A stretch of DNA of 64,000 nt from Spartobacteria bacterium. Its GTDB lineage: Bacteria; Verrucomicrobiota; Verrucomicrobiia; Chthoniobacterales; UBA6821. The translations under genes were made by a program, and so were the position numbers. Under the pieces are notes generated by a model, which was not told where the DNA came from, did no database searches, and worked only from the letters and a program-made list of their open reading frames with translations. The stretch is from the NCBI GenBank assembly GCA_947471565.1, contig CANIVT010000003.1, forward strand, positions 62,001 to 126,000, in the 5' to 3' direction. Within the stretch, counting starts at the first letter, position 1; each line of letters begins with the position of its first letter. Shown here piece by piece: positions 1-64,000 of this stretch.

Positions 1-809
1 GGGAAGGAACACTCAAAAAGATTGTCGTAACGAATCAGAAGACGACGCATGGTCTCAGCAAGATCCGCGACATGGCTTTCCGGCAGCGATGTGAGACGGG
101 CGACATGCTTTGTCTTCGGGAGAAGGAGGGTTTCGTAAGGCCAGAGCGCCCAATAGGGAACGACGGCAAACCAATGCTCACCCTCCACCACGATACGTGA
201 ACGGTCACGTAGTTCCTCTGTGGCGTAATCGAGCAGAAGGGGCCTGCCATGGGCGGTCAGGTACTCTCGCTGGGAAAGATCCTCCTTGGATGGTTCTTCT
301 GGCAGGAAGTCCCCCGCCCAGATCTGCCCGTGGGGGTGTGGATTGGAACATCCCATGACGGCACCCTTGTTCTCAAAGATTTGAACCCAACGGTTACGCG
401 ATCCGAGGTCATTGCTTTGATCCTGCCATGTGCGAATAACCCGTACTATCTCCCCCGAACTCATCTGCGCGAGCGAGAGGTCGTGGTGGGGTGAAAAACA
501 GATCACGCGGCACTCTCCGGAAACCTCTCGGGAGCGAAACAGGGGACTTTCTATATCCCCAACCTCCTTCTCACAAGGAGTCAGGAGCGAAGGAAAATCA
601 TTGTCGAACACATAGGTGTCCGCGTAGGGAGGGTTTGGCTCTCCGCTGACGCGCTTGTTCCCCGGGCAAAGCGTGCAGGCGGGGTCATAAGCGGGCCGAT
701 CCTCGGTGACTGTTTCCATCTGGCCGAGCCAAGGGCGCTGCGCACGGTGGGGTGATACAAGAATCCATTCACGCGTGAGCGGATTCCATCGGCGGTGGGG
801 TCGGAGCAT
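1..809 (-). CDS. galT: Galactose-1-phosphate uridylyltransferase, C-terminus cut by window edge
   Basis: Leloir-pathway enzyme that swaps UMP between UDP-glucose and galactose-1-phosphate. About 269 codons are visible and no stop is reached, so roughly the last 75 residues of a usual 340-350 residue protein lie outside. The N-terminus reads RRWNPLTREWILVSPHRAQR, typical of GalT. A zinc-type CTLC pair is at residues 45-48 and the catalytic HPHGQ motif at about 158-162, with the nucleophile His near 160. The ATG at 809 is the first start after an in-frame stop. It lies 52 bases downstream of galK and should be the last visible gene of the galactose operon. Identity is very secure. Confidence 0.95.
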   Translation of the reverse strand, partial: MLRPHRRWNPLTREWILVSPHRAQRPWLGQMETVTEDRPAYDPACTLCPGNKRVSGEPNPPYADTYVFDNDFPSLLTPCEKEVGDIESPLFRSREVSGECRVICFSPHHDLSLAQMSSGEIVRVIRTWQDQSNDLGSRNRWVQIFENKGAVMGCSNPHPHGQIWAGDFLPEEPSKEDLSQREYLTAHGRPLLLDYATEELRDRSRIVVEGEHWFAVVPYWALWPYETLLLPKTKHVARLTSLPESHVADLAETMRRLLIRYDNLFECSF

Positions 810-861
810 GGCTCATCCAAGCGGATTGAGGTCCCCTGTTGAAGGCGAAAGAAGCCCGGGT

Positions 862-2088
862 TTAATCCCGACCGGGAAGCACTGTGATGCCATCCACCAT
901 TCTGCAGGAATGGACTGCAAAGCTGTCGCTATAGGCTGGATGGCTGCGGGGATATGCGGTGGCCACGGCCTCGCGCAGTGCCTGTTCGCTTTCTGGAAGC
1001 ACAAGGGCTCCACTGGCACCCTTGTCCCCACCTCCTAGCATCCGTTCGCCCAGAACACCCGGCACCGTGCGTGCGATATCGCACATCGTTTCCAATTCCC
1101 GACCCGATATTTCATATTCGTCCCGGAGGCCCAAACCATCCTCACGGAAAATTTTCCCCACTCTGGATATGTCGCCCTGCTGCCATGCTCCGAGCATCTC
1201 TACGAATCGTTTCTGGGCGCCGAAAAGATACTGCAATCTTTTGCAAAGATGAGGATGACTGGTGCCGAACTTTGAGAGGATTTTTGAATACAAGTCCGCG
1301 TCTTGAACCTCTGCAAGTGCACTGATTCCAAATTCTTTGCAAAGACCTACCAACTCTCGGCATTCAGCGACACGAATGCTGAATGTGGACTTTTCCAACC
1401 CGGGCCTCATCGTGCCGGTATCAAGACTCATGATCCTGAAGTCGGGAGCCTCCGAACCGAGCGGGACATGCCTGATGGATCGTGTCGATGGAATGTAATG
1501 CGTTCCCATTCCTGCCTGCGCAAAGAGAATCATGATCTGGTCAAGATTGCCGCATGGGGAGCCGATGTAGTCATTCTCCACGGCTTGAGCAAGATCGACG
1601 GTTCTCATGTCACGGCCAAGGGGGATGCCGTTGATTTCCGCCAACGAGAGCATGAGGTTGAGTGTGAGCGAAGCCGAGCGGGACATGCCGCCGCCGGGTA
1701 TGTTTCCATGAATCACGGCGTCCATGCCGCGTGTCAGGTTATACCCCTCCCTCTTGAGGACCCAGGCAACGCCAAGCGGAAATCTGGCCCAGGAATCCCC
1801 GTCCATACCGGGTTCGGGAATGGCATCTAGGGGAAAATCAATAAGGCCGTCCGCAGCGAAATTTCCGCTGAAGAGGCGCAGTCGGCCAGTGTCATTGGCC
1901 TTGTAGGCCATCCAGATAAAGCGATCGGTTCCGACGCCGAAGAGTTCGGTGCCGTTGTAGTCTCCGTGCTCGACCCCCAGGCAGAAACGGGATGAGGATC
2001 TGCGCACACTTGCCCCCTGAAGACTAAGTCCAGCCGTTGAGGCCAGATCGGAAAGCTTGCCGTGAGGAGTACCGTCCAAATCGCTCAT
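862..2088 (-). CDS. galK: Galactokinase (GHMP kinase family)
   Basis: Phosphorylates galactose with ATP before GalT acts. About 408 residues. The substrate motif is EHGDYNG at residues 40-46 in place of the usual GEHTDYNGG, the ATP loop is GNIPGGGMSRSASL at 128-141 (consensus ends GLSSSA), and the catalytic Asp sits in CGNLDQ near 183. The C-terminal glycine motif is GGGDKGASGAL near 352-362. So it is a divergent member, and a related sugar kinase is possible. The ATG at 2088 is preferred over one 30 bases upstream because it overlaps the stop of the preceding gene as ATGA and follows an AGGGA ribosome site. The neighbouring galT supports galactose. Confidence 0.88.
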   Translation of the reverse strand: MSDLDGTPHGKLSDLASTAGLSLQGASVRRSSSRFCLGVEHGDYNGTELFGVGTDRFIWMAYKANDTGRLRLFSGNFAADGLIDFPLDAIPEPGMDGDSWARFPLGVAWVLKREGYNLTRGMDAVIHGNIPGGGMSRSASLTLNLMLSLAEINGIPLGRDMRTVDLAQAVENDYIGSPCGNLDQIMILFAQAGMGTHYIPSTRSIRHVPLGSEAPDFRIMSLDTGTMRPGLEKSTFSIRVAECRELVGLCKEFGISALAEVQDADLYSKILSKFGTSHPHLCKRLQYLFGAQKRFVEMLGAWQQGDISRVGKIFREDGLGLRDEYEISGRELETMCDIARTVPGVLGERMLGGGDKGASGALVLPESEQALREAVATAYPRSHPAYSDSFAVHSCRMVDGITVLPGRD

Positions 2089-2288
2089 TGTCCCTTTGAG
2101 CGAATCGCCGCCACCCACATGAAAGCTCCGAAAACCAGGAGGAAAAGACCCCAGACGAGGTTGATGTTTACGCCGATATTGATTCCGGCAATGGAGACAT
2201 TGCCTCCGTTGAACAGTCCGGTTCCGGTAAGAATGAGGCCGATCAGGGTGAACATCATCCCGATCGGGTAGCGTATATCAAGGCCCAT
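2085..2288 (-). CDS. Small two-helix membrane protein of the galactose operon
   Basis: 67 residues with two strongly hydrophobic segments, about residues 9-26 and 43-61, joined by a short polar loop rich in Asn, Gly and Ile, and ending in RSKGQ. No family recognised. It sits between the symporter gene and galK, 37 bases after the former, and overlaps galK by four bases (ATGA), so it is translated with galK. The position suggests an accessory subunit or small partner of the sugar transporter, but that is inference only. Confidence 0.7.
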   Translation of the reverse strand: MGLDIRYPIGMMFTLIGLILTGTGLFNGGNVSIAGINIGVNINLVWGLFLLVFGAFMWVAAIRSKGQ

Positions 2289-2325
2289 AGGATTTTAGGA
2301 GTTGGGGGGTGGGAGTTTGGAGGGT

Positions 2326-4275
2326 TTACCAGAAAAGCCAGTTGAGGATCGCGCAGGCGATCAGCAGCACGATACCGATGAATCCGGGTCGAGCAAACCA
2401 AGCCTGATCGACCTGCTGTTTCGGCGTGAGCGAGTAGACCAGTCCCTTGAGGTCCTCGTCGCTTTTGGTGCGGTTTGTCGCAAGAGACACGACGACAGTC
2501 AGCACAAAGCAAACGATGAAAGCGAAACTGGCGAGCCAGAAGTTCTGTGCCATGTCACTCGGAAGAACGACAAGCTTGGCAAGATAGGCACCCTTTACAC
2601 CGGGCAGATTCCCCTGGGATATCGAGCAGGCGTGAAAGAGTGCGGAGGCGGCGGTGCCGGAAACAAGTCCCACGAATGCTCCGGTGCCAGTCGTACGCGA
2701 CCAGAACATTCCCAGCAGGAATGTCGCAAAAAGCGGTGCATTCACAAAGCCGAAAACCAATTGGATGATATCCATGGCATTGGTCCACATACTGGCAAAG
2801 TAAGCTGCCCCGATGGAAAGCAGAATGCCCACCACCGTGATCGCACGCCCCATCGAGGCATAGTGTTCATCGCTTTTGTCGGGAGCGATATAAGCTTGAT
2901 AGAGATCATAGGTCCAGACGGTGTTGAAGGCGGTCACGTTGCCCGCCATGCCCGACATGAAGGAAGCCAACAACGCGGTGAGCGCCAACCCCAAGAGACC
3001 TGTGGGGCAGTAGCGCTTAACAAGTGAAAGGATGACTCCGTCGTAATCGTTGACCACGGCGTCCTGAAACGCGATAGCCGCCTGTTCGTCGGAAATGGGT
3101 GCACCGGCTTTCGCCGCCTTGAGGAGTTCCTCTACCTTTGCAGAGTTGAAGGAGTTGCCGGTGGCCGATGCAAGGGCTTTTGTCGTCTCCTCGACACTTG
3201 CGTTGCCAGCGACCGCCTGACGGACCGCTGCAATGGCCGCGGGCATTTTCGAACTCTCAATCACGGCCTTGGGGAAAGCGTAATCCTTGCCGGCGGTGGC
3301 CGAGAGGGCGAGGGCGATCATGCCGGGCAGAATCACCAGCAAGGGGAAGAGCATTTTGGGAACTGCGGCGACGAGCGGGGTGTTGCGGGCGGCCTTCATG
3401 TCCTTGGCGGCCATGGCGCGCTGGACCACGAGGAAATTCGTGCACCAGTACCCGAAGGAAAGGACGAACCCGAGACCGAAGACCATCGCAAAGAGGTCGA
3501 TCCCCATGGGGTTGGCGGAGGGACCGGCCAGAAGCGGCTTCCAGGCACTTGTCCAAGCGTCGGGATTAAAGGTCTTGGTGGCCGAATCGGAAAGGTTGTA
3601 AACCGCCGGCTGGGCCGCGACGCCGGAGAGTTTCTCCTTCACGGCGTTCCAACCGCCGGCGTCCTTGAGGCCGAGGTAGACCACCGGTGCAAAGCCGAGG
3701 ACGATCATGAAGAACTGGAGCACCTCGGTGTAGATCGCCGAGGTGAGGCCGCCCTTGAGCACGTAGAGAAGGACGATCACCGAGCAGACCCAGAGGGAGA
3801 TGTTGTAATCCCAACCCAGTAAGCTGTGGAGTAGCTTGGCCAGGGCGTTGAGCGAGATGCCGGAAGCGAAGATCGTCATCACGGCAAAGGAGACCGAATT
3901 AAACGCGCGCGTCCGCTCATCGAAGCGGAGCTTCAGGTACTCGGGCACCGAGCGAGCCTTTGAGCCGTAGTAGAAGGGCATCATGAAGACCGCCAGGAAG
4001 ATCATCGCGGGGATGGCCCCCACCCAGTAGAAGTGGCAGGTGGCGATGCCGTATTTGGCACCGCTGGCGGCCATACCCACGAGTTCCAGTGCCCCGAGGT
4101 TAGCTGATAAGAAGGCAAGGCCCGTCACCCAGGCGGGGATGTTGCGTCCGGAGAGGAAGAAGTCGGCCGAGGTCTTCATCTGGCGCTTCAGTGCGAAGCC
4201 GATGCCGATGACAAAAGCGACGTAGAGGACAAGGATCGAATAATCGACAGGACTAAGATGGACGAGTTGCGTCAT
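2326..4275 (-). CDS. Sodium:solute symporter (SSS/SGLT family), probably sugar
   Basis: Inner-membrane importer using the sodium gradient. 649 residues with about 14 predicted helices. The N-terminal helix carries DYSILVLYVAFVIGIGFALK and is followed by FFLSGRNIPAWVTG, both typical of SGLT-like members. A hydrophilic insertion of about 75 residues (near 330-405, rich in Ala, Lys and Glu) lies between two helices and is larger than in many relatives. It is the first gene of an apparent operon with a small membrane protein, galK and galT, so galactose is the likely substrate. The substrate call rests on context. Confidence 0.88.
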   Translation of the reverse strand: MTQLVHLSPVDYSILVLYVAFVIGIGFALKRQMKTSADFFLSGRNIPAWVTGLAFLSANLGALELVGMAASGAKYGIATCHFYWVGAIPAMIFLAVFMMPFYYGSKARSVPEYLKLRFDERTRAFNSVSFAVMTIFASGISLNALAKLLHSLLGWDYNISLWVCSVIVLLYVLKGGLTSAIYTEVLQFFMIVLGFAPVVYLGLKDAGGWNAVKEKLSGVAAQPAVYNLSDSATKTFNPDAWTSAWKPLLAGPSANPMGIDLFAMVFGLGFVLSFGYWCTNFLVVQRAMAAKDMKAARNTPLVAAVPKMLFPLLVILPGMIALALSATAGKDYAFPKAVIESSKMPAAIAAVRQAVAGNASVEETTKALASATGNSFNSAKVEELLKAAKAGAPISDEQAAIAFQDAVVNDYDGVILSLVKRYCPTGLLGLALTALLASFMSGMAGNVTAFNTVWTYDLYQAYIAPDKSDEHYASMGRAITVVGILLSIGAAYFASMWTNAMDIIQLVFGFVNAPLFATFLLGMFWSRTTGTGAFVGLVSGTAASALFHACSISQGNLPGVKGAYLAKLVVLPSDMAQNFWLASFAFIVCFVLTVVVSLATNRTKSDEDLKGLVYSLTPKQQVDQAWFARPGFIGIVLLIACAILNWLFW

Positions 4276-4670
4276 GGAAGGAGTGGGGGTGGAGGGAGCT
4301 GTTAAAGAGGAAAAACAAATGTGATTTTTTTAGCACCAAGATTAAAAAGTCAACCTGTATCGAAATCTCAAACCGTGCACTGCTCTAATACCCATACTAA
4401 GATTATGCGGAAAATCCCTTATTTCTACAAAGCAAGCCGTAACATCGCCGTGAATCCCCTTGGCTGCAACCGGGCATTCATCACCATCTGTAAAATCATA
4501 TGTCTTAAATTAAACGCTCAGTTTACGTTAGCAGGAGACTGCTCAAGCAGATAGCACTTTTCGGAATAGATGATTGTCCGCGAGAAGAACGATCCATCAG
4601 GAAAGTCGCAAGGTTCAACCGGTCGCAGAGAGGACTTCACCGATTAAAGGGAATTCAATAAGTTTCATGC
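4276..4670. other. Divergent intergenic region between the symporter and a sugar isomerase
   Basis: 395 bases without a convincing gene; the one open frame inside (about 77 codons) has no gene-like composition. It is clearly richer in A and T than its flanks. It should hold the promoters of both divergent operons. A candidate minus-strand promoter is at 4325-4353. A 15-base inverted repeat, TAAAC-GCTCA-GTTTA, lies at 4511-4525 and could be a repressor operator. No regulator gene is present in the window. Confidence 0.6.
4325..4353 (-). promoter_or_regulatory. Candidate sigma-70-like promoter for the galactose operon
   Basis: On the minus strand TTGACT (4353-4348) is followed after about 16 bases by an A-rich box, TAAAAA/AAAAAA (about 4331-4325). 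The transcript would start roughly 40 bases before the symporter ATG at 4275. The -35 box is good and the -10 box is poor. Confidence 0.4.
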
Positions 4671-5516
4671 ATGAAAAGCCAGCTTCGCATAGGGACGCGT
4701 GCCCATGATTTTGGAAAATTCCCCCCGGCAGAACTTGCATCTCGAATTTCTTCCAAAGGTTTTGTTGCCGTGCAACTTGCCCTCAACAAAGCCATCGAGG
4801 GACTCGATCTCCAACCAGGGGACCTTAACCCAGGACTTGCCTTCCATGTGGGTGATGCCTTCCGACGACATGGCGTGCAAATCGCCGTTCTGGGATGCTA
4901 CATCAATCCACTTCACCCCGACGGAAACACACGTCACAAACTTCTCGGTTGGTTCAAGGAACATCTTCGCTTTGCCAGGGATTTCGGATGCGGTCTTGTT
5001 GCCTTGGAAACCGGCACCCCTGATCCAGATTACCTTCCCCACCCCGACACCCACACCGAGGCATCCTTTCAGGAGTCCGTGGCAAGCATTGCGGAGTTGG
5101 TCGCCGAGGCGGAAAAGTTCGGGGTGATCGTCGGCGTCGAGGGTGTCACGACCCACGCCGTCTCTACGCCTGCAAAGATGCGCAGGCTCATTGATTCCAT
5201 CGCCTCCCCCAACGTGCAGGTTGTCTTCGATCCCGTGAACCTGATCTCGTACGAGAATTACCGGGATCAGCAGCGTGTCGTTGAGGAATCGCTACAGCTC
5301 TTCGGAGACCGCATCGCGGTCGCCCATGCCAAGGATTTTGCGGTCGGTGAGCGAACTATTACGACGGTTCCGCCGGGAAAGGGATTGTTCGACTATGCCC
5401 CACTGCTAAAGCATCTCGCGACCCGCAAGCCCGGCATCAGCATCCTCTGTGAGGAAACCGGTCCGGACTGGGCGGAGGGAGCGATCAATCATCTCAACCG
5501 CGCCCTAGGCGCCTGA
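4671..5516 (+). CDS. Sugar phosphate isomerase/epimerase-like TIM barrel protein
   Basis: 281 residues of the xylose-isomerase-like/AP-endonuclease-2 fold. Candidate metal ligands fall in the usual places: Glu in VGVEGV (about 157), Asp in VVFDPVNL (about 187), His in AHAKDF (about 219) and Glu in CEETG (about 262). Such proteins isomerise or epimerise ketoses and inositol derivatives; the substrate cannot be read from sequence. It is transcribed toward kduD with 33 bases between the stops, and it diverges from the symporter. A role in sugar or uronate catabolism is plausible from this setting. Confidence 0.8.
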   Translation: MKSQLRIGTRAHDFGKFPPAELASRISSKGFVAVQLALNKAIEGLDLQPGDLNPGLAFHVGDAFRRHGVQIAVLGCYINPLHPDGNTRHKLLGWFKEHLRFARDFGCGLVALETGTPDPDYLPHPDTHTEASFQESVASIAELVAEAEKFGVIVGVEGVTTHAVSTPAKMRRLIDSIASPNVQVVFDPVNLISYENYRDQQRVVEESLQLFGDRIAVAHAKDFAVGERTITTVPPGKGLFDYAPLLKHLATRKPGISILCEETGPDWAEGAINHLNRALGA

Positions 5517-5549
5517 CTAGCCGAAACTTCCCGGAAGGTTCCGGGGTTG

Positions 5550-6314
5550 TCAGCGACCCATCCAGCCTCCGTCCACCGTCAGGATAGTGCCGTGGACGTA
5601 GTTGGCAGCTCCGCTGCAGAGGAAGACGAGCGCTCCGGAGAGGTCCTCGGGGGTGCCCCAGCGTCCGGCAGGAATTCGGGCCAGAATCGCATTGTTGCGA
5701 GTCTCATCGGCGCGCAAGGCGGCGGTATTGTCCGTGGCGATGTAGCCGGGCGCGATTGCATTCACGTTGATACCCTTGCCAGCCCACTCATTTGCAAGGG
5801 CCTTGGTGAGTTGGGCGATGGCGCCCTTACTGGCGGCATAGCCGGGAACGGTGATCCCGCCTTGGAAGGAAAGAAGCGACGCCGTGAAGACGATCTTGCC
5901 ATGGCCACGCTGGAGCATCCGTTTGCCGATCTCGCGGGCCATCACGAACTGAGAGCGCAGGTTCACGTCGATGACATGGTCCCAGTCCTCACCACTGTGA
6001 TCGGCAGCCGGAGCCCGACGGATCGTGCCGGCATTGGCCACCAGGATATCGAGGTCGGGATGCTCCGCCGTAAGTTCCGACAGAAAGGAGTGCACTGCCT
6101 TACGGTCGGAAAAGTCGCACGCGTACGCCTGGAACTTGCGACCCGTGGCGAGCACCTCGCGCTCCACCTCGCTGCCGGATTTCTCGAGCGTCGCGCTGAC
6201 GCCGACGATGTCGGCTCCTGCCTGGGCGAGGGCCACGGCCATTGCCTTGCCGATCCCGCGGCTGCAGCCGGTGACAAGGGCTTTCTTTCCTGTGAGGTCG
6301 AACGGATTTTTCAT
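5550..6314 (-). CDS. kduD: 2-dehydro-3-deoxy-D-gluconate 5-dehydrogenase (short-chain dehydrogenase)
   Basis: Cytosolic NAD-dependent reductase that turns 2,5-diketo-3-deoxygluconate into KDG in pectin and uronate breakdown. 254 residues. The cofactor loop is TGCSRGIG at 15-22, NAG at 94-96, and the catalytic Ser, Tyr and Lys are near 146, 159 and 163 (YAASK). The N-terminus MKNPFDLTGKKALVTG and the GINVNAIAPGYIATDNT stretch match KduD. It follows kduI by 34 bases on the same strand, which settles the choice among many similar dehydrogenases. Confidence 0.9.
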   Translation of the reverse strand: MKNPFDLTGKKALVTGCSRGIGKAMAVALAQAGADIVGVSATLEKSGSEVEREVLATGRKFQAYACDFSDRKAVHSFLSELTAEHPDLDILVANAGTIRRAPAADHSGEDWDHVIDVNLRSQFVMAREIGKRMLQRGHGKIVFTASLLSFQGGITVPGYAASKGAIAQLTKALANEWAGKGINVNAIAPGYIATDNTAALRADETRNNAILARIPAGRWGTPEDLSGALVFLCSGAANYVHGTILTVDGGWMGR

Positions 6315-6348
6315 GAATCGGGCGGTAAAGATTGAGAAAAAACGGCAG

Positions 6349-7182
6349 TTACTTCAGGTCGGCAATCGGGAAGCCGTCCATGTCGTTGAAGTCCTGATTC
6401 TCCCCGCCCATGCCCCAGCAGAAGGTGTAGGCGGCGGTTCCGGCTCCCGAATGGATCGACCAAACAGGTGAGAGAATCGCCTCGCCTCCGGCCACGACCA
6501 GATGACGGGTCTCCTGAGGCTGCCCCATCAGGTGGATGACACGGTGGGCCGGATCGATGTCGAAGTAGAGGTAGGCCTCCGAGCGGCGCAGATGGGTGTG
6601 GGAGGGCATCGTGTTCCAGATGCTGCCGGGCTTCATGCAGGTGATCCCCATGACGAGTTGGCAGCTCTTGATGCCGTCGCCGTGGATGTACTTGTAAATC
6701 GTGCGCTCGTTGGCGGTCTCGGAGGAACCGAGGTGAACGGCGGTGGCGTCCGACTGCTTGGCCAGAGTGGTTGGGTAGGATGCGTGGGCTGGATAGCTCA
6801 AGAGGTAGAACTTGGCCGGATCGGCGCCATTCCTGCTCGTGAAGACCACCGACTTCGCGCCTCGGCCGATGTAGAGGCAGTCGAGCTTTGACATCGCGTG
6901 GGAGGTGCCGTCGACCTCGACTGCTCCCTCGCCGCCGATATTGAGGATGCCGATCTCACGGCGCTCGAGGAAGTAGTCTGCGGCCAACTCCTTCTTGGAG
7001 GCCTCGAGCTTCAGGGCACCCTTCACGGGAACCGCGGAACCGACGATCGTGCGGTCGGTCTCCCAGTAGTTCAGCTCGACGGAATCCGGAACAAAGAGGG
7101 ACTCGAGCAGGAAATTCTCACGGAGCTCTTTGGTCGTGAAACGGGAAACGGTCTCTGCGCTGATGGCGGGGATGATCTTCAT
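6349..7182 (-). CDS. kduI: 5-dehydro-4-deoxy-D-glucuronate isomerase
   Basis: Cupin-fold isomerase that converts the unsaturated-uronate product DKI into DKII, the substrate supplied to KduD. 277 residues, the usual length. Zinc ligands match the family: His195 and His197 in PSHTHLRR, Glu202 and His244 in WSIHSG. The C-terminus GENQDFNDMDGFPIADLK is highly characteristic. It is first of a two-gene kduI-kduD operon, divergent from iscS with a 168-base gap. Confidence 0.96.
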   Translation of the reverse strand: MKIIPAISAETVSRFTTKELRENFLLESLFVPDSVELNYWETDRTIVGSAVPVKGALKLEASKKELAADYFLERREIGILNIGGEGAVEVDGTSHAMSKLDCLYIGRGAKSVVFTSRNGADPAKFYLLSYPAHASYPTTLAKQSDATAVHLGSSETANERTIYKYIHGDGIKSCQLVMGITCMKPGSIWNTMPSHTHLRRSEAYLYFDIDPAHRVIHLMGQPQETRHLVVAGGEAILSPVWSIHSGAGTAAYTFCWGMGGENQDFNDMDGFPIADLK

Positions 7183-7350
7183 GAAAGTACGAAGTTAACA
7201 AACAGCATCGCCGTATTCACCTAAAAAGAGCTTATTCCACTGGCAACTGCATTGGATTCACTTTTTTACAACTTTAGCAGTTAATCAGTGTCATTACTGG
7301 ATCTGCGGATTGCCATAAGGGGCACTCCCTTTTAAATTCGCTTACTTCCG

Positions 7351-8526
7351 ATGTCCGACCTGCTCTATCTCGACCATAACGCCACCACGCCGCTCGATCC
7401 CGCCGTGCGGGAGGCGATGCTTCCCTGGCTGGAGTACGGTTTCGGCAATCCGTCGAGCGTCTACGGGCTCGGCCGCCGTGCCGCGGAAGCCCTGAAGGAG
7501 GCCCGTGAACGGGTGGCCGCACTCGTTAAGGCCGATCCTTCGGAGATCATCTTCAACAGCTGCGGCACCGAGGCGACCAACACGGCCATCCTCTCGGCGC
7601 TGGCCATCGATCCCGACCGCCGGCACATCATCACCTCGGCGGTCGAGCACAGTGCCACGATCAAGCTCTGCGAGTATCTCGCCACCCGCGGCTATGAGAT
7701 CACCTGGCTCCCCGTCGACAAGGGAGGACTGCTCGATCCCGCAAAACTGGAGGAGTCCATCACCTCCGAGACCGCCGTGATTTCGCTGCTCTGGGCCAAT
7801 AACGAGACCGGGGTGCTCTTCCCCATCGAGAAGATCGCCTCCATCGCACTGGAGAAGAAGGTCCCGCTGCACCTCGACGCCGTGCAGGCAGCGGGCAAGG
7901 TGCCGATCGATCTCTCTAAGATGAATGTCCAGTATGTCTCCCTCTCCGCCCACAAACTCTACGCCCCCAAGGGTGTCGGCGCCCTCTACGTGAACAAACG
8001 TGCCCGCTACACGCCTCTCCTGCGGGGCAGTCAGGAGGACGGACGGCGCGGCGGGACCCAGAATGTTGCCTCGATCGTGGCCTTTGGAAAAGCGGCGGAG
8101 TTGGCGCTCCATCATCTCCCCTCCTCCCCCGATCGGATCCGCGCCTTGCGCGACCGCTTCGAGGACACCCTGCTCTCCTCGGTCGAGGGGGCGCGGCGCA
8201 ACGGGGCGGCATCGCCCCGTCTGCCCAACACAAGCAACCTGACCTTTCCCGGCATCGAGGCCGAGACGGCGCTGCTCCTCTTCGACAAGGAGGGGCTCTG
8301 CTGCTCCGCAGGATCAGCCTGCTCCAGCGGGTCGATCAATCCCTCCCACGTCCTCACGGCCATGGGAGTCACCCGTGATGAGGCCCGCGCCAGCCTGCGT
8401 TTTTCTTTCGGTCGCACCACGACGGAGGCCGACATCGACCGCGCGTTGGAAATCATTCCCCAGATCATCGCCAAACTCCGCGCACAACTCCCTGCGGGCG
8501 GATCACCCGTTTCCATCCTGAGATAA
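7351..8526 (+). CDS. iscS: Cysteine desulfurase (NifS/IscS type)
   Basis: PLP enzyme that takes sulfur from cysteine for iron-sulfur clusters and tRNA thiolation. 391 residues. N-terminus YLDHNATTPLDPAVREAM; PLP Lys202 in SAHKLYAPKG; active Cys near 324 in GSACSSGSINPSHVL, the long-loop group I pattern. The start ATG has no Shine-Dalgarno motif. IscA, HscB and HscA genes follow 6-9 kb away on the same strand and an IscU-like gene lies at 36815, so the pathway is present but split. Paralogues for other sulfur routes cannot be excluded. Confidence 0.94.
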   Translation: MSDLLYLDHNATTPLDPAVREAMLPWLEYGFGNPSSVYGLGRRAAEALKEARERVAALVKADPSEIIFNSCGTEATNTAILSALAIDPDRRHIITSAVEHSATIKLCEYLATRGYEITWLPVDKGGLLDPAKLEESITSETAVISLLWANNETGVLFPIEKIASIALEKKVPLHLDAVQAAGKVPIDLSKMNVQYVSLSAHKLYAPKGVGALYVNKRARYTPLLRGSQEDGRRGGTQNVASIVAFGKAAELALHHLPSSPDRIRALRDRFEDTLLSSVEGARRNGAASPRLPNTSNLTFPGIEAETALLLFDKEGLCCSAGSACSSGSINPSHVLTAMGVTRDEARASLRFSFGRTTTEADIDRALEIIPQIIAKLRAQLPAGGSPVSILR

Positions 8527-8540
8527 CCCAAATAAGATTT

Positions 8541-8700
8541 TTCGCGCGGAGACGCAGAGGCGCGGAGGAAATTTCAGCGAAATCCGATCTCTCAAATTTT
8601 TGTACATCTCTACCAATCCCTATTCAAAAACGTTCAGCCATGACTTTTCTCAACATCATTTCCCCCCTCTTCTCGGCGTCTCTGCGTCTCCGCGCGAGAA
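8541..8700. repeat. Inverted-arm dispersed repeat, GC-rich family (copy 1)
   Basis: Left arm 8541-8568 and right arm 8674-8700 are near-perfect reverse complements built on CGCGCGGAGACGCAGAG, with about 105 AT-richer bases between. The same core recurs at 19710, 20811, 26228, 36106 and 61864. The right arm lies inside the 5-prime end of the lipoprotein gene at 8640. Confidence 0.85.
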
Positions 8701-9152
8701 TCATTCCTCTCGGTATGGCGATCTTCAGTTCCCTGCTCCTTTCCGGTTGCCTGACACAGCCAGTTACCTCCTCCGGCGGCATTGGCTCGGTCACGGTCAA
8801 GAACTCCAATCCCAGCGCCATTATTGCGGCCGCCCAGTCGGTCTTCCCCCACTACGGTTACACCTGCGCAGGGGGAGGACTCTCCGCGGTCTCCTTTGAC
8901 AAGAACTCCAACAAACTCGCCAATGTCCTCTGGGGAAGCTACGGCTGCCCGCAGACGATCCGCGTGAAGGTGAAGATCGTCCAGATCCCAGAGACCAACG
9001 ATTACCGCATCAGCCCGAAGGTCTACACGGTGAGCGATGCGGGCGAGGCGGGATTCGAGAGCAAGAGGGCGCTCATGGGGCTCTGGAACGGGGAGTACGG
9101 CCCCCTGCTCAACAAGGTCTCCGCACAGGCCTCGGGAGCAGGAGGGTATTAG
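8640..9152 (+). CDS. Putative lipoprotein of unknown function
   Basis: 170 residues. A hydrophobic stretch ending in LLLSGC (Cys near 37) is a lipobox, so it is probably anchored to a membrane. The rest, rich in Val, Ser and Gly with three more Cys, matches no family I recognise. The arginine-rich part before the hydrophobic core (SLRLRAR, 14-20) is encoded by the right arm of a dispersed repeat, so the repeat supplies the positive n-region of the signal peptide. A later ATG at 8715 would leave a signal too short and without positive charge, so 8640 is kept. Confidence 0.7.
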   Translation: MTFLNIISPLFSASLRLRARIIPLGMAIFSSLLLSGCLTQPVTSSGGIGSVTVKNSNPSAIIAAAQSVFPHYGYTCAGGGLSAVSFDKNSNKLANVLWGSYGCPQTIRVKVKIVQIPETNDYRISPKVYTVSDAGEAGFESKRALMGLWNGEYGPLLNKVSAQASGAGGY

Positions 9153-9174
9153 GAGAGGGGGAAGGGCCGAGTCA

Positions 9175-9195
9175 AAGGTCGAAGGTCGAAGGCTG
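9175..9195. repeat. Three copies of a 7-base unit
   Basis: AAGGTCG, AAGGTCG and AAGGCTG follow head to tail just after the lipoprotein gene. It belongs to the general pattern of short degenerate repeats in gaps of this window. Confidence 0.7.
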
Positions 9196-9263
9196 GAGCA
9201 AAGAGGTTCAAGGTGGGAAGGTGGGGCCGAAGGGAACGAGTATCTCTGTTCCTCAGGCTTTTC

Positions 9264-9350
9264 CTAACAGTCTAACAGTCTAACAGTCTAACAGTCTAAC
9301 AGTCTAACAGTCTAACAGTCTAACAGTCTAACAGTCTAACAGTCTAACAG
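9264..9350. repeat. 8-base tandem repeat, about 11 copies
   Basis: The unit TCTAACAG is repeated without any mismatch ten times after a 7-base partial copy, 87 bases in all. It lies between the lipoprotein gene and the convergent phosphatase gene. The unit is not a multiple of three and the array is not coding. Perfect copies suggest recent slippage, so copy number should vary between strains. Confidence 0.97.
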
Positions 9351-9375
9351 CCTTCAGCCTTTCCCTAGTCCCCGA

Positions 9376-9945
9376 TCACCCGACCAGCACGCACTCCATG
9401 CCGGCGGCATGGGCAGACTGCCTGCCGATCTCGGTATCCTCGAAAACGAGGCATCCCGAGGGATTCACTCCGAGGAGCCTGGCAGCAGTGAGGTAGGGAT
9501 CGGGCGCAGGCTTGCCATTGGAATAATCCTCGGACGTCACGATGGCGTCGAAGAGGGTGATGATCCCGAGGCTCTCGAGCGTGGAGGTCACCGCCTTGCG
9601 ACCGCCGCCCGAGGCGACGGCGAGCGGTTTTTTACCGTGCATGGAGCGGGCAAAGGCGACCACCGGTTCGATGGCCTTCACGTCGGAAAGAAGTAAGTGG
9701 TAGAGGCCTTCTTTGTGGCTGACCATGGTCTCGGGATCCATGAAGAGCCCCTGCATCTCGTTGAGGGAATGGACGATCTCCTTGGTGGGACGGCCGCCCC
9801 AGGCGTAGTAGAGATCCTCGGGAAGGTCGGCGCCATGGGGCTCGAGCGCTATCTTCCACGCCTCATAGTGGAGTCCCATCGTGTCAGCCAGGGTGCCGTC
9901 GCAGTCGAAGATGTAGGCGGTGAAGTCGCGGTCGGGAATATGCAT
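9376..9945 (-). CDS. HAD-superfamily phosphatase (beta-phosphoglucomutase-like)
   Basis: 189 residues. Motif I FDCDGTLADT has the nucleophile Asp14 and acid Asp16; GKPAPDPYL supplies the Lys of motif III and VFEDTEIG motif IV. A helical cap follows motif I (C1 type), as in enzymes of fructose-1-phosphate, 6-phosphogluconate and beta-phosphoglucomutase type. The substrate is not decidable. The ATG at 9945 begins the conserved part; an upstream open extension is only the antisense of ilvN. Divergent from ilvN by 87 bases. Confidence 0.86.
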   Translation of the reverse strand: MHIPDRDFTAYIFDCDGTLADTMGLHYEAWKIALEPHGADLPEDLYYAWGGRPTKEIVHSLNEMQGLFMDPETMVSHKEGLYHLLLSDVKAIEPVVAFARSMHGKKPLAVASGGGRKAVTSTLESLGIITLFDAIVTSEDYSNGKPAPDPYLTAARLLGVNPSGCLVFEDTEIGRQSAHAAGMECVLVG

Positions 9946-10032
9946 AGCGCGATCCTGCCCGCTTGCTTTGCATTTGACGAAAAAAAAGCGGCCCAGCATC
10001 TTTAGCGTTCTCCTTTTCCAAAGGAAGCACCC

Positions 10033-10509
10033 ATGCGCCACACCATTTCCATCCTCGTCGAGAACAAGTTCGGCGTGCTCACTCGCGTCGCCGGGATGTT
10101 CAGCGGACGCGGCTTCAACATCGACACGCTCAATGTCGGTCCCACGCTCGACCCCGAGATCTCCCGCATGACGATCGTCGTCCGCGGCGACGACAAGGTG
10201 CTCGACCAGGTCAACAAGCAACTCGACAAGCTCGTCAACGTGATCAGCGTCGAGGACTTCGGCGACACGGAGTATGTCGACCGCGAACTGGTCCTCCTCC
10301 GCGTGAAGGCCGACTCCAAGTCGCGCGCGGACATCATGCAGATCTGCGACATTTTCCGCACCAAGATCATCGACGTGCAGCCGAAGCGCCTCGCCATCGA
10401 GATCACCGGATCAGAGAGCAAGATCGACAAGTTCGTCGCGCTCATGGAGCCCTTCGGAATCACCGAACTGACGCGCACGGGCAAGATCGCCCTCTCACGC
10501 CTCAAGTAA
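10033..10509 (+). CDS. ilvN: Acetolactate synthase small (regulatory) subunit
   Basis: Binds the catalytic IlvB subunit and gives valine feedback control in branched-chain amino acid synthesis. 158 residues, with an N-terminal ACT domain starting MRHTISILVENKFGVLTRVA and the GFNIDTLNVGPT stretch, then the usual C-terminal half ending GKIALSRLK. An AAGGAAG motif 6 bases upstream of the ATG is one of the few good ribosome sites in the window. ilvC follows after a repeat-filled gap. No ilvB is next to it or elsewhere in the window. Confidence 0.95.
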   Translation: MRHTISILVENKFGVLTRVAGMFSGRGFNIDTLNVGPTLDPEISRMTIVVRGDDKVLDQVNKQLDKLVNVISVEDFGDTEYVDRELVLLRVKADSKSRADIMQICDIFRTKIIDVQPKRLAIEITGSESKIDKFVALMEPFGITELTRTGKIALSRLK

Positions 10510-10517
10510 TCTGCGGA

Positions 10518-10615
10518 GGGTTAAAAAAGTTACACCGTGAAAAGTTACAAAGGCTGATGCGAGCCCCCTTTCATACTTTCCACTTTTTAACTTTTTAACT
10601 TTTCACACTTCAACC
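10518..10615. repeat. Inverted pair of GTTAAAAAGTTA-type degenerate repeats
   Basis: Left arm 10518-10554 carries TTAAAAAAGTTAC and GAAAAGTTACAAAG. Right arm 10574-10615 carries the reverse complement type CTTTTTAACTTTTTAAC. About 20 bases separate them, so the ilvN-ilvC message could fold a long AU-rich hairpin here. The same unit occurs at 30131-30180. Confidence 0.75.
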
Positions 10616-10648
10616 TTCACCAAAACAAACATAAACACCAACCCACCC

Positions 10649-11674
10649 ATGCCCGCCAAAATCTACACCGAAAAGGATGCCGACCTGAAGTTCCTCAAGG
10701 GAAAAACCTGCGCCGTGATCGGCTTCGGTTCCCAGGGACACGCCCACGCCCTCAATCTCAAGGAGAGCGGCGTCAAGGTCATCATCGGACTCTATCCCAA
10801 GAGCAAGAGCCGCGCGGTTGCCAAGAAGCTCGGCTTCCAGGTCTTTGATACGGCCGAGGCGGTCAAGAAGGCCGACGTCATCATGGTGGCGGTTCCCGAT
10901 CTCGTCATCCCCTCGGTCTACGAGAAGGACATCGCCCCGAATCTCCACGCAGGCCACACCCTGCTCTTCAGCCACGGTTTCGCGATCCTCTACAAGACGA
11001 TCGTGCCGCCCAAGCACGTCGACGTGATCATGGTCGCCCCCAAGGGACCCGGCCACACCGTCCGCAGCCAGTACAAGGAAGGCAAGGGAGTGCCCACGCT
11101 CATCGCCATCCACCAGAACAAGAGCGGCAACGCCAAGAAGACCGCCCTCGCCTGGGCCAAGGGCATCGGCGGCGCCCGCGCCGGCGTTTTTGAGACCACC
11201 TTCAAGGAGGAGACCGAGACCGATCTCTTCGGCGAGCAGGCCGTGCTCTGCGGCGGCACCGCGGCCCTCATCCAGGCAGGATTCGAGACCCTCGTCGAGG
11301 CTGGCTACCAGCCCGAGATGGCCTACTTTGAGGTCCTTCACGAGCTCAAGCTCATCGTCGACATGATCAACGAGTCCGGCATCAGCGGCATGCGCTTCTC
11401 GATCTCCGAGACCGCCAAGTACGGCGACATCGTGGTCGGCCCCAAGGTCGTCGACGCCTCCGTCAAGAAGCGGATGAAGTCGGCCCTCAAGGACATCCAG
11501 ACCGGCAAGTTCGCCAAGGATTGGATCGCCGAGGCCAAGACCGGCAAGAAGAAGTACAATGCCCTCCTCAAGGCCGGCGAGAAGCACCCGATCGAGAAGG
11601 TCGGCCAGCAGCTCCGCGCCCGCATGTCCTGGGTCAAAAAGAAGAACATCAAGGGGGCCCAGGCCGCCTACTGA
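10649..11674 (+). CDS. ilvC: Ketol-acid reductoisomerase (class I)
   Basis: Second common step of valine, isoleucine and leucine synthesis: isomerises and reduces acetohydroxy acids with NADPH and magnesium. 341 residues, the short class I form. The Rossmann loop [10 protein letters not shown] is at 25-34, the SHGFAI stretch near 106-111, and the knotted C-terminal domain has [10 protein letters not shown] and [12 protein letters not shown] with the metal acids. It lies 139 bases after ilvN and is followed by a strong intrinsic terminator at 11699-11730. Confidence 0.97.
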
Positions 11675-11698
11675 TCCGTTCGAGACAGACTTACCGAG

Positions 11699-11730
11699 AA
11701 AACGCCCGGGTTGCCCCGGGCGTTTTTTTT
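11699..11730 (+). terminator. Intrinsic terminator after ilvC
   Basis: A 10-base stem AACGCCCGGG / CCCGGGCGTT with a 4-base loop is followed by a run of eight T. It ends 25-56 bases past the ilvC stop and before the aldolase ATG at 11795, so it separates the two units. Confidence 0.92.
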
Positions 11731-11794
11731 GTTGCGGGAAATCCTCCTGAATAGGCTCGACGAAGCACGGGTTTTGCTACGAACTAAACGCACC

Positions 11795-12859
11795 ATGATC
11801 AACGACATCAAAAACCTCCTCGGCGCCGATGCCGACTCCCTCCTCAACCATACCTGCAAGACGGTCTCCAAGGATCTCCTGCACCTTCCCGGACCCGATT
11901 TCGTCGACCGCATCCACATCGGTAGCGACCGCAATCCCCGCGTGCTGGCCAACCTCCAGCGTCTGTACGGCACGGGCCGCCTCGCCAACACCGGCTACCT
12001 CTCGATTCTCCCGGTCGATCAGGGCATCGAGCACTCCGCCGGTGCCAGCTTCGCCGCGAACCCGATCTACTTTGATCCCGAGAACATCGTGAAACTCGCC
12101 ATCGAGGGCGGTTGCAACGCCGTGGCCTCCACCTACGGCGTCCTGGGGAGCGTGGCGCGGAAGTACGCCCACAGGATCCCCTTCCTGGTAAAGATCAACC
12201 ATAACGAGCTCCTCACCTACCCCAACCAGCACAAGGAGATCCTCTTCGGCACCGTCGAGGAGGCCTATGACATGGGTGCAGCCGCCATCGGCGCGACCAT
12301 CTACTTCGGCAGCGAGGACGCCACCCGTGAGATCATCGAGATCGCAGCAGCATTCCGCCGCGCCCACGAACTCGGCATGGCGACCGTCCTCTGGTGCTAT
12401 CTCCGCAATGACGCCTTTAAGAAGGACAAGGACTACCATCTCTCCGCCGACCTCACCGGTCAGGCCAACCACCTCGGCGTCACGATCGAGGCAGACATCA
12501 TCAAACAGAAGCTCCCAGAGAACAACGGCGGCTTCAAGGCACTCAACACCGGTGCCTCCAGCTACGGGAAGCTCGACGAGCGCATCTACACCCAGCTCAC
12601 CACCGATCACCCGATCGACCTTTGCCGCTACCAGGTCGTGAACTGCTACATGGGCCGCGCCGGCCTCATCAATAGCGGAGGAGCCTCCGGTGCCCACGAT
12701 TTCGCCGAGGCGGTCCGCACGGCGGTCATCAACAAGCGTGCCGGCGGCACGGGACTGATCTCCGGTCGCAAGGCCTTCCAGCGTCCGATCGAGGAGGGAG
12801 CCAAGCTCCTGCACGCGATCCAGGACGTCTATCTCTGCCCAGAGGTCACGATTGCCTGA
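11795..12859 (+). CDS. fbaB: Class I fructose-bisphosphate aldolase, FbaB (DhnA) type
   Basis: Schiff-base aldolase splitting or making fructose 1,6-bisphosphate in glycolysis and gluconeogenesis. 354 residues. [19 protein letters not shown] is at 72-90, [11 protein letters not shown] near 130-140, and the Schiff-base Lys237 is in [12 protein letters not shown]. The archaeal-type class I enzyme is found in many bacteria beside or instead of the class II form. The ATG at 11795 is chosen because upstream open codons run through the terminator hairpin. No Shine-Dalgarno motif is seen. Confidence 0.94.
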
Positions 12860-12955
12860 TCCGGATAAAGCGGGGCTTGCCCTTTTCATGCTGGGGTACG
12901 TTGTCATCCCTCGAGCTATCGTCAAGATAGCCCTCGGTCTTCCGTCTGCCCGATC

Positions 12956-13015
12956 ATGAAAATTGCGGCGCCCGACTTTGCCCGTATCTTCTCAAAAGAA
13001 GAATTGATCAAATGA
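12956..13015 (+). CDS. Possible 19-residue leader peptide ahead of the TPR gene
   Basis: A short frame, MKIAAPDFARIFSKEELIK, overlaps the next ATG as ATGA at 13012. It may couple translation or be a remnant. A small hairpin, GCTATC-GTCAA-GATAGC, lies upstream at 12915-12931. Nothing else supports it. Confidence 0.25.
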   Translation: MKIAAPDFARIFSKEELIK

Positions 13016-13482
13016 GCGAGCGGGCCCTACTCGCCGCACAAGGTTATCTGGAGCTCGGCATGGCCGAGGAGGCCCTTGCCGAGCTTTCCACCATCCCGGA
13101 CATCGGGAGCCGTGATCCCGATGTCGTCGAGTTGCGCCTGCATATCCTGATGCAGGCCACGCAGTGGAGGGAGGCCTTGGCCACGGCCAACGAGTTGAGG
13201 GATCTGAATCCCAAGGCCGTACCCGCCTATATCCACGGAGCCTTTGCCCTGCACGAACTCGGGAGGACCACCGAGGCCCGCGACCTGCTTCTCCAAGGAC
13301 CGGAGGAGCTCAGAAAGGATCCGACCTTTCATTACAACATCGGGTGCTACGAGGCCGTCCTCGGCAACCGCGATGCTGCGCTTCAGAGCCTCGAGCAAAG
13401 CTTTGCGCTGGATGATACCTACAGGGATTTTGCCCGTAAGGATCCCGATCTCGCCGTGCTGAGGGAAGAGCTCGCGGCATGA
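13012..13482 (+). CDS. Tetratricopeptide-repeat protein
   Basis: 156 residues, no signal peptide. At least three TPR-like helical hairpins are seen: about 5-33 (AAQGYLELGMAEEALAELS), 40-72 and 77-105 (AYIHGAFALHELGRTTEARD), then a fourth about 109-140. Such repeats bind partner proteins. It overlaps the serine hydrolase gene by four bases (ATGA), so the two are made together, but the joint function is unknown. Confidence 0.8.
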   Translation: MSERALLAAQGYLELGMAEEALAELSTIPDIGSRDPDVVELRLHILMQATQWREALATANELRDLNPKAVPAYIHGAFALHELGRTTEARDLLLQGPEELRKDPTFHYNIGCYEAVLGNRDAALQSLEQSFALDDTYRDFARKDPDLAVLREELAA

Positions 13483-14615
13483 GCCGGTCATTCAACCCGG
13501 GTGCGGCCACGGATCGACTTCGAGAGGCCTTCGGCGAAGTCCTTGCCGAGACCACCGCTGGGGGAGCCTCACTAGCCCTCTGGCATGATGGAGAATCCCT
13601 CCTCTCTCTCCATGGCGGGGAAGCCTCCCCGGGGCATGCATGGCAAGCCGAGACCCCCTGCCTGATCTGGTCAGCCAGCAAAGGGGTGGCCGCCGCCGGC
13701 ACGCTCCATGCCCTGCAGGAAAAGGGAGTTCCACTCACCACCCGCGTCGCCGACCTTTGGCCTGAATTCGCCGCCGCAGGCAAGGACCGCATCACCCTCT
13801 CGGAACTCCTCTCCCACCGTGCGGGCCTCGCCGCGATCGATCAACGGGGTCTCTCCATCACCGATCACGAAGCTGTCGCCGAAGCGCTCGCCGCACAGGC
13901 TCCAAACTGGGCCTTTGACGGCACCCACGGCTACGGCGCCCGCACTTTCGGATTTCTCCTTGATGAGATCGTGCGCCGCGTGGCCGGGGAGAAACTCGCG
14001 GAGCGCTGGGAACGCGTGTTCCGTGGGCCGCTCGGGCTCGATCTCTGGTGCGGCCTTCCGGAAGACATGCTGGAGTCCGCCGCGACCGTGATCGCGCCGA
14101 AGACGCCTCCCGATCCCGGACCCTTTTCCAAGGCCTTTGGTGAGCCCGCTTCACTCACTCGGCGCGCCCTCAGTGAGCCCAATTCGGAAATGGGGGCACT
14201 CACTCCCTCGGTGATGAACTCGCCCGCCATGCGCACAGCATCGCTCCCTTCGCTCGGTGCCATCTCCACTGCGGATTCCCTGGCCAGATTCTATGCCCTG
14301 CTTGCGACTGACGGTGGGGGGATTTTCCAACCTGAGACGCTTGCCTCCATGAGGACCACACTGGCAAAGGGGCCCGACCGCGTCCTGATCGATGAGACCT
14401 CTTTCTCAGCCGGATTCATGACCAATGACTTCGGTGTCTATGGCCCCTCACCTTCGGCATTCGGTCATCCCGGCGCGGGAGGCTCGATCGCCTTCGCCGA
14501 TCCGGAGCATGGCTTCGGATTTGCCTTCATTCCCAGCGCCATGAATCCGGGCGCTCTCCCCGGCCCCCGCACCCGGAAGCTGCTGGCTGCCCTTTACGGT
14601 GAGATGATGTTGTAA
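13479..14615 (+). CDS. Serine hydrolase of the beta-lactamase class C fold
   Basis: 378 residues without a signal peptide, so probably cytosolic and more likely an esterase or peptidase than a resistance enzyme. Nucleophile Ser65 is in WSASKG (SxxK), the Tyr motif is GYGA at 151-154 and the third motif is FGHPGAGG near 330. A long TLSELLSHRAGL segment follows, typical of EstB-like members. It starts inside the stop of the TPR gene. Substrate unknown. Confidence 0.86.
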   Translation: MSRSFNPGAATDRLREAFGEVLAETTAGGASLALWHDGESLLSLHGGEASPGHAWQAETPCLIWSASKGVAAAGTLHALQEKGVPLTTRVADLWPEFAAAGKDRITLSELLSHRAGLAAIDQRGLSITDHEAVAEALAAQAPNWAFDGTHGYGARTFGFLLDEIVRRVAGEKLAERWERVFRGPLGLDLWCGLPEDMLESAATVIAPKTPPDPGPFSKAFGEPASLTRRALSEPNSEMGALTPSVMNSPAMRTASLPSLGAISTADSLARFYALLATDGGGIFQPETLASMRTTLAKGPDRVLIDETSFSAGFMTNDFGVYGPSPSAFGHPGAGGSIAFADPEHGFGFAFIPSAMNPGALPGPRTRKLLAALYGEMML

Positions 14616-14700
14616 ACCACGAACCTCACGAAAAACACGAAAAGATGCATCATGCGCGCCTCTCATTTGACTTTCGTGTCCTTTCGCGCTTTTCGTGGTT
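14615..14700. repeat. Inverted pair of CACGAA-type repeats
   Basis: Left arm 14615-14645 reads AACCACGAACCTCACGAA and on; right arm 14670-14700 is an imperfect reverse complement ending TTTTCGTGGTT. Within each arm CACGAAA recurs about every ten bases. It fills the gap between the hydrolase and iscA and could fold into a long hairpin. Confidence 0.85.
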
Positions 14701-14764
14701 ATCTGAATCCTGTGGCAGCTCTTTTCTCTCGGTGAAGATTCAACGATTACGATAAGATATTTCG

Positions 14765-15139
14765 ATGAGCGACACACAGGCCGCCCCTCTCCCGTGGAAA
14801 ATCGGGAACGAGAAGCTCTGTCGTGTCACGGATGCCGCTTCCAACCGACTGACCTCACTCCTCACGAAACAGGGACGTGCCAACGGGGCTCTTCGCGTCG
14901 CTGTCATCGGTGGCGGATGCTCCGGTCTCCAGTACAAGATGGACCTGGTCGACGGCCCCCTGCCCCGAGACATCCTCGTCCCCTCCAAAGGAGTGAACAT
15001 CGTGATCGACCCCAAGAGCGCCCTCTTTGTCAGTGGCTCGGAACTCGACTACAGCGACGACCTCCAGAAAGGAGGCTTCAAGGTCACCAATCCCAATGCG
15101 GTGGCTCATTGCTCCTGCGGGGAGAGCTTCTCGGCGTGA
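14765..15139 (+). CDS. iscA: Iron-sulfur carrier protein, IscA/ErpA/HesB family
   Basis: A-type carrier that passes clusters to target proteins. 124 residues. The three conserved Cys are present: Cys52 in GGGCSGLQY, and Cys116 and Cys118 in HCSCGESF. The N-terminus is about 15 residues longer than in E. coli IscA. It heads a group with hscB and hscA. TAAGAT at 14753-14758 ends 6 bases before the ATG and no Shine-Dalgarno motif is seen. Confidence 0.92.
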   Translation: MSDTQAAPLPWKIGNEKLCRVTDAASNRLTSLLTKQGRANGALRVAVIGGGCSGLQYKMDLVDGPLPRDILVPSKGVNIVIDPKSALFVSGSELDYSDDLQKGGFKVTNPNAVAHCSCGESFSA

Positions 15140-15222
15140 CGGCGTTGAAGAACCGAGGCTTTTAGCCTGAAGACTGTTCGTCTCTTAGGGAAACGCTGAT
15201 TTAGGTAAATACCATCACTTCG

Positions 15223-15768
15223 ATGACAGATCCTTTTAAAACCCTGTCCCTTGCAAAGCGTCCCTATCTTTCGGAAGAAGAGATCGGAACGGCTTACCGG
15301 AAGCTGGCCGGAGAACTCCACCCCGATCAGGCGGGTGGGGATGCGAATCGCTTCAAGGAACTGGGTGAGGCGGCGGCCATTCTTCGAGATCCAGCCCGCA
15401 GGCTTCGCGCCCTGTCCGGAGTGGAAGCCGGAAATATTACTCCTCCCGAGGCGGCCGATCTTTTTCTGAAGGTAGCTCAACTCCTGCAGGAAACCGACTC
15501 CCTGGTCGCACGCCACGCCGCCACAAGCAATCCTCTCGCCAAAGCGGTGCTAGCAGCCCCTCTGAAAAAACTTGCTGCCACTTTGGGGAGCCTCCTTGGG
15601 ATTGTTCAAGGATGGCATTCCTCACTCGATGATCGACTGAGTGTGATGGATGCCTCTTGGCCGAGGCATGATCCCAAAGAGGTTGCCGAGTTGGCTGATT
15701 CCTTTGCCTACGCCACCCGCTGGGAATCCCAACTCGGGGAACGGAAGCTTTCCCTCGATTGCCTTTGA
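15223..15768 (+). CDS. hscB: HscB-like J-domain co-chaperone
   Basis: Delivers the IscU scaffold to the HscA chaperone. 181 residues: an N-terminal J domain with the HPD motif at 33-35 (AGELHPDQAGG) and a C-terminal helical domain suited to scaffold binding. It lies 83 bases after iscA and before hscA, with the vapBC pair between them. TACCAT ends 7 bases before the ATG. The C-terminal part is diverged, so the HscB label rests partly on context. Confidence 0.84.
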   Translation: MTDPFKTLSLAKRPYLSEEEIGTAYRKLAGELHPDQAGGDANRFKELGEAAAILRDPARRLRALSGVEAGNITPPEAADLFLKVAQLLQETDSLVARHAATSNPLAKAVLAAPLKKLAATLGSLLGIVQGWHSSLDDRLSVMDASWPRHDPKEVAELADSFAYATRWESQLGERKLSLDCL

Positions 15769-15818
15769 AGTTTTCCCATCAGGAAATCTCGAAACACCTG
15801 ATCATGACCGCGCATCAC

Positions 15819-15855
15819 TTGCCAACCACCCATAAACCCATATAGTGACCCATAT
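15819..15855 (+). promoter_or_regulatory. vapBC promoter with overlapping direct repeat
   Basis: TTGCCA (15819-15824), a 16-base spacer and TATAGT (15841-15846) form a good sigma-70-like promoter. The -10 ends 7 bases before the ATG at 15854, so the transcript should be leaderless. CCCATAT occurs twice, at 15837-15843 and 15849-15855, 12 bases apart and over the -10, which fits an autoregulatory VapB site. Confidence 0.65.
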
Positions 15856-16111
15856 GAAGACGACACTGGAACTACCCGATGATCTCCTCACCGAGGCCAA
15901 GGCGGTTGCAGCCCGTCGCCATACCACCCTGAAGGCGATTATGGAGCATGCCTTGAGACGGGAGTTGGGGGATCTGCCCGCCCGATCCCGGAGGGCCCAA
16001 GCCCGCATCATCGTGAATGAACGGGGGTTTCCTGTCCTGCGCCGCCAAGGAGAAGGACGACTCACCAGCGAGATGGTCTACACCATGCAGGAAAGCGGGG
16101 AACTCGAATGA
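15854..16111 (+). CDS. vapB: VapB-type antitoxin
   Basis: About 85 residues. The N-terminus MKTTLELPDDLLTEAKAVAA is a ribbon-helix-helix DNA-binding type that dimerises and represses its own promoter; the C-terminal tail should bind the toxin. A GTG nine bases upstream is also in frame, but the promoter at 15819-15846 predicts transcription starting at or just before this ATG, so the ATG is chosen. It overlaps vapC by four bases. Confidence 0.88.
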   Translation: MKTTLELPDDLLTEAKAVAARRHTTLKAIMEHALRRELGDLPARSRRAQARIIVNERGFPVLRRQGEGRLTSEMVYTMQESGELE

Positions 16112-16542
16112 GCGTCGTGCTCCTGGATGTCAACGTCCTGATCGCCCTGGGTGACCCGTGCCATATCCATCATGACCGGGTACAGGAATGGTTCCATCAG
16201 GAGAAGGCCCGCGCTTGGGCGACATGCCCACTCACGGAGAACGGTTTTCTTAGAATCCTTGGCAACCCTGCCTATAAGGATTCCCCGGGCACACCCGACG
16301 AACTTCGCCCGGCACTTGCCGCGATCTGCTCCGCTCCCGGACACCAGTTTTGGCCCGACGATCTCTCCCTGAGGGATCACCGACGTCACCCCTCGCTTCC
16401 CGCCTCCCGGAATCTGACCGATCACTACCTTCTCTCCCTTGCCGTCCATCGAAAGGGACGCCTCGCAAGTCTTGATCAGCGGATCGACCCATCGCTGATC
16501 CCCGGAGACTCCAAAGCCTATCTGGTGATCCCTGAGATCTGA
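16108..16542 (+). CDS. vapC: VapC-type PIN-domain ribonuclease toxin
   Basis: 144 residues. The four acidic residues of a PIN active site are visible: Asp7 (LLDVNVLIAL), Glu44 (TENGFLRIL), Asp105 (LTDHYLLSLA) and Asp123 (ASLDQRI). VapC toxins cut specific tRNA or rRNA sites unless bound by VapB. The ATGA overlap with vapB is the usual arrangement. The pair lies between hscB and hscA, a spot where accessory insertion is unusual. Confidence 0.9.
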   Translation: MSVVLLDVNVLIALGDPCHIHHDRVQEWFHQEKARAWATCPLTENGFLRILGNPAYKDSPGTPDELRPALAAICSAPGHQFWPDDLSLRDHRRHPSLPASRNLTDHYLLSLAVHRKGRLASLDQRIDPSLIPGDSKAYLVIPEI

Positions 16543-16582
16543 TCCCTTTCATCCGATTCATCCCTGTGGATAATCAGCGGGC

Positions 16583-18361
16583 ATGATCGCGGGTATCGAC
16601 CTTGGCACCACCAACTCCCTCATCGGAGTTTATGAGAGCGGTTTCCCGACCCTCCTCGCTGATACCGATGGGAACAGGCTGACTCCTTCGGTGGTCCACT
16701 ACGGCGCCGATGGGGAAACCCTTGTCGGGCGGGAAGCCAGCCGGATGGAGGCGCTCCACCCGGAACGCACGATCTCTTCGGTCAAGCGACTCATCGGACG
16801 ACGCTTCGGTGATGAGGGAACGGAAGGGATCGCCGGATCCAAGGGAGCCCCCGTCACGATCCCGACCCACGGCAAGAATCTCACTCCGGAGGAGGTCTCC
16901 TCGGAGATCCTGAAAAAGCTGAAGAGCATTGCCGAGCAGCGTCTGGGCACGGAGATCACCCGTGCGGTCATCACCGTTCCCGCCTACTTCAACGATGCCC
17001 AGCGCGCCGCCACGCGGCGGGCGGGTGAACTGGCAGGCTTCACAGTGGAACGGATCGTGGCGGAACCGACAGCGGCTGCCCTTGCGTACGGCCTTGATAA
17101 GCTCTCCGACCGCTCCAAGGTCGCCGTGTACGATCTCGGGGGAGGAACCTTTGATCTTTCGATTCTGCAACTTGACCATGGCGTTTTTGAAGTGCTCGCC
17201 ACCCATGGTGATACCCAACTCGGCGGGGATGATCTCGATGAGGCCGTCGCAGTGCTGATCGCTAAAAAGGCTGCCTTGGGCGACCTTCCCTTGGAATCCC
17301 AGATCCGTCTTAAGGCAGCCGCCCGCGAAGCCAAGGAGCGCCTCTCCACAGAGGAATCCTTCACCCTGCGCCTCCCCTTCCTGACGGGAGGGAATACGGG
17401 AGAGGGCAAGGGCGGCACCAACCTCGAGATTCCCCTCTCGAGAGCGGAAATCGAGGCCGTCTGCGAGCCGATCATCCGTCGTACCCGCGCCCATTGCCTC
17501 CGGTCACTCGAGGATGCCGGCCTCAGGGCCGAGGATCTCGATCAGGTCATCCTAGTAGGCGGCTCCACCCGGATGCCGCTTGTGCGCCACATCGTGCAGG
17601 AAATCTTCCACACGGAACCGAATCTCTCCCAGCATCCCGACGAGGCGGTTGCTCTTGGCGCCATCCTTCAAGGCGCCATCCTCGGCGGAAACCTGCAGCA
17701 CGTCACCCTGCTCGATGTGACACCCCTCTCACTCGGCATCGAAACCTTCGGGGGACTGATGAATGTCATCATTCCGCGAAACACGACGATCCCGACCAAG
17801 GCCGGGGAGATGTTCACCAATGCCGTCGCCGGACAGAGCGGGATGACTATCACCATCCTGCAGGGGGAGCGCGAAATGGCGGCAGACAACTGGAGACTCG
17901 GAAGCTTCGAGATCCCCTTCCCACCATCGCCCAAGGGTGCGGCGCGGGTCGGAGTCCAGTTCAGCCTCGATGCCGATGGCATCCTACAGGTGCTTGCTCG
18001 GGACACAGCCGGAGGCACCGAAAAAATCGTGGAGATTAAAAGTGCTGTAGAGGTCTCCGACGAAGCCGTGGAAGCAATGCTGGCAGGTTCGCTGGAACAT
18101 GCCTTCGAGGATATGGATGCGCGGATTTTCACCGAGGCCCGTCTCAAGGCCGAGGAGATGCTCCCCGCCGTTGAGGCAGCTCTAGAACAACTGGCGGAGG
18201 AACTCCCCCAGGAGGAGATTTCCGAGATCAAGGCCAAGGCCGCCGAAGTCACCTCGGCTCTGGAGGCCAAAGAAACCGCCCGGCTGAAACAGTCCCTCGC
18301 AGCCCTCGACCAGGCCACCCAGACACTGGCGACCAAGCTGATGGAAAAGGCCATGGGGTAA
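16583..18361 (+). CDS. hscA: Hsp70-type chaperone HscA for iron-sulfur assembly
   Basis: ATP-driven chaperone that releases clusters from the scaffold. 592 residues, shorter than DnaK (about 640). Nucleotide-binding domain starts MIAGIDLGTTNSLIGVYESG, with VYDLGGGTFDLSIL near 182 and VGGSTRMPLVR near 325. The substrate domain and a short helical lid follow. The short length and the hscB and iscA neighbours favour HscA over DnaK. GATAAT ends 8 bases before the ATG, with no Shine-Dalgarno motif. Confidence 0.9.
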   Translation: MIAGIDLGTTNSLIGVYESGFPTLLADTDGNRLTPSVVHYGADGETLVGREASRMEALHPERTISSVKRLIGRRFGDEGTEGIAGSKGAPVTIPTHGKNLTPEEVSSEILKKLKSIAEQRLGTEITRAVITVPAYFNDAQRAATRRAGELAGFTVERIVAEPTAAALAYGLDKLSDRSKVAVYDLGGGTFDLSILQLDHGVFEVLATHGDTQLGGDDLDEAVAVLIAKKAALGDLPLESQIRLKAAAREAKERLSTEESFTLRLPFLTGGNTGEGKGGTNLEIPLSRAEIEAVCEPIIRRTRAHCLRSLEDAGLRAEDLDQVILVGGSTRMPLVRHIVQEIFHTEPNLSQHPDEAVALGAILQGAILGGNLQHVTLLDVTPLSLGIETFGGLMNVIIPRNTTIPTKAGEMFTNAVAGQSGMTITILQGEREMAADNWRLGSFEIPFPPSPKGAARVGVQFSLDADGILQVLARDTAGGTEKIVEIKSAVEVSDEAVEAMLAGSLEHAFEDMDARIFTEARLKAEEMLPAVEAALEQLAEELPQEEISEIKAKAAEVTSALEAKETARLKQSLAALDQATQTLATKLMEKAMG

Positions 18362-18431
18362 AAGGGGTGGAGGGGGCAGGACTACTCTCGTCGCTCGACT
18401 CTCATCGCTCGACCTCGGTATCCTTCTCCCC

Positions 18432-19697
18432 ATGCTCGATATCCGTCTCCTCAGAGAAGATGCGGCCTCGGTGAAGGCGCGTCTTGCCACCCGTTCCGGC
18501 AATTATTCCGATCTGATCGACCAGATTTTGGCGTGCGATGCCCGGCGCCGTGAGAGTGAGACCCGTGTCCAGCATCTCCGAGCGGAGAAGAACCGTCTCA
18601 GCAAGGAAATCGGCGGACTCAAGAAATCGGGTTCCGACTCTTCGGAACTCGAAGCTCAGGTCAAGGGCTTCTCCAACGAGATGGAAGATCTCGGGCGACT
18701 CGCTACAGAACTTGATGCCGAACAGCGCAACCTGCTCCTTCAGGTTCCCAATCTTCCCGCTCCCGGCCTTCCCGAGGGGCGTGATGCGGAAGCGAACGTG
18801 GCGATCAAACACTGGGGGGAACCGGGCCCGGCCAATCCCGAGGACCATGTGGCTATCGGCGAGCGCCTAGGACTCTTGGATCTCGAGAGGGCTGCCAAGA
18901 TCAGCGGTAGCGGTTACGTCCTCTTTACCGGGGCAGGAGCACGGCTGGAACGCGCCCTGATCAATTTCCTGCTCGATCTCCAGACACGCTCCCATGGCTA
19001 CACGGAAATTGCCCCGCCGGTGCTCGTGCGCCGCGAATGCATGGAGGGAACCGGCCAACTCCCCAAGTTTGAGGAAGACATGTACGGCTTCGATGGCGGA
19101 AATTCCTTCCTGACTCCGACAGCCGAGGTCTCGGTGACCAATATCCGACGCGACGAGATTCTCTCCGAGTCCGAACTTCCCCTGAAATACACCGCCTGCA
19201 CCCCCTGCTTCCGCCGAGAGGCTGGATCTGCGGGCCGCGAGACGCGCGGCATGATCCGCATGCACCAGTTCGACAAGGTCGAGTTGGTCAAGATCACCAC
19301 ACCGGAACAGGCCGCCGCCGAACTCGAGTCCCTGACCGCGGATGCAGAGAAGGTGCTTCAGTTGCTGAGCCTGCCCTACCGCGTTCTGGAACTCTGCACC
19401 GGAGACATCGGCTTTTCCTCCCAGCGCACCTACGATCTCGAGGTCTGGGCCCCCGGACAGGGTGCCTACCTTGAGGTCTCGAGCTGCTCCCACTTTGGCG
19501 ACTACCAGGCCCGTCGCATGAACCTCCGCTACAAGGATGCCAACGGAAAAAACCAGTTCTGCCACACGCTCAACGGTTCCGGAACAGCCCTCCCCCGACT
19601 CTACGTGGCCCTGCTTGAAACCCACACCAAGCCGGGTGGTCCGCTGATCCTCCCCGAGCCGCTGCAGCCCTACTATGGTGCGGCGCAGATTGGATGA
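18432..19697 (+). CDS. serS: Seryl-tRNA synthetase
   Basis: Charges tRNA-Ser (and tRNA-Sec where present). 421 residues, usual length. An N-terminal coiled-coil arm covers about 30-105 (LRAEKNRLSKEIGGLKKS), followed by the class II core with motif 2 at CFRREAGSAGRETRGMIR and motif 3 in the C-terminal LNGSGTALPRLYVALLE. TATCCT at 18419-18424 ends 7 bases before the ATG. Upstream, 14-base units CTCTCGTCGCTCGA and CTCTCATCGCTCGA form a short direct repeat at about 18385-18412. Confidence 0.97.
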   Translation: MLDIRLLREDAASVKARLATRSGNYSDLIDQILACDARRRESETRVQHLRAEKNRLSKEIGGLKKSGSDSSELEAQVKGFSNEMEDLGRLATELDAEQRNLLLQVPNLPAPGLPEGRDAEANVAIKHWGEPGPANPEDHVAIGERLGLLDLERAAKISGSGYVLFTGAGARLERALINFLLDLQTRSHGYTEIAPPVLVRRECMEGTGQLPKFEEDMYGFDGGNSFLTPTAEVSVTNIRRDEILSESELPLKYTACTPCFRREAGSAGRETRGMIRMHQFDKVELVKITTPEQAAAELESLTADAEKVLQLLSLPYRVLELCTGDIGFSSQRTYDLEVWAPGQGAYLEVSSCSHFGDYQARRMNLRYKDANGKNQFCHTLNGSGTALPRLYVALLETHTKPGGPLILPEPLQPYYGAAQIG

Positions 19698-19709
19698 GGG
19701 GAGACAGTA

Positions 19710-19851
19710 TCGCGCGAAGCCGCGGAGACCGCTAAGGGATAGGGATTTGAAAACTCAAAAGCCACAAAAGGCACAAGAAGCACAAGAGTTGGAGCTCTTT
19801 CCTTTCTAAGTCCCATATATCATTTATCCGCGGTCTCCGCGGCTCCGCGTG
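19710..19851. repeat. Inverted-arm dispersed repeat, GC-rich family (copy 2)
   Basis: Left arm 19710-19733 and right arm 19828-19851 match as reverse complements over GCCGCGGAGACCGC and flanks. The middle holds a different short family, GCCACAAAAGGCACAAG at about 19760, a CACAA-type tandem. The right arm includes the GTG start of tilS. No open frame for a transposase is present. Confidence 0.85.
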
Positions 19852-20802
19852 AAACCTCTTTCTTTTCAGTTTTCGCAATCAGTTCCCATTCTTGGGAAAA
19901 AGAAAAAGCTAATCGTCGCCGTGTCTGGTGGGGCCGACTCGGTCGCCCTGCTTCATCTCCTGATTGAGGCGGGATACCGCAACCTCGTGGTTGCTCATTT
20001 CAATCATCGCCTACGGGGTAAAGCTTCTGATGCTGACGCCACCTTTGTGGAGAAACTCGCCAAGAACCTCGATCTTCCCTGCGAAATCGGAGAAGGTGAT
20101 GTTCGTAAGCTTGCCGCCAAATGGAAGTCCTCTGTGGAAACAGCAGCCCGAGAAGCCCGCTATGGCTTCCTCGCCGAAACAGCCCGCAAGCATCGAACAC
20201 GTGCCGTAGTGTTGGCCCACCATGCCGACGATCAGGTCGAAACCTGCCTGTTTAATTTTCTAAGAGGCTCCGGCATCGCCGGACTCTCCGGCATGAAGCC
20301 CAGCACAATGAGAGTTGTTCAAGGAGTGGAGCTGGAACTTCTGCGCCCCCTCCTCGCGATGCAGAAGGCCGATCTCCTAGCCTATCTGAAAGAACGAAAG
20401 ATCCGCTTCCGTGAGGATGCCACCAATGCCGTGCCCGAGGCATCACGTAATAAACTCCGCCTCAAAGTCCTCCCCCTGATCGAGAAACTGCTCGGCCCCT
20501 CCTTCAAGGGATCGATCGTGCGTAATGCCAACCTCCTTGCTGATGAGGAAGATCTTCTCTCCTCACTCTCAGCGCCAATGGCTCTCCGCGAGAAACTCCC
20601 GGTGAAGCTACTCAGGGAACTTCACCCCGCCCTCCGCAGGCGCGTCCTGCATGCTTGGCTGAAGAATCAAGGAATCGAGGAACCGGGCTTTGCCGAAGTG
20701 GAACGCACAGCCTTCCTGCTTGATCCCAAAGGCCCCGCGAAGATCAACCTCCCGGCCAACCGTCATGCCCGGAGACGGGCAGGGGTGCTCTTTATCGAGT
20801 AG
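19849..20802 (+). CDS. tilS: tRNA(Ile)-lysidine synthase
   Basis: Modifies the wobble C of tRNA-Ile(CAU) to lysidine so that AUA is read; normally essential. 317 residues. PP-loop SGGADS at 26-31, VVAHFNHRLRG near 48 and LAHHADDQVETCLFNFLRGSG near 122-142, all typical. The GTG start lies inside a dispersed repeat arm, and no earlier start fits. The next in-frame possibilities would cut into the PP-loop domain, so the repeat seems to have become the gene start. Confidence 0.93.
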   Translation: MKPLSFQFSQSVPILGKKKKLIVAVSGGADSVALLHLLIEAGYRNLVVAHFNHRLRGKASDADATFVEKLAKNLDLPCEIGEGDVRKLAAKWKSSVETAAREARYGFLAETARKHRTRAVVLAHHADDQVETCLFNFLRGSGIAGLSGMKPSTMRVVQGVELELLRPLLAMQKADLLAYLKERKIRFREDATNAVPEASRNKLRLKVLPLIEKLLGPSFKGSIVRNANLLADEEDLLSSLSAPMALREKLPVKLLRELHPALRRRVLHAWLKNQGIEEPGFAEVERTAFLLDPKGPAKINLPANRHARRRAGVLFIE

Positions 20803-20810
20803 AGGGGAAG

Positions 20811-20832
20811 GTCGCGCGGAGACGCAGAGATA
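20811..20832. repeat. Single arm of the GC-rich dispersed repeat
   Basis: GTCGCGCGGAGACGCAGAGA follows the tilS stop directly. No inverted partner is seen nearby. Confidence 0.75.
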
Positions 20833-20842
20833 TAAATTTCTG

Positions 20843-20942
20843 AGGCTTGGAAGTTCGGATGCAGGGCTAGGCGCGCAAGCGAAGCTGTAGTGAACTACTG
20901 CGAGCGAGCAGCAACAACGCTCTGCGCCGAAATCGCAAGCCT
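20843..20942. repeat. 100-base palindromic element between tilS and proS
   Basis: Outer arms AGGCTTG (20843) and CAAGCCT (20936-20942) pair over 7 bases. After a 4-by-4 internal loop, TTCGGATGCAGGGC pairs with GCTCTGCGCCGAA with one bulge and one wobble. The interior has GTAGT-GA-ACTAC and the related GCAAGCGAAGC and GCGAGCGAGC units. It lies exactly in the convergent gap, ending 6 bases from the proS stop. It may be a mobile palindromic repeat, a structured RNA or a bidirectional terminator. Confidence 0.7.
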
Positions 20943-20948
20943 TATTAA

Positions 20949-22478
20949 CTAATAGGATTTGCCGAAGATAACTCGGCGTGCGCTCGGTTCGCCGCTGAAC
21001 GGACAGACACCCGCCTCCACCGGAAACTCCTCCGATTCATCGGGAATACAGCGGATCGTCACCTTGAGGTCTTCCTTGATCCTAGCCTCGACCTCGGGAC
21101 TTCCATTCCAGTGGGTGTAGGCGAAGCCGCCGTGGATCTCGGGCTTGTTGGGATTCTGCGGGGTAAAGAAGGCGTAGAACTCTTCCTTGGAGTCAATCTT
21201 GCGGGTGTTTTCGCGGCGGAAGGCAAGCGCACGGTCGAGCAGGGTCTGCTGGATCTCGCTAAGAATCTCGGGGATGCGGTCGGCCAGCGTCTCGACAGGA
21301 AGGAATTCCTTCTCCTTGGGTCCTTTGTCGCGGCGAGCCACGGCGGCGCTGCCTGACTCGAGGTCACGGGGGCCGATCTCGATGCGGACGGGCACACCCT
21401 TCTTGATCCATTCCCAGCTCTTCACCCCGCCACCAAGGTCGCGGGCATCGACCTCGACGCGGACAGCTTCGCCCGCGTAGGCGGAAGCCCTGAGGGCAGC
21501 GGCGATCTCCTCGGCCTTGGCAAGCACGGCGTCCTGGGTTTCGGGTTTCGGCGTGATGGGAATAATCACCACCTGCGTGTCGGCGATACGGGGCGGCAGG
21601 ACGGCGCCATCATCGTCCCCGTGGGCCATCAGCAGGGTGCCGATGAGTCGGGTGCTGACACCCCAGGAGGTGGTCCAAGCATGCTCCTCGGTGTTGTTGC
21701 GGGAGAGGAACTTGATGTCGGAGGCCTTCGCAAAGTTCTGACCGAGGAAGTGCGAGGTGCCGGCCTGGATCGCCTTGCGGTCCTGAACCATGGCCTCGAT
21801 GCAGTAGGTGGTGACGGCACCGGGGAAGCGTTCGCTCTCGCTCTTCTCGCCGCGGATCACGGGGATGGCGAGGAAGTCGCGGGCGAAGGTCTCGTAGACC
21901 CCGAGCATCTTGATCGTCTCCTCGATGGCTTCCTTCTCGGTCTCATGGGCCGTATGTCCCTCCTGCCAGAGGAACTCGGCAGTGCGGAGGAACAATCGAG
22001 GGCGAAGCTCCCACCGGACGACGTTGGCCCACTGGTTGAGCAGGATCGGAAGATCGCGGTAGGACTTCACCCACTTCGCATAGGTCGACCCAATGATGGT
22101 CTCGGAGGTCGGACGAACGATGAGCGGCTCGGTGAGCTCTCCGGCGGGAACAAGCTTCCCATCCTTGAGCTCGAGGCGGTGGTGGGTGACAACCGCGCAT
22201 TCCTTGGCGAAGCCCTCGACGTGGTCGGCCTCCTTCTGGAGGTGACCGAGGGGAATGAAGAGGGGGAAGTAGGCGTTCTTGTGGCCGGTCGCCTTGAACA
22301 TGCTGTCCAACGCACCCTGCATCCGCTCCCACAGGGCATACCCCCAGGGCCTGATCACCATGCACCCGCGGACCTCCGAGTTCTCGGCAAGTTCCGCCGC
22401 ACGGACGACCTGCTGGTACCACTCGGGAAAATCCTCCCCACGCTTCGGGGAAATCGCGCTTTCTTGGCCTTTGCTCAT
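20949..22478 (-). CDS. proS: Prolyl-tRNA synthetase, archaeal/eukaryotic-like short type
   Basis: Charges tRNA-Pro. 509 residues, without the inserted editing domain of the common bacterial type. Motif 1 region GCMVIRPWGYALWERMQGAL, motif 2 around RWELRPRLFLRTAEFLWQEG (about 145-165), anticodon domain and the C-terminal extension ending GKSY, with a terminal Tyr as in this type. Convergent with tilS across the palindromic element. Confidence 0.95.
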   Translation of the reverse strand: MSKGQESAISPKRGEDFPEWYQQVVRAAELAENSEVRGCMVIRPWGYALWERMQGALDSMFKATGHKNAYFPLFIPLGHLQKEADHVEGFAKECAVVTHHRLELKDGKLVPAGELTEPLIVRPTSETIIGSTYAKWVKSYRDLPILLNQWANVVRWELRPRLFLRTAEFLWQEGHTAHETEKEAIEETIKMLGVYETFARDFLAIPVIRGEKSESERFPGAVTTYCIEAMVQDRKAIQAGTSHFLGQNFAKASDIKFLSRNNTEEHAWTTSWGVSTRLIGTLLMAHGDDDGAVLPPRIADTQVVIIPITPKPETQDAVLAKAEEIAAALRASAYAGEAVRVEVDARDLGGGVKSWEWIKKGVPVRIEIGPRDLESGSAAVARRDKGPKEKEFLPVETLADRIPEILSEIQQTLLDRALAFRRENTRKIDSKEEFYAFFTPQNPNKPEIHGGFAYTHWNGSPEVEARIKEDLKVTIRCIPDESEEFPVEAGVCPFSGEPSARRVIFGKSY

Positions 22479-22644
22479 AGGCGGTAGAGCCTAAAGGCCT
22501 GTGGCAGCAACGGGCAAGCGCCTGTGAATCAAGAGTGATTGATTCCGCTTTAAGACCAGCAAGAGAAACACCAATTCGTCACGCACACAGTCAGATCGAT
22601 GATTGTGATCGCGGCGTAGAGGCCTCCTCAGGTAATCGAGAGGG

Positions 22645-23112
22645 ATGTGGAATCTTTCCATTCATTGGTGGGAGCTGATCGGCCGAGGGCTTTTCGTCTA
22701 CTTTTTCCTGATTCTGATCCTGCGCTCCACAGGCAAGCGTCAGATCGGTCAGATGAGCCCGTTCGACCTGGTCCTGCTGATGGTGCTCTCCAATGCGGTC
22801 CAGAACTCGATGACCGGCGGAGACAACTCCATCACCTCGGGCATCATTCTGGCGGTGACTCTGGTCTTGGCCAACTGGACCGTCGGCAAACTGACATCCT
22901 CCAGCAAGGTGATGGAGAAGCTGATCGAAGGAGATCCCCAGGTTCTCTTTCACAACGGGATTGTCTACGAGAAGGTCCTGAAGGACGCTCAGATTACTCG
23001 TCAGGACCTCATTGCCGCCGTTCATAAGGCCGGCTACGCCGACCTCGACCCAATCCGTGCTGCGATCCTCGAAAACGACGGGACGATCAGCGTGATCCCA
23101 AAGCATCATTGA
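22645..23112 (+). CDS. DUF421 (YetF-like) membrane protein
   Basis: 155 residues. Three hydrophobic helices fill the first 90 residues, with the signature RSTGKRQIGQMSPFDLVLLM at about 27-46, then a small cytosolic domain with LIEGDPQVLFHNG and ILENDGTISVIPK. The function of the family is unclear. Its stop overlaps the start region of the ChaA-like gene, so they are probably one operon. GAGAGGG abuts the ATG. Confidence 0.87.
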   Translation: MWNLSIHWWELIGRGLFVYFFLILILRSTGKRQIGQMSPFDLVLLMVLSNAVQNSMTGGDNSITSGIILAVTLVLANWTVGKLTSSSKVMEKLIEGDPQVLFHNGIVYEKVLKDAQITRQDLIAAVHKAGYADLDPIRAAILENDGTISVIPKHH

Positions 23113-24225
23113 AGCCTGTGAGCCGTTCCCCTTCCCTGCTTTCCAAGCTCCGGAGCGAGTGGATGCTCCCGCTCAGCTATCTCACGACTCTCCTTTTTGT
23201 CCTGAATCCCGGATGGAGTGACTCAGCTCCCGGAATGGTCGCGGGCATTGTCCTCTTCCTGTGGCTTTTCGCCATCATGCTTGGATCCTCCTTTGCCGTC
23301 GTGCGTCACGCTGATCATCTGGCCGAGATCCTGAAGGAACCGCTCGGCACGCTGATCCTCACCCTGGCCGTCACCGGCATGGAGGTGATGATGATCTCGG
23401 CGCTGATGCTGCACGGGAACAACCCGGCCCTGGCCCGCGACACCATGTTCTCGGTCGTCATGATCGTGCTGGGGGGGCTACTGGGCACCGCGCTCCTCAC
23501 GGGAGGACTCCGCTTTGGAGAACAGAATGTGAACCTGAAGGGCGTCAATTCCTTCCTCGGACTGATCCTCCCCCTCTCGGTCTTCTCCCTGATCCTTCCC
23601 AATTTCACCGACAAGGGGGGAGCGGGCATGTTCTCCCGGCTCACCTCGGTGAGCATCGTGCTCCTCTCGCTCGGAATTTACGGAGTCTTTCTAGCCGTTC
23701 AGACGCGGAGGCACCGGGAGTTCTTCAACGAGACCGATTGGGAACCAGGCACCGGAGGGGGTGAGGAAAACCACCATTCGCTTTGGGGGGGAAGGATTGC
23801 TGCTGATCCTGCACATGCTTCCGGTCGTTCTCCTCTCCAAGAAGATGGCCCACCTGCTGGATTTCGGTCTTCAGGGAGGAGGTCTTCCCCTCCAACTTGG
23901 GGGACTCGTCGTGGCGACCCTGATCCTAGCACCGGAGGGTCTGGCATCGATCCGAGCCGCCTCGCGCAATCAGATCCAACGCTCGGTCAATGTCCTGCTC
24001 GGTTCGGTGCTGGCCACAATCAGCCTGACTGTTCCGGCAGCGCTCGCAATCGGACTCATCGTGGGCAAGCCGGTCCTGCTCGGGCTCTGTTCCTCGGAGA
24101 TGACCCTGCTGGCCGTGACGCTGGGAAGCTGCCTCGTCACCTTCGGCCAAGGGCAGACGAACATCCTTCAGGGATTCGTTCACCTCATGCTCTTCGCAGC
24201 CTACATCGTGCTGATGTTTGATTAA
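23109..24225 (+). pseudogene. chaA: ChaA-like calcium/sodium:proton antiporter, split by a frameshift
   Basis: The first frame (from about 23118, GTG) gives the N-terminal half with LGTLILTLAVTGMEVMMISA, the first CaCA acidic motif. The second half continues in the next frame to a TAA at 24223-24225, with HMLPVVLLSKKMAHLLDF, LAPEGLASIRAASRNQIQ and LGSVLATISLTVPA, the second motif. The halves meet at a run of seven G at 23785-23791; removing one G would join them into about 371 residues. It could be a sequencing slip, a true mutation or phase variation. Both halves look well conserved, which argues against old decay. Confidence 0.85.
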
Positions 24226-24236
24226 ACGATGAAAAA

Positions 24237-24340
24237 GACTGAAGCAGTTTAGACTGAAGACCGAAGGGGCCTAAAAACAGACAAGAGCCCCTGAAAGATG
24301 TTCCTTTAGCCTTCAGCCTTCAGCCTTCGGACTGTAACAG
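24237..24340. repeat. Inverted pair of CTGAAGG-type repeats at convergent gene ends
   Basis: Left arm 24237-24268 has GACTGAAGCAGTTTAGACTG and on. Right arm 24305-24340 has the opposite orientation, GCCTTCAGCCTTCAGCCTTC. A GGGGC...GCCCC stem (24266-24270 and 24287-24291) lies between. The right arm codes the last residues of folB. It may help end transcription in both directions. Confidence 0.7.
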
Positions 24341-24671
24341 CCACCCACTCGGCGTCGGTGAGGATGAATTTCCGGACGGTGATCTCGATCCAACGGAGCG
24401 GATAGCCCGACATCAACCGGTCGGCCAGTTCGTCGACCAAGGTCTCGATGAGTTTTCTGGGACGCTCCCCGGCAAGGGCGATCACCCGCCTGCTTAGGTC
24501 GAAGTAATCAATCGTCGCCGTAATGTCATCCCCGAGATCAGCGGGCTGGCCAAGGGCCGCAAAGCGCAGATCAAGCAGCAGTCGCTGAGGAACGGTACGC
24601 TCTTCCTCGGGAACCCCGACACAAGCCATGACCTCCAGTCCCCGGATCTCGATGGCACGTTCGGAGGTCAT
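24306..24671 (-). CDS. folB: Dihydroneopterin aldolase
   Basis: Folate-pathway enzyme splitting dihydroneopterin. 121 residues, usual size. The N-terminus AIEIRGLEVMACVGVPEEER carries the expected Glu near 21, and a lysine in the conserved C-terminal strand is seen as TVRKFIL near 99. The last residues (RRLKAEG) are encoded by CTGAAGG-type repeat units. It is third in an apparent fdx-dciA-folB operon, 5 bases after dciA. Confidence 0.9.
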   Translation of the reverse strand: MTSERAIEIRGLEVMACVGVPEEERTVPQRLLLDLRFAALGQPADLGDDITATIDYFDLSRRVIALAGERPRKLIETLVDELADRLMSGYPLRWIEITVRKFILTDAEWVAVTVRRLKAEG

Positions 24672-24676
24672 TGTCT

Positions 24677-25060
24677 TCAGAGCACGAACTTGATGTCCCG
24701 AATCGTCTTTTCTCCGAACTGCTCCCGCAGTTTGCGGATGATCTCGGGCTTCCAGGTGCGGTCGAGTTCGTACCGGACGCTCGACTGGATCACCCGGATA
24801 TGAAGGATCCCGGCCACCAGGCGGTCGGGATGGGAATGCATCGCAATGAAGTCACCGACGATTCCTTTCCAGGCGGCGTTGATGTCTGCCTCCTTGATCC
24901 GGTTATTGAGTCCAAGTTCCGGAAGAAGTTTCCCGAGAAGCTCGGAGACCGGTTTGGAACGATCCGGTCGTGCCTCGGAATCAAATCCACGCCATTCCTG
25001 AAGCAGTCTGCGGGCAGCAGTCCATTTCGCGGGGAAACGACCGCTTTCCCGAGCCGACAT
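24677..25060 (-). CDS. dciA: DciA-like protein (DUF721)
   Basis: 127 residues. The C-terminal half has the DUF721 pattern: INAAWKGIVGDFIAMHSHPD, then LHIRVIQSSVRYELDRTWKP and a terminal IRDIKFVL. DciA proteins help load the replicative helicase DnaB in bacteria that lack DnaC. The N-terminal 40 residues are basic and variable. It lies 11 bases after the ferredoxin gene. Confidence 0.83.
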   Translation of the reverse strand: MSARESGRFPAKWTAARRLLQEWRGFDSEARPDRSKPVSELLGKLLPELGLNNRIKEADINAAWKGIVGDFIAMHSHPDRLVAGILHIRVIQSSVRYELDRTWKPEIIRKLREQFGEKTIRDIKFVL

Positions 25061-25071
25061 CCCAGGGGCGA

Positions 25072-25305
25072 TTACTGACCGTCGCTGCCGATCGCCTCGA
25101 CAGGGCAGCCTTCCATGGCCTCCTTGCAGAGGGCTTCCTCTTCGGGAGACTCAGGCTGCTTGAAGACAAAGGAATGTCCGCCATCGTCGTTACGCTTGAA
25201 ATTGGCGGGAGCGGTCTCGCGACAGAGATCGCAGTCAATGCACTGGTCGTCGCAGTAGTAGGCGCCGGCCACATTTTCGGGGTACTTGTTGGATACGTCA
25301 GCCAT
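25072..25305 (-). CDS. Ferredoxin, one visible 4Fe-4S motif
   Basis: 77 residues, acidic. CDDQCIDCDLC at about 18-28 gives the first Cys cluster with spacing C-x2-C-x2-C, and the distant Cys in EGCPVEAI completes one 4Fe-4S site; Cys62 and the first Cys may be extra. It is like small single-cluster ferredoxins used as electron carriers. The ATG at 25305 begins the conserved part; longer upstream codons look like noise. First gene of the fdx-dciA-folB group. Confidence 0.88.
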   Translation of the reverse strand: MADVSNKYPENVAGAYYCDDQCIDCDLCRETAPANFKRNDDGGHSFVFKQPESPEEEALCKEAMEGCPVEAIGSDGQ

Positions 25306-25395
25306 AGTGATCAGAAGGGTAGAAGCGCTCCTTCCGATTGCAACGGTTTTTTGAAACTCCGTTGCCAAAAAATCCCCCTCCTCCAGAATCACCCC

Positions 25396-26208
25396 ATGCC
25401 CCCGGCCGACATCATGGACCTGCAAACCAAGGAGGAACGGCTCCGCGCCATCCTGAGAACCCATACGCCGCTGCTCATCGCGTATTCCGGCGGAGTCGAC
25501 AGCACGCTCCTTCTTGCCGTGGCCCATGCCGTCTTGGGCAACCGGGTGACGGGCCTGATCGCAGACTCACCCAGCCTGCCCCGTGCCTCGCTAGCGGAGG
25601 CACTCCGCGTGGCGGACTCGATCGGGGCGGTGGTCGAGGTTGTTCAGACCTCCGAACTGGAGGATCCTCGCTATGCCGAGAATCCGATGAACCGCTGCTA
25701 TTTCTGCAAGGCGGAGCTTTTCTCACGGATGGATGCCGCAGCCCGTGAACGGGGATTTACCTCCATTGCCTACGGTGAGAATGCCGATGATCCCGCACAC
25801 GACCGACCCGGATCACAGGCGGCAAAAGAGTTCTCCGTGATCGCCCCTCTTAAGGAAGCGGGACTGACCAAGGCCGAGGTGCGCGAACTCTCGAGGCGGA
25901 TGGGGCTCCCCACGGCCGAGGCACCGGCTCAGCCGTGCCTAAGCTCCCGCATTCCGCACGGCACACCCGTTACGCGCGAGGCGCTTGGATTTGTGGAGCG
26001 GGGCGAGGCGATCGTGCGACAGTTCGGATTCCGGGTCTTCCGGGTCCGTTATCAGTCGGAGGAAAATGGGGGGCGACCCAGTGCCAAGGTCCAGATCGCG
26101 AAGGAGGAGCAGGGAACGATTCCCGGAGTTCGGCAGACACTCGTGGCAGCACTCTCGGCGAGCGGCTTCGGCAGGGTGGAAATCGATCCGGAACCGCTGA
26201 GGAGATAG
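25396..26208 (+). CDS. larE: LarE-type ATP-dependent sacrificial sulfur transferase
   Basis: Family member that activates and thiolates a pyridinium cofactor precursor of lactate racemase. 270 residues. PP-loop SGGVDS at 31-36, CYFCK at 101-105, ENADDPAHDRPG near 129-138 and PCLSSRIPHGTPVT near 180-193, where Cys181 matches the sacrificial Cys. No larA, larB or larC lies in the window, so another acceptor is possible. A second ATG at 25414 could be the start. Confidence 0.88.
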   Translation: MPPADIMDLQTKEERLRAILRTHTPLLIAYSGGVDSTLLLAVAHAVLGNRVTGLIADSPSLPRASLAEALRVADSIGAVVEVVQTSELEDPRYAENPMNRCYFCKAELFSRMDAAARERGFTSIAYGENADDPAHDRPGSQAAKEFSVIAPLKEAGLTKAEVRELSRRMGLPTAEAPAQPCLSSRIPHGTPVTREALGFVERGEAIVRQFGFRVFRVRYQSEENGGRPSAKVQIAKEEQGTIPGVRQTLVAALSASGFGRVEIDPEPLRR

Positions 26209-26227
26209 GATTCAGGAGTGAAGGATT

Positions 26228-26318
26228 CTCGCGCGGAGACGCAGAGAACGCGGAGTTTTTGAATTAATGGAAGATCTCTCTGCAGTCGCTTCTCTGCGTC
26301 TCAGCGCCTCTGCGGGAA
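26228..26318. repeat. Inverted-arm dispersed repeat, GC-rich family (copy 3)
   Basis: Left arm 26228-26256 has CGCGCGGAGACGCAGAGAAC; right arm 26288-26318 is the reverse type, TTCTCTGCGTCTCAGCGCC. About 31 bases separate the arms. The right arm ends 3 bases before the ispE stop codon. It fills the convergent larE-ispE gap. Confidence 0.85.
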
Positions 26319-26320
26319 AA

Positions 26321-27184
26321 CTATTTGATGAGAACGAAGCTGGTAGCGCAAACCCACATCGTCTCCCCGAATTCGGCATGAATTGCCTGTTTCAGCACGG
26401 GAATCCCATCATCACTAAACCCGGGCTTGATCACAGCAACCATCGTCGAACCCGATCCGGTCATGAAGGCGCTCTCCACGGCTGATTGCTCCAGCAGCCA
26501 TTGCTTCATCGCGGGAAGCAGGAGGTATTTCGCAAAAACAGGCGGTTCCAGATCGTTGATGAGTTCGATGCTGTCCAGATGCTGGATCGGATCCACAGGA
26601 AGCTTCGTCCCAGCTTCCTTGATCTCCGCATAGCGCTTGTAGGCCCATGCCGTGGGAACGGGAAAGGGAGGCTTGATCAGAAGGATCCGGCGTTCGGGTA
26701 TTGAAGAAGCATCCTCCAGAATCTCTCCCCTCCCACGACACATAGCGGACCGGTCATGCAGGAAAAAGGGAACATCAGATCCGAGGGTGGCGGCCAGGAG
26801 AGCTAGCTCCTCGTCAACAAGCGGCTCCTCAAACAGGACATTGAGTCCCTTTAGCACGGCTGCAGCATCACTGCTTCCGCCCCCGAGACCAGCCCCATGC
26901 GGAATTCTCTTCATCAGCGAGATGGAGATTCCGTGGACGATCCCCGTCTCCTCGCGGAAGAGTTCCACTGCCTTGACGCAGAGATTACCGGAATCGGTCG
27001 GGATTGCCGGATCGTTGCAAGTGAGCGTGTTTCCGTGGCCCGGCGCATGGACGATCTCGATCTCGTCGGCGAGTCCGATCGGAACCATCAACGTCTCCAG
27101 TTCATGAAATCCGTCGGGACGCTTCCCGAGAATCCGGAGAGAAAGGTTGATCTTGGCTGGGGCTGTGAGTGAGATGCTGTCCAT
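26321..27184 (-). CDS. ispE: 4-diphosphocytidyl-2-C-methyl-D-erythritol kinase
   Basis: Fourth step of the MEP isoprenoid pathway. 287 residues of the GHMP kinase fold. APAKINLSLRILGKRPDGFH at 9-28 includes the catalytic Lys11, and the ATP loop is PHGAGLGGGSSDAA at 95-108. The C-terminal SAFMTGSGSTMVAV completes the glycine motif. The ATG at 27184 overlaps the start region of the divergent pyrF gene; the longer frame upstream is antisense to pyrF. Confidence 0.95.
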   Translation of the reverse strand: MDSISLTAPAKINLSLRILGKRPDGFHELETLMVPIGLADEIEIVHAPGHGNTLTCNDPAIPTDSGNLCVKAVELFREETGIVHGISISLMKRIPHGAGLGGGSSDAAAVLKGLNVLFEEPLVDEELALLAATLGSDVPFFLHDRSAMCRGRGEILEDASSIPERRILLIKPPFPVPTAWAYKRYAEIKEAGTKLPVDPIQHLDSIELINDLEPPVFAKYLLLPAMKQWLLEQSAVESAFMTGSGSTMVAVIKPGFSDDGIPVLKQAIHAEFGETMWVCATSFVLIK

Positions 27185-27899
27185 CCAGCCCCATCGTGTG
27201 AAAGCTCCTTCCCGACCCCAAGACAAAATCATCATCGCCCTCGATGTTCCCGACACCGAGGGAGCCCTCCGCCTCCTCGACTCCTTGGGTGAGCCACCCG
27301 TTCTCTGCAAGATCGGCCTCGAACTCTTTACCGCACAGGGCCCCTCTGTCATCAAAGCCGTGCAGTCGCGCGGGAGCCAGGTTTTCCTCGACCTCAAGTT
27401 CCATGATATCCCCAACACCGTCGCCCACGCTGTGAAATCGGCCGCAGGACTCGGCGTGGCCATGACCACCCTCCATGCCTCAGGAGGCCCTGTCATGCTG
27501 GAAGCCGCTGCCAAGGCCGCGGAAGGATCGGATCTCCTTCTGCTCGCGGTCACGGTCCTCACCAGCATGGACGCCGCGCAGTTGTCCTCCACCGGCATCA
27601 ACGTGGAGCCAAAAGATCAGGTTCTCCGCCTTGCGGATCTGGCTTCCTCCTCTGGCATCGGCGGCATCGTCTGCAGTCCCCTGGAGGTTACCGCGATCCG
27701 AGGATCTCTTGGCAATGACCTCCGGATTGTGACTCCCGGCGTCCGCCCAACATGGGCAGCAGCCGGTGATCAGAAGCGCGTCATGACGCCCATCGAGGCC
27801 GTCAAGGCAGGCTCCGATTGGCTCGTGATCGGCCGCCCCATCACCGCAGCGGAAAGCCCGAAAGAGGCTTATGCCAAGGTGGTGGCGGAGTTGTCCTAA
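27174..27899 (+). CDS. pyrF: Orotidine 5-prime-phosphate decarboxylase
   Basis: Last step of UMP synthesis. 241 residues. Asp24 in IIIALDVP, Lys46 in [10 protein letters not shown], and the catalytic Asp73-Lys75-Asp78 group in [30 protein letters not shown] near 190 and GRPIT near 222 bind phosphate. The ATG at 27174 overlaps ispE by 11 bases; a GTG at 27198 would avoid overlap and is equally possible. Its stop overlaps that of purL by three bases. Confidence 0.95.
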
Positions 27900-30121
27900 G
27901 ATTCCATTAAGGAAGGGATAGCCCCCTCAAACGTCTTCTCGAGCGACGAGACGGGCCATGAGTAGGAATTCTCTCCCGTCTTGAGGGAGAGTTCCTGCTT
28001 GGCGGTCACTTCGCCGATCTTGCGGAAAGGGACGCCGCTTGCGGCTAGTTCCTTCTCAAGAGCGTCAGTATCGGAGACCTTCGTGCTTAGGACGATGCGG
28101 CCTTGCGTCTCATTGAAGAGAACCACATCGGGACGCTGATCGGTGGCGCCCAGATCGATCGCGGCGCCCAGATTCGTGCCGAAGTTCGACTCAGCAATCG
28201 CAACGGCGAGACCGCCCTCGGAGCAGTCGTGGGCGCTGCGGACGAGGCCCTTGCGGATAACGCCGAGCAACGCGGCATGGATCGCCTTCTCCTTATCGAA
28301 ATCGAGCGCCGGAGGAGCCCCTTCCTTACGGCCATGGATGGCGAGCAGGTAGTGGGAGGCGCCGAGTTCGTCGCCGGTCTCACCAAGGAGATAAATCTGA
28401 TCGCCGGCCTCCTTGAAGGACTGGGTGGTGATGTGGGCAGCATCATCGATGCGGCCAACCATCGAGATCGTCGGGGTCGGGTCGATCGTCCCCGCAGGGC
28501 TTTCGTTGTAGAGGCTGACGTTGCCGCCGGTGACAGGGACATTGAAGGCCCTGCATCCCTCGGAGATTCCCTCCACGGCGGCGCGGAGTTGGTAGAAGTT
28601 CTCGGGCTTGTGAGGATTGCCGAAGTTCAGGTTATCGGTGACTCCGAGCGGAACGGCACCGGAGCAGGCCAGATTACGGGCACACTCGGCCACAGCAATG
28701 CGAGCACCGACCGTGGGATCGAGACGGCAATAGACGGCGTTGCAGTCGGTGGCGGCGGCCAAAATCTTGTTCGCCTCGCGGACGATGAAAACAGCCGCGT
28801 CGGAACCGGGCAGGACAGCCGTACCCGTGCGGACCATGTGGTCGTACTGGCGCCAGACCCAGCGCTTGCTGGCGATGCTTGGATGGCCGAGGAGCTTCGG
28901 AAGCACTTCAGCCGGATCTGCCTGCGGCACGGTCGAGAGATCGAGTGCGGAGGGAGGCGTGAAGGGCGCCGCCTCACGGAAGTAAAGCGGGCCGTCGTCG
29001 GCCAACGAGCGGGCAGGAATATCAACCACGAAATCGCCGCCGTTGCGGACACGCATCTTGCCATCGTCGGTGACCTTGCCAATTTCTGCATAAGGAAGAT
29101 CCCACTTCTCAAAGATCCGCTTCACGACATCTTCCTGACCCTTCTTCACGATCACAAGCATGCGCTCCTGAGACTCGCTCAGCAGAACCTCGTAGGGTGT
29201 CTGCCCCTTGGCACGCTGCGGCACGAGCTGGATGTCGATCTCAACTCCGGTGCCACCGCGGCTGGCGGTCTCGCAGGTGGAGCAGGTGAGTCCGGCCGCA
29301 CCCATGTCCTGGATGCCGGCGACGGCGTCGGTGGCCAGCAACTCGAGGCAGGCCTCGAGGAGAAGCTTCTCACGGAAGGGGTCACCCACCTGCACGGCGG
29401 GGCGGTCGGCCTTGGACTCCTCGGTCAGCTCGCGCGAAGCAAAGGCGGCACCGGCCAGTCCGTCACGACCGGTCTCGGCACCGACGTAGAACACTGGGTT
29501 CCCAATTCCCTCAGCCGCGCCCCGAGCGATCTGTTCGTGGCGGAGGATGCCCAGGCAGAAGGCGTTCACCAGCGGATTGCCGCTGTAGCTCTCGTCGAAG
29601 TAAACCTCACCGGCGACAGTCGGCAGACCGATGCAGTTACCGTAGTGGGCGATGCCGGCCACCACCCCCGCGAAGAGACGACGGTTCGTCTTGGCCTGCT
29701 CCGAATCTCCCTCGATGGAGCCAAAGCGGAGGGAGTCCATGAGGAACACAGGACGCGCACCCATGGTGAAGATGTCGCGGATGATCCCGCCCACGCCGGT
29801 GGCCGCACCCTGGAAGGGCTCCACGGCGCTGGGGTGATTATGGCTCTCGATCTTAAAGGCCACGGCCCATCCGTCCCCGATGTCGATGACCCCGGCATTT
29901 TCCTCGCCCGCTTTGACCAGGACGCTGGGTCCGGTGGTCGGGAACTTGCGAAGCTCGGGACGGGAGTTCTTGTAGGAGCAGTGCTCGCTCCACATGACGG
30001 AAAAAACCCCGAGTTCCTCGAAGCTTGGCTCACGGCCAAGGATATCGAGGACCTTCTGGTATTCCTCAGGGGTGAGCCCGTGCTTGGCGATAAGTTCGGG
30101 AGTGATCGCAGGATTGGACAT
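27896..30121 (-). CDS. purL: Phosphoribosylformylglycinamidine synthase subunit PurL
   Basis: Large subunit of the three-part FGAM synthase of purine synthesis. 741 residues, the short type that needs PurQ and Pur[18 protein letters not shown] at about 46-62, [20 protein letters not shown] near 94, and [15 protein letters not shown] near 230 are typical. Second half has [15 protein letters not shown]. purQ and purS lie upstream on the same strand, giving order purS-purQ-purL. Confidence 0.97.
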
Positions 30122-30130
30122 GGAAGAGAG

Positions 30131-30180
30131 GTGGGAAGGTAAAAGGTTAAAAAGTTAGAAGGTTAAAAAGTCAGAACGTG
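30131..30180. repeat. Tandem GGTTAAAAAGTTAGAA-type degenerate repeat
   Basis: Successive units AAGGTAAA, AGGTTAAAAAGTTAG and AAGGTTAAAAAGTCAG fill the purQ-purL gap. They match the AT-rich family near 10518. Confidence 0.75.
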
Positions 30181-30225
30181 AAGAGAGGTGATAGGACAAG
30201 AAGGCGTCACTCTCTTTTTCATTCT

Positions 30226-30245
30226 TCATTTTTCATTTTGCCTTC
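30226..30245. repeat. 20-base repeat over the purQ stop codon
   Basis: Read on the minus strand this is GAAGGCAAAATGAAAAATGA; the copy at 36738-36757 differs at one base. It codes the last PurQ residues and its stop. Confidence 0.7.
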
Positions 30246-30949
30246 GTCTTCTGAATGGCCTCGATCATTGACTGGAAGATGCCTCGCCCGTCGGTACCGC
30301 CGAGCAGGGAATCGCAGACGCGCTCGGGATGAGGCATCAGACCGAAGACATTGCGGCCGTGGCTGCAGATGCCGGCGATGTTGCCAAGGGAGCCGTTGGG
30401 ATTGGCTTCAGGGGTGACGTTCCCAGAGGCGTCGCAGTAGCGGAGCAGGACCTGCCCGTTCTCCTCGATCTGACGAAGCGTCTCCTGATCCGCAAAGTAG
30501 TTCCCCTCGCCATGGGCAATCGGGATGTCGAGGACCTGACCCTTGTGCAGGACAGAGGTGAAAGGGGTGGCGGTGTTATCCACGCGGAGATGCAGGTGCT
30601 CGCAGCGGAAGAGGAGTCCGGTATTGCGCTGGAGGGTTCCGGGAAGCAGGCCCGCCTCGCAGAGAATCTGGAAGCCGTTGCAGATGCCGAGCACCAGGAT
30701 GCCCGCATTGGCCGCATCGCGGACGGCTCCCATGATCGGAGAGAATCGGGCGATCGATCCGCAGCGAAGGTAGTCGCCGTAGGAGAACCCTCCGGGAAGG
30801 ACAATCGCGTCGTAGCCCGCGAGGGAGGTTTCCTTGTGCCAGACGATCGAGGCCTCGACGCCGGAGAAGGACTTCAGCGCGGCCTCACAGTCGGTGTCGC
30901 AGTTCGAACCCGGGAACTGGATGACGGCCACCTTCATGATCGGAGCCAT
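30233..30949 (-). CDS. purQ: Phosphoribosylformylglycinamidine synthase subunit PurQ
   Basis: Class I glutamine amidotransferase that supplies ammonia to PurL. 238 residues. [14 protein letters not shown] at 51-64, nucleophile Cys90 in [12 protein letters not shown], and His207/Glu209 in LMPHPER. An inner ATG at 30937 ([12 protein letters not shown]) is a likely alternative start. The last codons and stop are part of a repeat shared with 36738-36757. It follows purS by 2 bases. Confidence 0.96.
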
Positions 30950-30951
30950 CG

Positions 30952-31182
30952 TCAGGAAAGAATCTGGAGTTTGTAATCCTCGACGACCGGGTTGGAGAGC
31001 AGGTCGTGGGCGATCTCGTGGAGTTGCTGTTCGGTCGCACCGTCGACCTCGATCTCGATCGATTTCCCGATACGGACGGAGCGGACCCCCTTGAGGCCCA
31101 GATGCTCCATGGCGCGGCCCGTGGCGACGCCTGCGGGATCAAGAATAGCGGGTTTTGGCATGACGGTGACGACGGCTTTCAT
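30952..31182 (-). CDS. purS: Phosphoribosylformylglycinamidine synthase subunit PurS
   Basis: Small subunit that holds PurQ and PurL together. 76 residues, usual size. [20 protein letters not shown] begins the conserved strand, and the [20 protein letters not shown] stretch at 29-48 is diagnostic. First gene of the purS-purQ-purL operon. Confidence 0.95.
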
Positions 31183-31226
31183 AAAACATCAAAATTCGGG
31201 CCAACGGAGCGGAGGGACAAGCCAAA

Positions 31227-31249
31227 AGGGGACGATCTTCACGATCGTC
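31227..31249 (-). terminator. Possible intrinsic terminator after the secreted protein gene
   Basis: On the minus strand GACGATC-GTGAA-GATCGTC forms a 7-base stem, followed by CCCCTTTT. It starts about 10 bases past the stop at 31259. The T tract is short. Confidence 0.45.
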
Positions 31250-31258
31250 TCCCGGATC

Positions 31259-32251
31259 CTACTCGGTGGAGCCGAACGGAGGACTCACGCGCACCCCCGT
31301 TGAGGAACCTGAGAGCGGAACCGAGTTACTGCTCGGGCGGGTCGTGTAGGTCGTCGAGGAACGGCTGCCGCGGGCGTTGTTACGATCTCGTTGGAAGAGA
31401 TTCAATCCCTTGCGTAGGAGCACGAAGGTGTTGTTGTCACCATAGTATTTCCAAGGACCATCAGGAACGCTTCCGGCCTCGACGAATTTCCAGTCGCAGA
31501 GGTCGTTCTTGCCCATGCCGAGATAATCTCGGACGGCCGGCGAGATATCGAGACCGGCACCGCGGTTGAGATTCGGACGGGGGCGGACGCTACCGTTTCC
31601 GAAAACATACTGCCAATGGTCGGTACGGAAGGGCCCGCAATCCTCCCACTGAGCGAAGGCAGTCCTTCCCCCGTGGTGAATGGCAATCCAGCGCCCCTTG
31701 AGGATGGACTTGCCGGGCTGTTCGAAGCAGTCGCGGAACCACGGGACGACGCTTTTCACCTCGGACTTAGTGTTTCCGTGGGAGACATCGCAGTAGGGCA
31801 GGGCAATGTAGAAAGGATTCTGCCGGGGGACGAATCCCCGTGGTGCATAAGTTCTGGAATCGCGATAGCGGGGGTCGGGATTGTCGTATCCCCCATAGTT
31901 CCATGCCCATTTTGAATCCCAAGCGCTGCGATTATTTGGGACAGGATTGCGGGCGGTAGGCCTCTCGCCGATCCAGAAGACCGTCGTCATGATGTTGCGG
32001 TGCCACGGGTATTTCCCGAATCCGACAACAGAGGAGGAGGTCGCCACCGTGACGGTGGGGGGCCGGGTCTGCTGGATAGCCTTCTCCCGGATCTGCATCG
32101 CCATCCGCTCGAAATCGGCGGAGGACATCGCCCCGGAGTCGCTTCCAAAGAACGACTTCACCTTTGCCAGGGTGGACGTCTCGGCCCGGACCGTAGCGGT
32201 CAGCAGGAGCATTCCCCACAGGAGTACTGGACGACTGAAAATCATGAACAT
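31259..32251 (-). CDS. Secreted protein of unknown function, possible double-psi beta-barrel
   Basis: 330 residues with a signal peptide (hydrophobic about 5-22, then RAE). A middle segment, about 195-285, has WEDCGPFRTDHWQYVFGN, then NRGAGLDISPAVRDYLGM and VPDGPW, which recalls RlpA-type barrels where a conserved Asp follows GLDLS. The C-terminal 50 residues are rich in Ser, Thr, Arg and Gly and probably disordered. I cannot name a family with confidence. Alone between purS and gnd. Confidence 0.72.
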   Translation of the reverse strand: MFMIFSRPVLLWGMLLLTATVRAETSTLAKVKSFFGSDSGAMSSADFERMAMQIREKAIQQTRPPTVTVATSSSVVGFGKYPWHRNIMTTVFWIGERPTARNPVPNNRSAWDSKWAWNYGGYDNPDPRYRDSRTYAPRGFVPRQNPFYIALPYCDVSHGNTKSEVKSVVPWFRDCFEQPGKSILKGRWIAIHHGGRTAFAQWEDCGPFRTDHWQYVFGNGSVRPRPNLNRGAGLDISPAVRDYLGMGKNDLCDWKFVEAGSVPDGPWKYYGDNNTFVLLRKGLNLFQRDRNNARGSRSSTTYTTRPSSNSVPLSGSSTGVRVSPPFGSTE

Positions 32252-32319
32252 CTAACCCTACGGCAGGAGGATCATCGGGCAAGGGCAAACACCCCGATCA
32301 AAAAGCCCGACACAAAGAG

Positions 32320-32347
32320 AAAGGGGCCGGCTTTCGCCGACCCCTTT
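32320..32347 (-). terminator. Intrinsic terminator after gnd
   Basis: On the minus strand AAAGGGGTCGGC pairs with GCCGGCCCCTTT around a GAAA loop, with one mismatch. It lies about 45 bases past the gnd stop. A GC-rich break precedes the TTTTT tract, so strength is uncertain. Confidence 0.65.
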
Positions 32348-32389
32348 GAGGAATCTTCGACCGAACCCCCTTTAGGGATCGGGACTGAC

Positions 32390-33850
32390 TCAGGCGTTGT
32401 AGGTGGTCGAAGCCGTCGACCCGCCGTGACCGGTCCAGTTTGTATGGAAGAACTCGCCCTCGGGCTTGTCGGTGCGCTCGTAGGTATGGGCGCCGAAGAA
32501 GTCGCGCTGGGCCTGCAGAAGGTTGGCTGGGAGACGGGCGCTGCGGTAGCTGTCGTAGTAGCCGAGGCTCGCCGTGAAGGCGGGAGCGGCCACCCCACGC
32601 TCGACGGCGGCGCAGATGGCGCGGCGCCATCCTGCCTGCGACCGGGCGAAGGCATCAGTGAAGAAGGGGGCAAGCATGAGGTTCTCGAGCGAGGGATTGG
32701 CCTCGTAGGCCTCCTTGATGCGGTTGAGGAAGGCCGCGCGGATGATGCAGCCACCGCGCCAGATCGTGGCGATGTCACCGAAGTTCAGATTCCAGTCGTA
32801 GAACTTGCTGGCGGCCCCGAGGAGGTCGAGCCCCTGGGCGTAGCTGACGATCTTGCTGGCGTAGAGGGCGTCGCGAACGTCGTTGATGAACTGTTTCCGG
32901 TCACCGGTAAAAGCCGGCGCCTGCCAGGCGGGCAGGATGGAGCTGGCGGCGACGCGCTTGGCCTTCATCGAGGAAAGGATGCGGGCCTCGACGGCGGCGT
33001 TGACCGTGGAGAGGACGATGCCGTGCTCGACGGCGTTGCCCACGGTCCACTTACCGGTGCCCTTCTGGCCGGCCTTGTCGAGAATGATGTCGACGAGCGG
33101 CTTACCGGTCTCCTCGTCCTTCTTGCTGAAGATCTGCTCGGTGATGTCGATAAGGTAGCTGTTGAGCTCGCCCTTGTTCCACTCGGCGAAGATCTCGTGG
33201 AACTCCTCGGCGCTGGGGTTGATCCCGGCCTTCAGGATCGCGTAGGCCTCGCAGATGAGCTGCATGTCGCCGTACTCGATGCCGTTGTGGACCATCTTGA
33301 CATAGTGTCCGGCACCGTCGGGACCCATGTGACGGCAGCAGGGCTCGCCCTCCACGATCGCGGCGATCTTGCGGAAGATGGGGCCGACCGCCTCCCACGA
33401 TTCCTTGGAGCCGCCGGGCATGATCGAGGGTCCCTTGAGTGCGCCCTCCTCGCCACCGGAGACACCGGAGCCGACGTAGTGGAGGCCTTTTTCCTTGAGA
33501 TACTTCTCGCGGCGCTGGGTGTCGGTCCAGAGGCTGTTGCCTCCGTCGATGATGATGTCACCCTGCTCCAGCAGGGGAATGAGCTGCTCGATCACGGCGT
33601 CCACGGGGCCGCCGGCCTTGACCATGATCATGGCCTTGCGAGGACGGGCGAGGGAGGAGACGAACTCCTCGAGTGACTTGGTCGGGACGATATTCTTCCC
33701 CTTCGCGCGGCTCTCAGCGAATTTCTCGGTCACGGCCGCAGTGCGGTTGTAGACGCTGACGGAGAAGCCCTTGCTCTCCATGTTGAGGACGAGGTTCTCG
33801 CCCATGACGGCGAGGCCGATGAGGCCGATGTCGCTTTGCTTAGTGCTCAT
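32390..33850 (-). CDS. gnd: 6-phosphogluconate dehydrogenase, decarboxylating
   Basis: Oxidative pentose phosphate step making ribulose 5-phosphate and NADPH. 486 residues, the long dimeric form. Cofactor loop IGLAVMGENL at 11-20, SGGEEGALKGPSIMPGG near 131, and HNGIEYGDMQLICEAYAIL near 190 with the catalytic Lys just before. The C-terminal HTYERTDKPEGEFFHTNW is typical. The ATG at 33850 starts the conserved part; 16 extra codons upstream have no homology-like character. Confidence 0.96.
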   Translation of the reverse strand: MSTKQSDIGLIGLAVMGENLVLNMESKGFSVSVYNRTAAVTEKFAESRAKGKNIVPTKSLEEFVSSLARPRKAMIMVKAGGPVDAVIEQLIPLLEQGDIIIDGGNSLWTDTQRREKYLKEKGLHYVGSGVSGGEEGALKGPSIMPGGSKESWEAVGPIFRKIAAIVEGEPCCRHMGPDGAGHYVKMVHNGIEYGDMQLICEAYAILKAGINPSAEEFHEIFAEWNKGELNSYLIDITEQIFSKKDEETGKPLVDIILDKAGQKGTGKWTVGNAVEHGIVLSTVNAAVEARILSSMKAKRVAASSILPAWQAPAFTGDRKQFINDVRDALYASKIVSYAQGLDLLGAASKFYDWNLNFGDIATIWRGGCIIRAAFLNRIKEAYEANPSLENLMLAPFFTDAFARSQAGWRRAICAAVERGVAAPAFTASLGYYDSYRSARLPANLLQAQRDFFGAHTYERTDKPEGEFFHTNWTGHGGSTASTTYNA

Positions 33851-33941
33851 AAAGTCGGTGTCAAAGTGTTGAAAAGAGCCTTTGAGGCTAGCGGCCACAG
33901 GCAGTCAAAGGCAAATGCCTTCTCCGTGAAAAGGGCCTGAA

Positions 33942-34505
33942 TCAACGGAGCAGGCTCCGGTTCTTCCAGAGATAGGCGAGGCCGGAGTAGATCGTCAGGA
34001 TCACCGTGATGGCGATCAGCCACGGGCCGACCTGCACCCAGAGGAACTTCAGCCAGCGCGACTCGTCGCCGAAGCAGTCACCGGCGGCCAGCAGGATAAG
34101 GTAAAAGAGGATCGTAATGAGCTGCCAGGCGGTCTTGTGCTTACCAAGGGGATCGGCAGGCAGGATCACTCCCTGACTGGCGGCAAGTTGGCGCAACCCC
34201 GTGATCAGGAACTCGCGGGTGATGATCACGATGACCACCCAGGCGGGGAGGGCCTTCAGCGGGATCAAACAGACCAGCGCCGAGGCGACGAGGACCTTGT
34301 CGGCAAGCGGGTCCATCAGCTTGCCAAAATTGGTCATTTGGTTGAGCTTCCGCGCCAGATAGCCGTCGAGCCAATCGGTCAGGGAGGCGATGATGAAGAG
34401 GGCCAACGCAACCACATCGCCCCAGTGGGTGCTTGTCGTGAGGAAGCCGACAAAAAAGACCGTCAGGATGAGGCGACCGACGGTGAGTTTGTTGGGAAGA
34501 TTCAT
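33942..34505 (-). CDS. pgsA: CDP-diacylglycerol--glycerol-3-phosphate 3-phosphatidyltransferase
   Basis: Inner-membrane enzyme making phosphatidylglycerol phosphate. 187 residues with four to five helices. The CDP-alcohol transferase signature runs DGYLARKLNQMTNFGKLMDP, then LAD, at about 47-69. MNLPNKLTVGRLIL is the usual start. AGGAG abuts the ATG, unusually close. It follows pssA by 6 bases in the order psd-pssA-pgsA. Confidence 0.95.
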   Translation of the reverse strand: MNLPNKLTVGRLILTVFFVGFLTTSTHWGDVVALALFIIASLTDWLDGYLARKLNQMTNFGKLMDPLADKVLVASALVCLIPLKALPAWVVIVIITREFLITGLRQLAASQGVILPADPLGKHKTAWQLITILFYLILLAAGDCFGDESRWLKFLWVQVGPWLIAITVILTIYSGLAYLWKNRSLLR

Positions 34506-34511
34506 CTCCTG

Positions 34512-35333
34512 CTAGTGCTCATGTTCGTGATCCTCCTCATCCTCGATTTCTTTGCGCCAGGAACGCGAAATCAAAGGGCGGATGAATCCGTAAACCAGGA
34601 ACAGCACGAAGAGAACGGCCGGCATCCACTCGTAGTTCAGACCGGCGAATGCCAGCACCACGATGATGAGCAGGAACTTGGGTAGGGAGCGCTGGGTGCG
34701 CCAACCGAGCCCCTTGAAGCTGGGATAGCGCACCTTGCTGAACATCATGAACGAGAGAAAGAGTAGGAGTGCCGGCAGAGCGAATTTCCACCGTCCGATG
34801 GTCCTCTCCCCCTCCTCCAGCCAGAGCATGAAAAGAGTGAGTGAGGCGATGAGACCCGCGGCGGCGGGGATGGGGAATCCCAGAAATTCCCTTGAATGCT
34901 CCTTGGCAGAAACGGGACCAGTCTCAACGGCGGCGATGCAGTTGAAACGTGCAAGACGCAGCGTGCCGCACAGCAAGTAGACAAAGGCCACGGCCCAACC
35001 GGTCTTGTGAAAGTCCTTGAGCACGATCTGGTAGACAAGCAAGGCGGGGGCGAGCCCAAACGAAACGACGTCCGCCAGCGAGTCGAACTCCCGGCCAAAG
35101 GGACTCTCGAATCCTCCGAGGCGCGCCACGCGGCCGTCGAGCAAGTCAAAGACACAGGCCCCAAGGATAAAGGCCAACGCCGTGTGGTAGGAGTGGATCG
35201 CGGACTCCCCCGCGTTGTTGAGAAGCGCCCCCTCGATGATCTTGAGCACCGCGGCGAACCCGCAGAACAGGTTGCCCGCCGTCATCATGTTCGGCAGGAG
35301 ATAAATCTTCGGTTCGCGGCCCTGATGAGTCAT
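34512..35333 (-). CDS. pssA: CDP-diacylglycerol--serine O-phosphatidyltransferase
   Basis: Makes phosphatidylserine, the substrate of the neighbouring decarboxylase. 273 residues, eight or so helices. Signature DGRVARLGGFESPFGREFDS then LAD at about 67-90. LPNMMTAGNLFCGF near 12-25 matches the PssA N-terminus. The tail is rich in Glu, Asp and His (EIEDEEDHEHEH). Confidence 0.94.
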   Translation of the reverse strand: MTHQGREPKIYLLPNMMTAGNLFCGFAAVLKIIEGALLNNAGESAIHSYHTALAFILGACVFDLLDGRVARLGGFESPFGREFDSLADVVSFGLAPALLVYQIVLKDFHKTGWAVAFVYLLCGTLRLARFNCIAAVETGPVSAKEHSREFLGFPIPAAAGLIASLTLFMLWLEEGERTIGRWKFALPALLLFLSFMMFSKVRYPSFKGLGWRTQRSLPKFLLIIVVLAFAGLNYEWMPAVLFVLFLVYGFIRPLISRSWRKEIEDEEDHEHEH

Positions 35334-35370
35334 TGGGAATAGGTGCTGGGTGACAGGGGCAGAAGTGAAA

Positions 35371-36039
35371 TCAGGATGCCATTCGGGCTATCGCGGTCTC
35401 GCACCCCTTGACCTTCTGACCGACGGAAACGAGCACCTCGGCATCGAGCGGAAGGAAGAGATCGGTGCGCGATCCGAAGCGGATCATGGCAAAGCGCTCC
35501 CCGCGTTCCATCTGTTCCCCAAGTTGTGCCCACGGGACGATGCGGCGGGCGATGGCACCGGTGACGAGTTTCACGCCGACAGCCCTCTCCATCCGGTCCT
35601 TGGAGCCGAATGCCCAGAAGAGGCTTTCGTTCAGGGCCGAGGCCTCCGGCTTGCGGGCATCGAGGTAGAGACCCCCGCGTCCCTCAGTAAAGAGAACTTC
35701 CCCGGCGATCGGGGTCCGGTTCACATGAACGTCAAAAACCGAGAGGAAGATCGAGACGCGCTTCATCCGGCACTTAAAGAACTGCTCCTCCTCGACTTCG
35801 TCCACGAGGGTCACCGTCCCGTCGGCGGGAGAGCCCACCGAGGAGGGATCAGCGGGCGGCTTCCGTTCCGGATCACGGAAGAACCAAAGACAGAAGAGGA
35901 GCAAACCCGCCGAGAGAATCACGGGGATGAAAGAGTGGAGCAACCGGGTTTCGCAAAGAATGTTGGCAACGATCAGAACGGCAAAAATCCATCGCCCCTC
36001 AAACATTGCCCTGGCCGGTCTCGGTTTCTGAACACTCAT
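35371..36039 (-). CDS. psd: Phosphatidylserine decarboxylase, short form
   Basis: Pyruvoyl enzyme giving phosphatidylethanolamine. 222 residues. Two N-terminal helices (about 15-60), then VGSPADGTVT and FLSVFDVHVNRTPIAGEV. The self-cleavage site is RFGSRTDLFLP with Gly189-Ser190, where Ser becomes the pyruvoyl group. First gene of the phospholipid operon. Confidence 0.94.
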   Translation of the reverse strand: MSVQKPRPARAMFEGRWIFAVLIVANILCETRLLHSFIPVILSAGLLLFCLWFFRDPERKPPADPSSVGSPADGTVTLVDEVEEEQFFKCRMKRVSIFLSVFDVHVNRTPIAGEVLFTEGRGGLYLDARKPEASALNESLFWAFGSKDRMERAVGVKLVTGAIARRIVPWAQLGEQMERGERFAMIRFGSRTDLFLPLDAEVLVSVGQKVKGCETAIARMAS

Positions 36040-36105
36040 GCGGCCGAAACCCTAGACAACCCACTCACCACACCGCGAGCCGATAAATTCAGGCCCCACC
36101 CAAAG

Positions 36106-36137
36106 TTTTCCCGCAGAGACGCAGAGGCGCGGAGATC
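36106..36137. repeat. Single arm of the GC-rich dispersed repeat
   Basis: TTTCCCGCAGAGACGCAGAG and flanks lie between psd and the rhodanese-like gene. No inverted partner is seen within 150 bases. Confidence 0.75.
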
Positions 36138-36180
36138 CCTGATGGATTTTCCATTCGGAATGACTCACTATACTTATTTG

Positions 36181-36726
36181 ATGACGACAACTGAAGCGCA
36201 CCCCGATCTGACGATGGAGGAACTTCTCGGGATTTTTCCAGGCGCTCGTCGCACCCTGTTTCAACTTCATCACATCGGCGGTTGCAGTAGTTGCGGATTC
36301 TCCCCGACTGAAACGCTTTCCCAGATCTGCGCCCGTAATGCTGGACTGGATCCGGTTGCCGTTCTAGCCGAGATCAAGGAGGGCCACCTCAAGGACGAGG
36401 CCCTCCTGATCTCGGCGCTTGATCTTCAAAAACAGCTCAGAGATGCCGCTGTGCGCTTGCTCGACATCCGCACCCGCGAGGAGTTCGAGGCCGTGGCGAT
36501 TCCTGGCAGCAGACTCATGACCCAGGAACTGATGCAGGAGGCGATGAACTGGCCCAAGGAGACATTGATTGTCCTGGTCGACCACACGGGGAGCCGTGTT
36601 CTGGACGCCGCCGCCTATTTTGCCGGCCACGGTTTCACCAACGTCAAGGGACTCAAGGGAGGCATCGATGCCTACTCCGAGCAAGCCGACCCATCGCTTC
36701 CACGCTACACAACCGAAGCCGCTTGA
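36181..36726 (+). CDS. Two-domain protein: DUF1858-like Cys pair plus degenerate rhodanese
   Basis: 181 residues. Residues 10-60 resemble the small redox-disulfide domain (LGIFPGARRTLFQLHHIGG then CSSC at 35-38, and TLSQICARN). Residues 82-168 have the rhodanese fold (LLDIRTREEFEAVAIPGS, GFTNVKGLKGGIDAYSEQ), but the active-site loop reads DHTGSR at 134-139 instead of CxxGxR, so Cys is replaced by Asp and sulfurtransfer is unlikely. IscU-like and SufT-like genes follow. TATACT ends 6 bases before the ATG. ATG 36160 is an alternative start. Confidence 0.82.
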   Translation: MTTTEAHPDLTMEELLGIFPGARRTLFQLHHIGGCSSCGFSPTETLSQICARNAGLDPVAVLAEIKEGHLKDEALLISALDLQKQLRDAAVRLLDIRTREEFEAVAIPGSRLMTQELMQEAMNWPKETLIVLVDHTGSRVLDAAAYFAGHGFTNVKGLKGGIDAYSEQADPSLPRYTTEAA

Positions 36727-36737
36727 ATGGAAATGCA

Positions 36738-36757
36738 GAAGGCAAAATAAAAAATGA
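36738..36757. repeat. 20-base repeat matching the purQ stop region
   Basis: GAAGGCAAAATAAAAAATGA here differs by one base from the minus-strand sequence at 30245-30226. It lies 11 bases after the rhodanese-like gene. Confidence 0.7.
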
Positions 36758-36814
36758 GGGGCGATTTTTTAGCACCCCCCATATGCTAGCTCCTCATTCC
36801 TAGCCCCCACTTTC

Positions 36815-37297
36815 ATGAACGACGATCAGACCAAGGCGGTTGAAAACGCCGCCAAAAATCCGAAAAACCTTGGCGAGATGGAGGGCGCGGATGCTGTTGG
36901 TACCGTCGGCCGAAGCGACTGTGGCGACATGCTGCGGATGTGGGTAAAGTTTAAGGAAGAGAACGGCCGCAAGGTGATCGACCGGGCCACTTTCCAAACA
37001 TTCGGATGCCAAACGGCGATTGCCGTGGCCAGCGTCGCCACTGAGATGATCCGGGGAAAGACTGCCGGAGAGGCCCTCGCCATGTCAGGGGAGCAGCTTT
37101 CCTCACCGCTCGGCCCCCTCCCCCCGATGAAGATCCACTGCGCCCAACTCGTCGAGGATGCCCTCAAGTCGGCCCTCGATCCGGCCGCCTCCAAACCCGC
37201 TGTACCCGCCATTCCATCGGGCCCCACCCTGGCCGATCAGATTACTCCGACGGGCAAAGTGAAAATCAATCTTCTAAAGAAGACTTCGGAGTCCTAG
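36815..37297 (+). CDS. iscU: IscU/NifU-type iron-sulfur scaffold protein
   Basis: Scaffold on which clusters are built before transfer. 160 residues. Conserved ligands are Cys36 (with Asp38, SDCGDML), Cys65 (FGCQTAIA) and Cys109 (MKIHCAQL). After about residue 120 a Pro/Ala-rich tail follows and ends in GKVKINLLKKTSES, not seen in plain IscU. It fits the IscS, HscA and HscB genes elsewhere in the window. 15 bases separate it from the SufT-like gene. Confidence 0.9.
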   Translation: MNDDQTKAVENAAKNPKNLGEMEGADAVGTVGRSDCGDMLRMWVKFKEENGRKVIDRATFQTFGCQTAIAVASVATEMIRGKTAGEALAMSGEQLSSPLGPLPPMKIHCAQLVEDALKSALDPAASKPAVPAIPSGPTLADQITPTGKVKINLLKKTSES

Positions 37298-37312
37298 GCT
37301 TTAGGCATCTCC

Positions 37313-37852
37313 ATGCACGCCCACCAAGAAATCGTCCTCAAGCGCGATACAGACGCGATCCAAATCCCGAGCGGCAATCCCCTTCAACTGCCGGCCGGAA
37401 CCAAAGTCATGGTCACCCAGTCCTTGGGCGGCACCTACACCGTGGCGACCCCAGGCGGTCTTGCCCGCATCGACGAGAAGGATGCCGACGCCCTGGGACT
37501 CGAAGCCGTCACACCGGCCCCGAAAACAGCCGTCGAGGGATCACTGGAAGAGGCCGTCTGGAATCAACTCAAGACCGTCTTTGACCCCGAAATCCCCGTG
37601 AATGTCGTCGATCTCGGGCTCATCTACGAGTGCCAGCTCCTCCATCCGGATGGCGGGGGCACCAAGGCTCACGTCAAGATGACCCTCACTGCTCCGGGTT
37701 GCGGCATGGGACCGACGATTGCAGCGGACGCCCGTGGCAAAATCCTCACCCTCGAGGGGGTCGACGAGGCGGAGGTCGAACTGGTCTGGGATCCACCTTG
37801 GAACCAAAGCATGATCAGTGAAGCCGGGCGGATGAAACTGGGCCTTGTCTAG
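37313..37852 (+). CDS. sufT: SufT-like iron-sulfur assembly protein (MIP18/DUF59 family)
   Basis: 179 residues. An N-terminal stretch of about 70 residues has strand-rich, SufT-type character. The DUF59 domain covers about 78-179: VFDPEIPVNVVDLGLIYECQ, LTAPGCGMGPTIAAD with Cys130, and VWDPPWNQSMISEAGRMKLG. SufT proteins help mature certain iron-sulfur proteins. The third gene of the rhodanese-iscU-sufT row. Confidence 0.9.
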   Translation: MHAHQEIVLKRDTDAIQIPSGNPLQLPAGTKVMVTQSLGGTYTVATPGGLARIDEKDADALGLEAVTPAPKTAVEGSLEEAVWNQLKTVFDPEIPVNVVDLGLIYECQLLHPDGGGTKAHVKMTLTAPGCGMGPTIAADARGKILTLEGVDEAEVELVWDPPWNQSMISEAGRMKLGLV

Positions 37853-37869
37853 GCTTGAGCCGATTTCGA

Positions 37870-37898
37870 TTGCTATTCCTCTCTGAAAAGAACATAGT
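37870..37898 (+). promoter_or_regulatory. Promoter of the small basic protein gene
   Basis: TTGCTA (37870-37875), a 17-base spacer and CATAGT (37893-37898). Transcription would start about 37905, so the ATG at 37908 would have almost no leader, and no Shine-Dalgarno motif is present. Confidence 0.5.
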
Positions 37899-37907
37899 CC
37901 ACGCCCC

Positions 37908-38063
37908 ATGAGTCAGCATCCCAGCCTTAAAGGAACCAGCACCATCGCCGCCAAGCGCAGTGTGCTGAAGCGCTTCGAGCGCGTCGAGCTTCTGAAGAAA
38001 CGCGGTCAGTTCAAGCCCGGTCAGCGTGTGATCGGACTGCCCAAGACCAAGCCGGAGGATTAA
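37908..38063 (+). CDS. Small basic protein of Verrucomicrobia/Chlamydiae type
   Basis: 51 residues, strongly basic: MSQHPSLKGTSTIAAKRSVL, then KRFERVELLKKRG and KPGQRVIGLPKTKPED. I recognise this as a lineage-restricted small basic protein of the Verrucomicrobia/Chlamydiae group (the TIGR04137 type, from memory). Its abundance of Lys and Arg suggests RNA or ribosome binding, but the role is not known to me. It is preceded by a candidate promoter and stands alone between sufT and the pseudouridine synthase gene. Confidence 0.85.
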   Translation: MSQHPSLKGTSTIAAKRSVLKRFERVELLKKRGQFKPGQRVIGLPKTKPED

Positions 38064-38142
38064 GCCGATCGCCGGAAATCCCAATTCCGGGAAACCATCC
38101 ACGGGTCTCCCAGCCGCCAGGCGCACGTCCGACGCAACGGGC

Positions 38143-39015
38143 ATGCGCCTGAATCGTTTTCTGGCTGCAGCTGGCCTCGGCTCCCGACGTTCCTGCGAAG
38201 AGCTCATCCTCAGGGGCAGTGTCTCAGTAAACGGCTCCTATGTCCGCGACCTGTCCACCCGGATTTCGGACGCTGACGACGTGCGGGTCCACGGTCGATC
38301 CGTCCACACCATCGCCACGCGTACCATCCTGCTGAACAAGCCCGCAGGCTACACCACAACCAGGGGTGACCGGCACGCGGAGCGGACCATCTTTGACCTG
38401 CTCCCCTCCGACTGCGGTCATCTTTTCCATGTCGGACGCCTCGACCGCGAGAGCGAGGGACTGCTTTTGCTCACAAACGACGGGGCGATGGCCCAGGAGT
38501 TGATGCACCCCTCCAAGGGGATCGAGAAGGAATACGAGGTCGTCGTCGACCGACCATTTGGATCCAAAGACGCCGCCGCCCTGCTCAAGGGAACCTGGAT
38601 CGAGGGGTCCGTGGCCAGGGTGCAGTCGGTACGAACTCTTGGTCCTACCAAGATCACGGTCATCCTCCATCAGGGACTCAAGCGCCAGATCCGCGTCATG
38701 CTCGGCCAACTCGGTTTCAAGGTGCAACGCCTGGTTCGTGTGCGCCTTGGCCCCCTCACCCTGAGGGGAGTAAAACCGGGGAGCTACCGCGAACTGCGCC
38801 CCGAGGATCTCGAGGCACTCCGCAAGGCGGCTGCGGCACCCAAGCCCAGAAAACCGGTCACCCGCCCCAAGCCGAAGGCCCTCAAGTTCACGAATTTCAC
38901 CGTCGTCCCCGCCTCCGCAAAGCGCTCCCCGGAAGCCTCCCCTGCACCGAAAAAGCCACGCAAGACCTCGCGCACGGAGGAAAGGGTGAAGCGCTCAAAA
39001 GCAGTGAACAGCTAG
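38143..39015 (+). CDS. RsuA/RluB-family rRNA pseudouridine synthase
   Basis: 290 residues. N-terminal S4 RNA-binding domain about 1-60 (MRLNRFLAAAGLGSRRSCEE), then the catalytic domain with LNKPAGY at 64-70 and the active Asp101 in HVGRLDRESEGLLLL. LKRQIRVMLGQLGFKV near 183 is typical. The last 70 residues are Lys/Pro/Arg-rich and likely disordered, as in RluB. The exact rRNA site (large or small subunit) cannot be read. Confidence 0.9.
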   Translation: MRLNRFLAAAGLGSRRSCEELILRGSVSVNGSYVRDLSTRISDADDVRVHGRSVHTIATRTILLNKPAGYTTTRGDRHAERTIFDLLPSDCGHLFHVGRLDRESEGLLLLTNDGAMAQELMHPSKGIEKEYEVVVDRPFGSKDAAALLKGTWIEGSVARVQSVRTLGPTKITVILHQGLKRQIRVMLGQLGFKVQRLVRVRLGPLTLRGVKPGSYRELRPEDLEALRKAAAAPKPRKPVTRPKPKALKFTNFTVVPASAKRSPEASPAPKKPRKTSRTEERVKRSKAVNS

Positions 39016-39083
39016 GGGGCGCCACCGTTTACCCCGCCTGTTTTGCCTTCTTGATTGTCCATTCTTCATTCTAACTTTCTCCG

Positions 39084-39479
39084 ATGAAGACGACCTTCCG
39101 TTCGATTCCCGACTGCCCGCCGGCCCTAGGCCCCTACTCGCTTGCCGTCCGTTCCTCCGGCCTTCTTTTTGTGTCGGGCATGACGCCTTGGGATCCCGCC
39201 ACGGGCCAAATCGAGCGTGGAACCATCGCGGAGCAGACAAGGCTCGTCCTCGAAAACATCCGGCGCATCGTGATGGGGTCGGGAGGTTCGCTCGCCGACA
39301 CCGTCTCGTGCCGCGTCTACCTGCGGGACCTCAGCACGGAGAACTTCCAGTCCATGAACGCCGTCTACGCCGAGTACTTCCCCGGCAACCATCCGCCGGC
39401 CCGGGCCACCGTGGGGGCCCAATTACCGGGTGCATTCGACGTGGAGATCGAATGCGTCGTGGCTGTGAAAGAGTCCTGA
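39084..39479 (+). CDS. ridA: RidA/YjgF-family enamine deaminase
   Basis: Hydrolyses reactive enamines and imines from PLP enzymes. 131 residues, usual length. PALGPYSLAVRSSGLLFVSG at 13-32 and PPARATVGAQLPG near 107 with the conserved Arg; the end VEIECVVAV is typical. TAACTT at 39072-39077 ends 6 bases before the ATG. Followed after 13 bases by a secreted protein gene. Confidence 0.93.
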   Translation: MKTTFRSIPDCPPALGPYSLAVRSSGLLFVSGMTPWDPATGQIERGTIAEQTRLVLENIRRIVMGSGGSLADTVSCRVYLRDLSTENFQSMNAVYAEYFPGNHPPARATVGAQLPGAFDVEIECVVAVKES

Positions 39480-39492
39480 GCCCGCTGATCCG

Positions 39493-40218
39493 ATGAAGCG
39501 CCTGATTCCCTTGCTCCTACTTGCCTCTCTGGTAGCACCGCTCCTGAAAGCTCAGGAAAGCGCTTCCCGCGAGTACATCGTGATCTCCGGAGGCCCCTCG
39601 CTCATCGAGTGGGAGAAATTCAAGAAGGTGCCCCACGACCACTGGTGGGCGAATTTCGTCCGAGCCGCCCGGATCCGCCTCGGGGAACTCCGCGATCGTG
39701 AGGGGGACGGCGCACTCATCACCTGGATGGTTTATAAGCCCGGCTACCTGCGCCGCGGTACCCGCCAGGAAAAAAAGGATCTTCTCTCGGACATCGCCAG
39801 CGTGAGGGACAAATACAAAATCAACCTGGTCTTCTTCGGAAGCCAACAGGAGATCCTGGATTACATCAACAGAGGCTCGGCCAACCGTCCCCGATCCACT
39901 TGGAAAATCGCCGATCTTGAATACTTCGGTCACTCCAACAGGGCCTGCTTCATGTTTGATTACAGCAACGAAATCGATAGCGCCTCCAAGGTCTGGCTTC
40001 ACGAGACCGAGCTTCAAAAAATCGACCGGACCGCCTTCTCTCCCCGCGCCTTCGTCAAGAGCTGGGGCTGCCATACCGGCGAGAGCATGAGCCGACTCTG
40101 GCGCAAGGCCACCGGCCAGCCGATGATCGGGGCGATCGGCACCACAGATTACTCCGGAAGCGATGAGCCCGGCTGGCATCCTAAACTCGGCAACAGCAAC
40201 GGCCGCTGGACGCGCTAG
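39493..40218 (+). CDS. Secreted protein with a His/Cys pair like clan CD peptidases
   Basis: 241 residues with a signal peptide (hydrophobic 4-19, then LKAQ). LEYFGHSNRACFMFD puts His147 after a strand, and KSWGCHTGESMS puts Cys193 46 residues later, with the following IGAIGTTDYSG strand. The spacing and the GHS...GCxTG pattern resemble caspase- or CHAT-type catalytic dyads. I do not recognise a named family. The shared strand with ridA may be chance. Confidence 0.7.
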   Translation: MKRLIPLLLLASLVAPLLKAQESASREYIVISGGPSLIEWEKFKKVPHDHWWANFVRAARIRLGELRDREGDGALITWMVYKPGYLRRGTRQEKKDLLSDIASVRDKYKINLVFFGSQQEILDYINRGSANRPRSTWKIADLEYFGHSNRACFMFDYSNEIDSASKVWLHETELQKIDRTAFSPRAFVKSWGCHTGESMSRLWRKATGQPMIGAIGTTDYSGSDEPGWHPKLGNSNGRWTR

Positions 40219-40245
40219 GCGTTCCGGGAACCCCATGGCTCCGAG

Positions 40246-40755
40246 ATGAAGACGGAGACTGGTTGGAACAAACCCCTCCGTTATCTCGGGCGCGCCCTGC
40301 TGCTGCGCTGTCCGGTTTGCGGGAAATCCCCGATCTTTCCCCCGCTCCGCTGCACCCGCACCCTGCGCGACTGGTTCACTCCGCTCGACGGTTGCCCCCG
40401 ATGCGGCTACCCCTACGAAAGAGAACCGGGCTACTTTCTGGTCTCGGTCTGGATCATCAACTACGGGGCGGGAAGTGTGCTGGGAATCATGATCTACGTG
40501 ATCCGTGAACTCTTTTTCCATCCCCCTATCGGGCAACTGATCCTATCGGTCATCGTGCCGATCTTTTTTTTCAACCTTCTCTTTGCCCGTCACTCCAAAG
40601 CGCTCTTCATCGCCCTCGACCACTACTACGATCCTCATGAAAAGGATCCCGGCGAGGACGGGGGCAACCTACCCAAGCCGGAGAAGCCGAAGGGCGGCCC
40701 GACCGTACCCTACAAACCTCTTCCAAAACCAAAGCCAGCCCCGGCACTGCACTAG
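40246..40755 (+). CDS. DUF983 membrane protein with two zinc-type Cys pairs
   Basis: 169 residues. CPVC at 22-25 and CPRC at 50-53 probably bind one zinc, followed by two helices at about 66-88 and 95-115. The last 45 residues are Pro- and Lys-rich (KPEKPKGGP, KPLPKPKPAPALH). Function of the family is unknown. Confidence 0.86.
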   Translation: MKTETGWNKPLRYLGRALLLRCPVCGKSPIFPPLRCTRTLRDWFTPLDGCPRCGYPYEREPGYFLVSVWIINYGAGSVLGIMIYVIRELFFHPPIGQLILSVIVPIFFFNLLFARHSKALFIALDHYYDPHEKDPGEDGGNLPKPEKPKGGPTVPYKPLPKPKPAPALH

Positions 40756-40829
40756 CAGGGGCATGCCGCTTCTCATCATCCGGATCTGGCATTTGCACGG
40801 TAATACCCTCTAGTGTACGTGATCCCCCT

Positions 40830-41951
40830 ATGAATAATCTCGGCCTGCTGCTTGCCTGCTTTGGTTCGGTCTTCAATGTGCTGACCGACTGCTCCCGTAA
40901 AAAGATCCTCGATCACGGATACGATGCCGTGATCATTGGTTTCTGGTGCAAGGCGGCAGCTCTGAGTTGCTATCTGATTGCACTCGGCGTGCTCCTCTTT
41001 CTGGGAATCCGCCCGGAACTTCCTCCTGTCGGTGCAGCGCTCCACCTCTCCCCAAAAACAGCTTTCCTCATTTACCTGGTCATCAATGCACTGCTTGAAG
41101 GAACCGCCATTCTCCTCAATTACCGTGCCCTGCAGGTCTCGCCCCTTTCATTCTGCGTGCCATTCATGGCACTGACCCCGGTTTTCCTCCTGCCAATCGG
41201 CAAGTTTTTCCTCCACGAGCAAATCTCCTCGGGAATGATCGTCGGCGTCTTCCTGGTGGTGACCGGTTCCCTGGTAATCAACCGCCAACTGGTGGCCAAC
41301 GGCTGGCTCGAACCGGCAAAGGCGATCCTGCGGGAAAAGGGTAGCCGCTACATGATTATCGTCGCGATGCTGCTGGCCTGCACGGCGGCCATCGACAAGT
41401 GGTTTGTGACCGGAGGCGGTGATGCCGAACTCGGAGCCCGTGTCCTGCGCTCCTTCAGCCTCTCCCTGGGAAAATCGATGATGCTGGGTCTCTTTTTCCT
41501 ACTGCTGGCCTCATGGAGACTTTCCCGTAAGCCCCGGGAGGAATCGCAAAAAGGGGCAGCATCTGTATGGACTGCTGCCTGGCGCGACGTTCCGGGATGG
41601 ATTCTTCTGGCCGGTCTCTTCGAAGCGACTGTGCTGATTCTCCAGATGGTTGCAGTACAACTCACCGTGGCCGCCATCGTCATCAGCATCAAGCGCTCGG
41701 GAATCCTTCTGGCCTGCGTGCTGGGATGGTTCATGTTCAAGGAACGCGGCATCACCGACCGGGTCATCGGATCCTTTGTGATGATCTCCGGGGTCGTTGT
41801 TTTTTTCCTCACCAAGCCGGATGCCCACGGTTCCTGCCTGATAGGATTCTCCGGAGCCGTGGGGGTGGCGGCCCTTGCCTTGGCGGGAATGTCCCTCGCC
41901 CTTTATCTCACGCGCAACTGGAACAAGCCTGCTGAATGCCAGATCCGTTGA
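40830..41951 (+). CDS. EamA/DMT-family transporter
   Basis: 373 residues with about 10 helices in two homologous halves, N-terminal half with ALQVSPLSFCVPFMALTPVF and HEQISSGMIVGVFLVVTGSL, C-terminal half with LTVAAIVISIKRSGILLACV and FKERGITDRVIGSFVMISGV. Substrate unknown. A short inverted repeat, TTGACC-TCTTT-GGTCAA at 41948-41964, spans this stop and the convergent nadB stop. Confidence 0.85.
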   Translation: MNNLGLLLACFGSVFNVLTDCSRKKILDHGYDAVIIGFWCKAAALSCYLIALGVLLFLGIRPELPPVGAALHLSPKTAFLIYLVINALLEGTAILLNYRALQVSPLSFCVPFMALTPVFLLPIGKFFLHEQISSGMIVGVFLVVTGSLVINRQLVANGWLEPAKAILREKGSRYMIIVAMLLACTAAIDKWFVTGGGDAELGARVLRSFSLSLGKSMMLGLFFLLLASWRLSRKPREESQKGAASVWTAAWRDVPGWILLAGLFEATVLILQMVAVQLTVAAIVISIKRSGILLACVLGWFMFKERGITDRVIGSFVMISGVVVFFLTKPDAHGSCLIGFSGAVGVAALALAGMSLALYLTRNWNKPAECQIR

Positions 41952-41960
41952 CCTCTTTGG

Positions 41961-43559
41961 TCAAATCCTGCGGATCACCGTGTCATGATGGAACTTCGCA
42001 TCGTCGTGACCAGGATAGTCGAGCGTGTAATGGAGACCGCGACTTTCCTTGCGGCTGATGGCGCAATCAACGATGAGCGAGGCGGCCGTGGCGAGGTTCC
42101 GGAGCTCAAGTAGGTCGGCGGTGATCCGGAAGTTCCAGTAGAATTCCTGAATCTCGTTCTGCAGGTTGCGAAGGCGGGTGGCGGCGCGCTGAAGGCGCTT
42201 GTCGGTCCGGACAATGCCGACGTAATCCCACATGAGCCGGCGGATTTCATCCCAGTTGTGGTAGATGACGACCATCTCGTCGACATCGCTCACTTTGCCG
42301 GGGCGCCATTCGGGAAGCTGAATCTCGATTCCCTGCCGGTGATGGTTGCGGCACGCCTTCACCGAAGCGCGGTGGGCCATCACCAGCGCCTCGAGGAGGG
42401 AGTTGCTGGCCAGGCGGTTGGCACCGTGAAGTCCGGTGCAGGCGACCTCCCCCACGGCGTAGAGCCCGCGAAGGGATGTCTCCCCGTTGAGGTCGGTCTT
42501 CACACCACCGCATTGATAATGGGCGGCTGGGACGACGGGTATCGCCTCCCGGGTGATGTCGATGCCGAGTTCCAGACACTTGTCATGGATCATGGGAAAA
42601 CGCTCCCTGAGGAAGTCAGCCGGCTTGTGGGAAATATCCAGATAGACGCACGGACTGCCCGTGCGCTTCATCTCCGCGTCGATCGCGCGGGCCACCACGT
42701 CGCGGGGGGCCAACTCCAGGCGCTGGTCGTATTTCTCCATGAACCGCCGTCCCCGTGCATCGGTCAGGATCCCCCCTTCCCCACGGACCGCTTCGGTGAT
42801 CAGGAAAGATTTTGTCTTTGGATGGTAGAGGCAGGTGGGGTGGAACTGCATGAACTCCATGTTGGCCACCGTCGCCCCGGCCCTCCATGCCATGGCCACC
42901 CCGTCGCCGGTGGCGATATCGGGATTGGTCGTGTAGAGATAGACGCGCCCGCACCCTCCTGTGGCGAGGACCGTGACATCGGTGCGGATCGTCTCGACGG
43001 TCCCGCTCGCCTCGTCCAGCACATAGAGACCCACGCAAGCATCCTGCATCGCGTAGCCCAGCTTTCCGGTGGTGATCAGGTCAACGGCGATGCGGTTCTC
43101 AAGAACGGTAATGGAGGGATGGGCGGCGACCGCGGCCAGCAGCGTCTTCTCGATTTCCAAGCCGGTGGCATCCTTGGCATGGAGGATACGGCGTTTGGAG
43201 TGCCCTCCCTCGCGTCCAAGATCGGGTTCACGATGACCGTCTGGAGATGTTCTCTCGTCGAAATGCATTCCAAGACCCACGAGTTCGGCGATCCGCTCCG
43301 GTCCCTCCGAAATGATGGTCCGAACCACCTCCTCATGGCAGAGCCCGTCACCGGCAATCAGCGTATCCTTCACATGAAGTGCCACGGAATCCTCCGAACT
43401 TGTCACGCAGGCAATGCCACCCTGAGCCCAGGCGGTGTTGGAATCTGCCCGCGACTTCTTGGTCACGATTGCAACGGTCGCTCCGGAAGCCGCAACCTTG
43501 AGCGCGTAGGTCAAACCGGCGATCCCGCTGCCGATCACGACATGATCAAAAGTCTTCAT
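41961..43559 (-). CDS. nadB: L-aspartate oxidase
   Basis: FAD enzyme making iminoaspartate for NAD synthesis. 532 residues. FAD loop [15 protein letters not shown] at 7-21, [12 protein letters not shown] at 41-52, HLKFHP-like [19 protein letters not shown] near 236, and [20 protein letters not shown] near 344. It overlaps panC as ATGA, with the order secG-panC-nadB. No nadA or nadC is adjacent. Confidence 0.95.
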
Positions 43560-44422
43560 GGGGCTAGGGAATTCCCCAGGGGGATGGCGAGGTTGTCGAG
43601 AAGGCGGACACCGCCCAATTTCACGGCGACCAAGGCCCGGGCCTTGGTTTGAGAAGTAATTCTGCCAAGGGGTTCCAAGGTGGTCTCCTCGACGATCGAG
43701 GCATAGTTGAGGGTCGCTCCGGGAATCCGGCCCAGATCACGGCGCAGTTGCCTTTCCAAGGAGGCATGCTTCGTTCCCGCTTCCGCCTCCATCGCCGCCG
43801 CGGTAAGAGCCTGGAAAATTCTCGGGGCCATCGCCCGAGCACCGGCCGGGAGGAAGCGGTTGCGGGAACTCAGAGCAAGCCCGTCCTCTTCGCGCACAAT
43901 CGGATGGCCGGCGATCCTGATAGGAAACTTGAGATCGCGGACCATCCGTCGGATGACGGCAAGTTGTTGCCAGTCCTTCTCCCCAAAGACCGCGATCTCG
44001 GGACGGATCATTTGAAAAAGCAGCGCCACAACGGTGCAAACCCCATCAAAGTGACCCGGGCGCTCCGCTCCCTCGAACCTGAGCGAAAGACTCTTTTCGG
44101 AAACCGCCACGGAGACATCGGAGGCATACATCTCTCGGACATCAGGGCGGAACAGCAGATCCACCCCCTCGCTTCTGCAGAGGGCCGCATCGGCGCGGAT
44201 GGGGCGGGGATAGCGGGACAAATCCTCGCTGGGTCCGAACTGCGTGGGATTGACGAAGATCGAGACTGCCACGCCCCCATCCTTTCCTGCCAATCTGCGG
44301 GCCCTTTGGATCAGGGCGGCATGCCCCGAGTGCAGGGCACCCATCGTGGGTACGAAGACTACCTTGCCCACGGTTTTTCGCCGCCAGGAAGCGACGGCAG
44401 CGGTCGTGACCGCCGTGATCAT
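43556..44422 (-). CDS. panC: Pantothenate synthetase
   Basis: Joins pantoate and beta-alanine. 288 residues. HIGH-like motif [10 protein letters not shown] near 29-38, with VPTMG before it, [18 protein letters not shown] near 55, and [16 protein letters not shown] near 148. The ATG at 44422 is chosen because upstream codons run into secG. 4 bases after secG. Confidence 0.95.
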
Positions 44423-44426
44423 GCCC

Positions 44427-44735
44427 CTACTTGGCGGGGGAAGACGCCGGCGAAGGCGACTTGAGAAGCTGTTTCTGAATCGCGGTGGGACCGGCGGTGG
44501 CCCTGACCTGCAGGACCGAAATGAGCAAGGTGAGAGCAAAGAAGATGCCGCCCATCCAGACGGTGAACTTGGTCAGCACTGTGGTCGTCTGGGCGCCGAA
44601 GAGATTGTCGGTAAGCCCGCCGCCGAACGCTGCGCCGAGTCCCTCGTTCTTGGGACGTTGCATGAGGATTGCCAAGATCATCAGGAGGCAGACGATCACG
44701 AGCAGGGAAATGAGGAGGGGCATCAGGAGCCACAT
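44427..44735 (-). CDS. secG: Preprotein translocase subunit SecG
   Basis: Small subunit of the Sec channel. 102 residues, two helices at about 3-24 and 55-76, with the family segment LMQRPKNEGLGAAFGGGLTD between them. The C-terminal tail LKSPSPASSPAK is variable. First gene of a secG-panC-nadB row, divergent from accB by 105 bases. Confidence 0.92.
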   Translation of the reverse strand: MWLLMPLLISLLVIVCLLMILAILMQRPKNEGLGAAFGGGLTDNLFGAQTTTVLTKFTVWMGGIFFALTLLISVLQVRATAGPTAIQKQLLKSPSPASSPAK

Positions 44736-44840
44736 AAGGCAAACATTAGAGATCGAAAGGAGACCGTCTGTAAAGAGGGATCCGTTGCTTGACCTTTCGG
44801 GAGCGCAAACCGCAAACTACTCCCTTCCAACCACCACAGC

Positions 44841-45398
44841 ATGGCACGCAATACCAAGACCTCCAAAAAATCCGCCAAAGTTCCCGCCAAAGCCGCCGTC
44901 CCGGCCAAGGCCACCAAGTCCCCGAAGTCGACGGGACAGGAGGATTTTCCCGAGGTGCGCTCGTTGATCGAACTTCTCAAGAAGAACCATCTGGCCGTCC
45001 TAGAGTTTGAGAAAGGTGACCTGCGCGTTACCCTCAAGACCCCGGCCGGTGCCGCCGGTGGCGGAACGTTTCTGCAAGCCCCGGTCGCCGCTTCCCCGAC
45101 TCCAGCTGCCGCAGCCGCCACGCCCTCGGCAGACGTTCCGGCCGCCGAGGCCCCTAAGGGAAATTTCAAGGAGATCACCTCCCCGATGGTCGGCACGTTC
45201 TATTCCTCCCCCTCGCCCGAGACCCCGGCCTTTGTTGAGGCCGGAAAGTCGGTCAATCCCGACACCGTCGTCTGCATCATTGAGGCGATGAAGGTCATGA
45301 ACGAGATCAAGGCGGAGATCTCCGGCAAGGTCGTCGAGGTAGTTGCCGAGAATGGCAAGCCCGTCCAGTTCGGTCAGGTCCTTTTCCGGGTCAGCTAA
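44841..45398 (+). CDS. accB: Biotin carboxyl carrier protein of acetyl-CoA carboxylase
   Basis: Carries biotin for malonyl-CoA synthesis. 185 residues: a Lys/Ala-rich N-terminus, helical segment about 36-70, an Ala/Pro linker about 71-105, then the biotinyl domain with the target Lys in [17 protein letters not shown] near 150. accC follows by 31 bases. Confidence 0.96.
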
Positions 45399-45429
45399 GG
45401 CATCCGGAAAATCCACGACCACCGGACCC

Positions 45430-46794
45430 ATGTTTAAGAAAGTCCTCATCGCCAACCGCGGCGAGATCGCACTTCGCATCATCCGCGCCTGCAAGGAGCT
45501 CGGTATCGGCACCGTCGCCGTTTACTCCGAGCCCGACATCGATTCGTTGCACGTCCAACTGGCCGACGAGGCCGTCTGCATCGGTCCCGCTGCAGGCAGC
45601 GAAAGCTACCTCAAGATCGACCGCATCCTCAGTGCAGCGGAGATTACCGACGTCGACGCGATCCATCCCGGCTACGGCTTCCTGGCCGAGAACGCCCACT
45701 TCGCCGAGGTCTGTGCCTCGGCCAATATCGCCTTCGTGGGGCCCTCACCCGAGTCGATCCGCCTCATGGGTGACAAAAACAGTGCCCGTGACTGCGCGAA
45801 GAAGGCAGGCGTACCCATCTCCCCCGGCAGCGACGGCGTCGTGCAGGATGAAAAGGAGGCCATCAAGGTCGCGCGTAAGATCGGCTATCCCGTGATGATC
45901 AAGGCGGTCGCAGGAGGCGGTGGACGCGGCATGCGCATGGCCCACAACGAGGGAAGCCTCGTCCAGGGATTCCACAGTGCCCGGATGGAAGCCGACAAGG
46001 CCTTCGGCAATCCCGACGTCTACATCGAGAAGCTGATCGTCAACCCGCACCATATCGAGTTTCAGGTCTTCGGCGACAAGCACGGCAACATCGTCCACCT
46101 CGGGGAGCGCGACTGCTCCCTGCAGCGCCGTAACCAGAAAATCCTCGAGGAGTGCCCCTCACCGCTCGTGACGGAGGATCTCCGCAAGCGCATGGGCGAG
46201 GCCTCGATCAACCTCTGCAAGACGGTCGGCTACTACAATGCCGGCACCATCGAGTATCTCGTCGACGACGATCTGAACTTCTACTTCATGGAGATGAACA
46301 CCCGTATCCAGGTGGAGCATCCCGTAACCGAGGAGGTCTACGGCGTCGACCTCGTCAAGCAACAACTCATGGTGGCCGCTGGACAACCCCTCACCGAGCA
46401 CCTCCGCAACGCCAAGCCACGCCTCCACTCCATCGAGTGTCGCATCAATGCCGAGGATCCCGAGCGCAACTTCATGCCTTGTCCCGGCAAGATCGAGGCC
46501 TACTACGCCCCGGGCGGCCGGGGCATCCGCATCGACTCCCATGCCTACGCCGGATACCCGATCCCCCCGAACTACGATTCCATGATTTCCAAGATGATCG
46601 CCACCGCCTCCACCCGGGAGGCCGCGATCAGTCGCATGGAGCGTGCGCTCGGCGAATATCAGGTCGTCGGCATCAAGACCACGATCCCACTCCACCGCGC
46701 CATCATGCAGAGCGCCGATTTCCGCAAGGGACACTACAGCACCGGGTTCCTCGAAAAATTCCTGAAAGACGGTGTTCCCGTCGTGAAGGACTAG
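45430..46794 (+). CDS. accC: Biotin carboxylase subunit of acetyl-CoA carboxylase
   Basis: ATP-dependent carboxylation of biotin on AccB. 454 residues, usual length. [20 protein letters not shown] start, [19 protein letters not shown] loop near 160-175, [20 protein letters not shown] near 287. The ATG at 45430 begins the conserved N-terminus; the longer open frame runs through accB. Confidence 0.97.
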
Positions 46795-46852
46795 CGGATC
46801 GGACACATTTCACAGGGGAACAGGCGATAGGGTATCCCTCGCACCAGGCACC

Positions 46853-47479
46853 ATGAAGCCAATCGCTGACTGCCGGCTCTACGGGATCCTCGACACGGGA
46901 TATGTCTCGGCGGAGCGCATGGCTGACATGGCACGCTTCCTGATTGCGGGCGGGATCGATATCCTTCAACTGCGTGCCAAGAAGGAGACGCCCGAGGCCA
47001 TTCTCTCCATGGCCCGCGCGATAGCCCCTCTCTGTCGAGAAGCCGGGGTTCCCTTCATCCTGAACGACCACCCCTCCCTTGTCCGTGAGGCCGGGGCCGA
47101 TGGTGCCCATGTTGGCCAGGATGACATGTCGGTGTCCGAGGCCAGGCGCCTCGCCGGACCTGCTGCGCTAATCGGAAAATCGACCCATTCCCTGGAACAG
47201 GCACTCGCTACGGCTGCGGAGTCGCCCGACTATCTCGGCTTCGGCCCGCTCTTCGCCACCCCCACCAAGCCTGATTACCAACCAATCGGGATGGCGGAAA
47301 TCTCCGAAGTCCATGCCCGTGTTTCCCTGCCGGTCTTCTGTATCGGGGGGATCAAGGCGTGCAACCTGACCGAAGTAATCCATGCAGGGGCCAGACGCGT
47401 CGTGATCGTTTCCGACCTTTTGCAGGCCGATGATCCGTCTGCCCGGACCGCAGCCTGCAAAACCCTCCTCAGGGCCTGA
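46853..47479 (+). CDS. thiE: Thiamine-phosphate synthase
   Basis: Joins the thiazole and pyrimidine parts of thiamine. 208 residues. QLRAKKET at 41-48, VPFILNDHPSLVREAGADGA near 64, HVGQDDMSVSEAR near 85, GFGPLFATPTK near 124 and CIGGIKACNL near 165. No TPP riboswitch is visible in the 58-base gap after accC. Confidence 0.94.
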   Translation: MKPIADCRLYGILDTGYVSAERMADMARFLIAGGIDILQLRAKKETPEAILSMARAIAPLCREAGVPFILNDHPSLVREAGADGAHVGQDDMSVSEARRLAGPAALIGKSTHSLEQALATAAESPDYLGFGPLFATPTKPDYQPIGMAEISEVHARVSLPVFCIGGIKACNLTEVIHAGARRVVIVSDLLQADDPSARTAACKTLLRA

Positions 47480-47493
47480 TCCCCTTTGTTCCG

Positions 47494-48534
47494 GTGAGTC
47501 AGGAGGAAACGATCCTCAACTTTCTCCTGGGGATCCAGCAGGAGTACGGAGGAGCTATTCCCTTCCACCGATTCATGGCGGAGGCCCTCCATCACCCCCG
47601 CTTCGGCTACTACGGGGCACACATCGCCGACGTTGGCGCACGCGGCGACTTCTCCACCTCCGCAACACTCTCGCCCAGGCTCGGATCCGCCATTGCCTCC
47701 TGGGCGCTTGCTCGCGCCAGGGAACGTGGTTGGAAGCGACTCCCTCTCGTCGAGATCGGCGCAGGAAGCGGTGAACTCGCACGCACGATCCTAGGGCAAC
47801 TCGGATGGTTCCGGCGACTTCGCACAGACTACTTCATCGTGGAGAGTTCGCCTGTGCTGCGCGCACGTCAGGAGCATCTGCTTGGTCGCCTCGGAGTGAG
47901 GTGGCATGACTCGATGGGGGCTGCCTTGGAGGCCCTCGGAGGCCGGGCTCTGATTTTCAGCAACGAACTGGTCGATGCCTTTCCCTGCAAACTCTTTGAA
48001 AAGTCGCCCGAAGGATGGAGTGAACTCGGGGTGAGACTTTCAGCGGAAGGAGGACTCTCTGAATGCTTTGTCGGAGAAAAACTGGATAATCCGTGGTTCG
48101 GAAAACTGGGTCACTTGCCAACGGGACAGCGCGTGGAACGTCATGATTCCTATGATGAATGGCTGAATTCGTGGGCTGCGTCCTGGCGTGAAGGATCGCT
48201 GCTGACCATTGATTACGGCGACCTTGCCCAAGACCTGTATACGCACAGTCCCGCCGGATCTCTACGTGGCTATTGGAAACACCGCCGCCTCACGGGCCGC
48301 GATGTGTACTCACGGTTCGGAAAACAGGATCTCACCGCTGACGTCAACTTCAGCGACCTCATGGATTGGGGTCTGCAAGCGGGATGGAGGACTCTCCAAT
48401 TCACCACGCAGCGGGAGTTCCTTCAAACCTGGTGCCGCAAATCCTCGGAGTCAGCAGAGAAAGAGGGAATCCTCGATTCACCCCAAGGGGCGGGAGGCGC
48501 TTTCAAAGTTCTGGAACAAGTTCCGGAATGTTGA
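47494..48534 (+). CDS. MidA-like (NDUFAF7 family) SAM-dependent methyltransferase
   Basis: 346 residues. GAIPFHRFMAEALHHPRFGY at 20-39, GDFSTSATLSPRLGSAIASW near 50, SAM loop LVEIGAGSGELARTIL near 86-101, and NELVDAFPCKLF near 152. The eukaryotic relative methylates an arginine of complex I; the bacterial target is unknown. GTG start, 14 bases after thiE. Confidence 0.88.
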   Translation: MSQEETILNFLLGIQQEYGGAIPFHRFMAEALHHPRFGYYGAHIADVGARGDFSTSATLSPRLGSAIASWALARARERGWKRLPLVEIGAGSGELARTILGQLGWFRRLRTDYFIVESSPVLRARQEHLLGRLGVRWHDSMGAALEALGGRALIFSNELVDAFPCKLFEKSPEGWSELGVRLSAEGGLSECFVGEKLDNPWFGKLGHLPTGQRVERHDSYDEWLNSWAASWREGSLLTIDYGDLAQDLYTHSPAGSLRGYWKHRRLTGRDVYSRFGKQDLTADVNFSDLMDWGLQAGWRTLQFTTQREFLQTWCRKSSESAEKEGILDSPQGAGGAFKVLEQVPEC

Positions 48535-50934
48535 CTATTGAGCAGAAGGTTGAGCCGACGGACTGAGCGGACTGGAGCCTGCCTGGCGGGCACCACTAAA
48601 GGCGAGGGGCAGGGTCACTTGCGGCAGATCCTTGAGCGTGAAGGTGATCAGCGCGCCGTATTGGTTCTGCCCTGATTGGGTCGCGGTTCCCTGATTGGAT
48701 CGCACCTCGGCTCCAAAGGAGACAATCCAACTGGAAAGGTCACGGTGGATCAAATAGCGCTGGTAGATGAGGGCATTGTTATTGTTGGCCGTGGTTGTTC
48801 CGGGTGTGTTGTAGATTTCCTGGGCGCTGATCGACCAGTGATCGTTCACTTTCCAGAAAGCCCCGAAGGGATACTGGTTATCGCTTGGATATCCCGCATA
48901 GTTGTTGATGTAGCGGGTGCCGAAATTGAACGAGAAGTTTCTGACAGGCATTACGACGAAGTCGGTGTTCAACTCCGTGAATCCGTCGGTTCCGATCGGC
49001 ACCTGCGAGCCGACGAGGAAATTGCACCAACTTACCGGCGCAAATGTCATTCTGTTGTTGAGGTTAGAGAGCGGACCGTTCTGATAGGGGTTAATCCCGT
49101 TCACATCAATGAAGGTGTCGACGAAAAACCAGTCATAGGTGTCCCCGTCCCGACGCGTCTGAAGACGATTGCGGGTACCGATTCGCCAGATGGCCCACGT
49201 ATCGATCGAATCGATTGCGCCGAACTGAGGGAAATCAAGCGGTTCAAGCTGGGTAGAACTTGGTTGGTATCCGGAACGGGTCGTTTGGTTCGGGTTATTA
49301 GGCAACAATCGGTCGAACTGGGGCACCTGATTCACGTTGGGACCACCGGCGTACACATAGGAAAGGTTGCTGTAGGGCTGGAAAACATGCCTCAGGCCAT
49401 CAAGCCCCAACCAGCGGGACTGCATCCATTCAAAGCTTCTTGAAATCTTGAAGGAATTCTCCAAGCCCGCGTTGAAGATCCCACGGGAAATACTTCCGGT
49501 GGTGTGGAGTGCATTGCCGGGAGGTATCCCGGCAACCGTATTGGTAGTCTGATTAACATTACTATAGGGATAGGTGTTAATCCCTGTGCCATTGGTCCCC
49601 TGAAAATAGGCGCCCTGACTGTAAAAGGTCCCGCGGATGCCGATCTTCGGAACCGTGGAGAGCCATCCCCAGAGAGTTTGCGGGGCACTGATCTGATGGA
49701 AGGTGTCAAATCGCGTGGCGCTATAATTATCTCCGATTTGATTGAACTGATTCGTTTGATTGGAAAATTTTCTACCCAGTTGCCCGAGTGCCGTGGTGCC
49801 GTCGTAATAAACCGGCAATCCGAGAAGAGGCTCCTGCTTGAAATCAAATGCGGCTTCGGGTTGACGCGTCGTGGTTTGCTGAAAGTTGTTCATCTGCCAA
49901 CGAGTGACCAACGACGCGGTGTAAAAGTCACCCATTTTGGTCAGGGTGACGTTGTTGTCGGGTTCGGGATTAAAGCGGTTCTCGGCGGGATAGAAGTCCT
50001 GCATGAAATCGCGGTCACTCAGTTTGGTCATGTCAAAGGTGATGTAGGTCTCGTCGGAGAGATACATCTTACCCTGATACCCGATACGGTAACGGCTCGG
50101 GGAGGCCGTTTCCGGAAGTTCGCCGGGGCCACCCGTTTTCTGGCCCGGATCCTGATCATTGACATAGTAAGAGACGAACTTGCCGTAGCTTCGGTCGTTC
50201 TTGCCGAATTTGAGATTGGCGTCGAATCCCACCGCATACCCGCGGAGGGTGCGGTAGTCCTGGCGGATCGTGGCCAGAAAATTGTCGCCGGTTCCAAGAG
50301 GAAACGTGTAGGCCGTCAGCAGGTACCCACCCCAGTTGGAATCGTATCCGGGGGCAATCTGAAAACCTTGGCTGCGGAGATTCCCGAAAGCGTAGGGCAG
50401 CCAGAAAACGGGGATTTTACCAACATAAAGAGTCGAATTGAGCATCACGACGCGGTCGCCGGGGTAGAGACGGATCGTCCGGGCGTGAACATGCCAGTCT
50501 GGCATCGAGGAATCGGATGTGGTGATGTCCGATTCCCGGAGCGAGAACTGCCGGGTTCCAAAGCCCTTCGCCGACAGCGAACTGAATTTCAGCGGTCCAT
50601 GACTGCCGTCGAACTCCAGTGCGCGGACCTGCTTGGTCTCCAGATTGTAGAAAGCCCTTTGTCCGCTGAATAGGTTCTCCCCGGAATAGATGCGGACGTT
50701 GCCTAGCAGCAGGACATCGCGGGTGTCGGGATTGTACTCGGCATGGTCAGCATAGATCGCCAGATCCCCGTAGCGGATCTGGACATTATTGTCGGCGACA
50801 GCCGTCCCGTTCTCAAACCGTGTATCCCCTTCTGCAGTGATCTCGACCGGTTTGTCCGCAAAGTTGCCGAACTGGGCACGGAGGGGTGCTCCGGCGGTCA
50901 GCAGTAGGGCAGAAATCAGGAGAAAACGACGCAT
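48535..50934 (-). CDS. lptD: LptD-family outer-membrane LPS assembly protein
   Basis: 799 residues. Signal peptide (about 1-20, ends RAQ), an OstA/LptA-like strand-repeat domain about 28-150 (AVADNNVQIRYGDLAIYADH, VLLLGNVRIYSGENLFSG), then a large beta-barrel rich in Tyr, Asn and Gln. In Gram-negatives LptD inserts LPS in the outer leaflet. Barrel details differ from proteobacterial LptD, so LPS is inferred. Its stop abuts the convergent midA stop with no gap. Confidence 0.86.
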   Translation of the reverse strand: MRRFLLISALLLTAGAPLRAQFGNFADKPVEITAEGDTRFENGTAVADNNVQIRYGDLAIYADHAEYNPDTRDVLLLGNVRIYSGENLFSGQRAFYNLETKQVRALEFDGSHGPLKFSSLSAKGFGTRQFSLRESDITTSDSSMPDWHVHARTIRLYPGDRVVMLNSTLYVGKIPVFWLPYAFGNLRSQGFQIAPGYDSNWGGYLLTAYTFPLGTGDNFLATIRQDYRTLRGYAVGFDANLKFGKNDRSYGKFVSYYVNDQDPGQKTGGPGELPETASPSRYRIGYQGKMYLSDETYITFDMTKLSDRDFMQDFYPAENRFNPEPDNNVTLTKMGDFYTASLVTRWQMNNFQQTTTRQPEAAFDFKQEPLLGLPVYYDGTTALGQLGRKFSNQTNQFNQIGDNYSATRFDTFHQISAPQTLWGWLSTVPKIGIRGTFYSQGAYFQGTNGTGINTYPYSNVNQTTNTVAGIPPGNALHTTGSISRGIFNAGLENSFKISRSFEWMQSRWLGLDGLRHVFQPYSNLSYVYAGGPNVNQVPQFDRLLPNNPNQTTRSGYQPSSTQLEPLDFPQFGAIDSIDTWAIWRIGTRNRLQTRRDGDTYDWFFVDTFIDVNGINPYQNGPLSNLNNRMTFAPVSWCNFLVGSQVPIGTDGFTELNTDFVVMPVRNFSFNFGTRYINNYAGYPSDNQYPFGAFWKVNDHWSISAQEIYNTPGTTTANNNNALIYQRYLIHRDLSSWIVSFGAEVRSNQGTATQSGQNQYGALITFTLKDLPQVTLPLAFSGARQAGSSPLSPSAQPSAQ

Positions 50935-51030
50935 TTTGGGGAACTCCGAGGCTATGGGGTGATAAACCCGTTCAAAAGAGAAAAATACCCCGCAAGACGA
51001 TCCGGTCGGAGTCGTTATCCCCAGGTAAAA

Positions 51031-51714
51031 CTACTTGCCCAAATGGCGGATATCCTCGGCCATGACTGCAAAGACCACATCTTCGGCCATATTCGCCGCA
51101 TGATCCCCAATCCGTTCCAGGCAACGGCTGATCAGGATCAGATTCAGATAGATGGGGAGATTGGCCGAGTCGTCCTGCATCCGATTCACCATCTTGTCGG
51201 CGAGTTCCCTGTTCATCCGGTCGAGTTCCTTGTCGCGCGCCTTCAGTTCCACGGCCAGTGGGGCATTACGCTCGGCAAAGGCCCTCACGGCGTCATCGAG
51301 CATCGAAAGGGCGAGACGGGCCGGCTCGTCCAGCAGATGGATCTCGGGGATTTCGGGGTGCTCGTTGATCTTGCGGGCACGACGGGCGATGTTGACCGCC
51401 TGATCCGCGACGCGCTCCACGTTGGCGCCGATCTTGATCGAAGCGACAACCTCCCGGAGATCCGAAGCAACCGGCTGAAAACGGCTCATCACCTCGATGC
51501 CTTCCCGGTCGATCTGCATTTCCAGCATGTCGATTTCCTCGTCCTCGGCGATCACGTCATTGCACCAAGCATCATCCCGCTCCATCAGTCCGCGCAGCGA
51601 ATTACGGAGGTTGCGTTGGGCAAGACTCGACATCGTCAGCAGATCCCCCCTCAGCTGATTAAGGGCGGAGGTGAAGGTTGTGAGCGTGTGAGGGCGGGCG
51701 GGTTCCTGGTGCAT
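51031..51714 (-). CDS. phoU: Phosphate transport regulator PhoU
   Basis: 227 residues, two helical bundle repeats with the acidic metal sites (EDEEIDMLEMQIDREGIEVM near 57, RIGDHAANMAED near 205). Links Pst transport with the phosphate two-component system. The ATG at 51714 follows the pstB stop by 14 bases; a TTG start overlapping that stop is possible. Confidence 0.94.
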   Translation of the reverse strand: MHQEPARPHTLTTFTSALNQLRGDLLTMSSLAQRNLRNSLRGLMERDDAWCNDVIAEDEEIDMLEMQIDREGIEVMSRFQPVASDLREVVASIKIGANVERVADQAVNIARRARKINEHPEIPEIHLLDEPARLALSMLDDAVRAFAERNAPLAVELKARDKELDRMNRELADKMVNRMQDDSANLPIYLNLILISRCLERIGDHAANMAEDVVFAVMAEDIRHLGK

Positions 51715-51728
51715 GGCGGGGGTCTGGA

Positions 51729-52550
51729 TCAACCGAATCGTCCTGTGATGTATTCCTCGGTCTGTTTCTTGGCTGGGTTGGTGAAAATCGATCGGGTGTC
51801 ACCCATCTCGATCAGGTTACCGAGATAGAAAAAGGCGGTCAGGTCCGAGACCCTACTGGCCTGTTGCATGTTGTGGGTCACGATCACGATCGTGAAGTCC
51901 TTTTTGAGTTCCATGATCAGTTCCTCGACCTTCGCAGTGGCGATCGGATCAAGGGCGGAGCAAGGCTCATCCATCAACAGGATCTCCGGCCTACTAGCCA
52001 CGGCCCGCGCGATACAGAGACGCTGCATCTGCCCTCCCGAGAGGCCCAGGGCGCTGTCGTGGAGGCGATCCTTGACCTCATCCCAGAGAGCAGCTGAACG
52101 CAGGCACCGCTCCACGGTCTCGTCAAAAAGGGCCTTGTTCCTCTCCCCCGTAATGCGGAGGGGATAGACGATGTTCTCGTAGATCGACATCGGGAAAGGA
52201 TTCGATTTCTGGAAGACCATCCCGATGCGGCGGCGCAGGGCGATGATCTCGACGGAGGGATCAAAGATACTGGTGCCGTGGATCGTGATGTCTCCCTCAT
52301 GGCGGATACCCGGGATCAGTTCGTTCATCCGGTTGAAGTTGCGGAGCAGGGTCGACTTGCCGCAACCCGAGGGACCGATGAACGCCGTTACCTTTCGAGA
52401 GGGGATCTCGAGGGTAATGCCGTGAAGGACGCGTTTCTCACCGTAATAGAATTTGAAATCGTCCACCTTGATGAAGTTGGACTCACCAGGAACGAAATCG
52501 TCGGTGAGTTCAAGCGTGCGCGATGAAGGCTGGTTTTCCTCGGAAGTCAT
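51729..52550 (-). CDS. pstB: Phosphate ABC transporter ATPase PstB
   Basis: 273 residues. Walker [10 protein letters not shown] at 59-67, signature [14 protein letters not shown] near 168, Walker [14 protein letters not shown] near 190 and the H-loop VTHNMQQA. It energises phosphate import through PstA and PstC. Confidence 0.96.
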
Positions 52551-52553
52551 GGT

Positions 52554-53429
52554 TCAAGAGTATTTTTTGCGGAAAACAATCTGGGTCAGGACGTTGGTCA
52601 CCGTGACCAGGGTCACGAGGACCAACGAGGCCGCCCAGGCCATCTTCACGTGATAGGCATAGGGGAGCGAGGCGAAGTTGTAGATCAGCACCGAAAGCGA
52701 GGCGCTTGGCTGCATGACAGAACTGATCCAGTTCTGGCTGAAGAGCGCGGTGAAAATCACCGGGGCGGTCTCACCGGCAGCGCGGCCGACGGCCAGCATG
52801 ATGCCCGTCATCATTGCGGGAAGCGCCTGGGGAAGGACGATTCTCCAGATGGTCTGGAAATGGGTGGCGCCGACACCGAAAGAGGCCTCCCGGAAAGCCT
52901 TGGGAACACCCAGCAGCGCCTGTTCCCCAGTCAGCAGGATGGTGGGTAGGATCAGGATCGAGAGAGCGACGCCGCCGGCCAGAGATGAAAACTGATGGGT
53001 TGGCAACACGACGACGGCAAAGGCAAAAACACCGCAAATGATCGACGGAATGCCGGTCAGCAACTTGGCCACGACGCGGACCGCACCGGAAAGACGGGAG
53101 GCGGGAGCGTATTCGTTAATGTAGATCGCGGAGAGGATGCCCAGGGGTATGGCCAGCAGCAGGGAGATTCCGACCATCACCACCGTGCCTACCAGTGCGT
53201 TCCCAAATCCTCCTCCCTCAAGTCCCGGCGCCGGGGGAAGCTGGGTGAATAGCGATGGGGAGACGAGAGAGAGACCATTCTTCACCACGAGCACCACGAT
53301 GGAAAAAAGCGGCACAAGCGTGAGAAGCGAGAGCGACACGCAGAGGAAGGTGAGCACCCTGTTCCTCAGCAGGCGCAAGGGCGAAGTTTGCCGTCCTGCG
53401 TTGGAAAAAAAGTTTTCGGGGGAGGCCAT
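52554..53429 (-). CDS. pstA: Phosphate ABC transporter permease PstA
   Basis: 291 residues, six helices. The EAA-type loop is FREASFGVGATHFQTIWRIV near 196-215, where the ATPase docks. Starts 15 bases after the pstC stop and is followed by pstB after 3 bases. Confidence 0.95.
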   Translation of the reverse strand: MASPENFFSNAGRQTSPLRLLRNRVLTFLCVSLSLLTLVPLFSIVVLVVKNGLSLVSPSLFTQLPPAPGLEGGGFGNALVGTVVMVGISLLLAIPLGILSAIYINEYAPASRLSGAVRVVAKLLTGIPSIICGVFAFAVVVLPTHQFSSLAGGVALSILILPTILLTGEQALLGVPKAFREASFGVGATHFQTIWRIVLPQALPAMMTGIMLAVGRAAGETAPVIFTALFSQNWISSVMQPSASLSVLIYNFASLPYAYHVKMAWAASLVLVTLVTVTNVLTQIVFRKKYS

Positions 53430-53444
53430 GGGTTGGAACGGAGA

Positions 53445-54440
53445 TCAGGCGAGGCCAGCGGTTGCCTTCTGCGTGCGCCGGAGAACCGCTTCCCCTGCCA
53501 TATTGACCACAAGGGTCAGCAACACGAGCAGGATGGCGGCATACATCAGGGCATTGATCTGGATCCCCTCCGCCTCGGCAAACTGATTGGCGAGCAGGGC
53601 CGCAAGGGTATTGGAGGGGGAAAGCAGCGACCAGGAGAGGCGCTGGCTGTTTCCGATAAGCATGGCGACGGCCATGGTTTCCCCCATCGCGCGGCCAAAG
53701 GCCAGGATGGTGGAGGCCACGATGCCCGGAGCGGCCGTAGGGATAATGACGCCGAGGATTGCCTCCCAGCGAGTTGCACCGAGGGCATAAGCCCCCTCAC
53801 GCAGCGAATTGGGAACGGCGACCAGGGCGGTTCTGGAAATCGCGGTGATCGTGGGCAGAACCATAAGGGCAAGCACGAGACTCGCCGTGAGAAGGCTGTT
53901 GCCGTAGGCCGGTCCCTCAAAGAGGGGGATAAAACCAAGGTGCCGGGCCAGAAGACCGCCCAGCGACTGGACGAGCGGGATGATCACGAAGATCCCCCAG
54001 AGACCGTAGACCACGCTGGGTATGGCGGCCAGCAACTCGACGACAAAGCGGATCGCCTGCCGGACGGAATCAGGCAGGAAGTTCTCACTGAGAAAGAGAG
54101 CAATCGCCAGGCCGAGTGGCAATGCCAAGGCAAGCGCCAGCAGGCTACTCTCCACCGTGCCCAGAATGACGGGCAGGACACCGAAGACATCCCTGTTCGG
54201 GCTCCATTGGATTCCGGTAACAAACCCCAGACCGAAGCGATGAACCGCAGGGAATGCCTTGGTCAGGATCTCTCCCAAAATGAAGACCAGAAGAACAACG
54301 ACACTCGCGGATGCCAGCCATGAAACAGCCCTCAGCAGGTCAAAGCGCCTGCGGTACTCACGACGCACGGGTGCGTCGGGGAGTACGGGGATCGGATGTC
54401 TGCCTTCGTCGGCCACGGATTCTTCGGCCGAAAGCGTCAC
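53445..54440 (-). CDS. pstC: Phosphate ABC transporter permease PstC
   Basis: 331 residues with a cytosolic N-terminus of about 40 and six helices. EAA-type loop LREGAYALGATRWEAILGVI near 225. The start is GTG at 54440, inside the stop of pstS (GTGA overlap). Confidence 0.95.
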   Translation of the reverse strand: MTLSAEESVADEGRHPIPVLPDAPVRREYRRRFDLLRAVSWLASASVVVLLVFILGEILTKAFPAVHRFGLGFVTGIQWSPNRDVFGVLPVILGTVESSLLALALALPLGLAIALFLSENFLPDSVRQAIRFVVELLAAIPSVVYGLWGIFVIIPLVQSLGGLLARHLGFIPLFEGPAYGNSLLTASLVLALMVLPTITAISRTALVAVPNSLREGAYALGATRWEAILGVIIPTAAPGIVASTILAFGRAMGETMAVAMLIGNSQRLSWSLLSPSNTLAALLANQFAEAEGIQINALMYAAILLVLLTLVVNMAGEAVLRRTQKATAGLA

Positions 54441-55450
54441 TTGACGGTCTGCAGTGCCGCCGTGACCTTCTCAACCACGGAATCAGGCAGGGAAATGTAT
54501 CCGAGCTCAGGAGCGGCCTGCTGACCGGTAGTCAGGCCGTAATTGACGAAGGCCTTGATGGCTGCCGCCTTGGCTGCATCCGTGTTGCTCTTCTTCACGA
54601 GGAGCCAGGTCAAGGTGGCGATCGGGTAATCATTGGCACCCTCGGGATCGGTGATGAAGGCGCGGAAGTTGGCTGGAAGCGCAACCGAAGCCAGGGTGGC
54701 GGCACCGCTCTCGATGGTCGGGGCGACGAAGTTGCCGCTCTTGTTCTGAAGGGAAGCCATGGTGAGCTTGTTGTTGGCCGCGTAGCCGAACTCGACGTAA
54801 CCGATGGCGCCGGGGGTCTGCTTGATCAGGGCGGTCACGCCATCATTGCCCTTGCCGGAAACTCCGACAGGCCACGTAACCTGTTTGCCGCTACCGACCT
54901 TGGTGGCAAAATCAGGGCTGACCGCCGCGATGTGGGCGGTGAAAACGGCCGTCGTGCCGCTGCCATCGGCTCGCGTGACGACCGTCACAGGCGTCGAGGG
55001 AAGCTTGGAATCGGGGTTCTCCTTGGCGATGAGGGGATCGTTCCAGACCTTGACCGTGCCGAGCAGAATGCCGGCGACGGCCTGGCGGGAAAGCTTCAGG
55101 CCGGCTGGGACACCGGGAATGTTGTAGGCCAGCACGATGGTGCCCGCAGTGGCGGGGAGCAGGAGGACGTTGTCGGAGACTTTGGCGATCTCGGCATCGC
55201 TCATCGCGACGTCACTGGCGCCAAAATCGGTGATCCCGTCGGTGAACTGCTTCACGCCGGCGCCGCTACCGACACCCTGATAATTCACGGTCACATCGGG
55301 GTTGGACTTCTTGAAATCGGAAGCCCAGCGCATATAGAGAGGAGCGGGAAAGGTCGCGCCCGAACCATTGATGGTGACCGGAGAAGCCTGGAGACCGATG
55401 GAGAAGAGAAGGGAGGATACGAGAGCCCCGGTAATAAAGTAACAATTCAT
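54437..55450 (-). CDS. pstS: Phosphate-binding periplasmic protein PstS
   Basis: 337 residues with a signal peptide (about 1-22, ends LQAS). NGSGATFPAPLYMRW at 29-43 and ADGSGTTAVFTAHI near 161-174 hold phosphate-binding residues; GVGSGAGVKQFTDGITDFG near 61 is typical. First gene of the pstSCAB-phoU operon. Confidence 0.96.
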   Translation of the reverse strand: MNCYFITGALVSSLLFSIGLQASPVTINGSGATFPAPLYMRWASDFKKSNPDVTVNYQGVGSGAGVKQFTDGITDFGASDVAMSDAEIAKVSDNVLLLPATAGTIVLAYNIPGVPAGLKLSRQAVAGILLGTVKVWNDPLIAKENPDSKLPSTPVTVVTRADGSGTTAVFTAHIAAVSPDFATKVGSGKQVTWPVGVSGKGNDGVTALIKQTPGAIGYVEFGYAANNKLTMASLQNKSGNFVAPTIESGAATLASVALPANFRAFITDPEGANDYPIATLTWLLVKKSNTDAAKAAAIKAFVNYGLTTGQQAAPELGYISLPDSVVEKVTAALQTVK

Positions 55451-55500
55451 GGTGATGGATGGCTGAGTTTCAGATTCAACGTGCGGAAGCCCCCCATTGA

Positions 55501-55516
55501 CAAGCCTTGAGGCTTG
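55501..55516. promoter_or_regulatory. 16-base inverted repeat upstream of pstS
   Basis: CAAGCC-TTGA-GGCTTG lies 51-66 bases before the pstS ATG. It might be a regulator site or an RNA hairpin. No clear paired Pho-box repeat is seen. Confidence 0.35.
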
Positions 55517-55565
55517 GGTAGCGATCCTCCGGCTGTGACATTTCTGCCAAATCCGGGTAATGATC

Positions 55566-56204
55566 TCAGCGTCGCCGATTCCAGGAAATGGTCGCGTAAC
55601 GCCCTTCGCCGATCAGTCGGGCTGCCGATATCTCTTCGGTTTCCAGAATCCTCATTCGACAGATCCCACCCAAGTACGAGGTGAGGTCTTCACCTTTGAG
55701 CCCTGAATGGGTAAGCAAACTTCCCTGGTAGAGAAGGGCACCTCCGCTTCTACGGATGGCTCCACCCAGTACCTTCCGGCCATCCACCATCAGGTCATCC
55801 CTGCTGGGAGAAGCAAAGCAGGAGGGCCCCTCCGAAACCTCGCCGTCGCCCGCAAGACTCCCCCCGAGACGTGAGGAAACGGCACCGTGAAGCATGCGGT
55901 AAAAAAGGGAGGGAGACGTTCCCGAAAGGGGATTCCCGGCAGGGATCATCAAAGAAAAGGTCAAGTCCTCGCCGTGAACGACCATCCCGCCTCCACTCCA
56001 GCGACGGACCGCCGGAAGATCGGGATACGATTTCTCGACGAGGGCATGGGATTGGAAATAGCCGAATGTGACGCACGGAGCTTTCCATTGATAAACCCGG
56101 AGAGTCGGCCGTTGAACCCTGGAGAGCAGCACCTCATCCAGCGCCATCTGCATCGGACCGTCGAAAGCCTCCGCGGGGATGATCACGTCAAGTTCATCAA
56201 ACAT
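55566..56204 (-). CDS. Lipoate/biotin-protein ligase family protein
   Basis: 212 residues. RRWSGGGMVVHGEDLTFSL near 67-85 is the lipoate-ligase signature, and DDLMVDGRKVLGGAIRRSGG near 138 has the conserved Lys and AGxA-type pattern. It lacks the usual C-terminal accessory domain of LplA, as shorter LplA or octanoyltransferase (LipM-type) proteins do. Exact activity unresolved. Upstream of valS, divergent. Confidence 0.85.
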   Translation of the reverse strand: MFDELDVIIPAEAFDGPMQMALDEVLLSRVQRPTLRVYQWKAPCVTFGYFQSHALVEKSYPDLPAVRRWSGGGMVVHGEDLTFSLMIPAGNPLSGTSPSLFYRMLHGAVSSRLGGSLAGDGEVSEGPSCFASPSRDDLMVDGRKVLGGAIRRSGGALLYQGSLLTHSGLKGEDLTSYLGGICRMRILETEEISAARLIGEGRYATISWNRRR

Positions 56205-56405
56205 GAGTGTTCCATGCTCCCTCCGCTACAGCAGGGCGTCACACTTTTTCTTCATGGGCTGTTTCAATTCTTGATTCCCGAGTCATGCCGGAAAGGCTGC
56301 ATTCCCAAAAAGAGCGTCTTGCTGCGACGAATTGAGCCTCATCGCCCCCTATTTCCACCTTTCCGCATCAATCCGATTTACCCTAGATTCAAAGTTCATT
56401 TTTAC

Positions 56406-59069
56406 ATGTCCGAGATTTCCAAAGCCTATATTCCCGGCGAGGTTGAGACCTCGTGGTACGCCCGCTGGTGCGACTCCGGTTGCTTCACTGCCGATCCCGC
56501 CGCCGAGGCCCCTTCCTACTCGATCGTCATCCCACCGCCGAACGTGACCGGGATCCTGACCCTCGGCCATGTGCTCAACAACACCCTGCAGGACATCCTC
56601 GCCCGCCGCGCGCGCCAGACCGGTCATGAGGTTCTCTGGCTCCCCGGCACCGATCACGCGGGCATTGCCACGCAGACCGTCGTCGAGCGCCAACTCCGCA
56701 AGGAGGAGAAGAAGACTCGTCACGACCTGGGCCGCGAGGCCTTCCTCGCGAAAGTCTGGGAGTGGAAGGAAAAGCACGGCGGCATCATCATCAGCCAACT
56801 CAAGAAGCTCGGCGCCTCGTGCGACTGGAGTCGTGAGAGATTCACGATGGACGAGGCCTACGCCCGCAAGGTGCAGGAGGTCTTCGTCGATCTGCACGCC
56901 AAGGGGCTCATCTACCGCGGCAAGCGGATGGTCAACTGGTGCCCTGTCTCCCTCACGGCATTGAGTGACGAAGAAGTCATCCCCAAGAAACAGAAGGGCT
57001 ATCTCTATCACTTCAAGCTCGAGGTGGTGGAGACCCCGGCCACCTGGCTCGAGATCGCGACCACTCGCCCTGAGACGATCATGGGCGACACGGCCATCGC
57101 CGTGAATCCGAAGGACCAGCGCTACGCACACCTCATCGGCAAACATGTCCGCCGTCCCCTCCCCCTTGAGAGCGAGTATCTCCTGCCAATCATCGGCGAT
57201 GAGGCGGTTGATTTCGAGTTTGGTACCGGAGTTCTGAAGGTCACCCCGGCCCACGACAAGGCCGACTATGAAATCGGCCTGCGTCACAACCTACCGGTGA
57301 TCGACATCATGAATCCCGACGGGACGCTCAATGATCTCGCCGGGGATGGCTTTACAGGACTGGACCGCTTTGAAGCGCGCGCCGAGGCAATCGAGCGACT
57401 CAAGGAGCTAGGCCTGCTGGTGAAGGAAGAACCGCATGAGAACAATGTCGGCTTCAGCGAGCGAGCCGATGTCCCGATTGAGCCGCGCCTGAGCGAGCAG
57501 TGGTTCCTGAAGTACCCGAAGACCGCCGAGGCACGTGACGCTGTCCGCAACGGGCTGATCCGCTTCTTCCCCGAGCGCTGGGAGAAGGTCTACGACCACT
57601 GGCTGGGTAACATTCAGGACTGGTGCATCTCACGCCAGCTCTGGTGGGGTCACCGGATCCCGGTCTGGTATCCTGCGGAAGGATCACAGGAAGGCATCCG
57701 CGTGCAGATCGAGTCACCCGGCGAGGGATGGAGCCAGGATCCCGATGTGCTCGATACATGGTTCTCCTCGTGGCTCTGGGCCCATGACACGATGGATGAG
57801 GCCGTCCGCGCCAAATTCTACCCGACGAGCGTCCTGGTCACCGGACCCGACATCATCTTCTTCTGGGTTGCCCGCATGATCATGGCGGGACTGGAGTACA
57901 CGGGGGAGATCCCGTTCCGCGACGTCTACTTCACCGGCATTATCCGCGACAAATCGGGTCGCAAGATGTCGAAGAGCCTGGGGAACTCACCCGACCCGCT
58001 CGATCTGATCGCGAAGTATGGCGCCGACGGCCTGCGTTTCGGCATCATCCGGGTGGCCCCGCAGGGTCAGGATATCAAGTTCGACGAGAAGCAGATCGAG
58101 GAGGGGCGCAACTTCGCCAACAAACTCTGGAACGCCTGCCGCTTCCGCGAGATGCAGGGGCCGTGCGATCCTGCGCCCGATCTCTCGAAACACGAACTCC
58201 CCGAAATCGCCCTCGATGTCCTGGCGAAGTTCGACACCATGCATGCCTCTCTCCGCGAGGCCTACGCAGGCTACCGCTTCCACGAGGTAGCGGGACTTCT
58301 CTATGACTTCTTCTGGGGCGACTACTGCGACTGGTTTGTCGAGGCGACCAAGCCCGTCCTGAATGGATCCGATGGGGGCACCCATACCGCCGCCAAGGCA
58401 GCCATCCTTGCCGTCATGGATACGGTTCTCTCTGGCTTCCTCCGCCTGCTCCATCCCCTCATGCCCCATATCACCGAGGAGCTTTGGGAACGCCTTGGAT
58501 TTCATTCGCCGGTCTCAGCCTCCGGTACCGGAGCGCGCGCCCGATTCCTCCTCTATGCCACCCCTCCGGTGGAGAACCTCCTGGCAACCGCCGCCCCCGG
58601 AAAGGCTGCCACGGCCCAAAAGCACGTCGCGGCTCTCTATAGAGCGGTTCATGCGGCTCGCAATCTCCGAGCGGAGTTCAAGCTACCCAACCAGCAGCAG
58701 ATCCGGTTGCTGGTTCTGCCGAAGGAACCTCTCTCCGCCGAAACACTCGCTATTCTGGGATCGCTTACCCGCGCCTCCGAGGTGACAGTCATTACCGAGG
58801 CCCCGGCCGGCACGCCCAGTCTTGTGACAGATCTGGGCACTCTCTTCCTGCCACTCGAAGGACTCGTTGATCTGGAAGCAGAGCAGAAGCGCATCACCGC
58901 CGAGATCGACAAGGTCGAGGCTGAAATCACGAAGGTAAACGCGAAGCTGGCAGATCCAAACTTCACGGAAAAAGCACCTGCTGCGGTGCTTGATGAACAC
59001 CGTGACCGGCATGCCAAGTGGACCGAGCGGCTGGTTAACCTGAAAGCCACCCAGCAAACGATAAGTTAA
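56406..59069 (+). CDS. valS: Valyl-tRNA synthetase
   Basis: Charges tRNA-Val. 887 residues. IPPPNVTGILTLGHVLNN at 42-58 (HIGH motif as LGHV), editing domain about 200-340, KMSKS in DKSGRKMSKSLGN near 518-528, and a C-terminal coiled coil about 820-880 rich in Glu and Lys. The ATG at 56406 begins the conserved sequence; the much longer open frame upstream is antisense to the lipoate ligase. Confidence 0.96.
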   Translation: MSEISKAYIPGEVETSWYARWCDSGCFTADPAAEAPSYSIVIPPPNVTGILTLGHVLNNTLQDILARRARQTGHEVLWLPGTDHAGIATQTVVERQLRKEEKKTRHDLGREAFLAKVWEWKEKHGGIIISQLKKLGASCDWSRERFTMDEAYARKVQEVFVDLHAKGLIYRGKRMVNWCPVSLTALSDEEVIPKKQKGYLYHFKLEVVETPATWLEIATTRPETIMGDTAIAVNPKDQRYAHLIGKHVRRPLPLESEYLLPIIGDEAVDFEFGTGVLKVTPAHDKADYEIGLRHNLPVIDIMNPDGTLNDLAGDGFTGLDRFEARAEAIERLKELGLLVKEEPHENNVGFSERADVPIEPRLSEQWFLKYPKTAEARDAVRNGLIRFFPERWEKVYDHWLGNIQDWCISRQLWWGHRIPVWYPAEGSQEGIRVQIESPGEGWSQDPDVLDTWFSSWLWAHDTMDEAVRAKFYPTSVLVTGPDIIFFWVARMIMAGLEYTGEIPFRDVYFTGIIRDKSGRKMSKSLGNSPDPLDLIAKYGADGLRFGIIRVAPQGQDIKFDEKQIEEGRNFANKLWNACRFREMQGPCDPAPDLSKHELPEIALDVLAKFDTMHASLREAYAGYRFHEVAGLLYDFFWGDYCDWFVEATKPVLNGSDGGTHTAAKAAILAVMDTVLSGFLRLLHPLMPHITEELWERLGFHSPVSASGTGARARFLLYATPPVENLLATAAPGKAATAQKHVAALYRAVHAARNLRAEFKLPNQQQIRLLVLPKEPLSAETLAILGSLTRASEVTVITEAPAGTPSLVTDLGTLFLPLEGLVDLEAEQKRITAEIDKVEAEITKVNAKLADPNFTEKAPAAVLDEHRDRHAKWTERLVNLKATQQTIS

Positions 59070-59124
59070 TAATCTTCCCGGCATCGGCCCCCTCAATGTC
59101 GAGTCTTAACAAATCAATTACTAT

Positions 59125-60618
59125 ATGAAGATTTATCTCTTTCTAGCGATCGCCCTGCTGATTCTCCAGATACCCATGCTGGCAATCACAGCAACGCCTC
59201 CAAATACAAATCCGGGGACGCTCTCAACCCCGGTAAAGAGCTTAGCATCTTCATCCGATGCTACGGTTTCGCGTGATGTGAGCGTCTATCGCACCCCCCC
59301 GGGATACCAAACGGATAATGGCATCACGATGATGGTCAATGGACAGAATGTCCCTGTGCTCAAGTGGACCACCGGGAAGAACAACGCCGTGGAGTATCTC
59401 TACTCCCGGTTTTCCCTGGGAGGATCGGCAACGGTCAAGATCTCGTGCAGCAAGGTTGTCGAATCATGCCGGATTCAACCCGCGGCTTTCGGCATTCAAC
59501 CTCAGGTTAGCGGACACGACGTGACATTCACCCTCCAAGGATCACGTTACTTCATCATCACCATCAACAATTCCAACCTGATGGTTTTGGCAGATCCGCC
59601 AGAGTTAAAAGAATCCTATTGCAGAAATATCAATACCTTCTCGTTGCCTTCCACCGCGGACACATCAGGTACAAGAAGCTGCACAGACCTGTTACAAGGC
59701 ATCATCGATTCCGCAGCAGCCAAGGGAGGAGGCGTCGCGTACATTCCCTGCGGTACATTCCGAGTTGGTCCGTTCCATCTAAAAAGCAATGTCACCCTTT
59801 ACTTGGCAGACGGGGCATCTCTGAAATTCGATGCGAGTTCCCCAATGGCCACAAAGGATTTCGGCAAAGTCATCCATCACGATCATGAGCGGGTACATCC
59901 CGGAGTCTACTTCATCAAGGCGGATGACGCGCAGAACATCAGTATTGCCGGCAGAGGTATCATCGATCTGAACGGTGGCGCACTATTCGATGCTGATGGT
60001 AGGTTGGGCAGCTGCATGAGGATCCAGAATGTCAAAAACCTTAATGTAGAGGGTGTGACCATCAGGGAAAGTTCAAGTTGGAGCCTCCTGATAGCCGGTT
60101 GCAAGAACGTGAGATTCCGCAACGTGAAGGTGCTGAACGGGATGGGATTTGAACAGAACGATGCCTTTGACATTATTAGCAGTCAGGATGTCCTTATCGA
60201 ACACTGCTTTGCCTATGGACGTGATGACTCCTACTGCCTCAAAGGAGGGGGACCCGGAACGCACGGAGGCGGCATCACCACCCGTGATACGAGGGATTTC
60301 GGAAACATCACGGTGCAGGATTGCGTGGCCTACACCCGTGACGGTTCGGGATTCAAGATAGGCAACCAGTCCTCGGTCAGCGGAAAGAACTTCACCTGCA
60401 AAGATCTTTACGCCATCGCGGGACGTAACGCTGTCTTTCTCGCTCTTTTCGACGGCCCTGCAACCTTCGAAAACGTCATCACAGACAGCATTTTCATCGA
60501 CCAAAAAACCATGATTCCTTTCAAGGTCCAAATCAAGAAAGGGGGACATGTCAAAGATATCGTGACCTCCAACTACTTTGTCGAAATGCAACCTATTACC
60601 GTACACCCGCCCCGATAG
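59125..60618 (+). CDS. GH28-like secreted polygalacturonase
   Basis: 497 residues with a signal peptide (about 1-22). A beta-sandwich-like part covers about 50-150, then the right-handed beta-helix about 185-480. Catalytic-type motifs: NDAFDI near 351, GRDDS near 369 and GSGFKIG near 411. The family cuts pectin backbone, fitting kduI/kduD, although it is 50 kb away. The gene looks less GC-rich than its neighbours and its flanks are AT-rich, so later acquisition is possible. ATG preceded by TACTAT but no ribosome site. Confidence 0.84.
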   Translation: MKIYLFLAIALLILQIPMLAITATPPNTNPGTLSTPVKSLASSSDATVSRDVSVYRTPPGYQTDNGITMMVNGQNVPVLKWTTGKNNAVEYLYSRFSLGGSATVKISCSKVVESCRIQPAAFGIQPQVSGHDVTFTLQGSRYFIITINNSNLMVLADPPELKESYCRNINTFSLPSTADTSGTRSCTDLLQGIIDSAAAKGGGVAYIPCGTFRVGPFHLKSNVTLYLADGASLKFDASSPMATKDFGKVIHHDHERVHPGVYFIKADDAQNISIAGRGIIDLNGGALFDADGRLGSCMRIQNVKNLNVEGVTIRESSSWSLLIAGCKNVRFRNVKVLNGMGFEQNDAFDIISSQDVLIEHCFAYGRDDSYCLKGGGPGTHGGGITTRDTRDFGNITVQDCVAYTRDGSGFKIGNQSSVSGKNFTCKDLYAIAGRNAVFLALFDGPATFENVITDSIFIDQKTMIPFKVQIKKGGHVKDIVTSNYFVEMQPITVHPPR

Positions 60619-60749
60619 CCTTGGCGCGATACGAATCCATGTTGATCCGGAAAAATTAAAACCCACGTTTGGGGATGATTTTACACCCCCGTCGGCTTTT
60701 AAATTTTTTCCCACTTTAACTTTTCTGGCTTTCAATTTTGACTCCCCAA

Positions 60750-61805
60750 ATGGCTCCCTCTCTTGACAGGCTCATCGTCTTCATCATGGCCGGAGGCAGT
60801 GGCGAGCGTTTTTGGCCCGTCAGCCGAACCGCAACGCCCAAGCATCTGGTGAAACTCCTTGGGGAGCAGACCCTTCTGGAACAGACCGTTCGACGCTTTG
60901 AGGGGGTTCTACCTACCGAACGGATCTTCATTCTGACCAATACGGCCCAACTCGAAGCCACCAAGGCTGCCGTCCCGTTCCTCCCTGCGGCAAACATCAT
61001 CGCCGAACCTGCCAAACGGGACACCGCTCCCGCCGCTGCACTGGCTACAGCAATCGCCCGATCAATCCGTCCGGATGCTGTCGCCGCTCTCTTCCCGGCC
61101 GACGCCATGATCCATGACACGGCCACCTTCCGCATCCAACTTGTAGATGCTGCGGAGTATGTGGCCGCACACACCTCGATCCTCACCTTCTCAATTACGC
61201 CAACCTTCCCCTCCACCGGCTTCGGCTATCTCGAACTGGAAGAGGGAGCATCTGCCAAATCCGGCGTGATCAACGTAAAACGCTTTGTGGAAAAGCCTGA
61301 CGAGGCGAAGGCCCTCTCTTTCTTCGACGGCAAACGCCACGGATGGAATGCCGGCATGTTCCTCTGGCAGGCAGAGACATTTCTGGCCGAGTGCAGGAAG
61401 CATCAGCCTGATCTCGAAAAGTTCATCTTGGAGTTCCCCCAGGGAGATCACACCTCCTACCTCGCTGAGCGCTTTCCCCTACTTCCTAAGATCTCCGTCG
61501 ATTATGCCATCATGGAGTACGCCGCGAGCGTCGTGGCCATGATCGCTCGCTTTGACTGGGATGATGTCGGTTCTTGGACCGCCCTCCCTCCTCATCTCGG
61601 GGTTGATGAGAACGGAAATACCCTTAAGGGAAAGGTCGTCACCCTTGAAGCCTCGGACAATATCGTCGTGGCCCGCGATCGCACCGTTGCCCTCTGCGGC
61701 GTCAAAGACCTCGTCGTCGTGGAGACCGCCGACGCTATCCTCGTCTGCCACAAGGATGCGGTTCAAAAGATTAAGAATCTGCCACTTCCGCCGGAACTGA
61801 AATGA
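60750..61805 (+). CDS. manC: Mannose-1-phosphate guanylyltransferase
   Basis: Makes GDP-mannose for polysaccharide and glycan synthesis. About 351 residues, lacking the C-terminal isomerase domain of bifunctional forms. FIMAGGSGERFWPVSR near 10-25 is the nucleotide loop, RFVEKPDEAKA near 180, GWNAGMFLWQAETFL near 198 and the C-terminal VGSWTALPPHL near 272. The first ATG (60750) fits the conserved start; the longer TTG frame adds 4 codons. Confidence 0.93.
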   Translation: MAPSLDRLIVFIMAGGSGERFWPVSRTATPKHLVKLLGEQTLLEQTVRRFEGVLPTERIFILTNTAQLEATKAAVPFLPAANIIAEPAKRDTAPAAALATAIARSIRPDAVAALFPADAMIHDTATFRIQLVDAAEYVAAHTSILTFSITPTFPSTGFGYLELEEGASAKSGVINVKRFVEKPDEAKALSFFDGKRHGWNAGMFLWQAETFLAECRKHQPDLEKFILEFPQGDHTSYLAERFPLLPKISVDYAIMEYAASVVAMIARFDWDDVGSWTALPPHLGVDENGNTLKGKVVTLEASDNIVVARDRTVALCGVKDLVVVETADAILVCHKDAVQKIKNLPLPPELK

Positions 61806-61811
61806 CCAGCG

Positions 61812-61892
61812 GAAAGGCTTTAGCGGTTTAGGCTGTAGGCTGTTAGGGGAGCAGAAAGGGCATCCCGCAGAGACGCTAAGACGCAGAGATAA
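61812..61892. repeat. Two short repeat families side by side after manC
   Basis: 61812-61850 has the GGCTTTAGCGGTTTAGGCTG type (compare 24237), and 61864-61892 has the CGCAGAGACGCTAAGACGCA type. An AGCCTGT-ACTCCCC-ACAGGCT hairpin lies further on at 61967-61987. Confidence 0.7.
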
Positions 61893-62061
61893 AAATCAGC
61901 TCAAGGCGAACAAACCATGTGGTAGCGAATATTGCCTTGCTGTCTCCCGACGGCCCCGCCCCTACGAGCCTGTACTCCCCACAGGCTACTCCATGCTTCC
62001 CTGCACTCGACATTGCAAGCGAAGAGAAACAACACCCTTCGCCAAAAGACCAAGCTAACTC

Positions 62062-62712
62062 CTAGAGCTTCAGCTTGGGGCCGGTGAGACCGAGATACTG
62101 CCTCTGCTGTGCCGGCGTGAGCAGATGCATCATGCTGCGTGCCGTTCTGGACTGCAGTTGATGGAGTTCGATGTCCTTTTTGAAGTGGCTGATCTTGCCG
62201 GCGTGGAAGTCGGCCATGATTTTCGATCCTTGCTGGCGGTCATATGAGGTGATGTCGGCAGCCTTCTTCGATTGCTGAGGCGTCAATCCAAGGAGTTTCT
62301 GCTCGGAGGGAGAATTCAGGAAGTACCCCTTGAGCATCTGTCGCTCGATTTCGCGAAGGCGGGTCTGTTGTGAGGGGCTGAGAATGCGTAGGGCGCGTTT
62401 ATTGTAGGAGACGCGCCATGCCTTGAGATCAGCCTCGCACTTGGAGGCGATCTTGGAATCAAGCAAGCCGGCAGAAGCCGTTACGCCGACCTTAGCCTTG
62501 TATTCCGCACGCAGGGAATCCAGAAGCGCCTCCTGAAGGGAAGAGAGCTTCAAATCTTTCCGAACCGGCTCAAGCCCGAGAAGGACGGGCATCGAGGAGG
62601 GGCTCTCCGGAAGGGAGAAGCGGGAAGGTCCGACACTGCAGCCGCTATCGGCCGCAGTCAGTGCAGAAGCACTCAGCAGGACCACAGCTAGGAGGGAAAG
62701 GGTGTGTTTCAT
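62062..62712 (-). CDS. Secreted protein with repeated L-x-P-x-Q motifs, paralogue A
   Basis: 216 residues, signal peptide about 1-20 (ends LTAAD). Similar to its neighbour at 62746 over the whole length: both have a PVLLGLEPVRKDLKL start and segments ILSPSQQTRLREIERQMLKG, LNSPSEQKLLGLTPQQ and LTPAQQRQYLGL. The LTxxQ-type repeats recall Spy/CpxP-like periplasmic helical proteins, but no close identity is claimed. Confidence 0.75.
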   Translation of the reverse strand: MKHTLSLLAVVLLSASALTAADSGCSVGPSRFSLPESPSSMPVLLGLEPVRKDLKLSSLQEALLDSLRAEYKAKVGVTASAGLLDSKIASKCEADLKAWRVSYNKRALRILSPSQQTRLREIERQMLKGYFLNSPSEQKLLGLTPQQSKKAADITSYDRQQGSKIMADFHAGKISHFKKDIELHQLQSRTARSMMHLLTPAQQRQYLGLTGPKLKL

Positions 62713-62745
62713 GATTTCGTGGGTATGAGGGCAGTAGGGAGGAGA

Positions 62746-63426
62746 TCAATAACCCTCGAAGAGGGACTCGGTCTTGGCATTGGGATCGTGGACCTTGGGA
62801 AGGCCGTTTTTCTGACCGCAGAGCACGAGCCAGTTCTTTTTCTGCTCCGGTGTGAGTACTGAAAGCATCCGGCCAGAGGTCTGCCGGGAGCTCTCACGGA
62901 GCTTAACTCCCTTCCAGTAAGGGGAGAGTTGGCCATTCTGGGCCTTGACCATGATCGCAGAGGCCCTCGACTGATCATCTTTTCCCAAGACCGCCAACTG
63001 TGCCTGCTGATCAGGGGAGAGCCCGAGCAATTTCTGCTCCGCGGGTGAGTTCAGCAGTTGACCACCGAGCATCTGGCGCTCGATCTGACGGAACCGGGTG
63101 AGTTGGTCCGGGGAGAGCAGGGCAAGAGCCCTGCCATTGAACTGCTTCCTCAGGGAACGGAGATCCCAGCTTGAGCGCAGGGAAGAGTCCATGTCGGCGT
63201 TTCCCAGTTCGACAAGGTTCTTTGCCTGACTCTTGTAGTCGGCAAGGAGGGCATCAAGAAGACCGCACTGGGCCGATGTGAGGTTCAGATCCTGACGAAC
63301 AGGATCGAGTCCCAGCAGGATGGGAACCGATCCTGGATGATCCAGCTTGCCTGAACCGCTTTGCTGCGCCGTAGCACATCCGGTGAGTGCTACCACTACC
63401 AACAGGAAGGAGAGGAGGCGTTTCAT
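62746..63426 (-). CDS. Lipoprotein with repeated L-x-P-x-Q motifs, paralogue B
   Basis: 226 residues. A signal peptide ending in LTGC gives a lipobox Cys near 17, unlike its neighbour. The shared pattern includes PILLGLDPVRQDLNLTS, LLSPDQLTRFRQIERQMLGG and LLGLSPDQQAQ, then VLTPEQKKNWLVL. The ATG at 63426 is the start; upstream open codons are antisense of transaldolase flanks. Tandem duplicate of 62062 with a 33-base gap. Confidence 0.77.
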   Translation of the reverse strand: MKRLLSFLLVVVALTGCATAQQSGSGKLDHPGSVPILLGLDPVRQDLNLTSAQCGLLDALLADYKSQAKNLVELGNADMDSSLRSSWDLRSLRKQFNGRALALLSPDQLTRFRQIERQMLGGQLLNSPAEQKLLGLSPDQQAQLAVLGKDDQSRASAIMVKAQNGQLSPYWKGVKLRESSRQTSGRMLSVLTPEQKKNWLVLCGQKNGLPKVHDPNAKTESLFEGY

Positions 63427-63460
63427 CACGGTGGAGTGCTGGTTCTGCGTCGGGAATCTC

Positions 63461-64000
63461 TTAGAATGCCTGAGCAATCATTCCCTCGAGTTTGACGATG
63501 TCGGCGCCAAACTTGCGGATACCCTCGGCCAGCTTATCAGTGCCCATGGCATCCTCGTTGAGGAGCCAGCGGAAGCTCTTCTCGTCGACGGGGATTTTCT
63601 CGATCTCCATGGACTTGGCCTTGTCGGCGCTGAGGACCTGAGTAAGTGGATCCGTGGAGGCCTCCAGCTTTTCAAGGATGTCGGGGCTGATCGTAAGAAG
63701 GTCACATCCGGCCAGGGCGACGATTTCCCCGGTGTTGCGGAAACTGGCACCCATGACCTGGGTCTCGTAGCCGAATTTCTTGAAGTAGTTGTAGATCTTG
63801 TGGACGGACTGGACGCCCGGATCCTCCATGCCGACGAACTCCTTGCCGGTAGTGGCCTTGTAGTAGTCGTAGATACGGCCAACAAACGGCGAGATGAGGC
63901 GGACCTTGGCCTCGGCGCAGGCGACGGCTTGGGGCATCGAGAAGAGAAGGGTCAGGTTGCAGTTGATCCCCTCTTTCTGAAGGACTTCGGCGGCGCGGAT
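63461..64000 (-). CDS. tal: Transaldolase, N-terminus outside the window
   Basis: Non-oxidative pentose phosphate enzyme. 179 residues visible, about the C-terminal half of a 317-residue TalB type. [20 protein letters not shown], then [36 protein letters not shown] and [19 protein letters not shown] are diagnostic. The Schiff-base Lys would lie just beyond the edge. No start is visible. Confidence 0.95.

Follow-up and report, generated by a model that had tools for sequence, protein, structure and literature searches.

A palindromic repeat family of Spartobacteria located at stop codons, with a possible role as a gene 3'-end hairpin

The 100-nt palindrome between tilS and proS is a member of a dispersed family in a freshwater Spartobacteria genus. 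Its members are repeated, conserve their structure, are locked in one orientation, lie directly behind stop codons and recur at orthologous core genes. The family is read here, with a probability of about 0.55, as a palindromic repeat derived from a mobile element and retained as a hairpin at gene 3' ends. The case is a clean one, with a single homologous element in one orientation abutting core-gene stops in 16 species. Turnover of its sequence under a preserved structure is traceable gene by gene in these 16 species. The old question addressed is how palindromic repeats reach positions downstream of genes and whether they are put to use by the host. Coordinates refer to the window, that is, the whole stretch of 64,000 nucleotides analysed (Table 1).

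Table 1. Repeat copies, structural elements and adjoining genes (window positions unless a locus is named).
Feature	Position	Strand	Basis or remark
Repeat copy, 100 nt	20843-20942	+	Best-folding strand, adjoining gene transcribed from the other strand; fold, alignment, covariation
Outer 7-bp stem, 5' arm	20843-20849	+	Fold; covariation helix 1; partner 20936-20942
Outer 7-bp stem, 3' arm	20936-20942	+	Fold, covariation
Second stem (13 pairs), 5' arm	20854-20867	+	Bulged A 20859; U of U.G at 20860
Second stem, 3' arm	20919-20931	+	Covariation helix 2; G of U.G at 20926
Inner helices, GA-rich internal loops (GCGAGCGAAGC / GCGAGCGAGC) and apical GTAG(TGAA)CTAC hairpin	20873-20912	+	Fold; helices 3, 4
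Spacer, 6 bases, repeat to proS stop codon	20943-20948		
proS, gene whose 3' end bears the repeat	20949-22478	-	Pfam
tilS, convergent neighbour	19849-20802	+	Pfam
Second copy of the family, degenerate	12873-12973	-	R1 23.9 bits, E 3.3e-4; R2 35.2 bits, E 2.4e-7
Aldolase gene, DeoC/LacD-family	11711-12859	+	Pfam
Nested GCCGAGTGCTGGGAAGCACGGAGTAGCC module	L250 1233-1419; also L268, L291, L267, L286		

Fold, covariation and folded strand

The sequence and coordinates of the palindrome in the preliminary description are correct. The 6 bases left over in the gap lie on the proS side, between the repeat and the end of proS (20949); on the other side, 40 bases separate the repeat from the end of tilS (20802). 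Folded as RNA, the + strand reaches -45.5 kcal/mol (mean of 200 shuffles -34.9, z -3.27) and the - strand -38.1 kcal/mol (z -1.91). The nested stems, bulge and wobble first read from the letters are real: the outer stem has 7 pairs, the second stem 13, and an apical hairpin is present. GCGAGC units recur within the 100-nt copy.

Covariation, proposed earlier as a check, is present. The fold of the window copy, minus one pair, was tested as given on an alignment of 105 copies (A1). Under this fold 90.7% of the alignment cells pair, compensatory double changes occur at 26 of the 32 pairs, and the covariation score is 0.384 (0.130 shuffled, 0.087 or less for slid structures). The bulge and the wobble are hallmarks of the family. 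The unpaired A (A17; alignment column 18, window 20859) is invariant across the 105 copies, and the adjoining U.G (20860.20926) is retained in 98 of them. When copies at one host gene are compared across species, 208 double changes preserve pairing, against 31 expected with random partners, in an alignment that is model-fitted and with a possible contribution from gene conversion between copies.

An intergenic hairpin with strong covariation need not be a free-standing RNA. The palindrome at 20843-20942 is not a single structured RNA; it is one of a family of about 40 copies in the genome. A small RNA acting in trans and made independently from the + strand would agree with the stable fold, the covariation and the favoured strand. 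This reading is made highly improbable by the number of divergent copies, about 40 in a genome and every one tied to a gene 3' end, and by the lack of any match to Rfam covariance models, at the gathering cut-off or at E up to 5.

The consensus energy is -17.9 on the window + strand and -11.3 on the host coding strand. With DNA parameters, the strand opposite the host coding strand folds lower in 92 of 110 copies; with single-copy RNA folds it does so in 60 of 110, that is, without strand preference. A hand count of the inner pairs, from which the fixed U.G and two positions with poor pairing are excluded, yields 63 G.U versus 29 A.C, and is taken as a lean, not proof, since the copies are non-independent. 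The conserved U.G by itself was rejected as an indicator of strand: read on the opposite strand it becomes an A.C, just as an A.C mismatch at another position becomes a G.U. The better fold opposite the coding strand argues against a simple mRNA 3' hairpin, for which the reverse is predicted. By these folding models, single-stranded DNA or an antisense transcript fits as the folded molecule at least as well as mRNA. The earlier wording "RNA structure, not a plain DNA palindrome" holds as far as the structure is concerned, given the covariation and the conserved wobble and bulge.

Placement at stop codons and host genes

Orientation is fixed and position narrow. With the element oriented as in the window, the right-hand gene points into it in 102 of 105 callable cases, and the host stop codon usually lies -2 to about 15 nt from the element end. 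The commonest distance is -2, at which the AG of the element completes a TAG stop. TAG stops are over-represented (51/95 hosts, 28/89 background genes). Counted independently of the gene finder, ORFs of at least 90 codons end within -3 to 17 nt on the host side of 83 of 103 copies and on the other side of 10 of 103. From the stop-codon placement and fixed orientation across the family, the window copy belongs to proS; tilS is ruled out as its host by the family-wide tie to the convergent gene. The second window copy, detected by the covariance model only, lies 13 bases beyond the aldolase stop codon, in the same geometry as at proS.

Host genes are mostly core genes. The 95 copies fall into 55 host-gene ortholog groups, often with identical stop distance, and form 60 orthologous pairs by hand count, compared with about 2 expected for random genes. 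Genes confirmed by Pfam are proS, tilS, an aldolase, a PhnA-domain protein, glmS-like and acs-like; other host names come from reading translations. Host genes of the window genome usually bear a family member in five other species, often of another subfamily. At given genes the stop distance is the same in several species, and at others copies are lost, a pattern resembling that of old, shared sites. At proS, congener G003 has the same copy, the copies of G009 and G015 abut the stop codon, and G005 has a shortened remnant. In about ten congeners the tilS-proS gap, when compared, contains no proS-side copy, so the repeat is dispensable there.

Where this gap lacks the repeat (congener loci L078, L080-L089), a putative glycosyltransferase-like gene occupies it. 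Its alternative content at these loci is remnants of another putative small gene, with CAGGGATGAAGGGGAT-type repeats flanking.

Intrinsic terminators are scarce in the window (3 of 38 transcription-unit ends), which leaves room for a 3'-end role of the repeat. The repeat is not itself an intrinsic terminator, defined as a GC hairpin with a sense-strand U-tract. This candidate was rejected: the U-tract is missing, T is infrequent past the repeat, and a terminator is found in the 80 nt downstream of 1 of 109 copies.

On the preferred reading, of a mobile-derived palindrome kept as a 3'-end hairpin, the family would have started as mobile palindromes that inserted at stop codons or beside them, with the TAG supplied by some of the ends. 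Copies in a favourable orientation would have been retained, and the hairpin would cap the 3' end of the host gene. The cap may act by blocking 3' exonucleases, by ending transcription without a U-tract or by stopping convergent read-through. A requirement for a specific folded shape would explain why pairing, bulge and wobble outlast the changes in sequence.

Another intergenic family, CGCGGAGACGCAGAG and its relatives, occurs in the window at 8545, 20815 and 26232 (+), at 26292-26306 and 8680 (-), and additionally at 36112 and 61874. Several of its copies lie 13-24 bases past a stop codon, that of tilS among them, and it may be another 3'-end repeat. At 9258-9355 of the window the 8-mer CTAACAGT is repeated in tandem, in about 11 units.

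Distribution, origin and relation to known repeats

In the window genome (2.28 Mb, 46 contigs), DNA search finds 29 copies and the covariance model 40-41; the search for further copies suggested in the preliminary description thus finds about 40. All 15 congeners searched have copies, 9-56 each by covariance model. In the sister genus this model detects distant relatives: at E up to 0.01 one genome has 62 matches and a second has 22, and at E up to 0.001 two other genomes have none. DNA search alone gave zero in congener G014 and in the sister genus, where the covariance model detected copies. Matches in the rest of the order are weak and sporadic. Among named genome records, those containing the exact 29-base core belong to uncultured Spartobacteria, and most evidently come from lakes. 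Viral carriage of the repeat was rejected, as viral contigs contain no match to the exact 25-base core.

Record RFPR01000032.1, titled Proteobacteria, is probably a mislabelled Spartobacteria MAG (compare the copy-bearing congener G003). Copies downstream of various host genes share a module of about 85 nt (..GCCGAGTGCTGGGAAGCACGGAGTAGCC..) in their apical loop, a repeat within the repeat.

One sister-genus genome contains dozens of matches, many of them equal-scoring, and the fetched copies are near-identical. Some of these copies have 19-nt inverted ends, ATACCATCTCCC/GGGAGATGGTAT. A second sister-genus family begins with CTAG; in 8 of 8 copies examined, this TAG serves, in frame, as the stop codon of the host ORF. 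Judged from these sequences, the near-identical, MITE-like copies and the stop-supplying CTAG family make a mobile origin of the repeat likely. No target duplication is found, the flanks being without excess identity at k = 2-9. The Y1 transposase (PF01797; RAYT/Y1_Tnp) is absent in the window genome and in 12 of the 14 congeners searched; mobilisation by RAYT was rejected because Y1_Tnp is missing from most copy-bearing genomes.

A selfish miniature element and nothing else, that is, a MITE- or REP-like palindrome that folds as single-stranded DNA and is acted on in that form by a putative recombinase, would explain stop placement and orientation as insertion preference, and the apparent conservation as repeated insertion or gene conversion. 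It is favoured by the MITE-like relatives, by folding that prefers one strand, most clearly with DNA parameters, and by the low similarity at orthologous sites: copies there are barely more alike than random copies (0.734 versus 0.700), and the ortholog is the best match for 23 of 103 copies. The lack of target duplication and of the Y1 transposase, within the searches just given, and the old look of sites with the same stop distances in several species and losses elsewhere, count against this explanation, which is considered unlikely.

REPs in the narrow sense are 20-40 bp long, bear a GTAG end tag and come with a RAYT transposase. The earlier assignment to a REP-like class is apt in kind, the repeat being dispersed, palindromic, extragenic and located at gene 3' ends, but fails by the narrow definition in size, tag and transposase. 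The repeat is about 100 nt long, ends in AGGCTTG/CAAGCCT with GTAG confined to the apical stem, and is without RAYT in the window genome. Further differences from REPs are an orientation to the stop codon that is locked in nearly 100% of cases and internal covariation with conserved bulge and wobble. Like the GTAG class, it is found downstream of genes; REPs lie mostly downstream of genes, between convergent or unidirectional ORFs, and their ends often supply a TAG stop (PMC3733652). REP-bearing mRNAs act as structured substrates for both RNase R and PNPase (PMC12320835).

Small mobile palindromes of about 100-170 bp at many intergenic sites are represented by the enterobacterial intergenic repeat units (127, 168 and 103 bp) and by further MITEs (PMC2759123). 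The repeat resembles MITEs in its terminal inverted repeats, represented by the outer 7-bp stem with compensatory change and by the 19-nt ends of the sister-genus relative. It differs from them and from the enterobacterial units in fixed orientation, old orthologous sites and no target duplication in the genus. In E. coli, inverted repeats are enriched directly past stop codons, around gene ends (PMC6060812). Those are unrelated sequences and largely intrinsic terminators, whereas the repeat described here is one homologous family without a U-tract. The nearest published parallels are the GTAG REPs (PMC3733652) and the E. coli post-stop inverted repeats (PMC6060812).

Contacts with integron cassette arrays

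True integron integrases are present in three congeners and partial genes in two more. Restricted to a single family of attC ends, the attC search located 48 sites. A repeat copy lies within about 1.5 kb of an attC match in 11 of 24 contigs examined, one or two being expected from copy density; contigs are counted, some representing the same host gene across species (pyk, acs), and independent events are fewer. In seven contigs the distance from the repeat to the start of an attC is about 6-19 nt, and the two are tail to tail every time. In G005 the copy behind acs is truncated and has the end of an array inside it; the related copy of G009 is whole. The recurrent tail-to-tail contact suggests a reason for where cassette arrays end.

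These contacts, and the presence of true integrases and canonical attC arrays in congeners, speak for an attC-like or docking site, in which integron integrase or cassettes recognise the folded repeat and arrays insert beside it. The architecture is parallel as well. Both are imperfect palindromes directly 3' of an ORF, stem-spacer-stem, with a variable apical part; in the repeat, an outer 7-bp stem, an unpaired spacer and an inner stem with an extrahelical base follow one another, and the strand opposite the coding strand is the better-folding one. In attC the bottom strand folds and recombines (PMC8352920). The repeat is nevertheless not classed as attC, since the core is missing: its ends are AGGCTTG/CAAGCCT, as against CCTAAC/GTTAGG in true attC (L215), and the outer stem is without the RYYYAAC/GTTRRRY core of the attC beside these integrases. 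Unlike attC, it lies outside arrays, behind core genes and inverted relative to the neighbouring array. The junction of repeat and array falls at no fixed base, and the window genome has about 40 copies and no intI above the cut-off. Several array-bearing host genes carry the repeat in other species; arrays and repeats may thus merely share neutral convergent gaps. Recognition by the integron is accordingly judged improbable. Its more specific form, a chromosomal, stop-codon-anchored site of folded DNA, attC-like without a core, which would be recognised by or recruit the integron machinery and fix the ends of arrays, is regarded as quite improbable.

Similar decayed attC remnants with AAACGATCGTTTTT follow copies in G005 and in the window genome (L240 1353-1521, L244 1350-1521). 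This suggests that the window genome has a cassette site that is old and shared.
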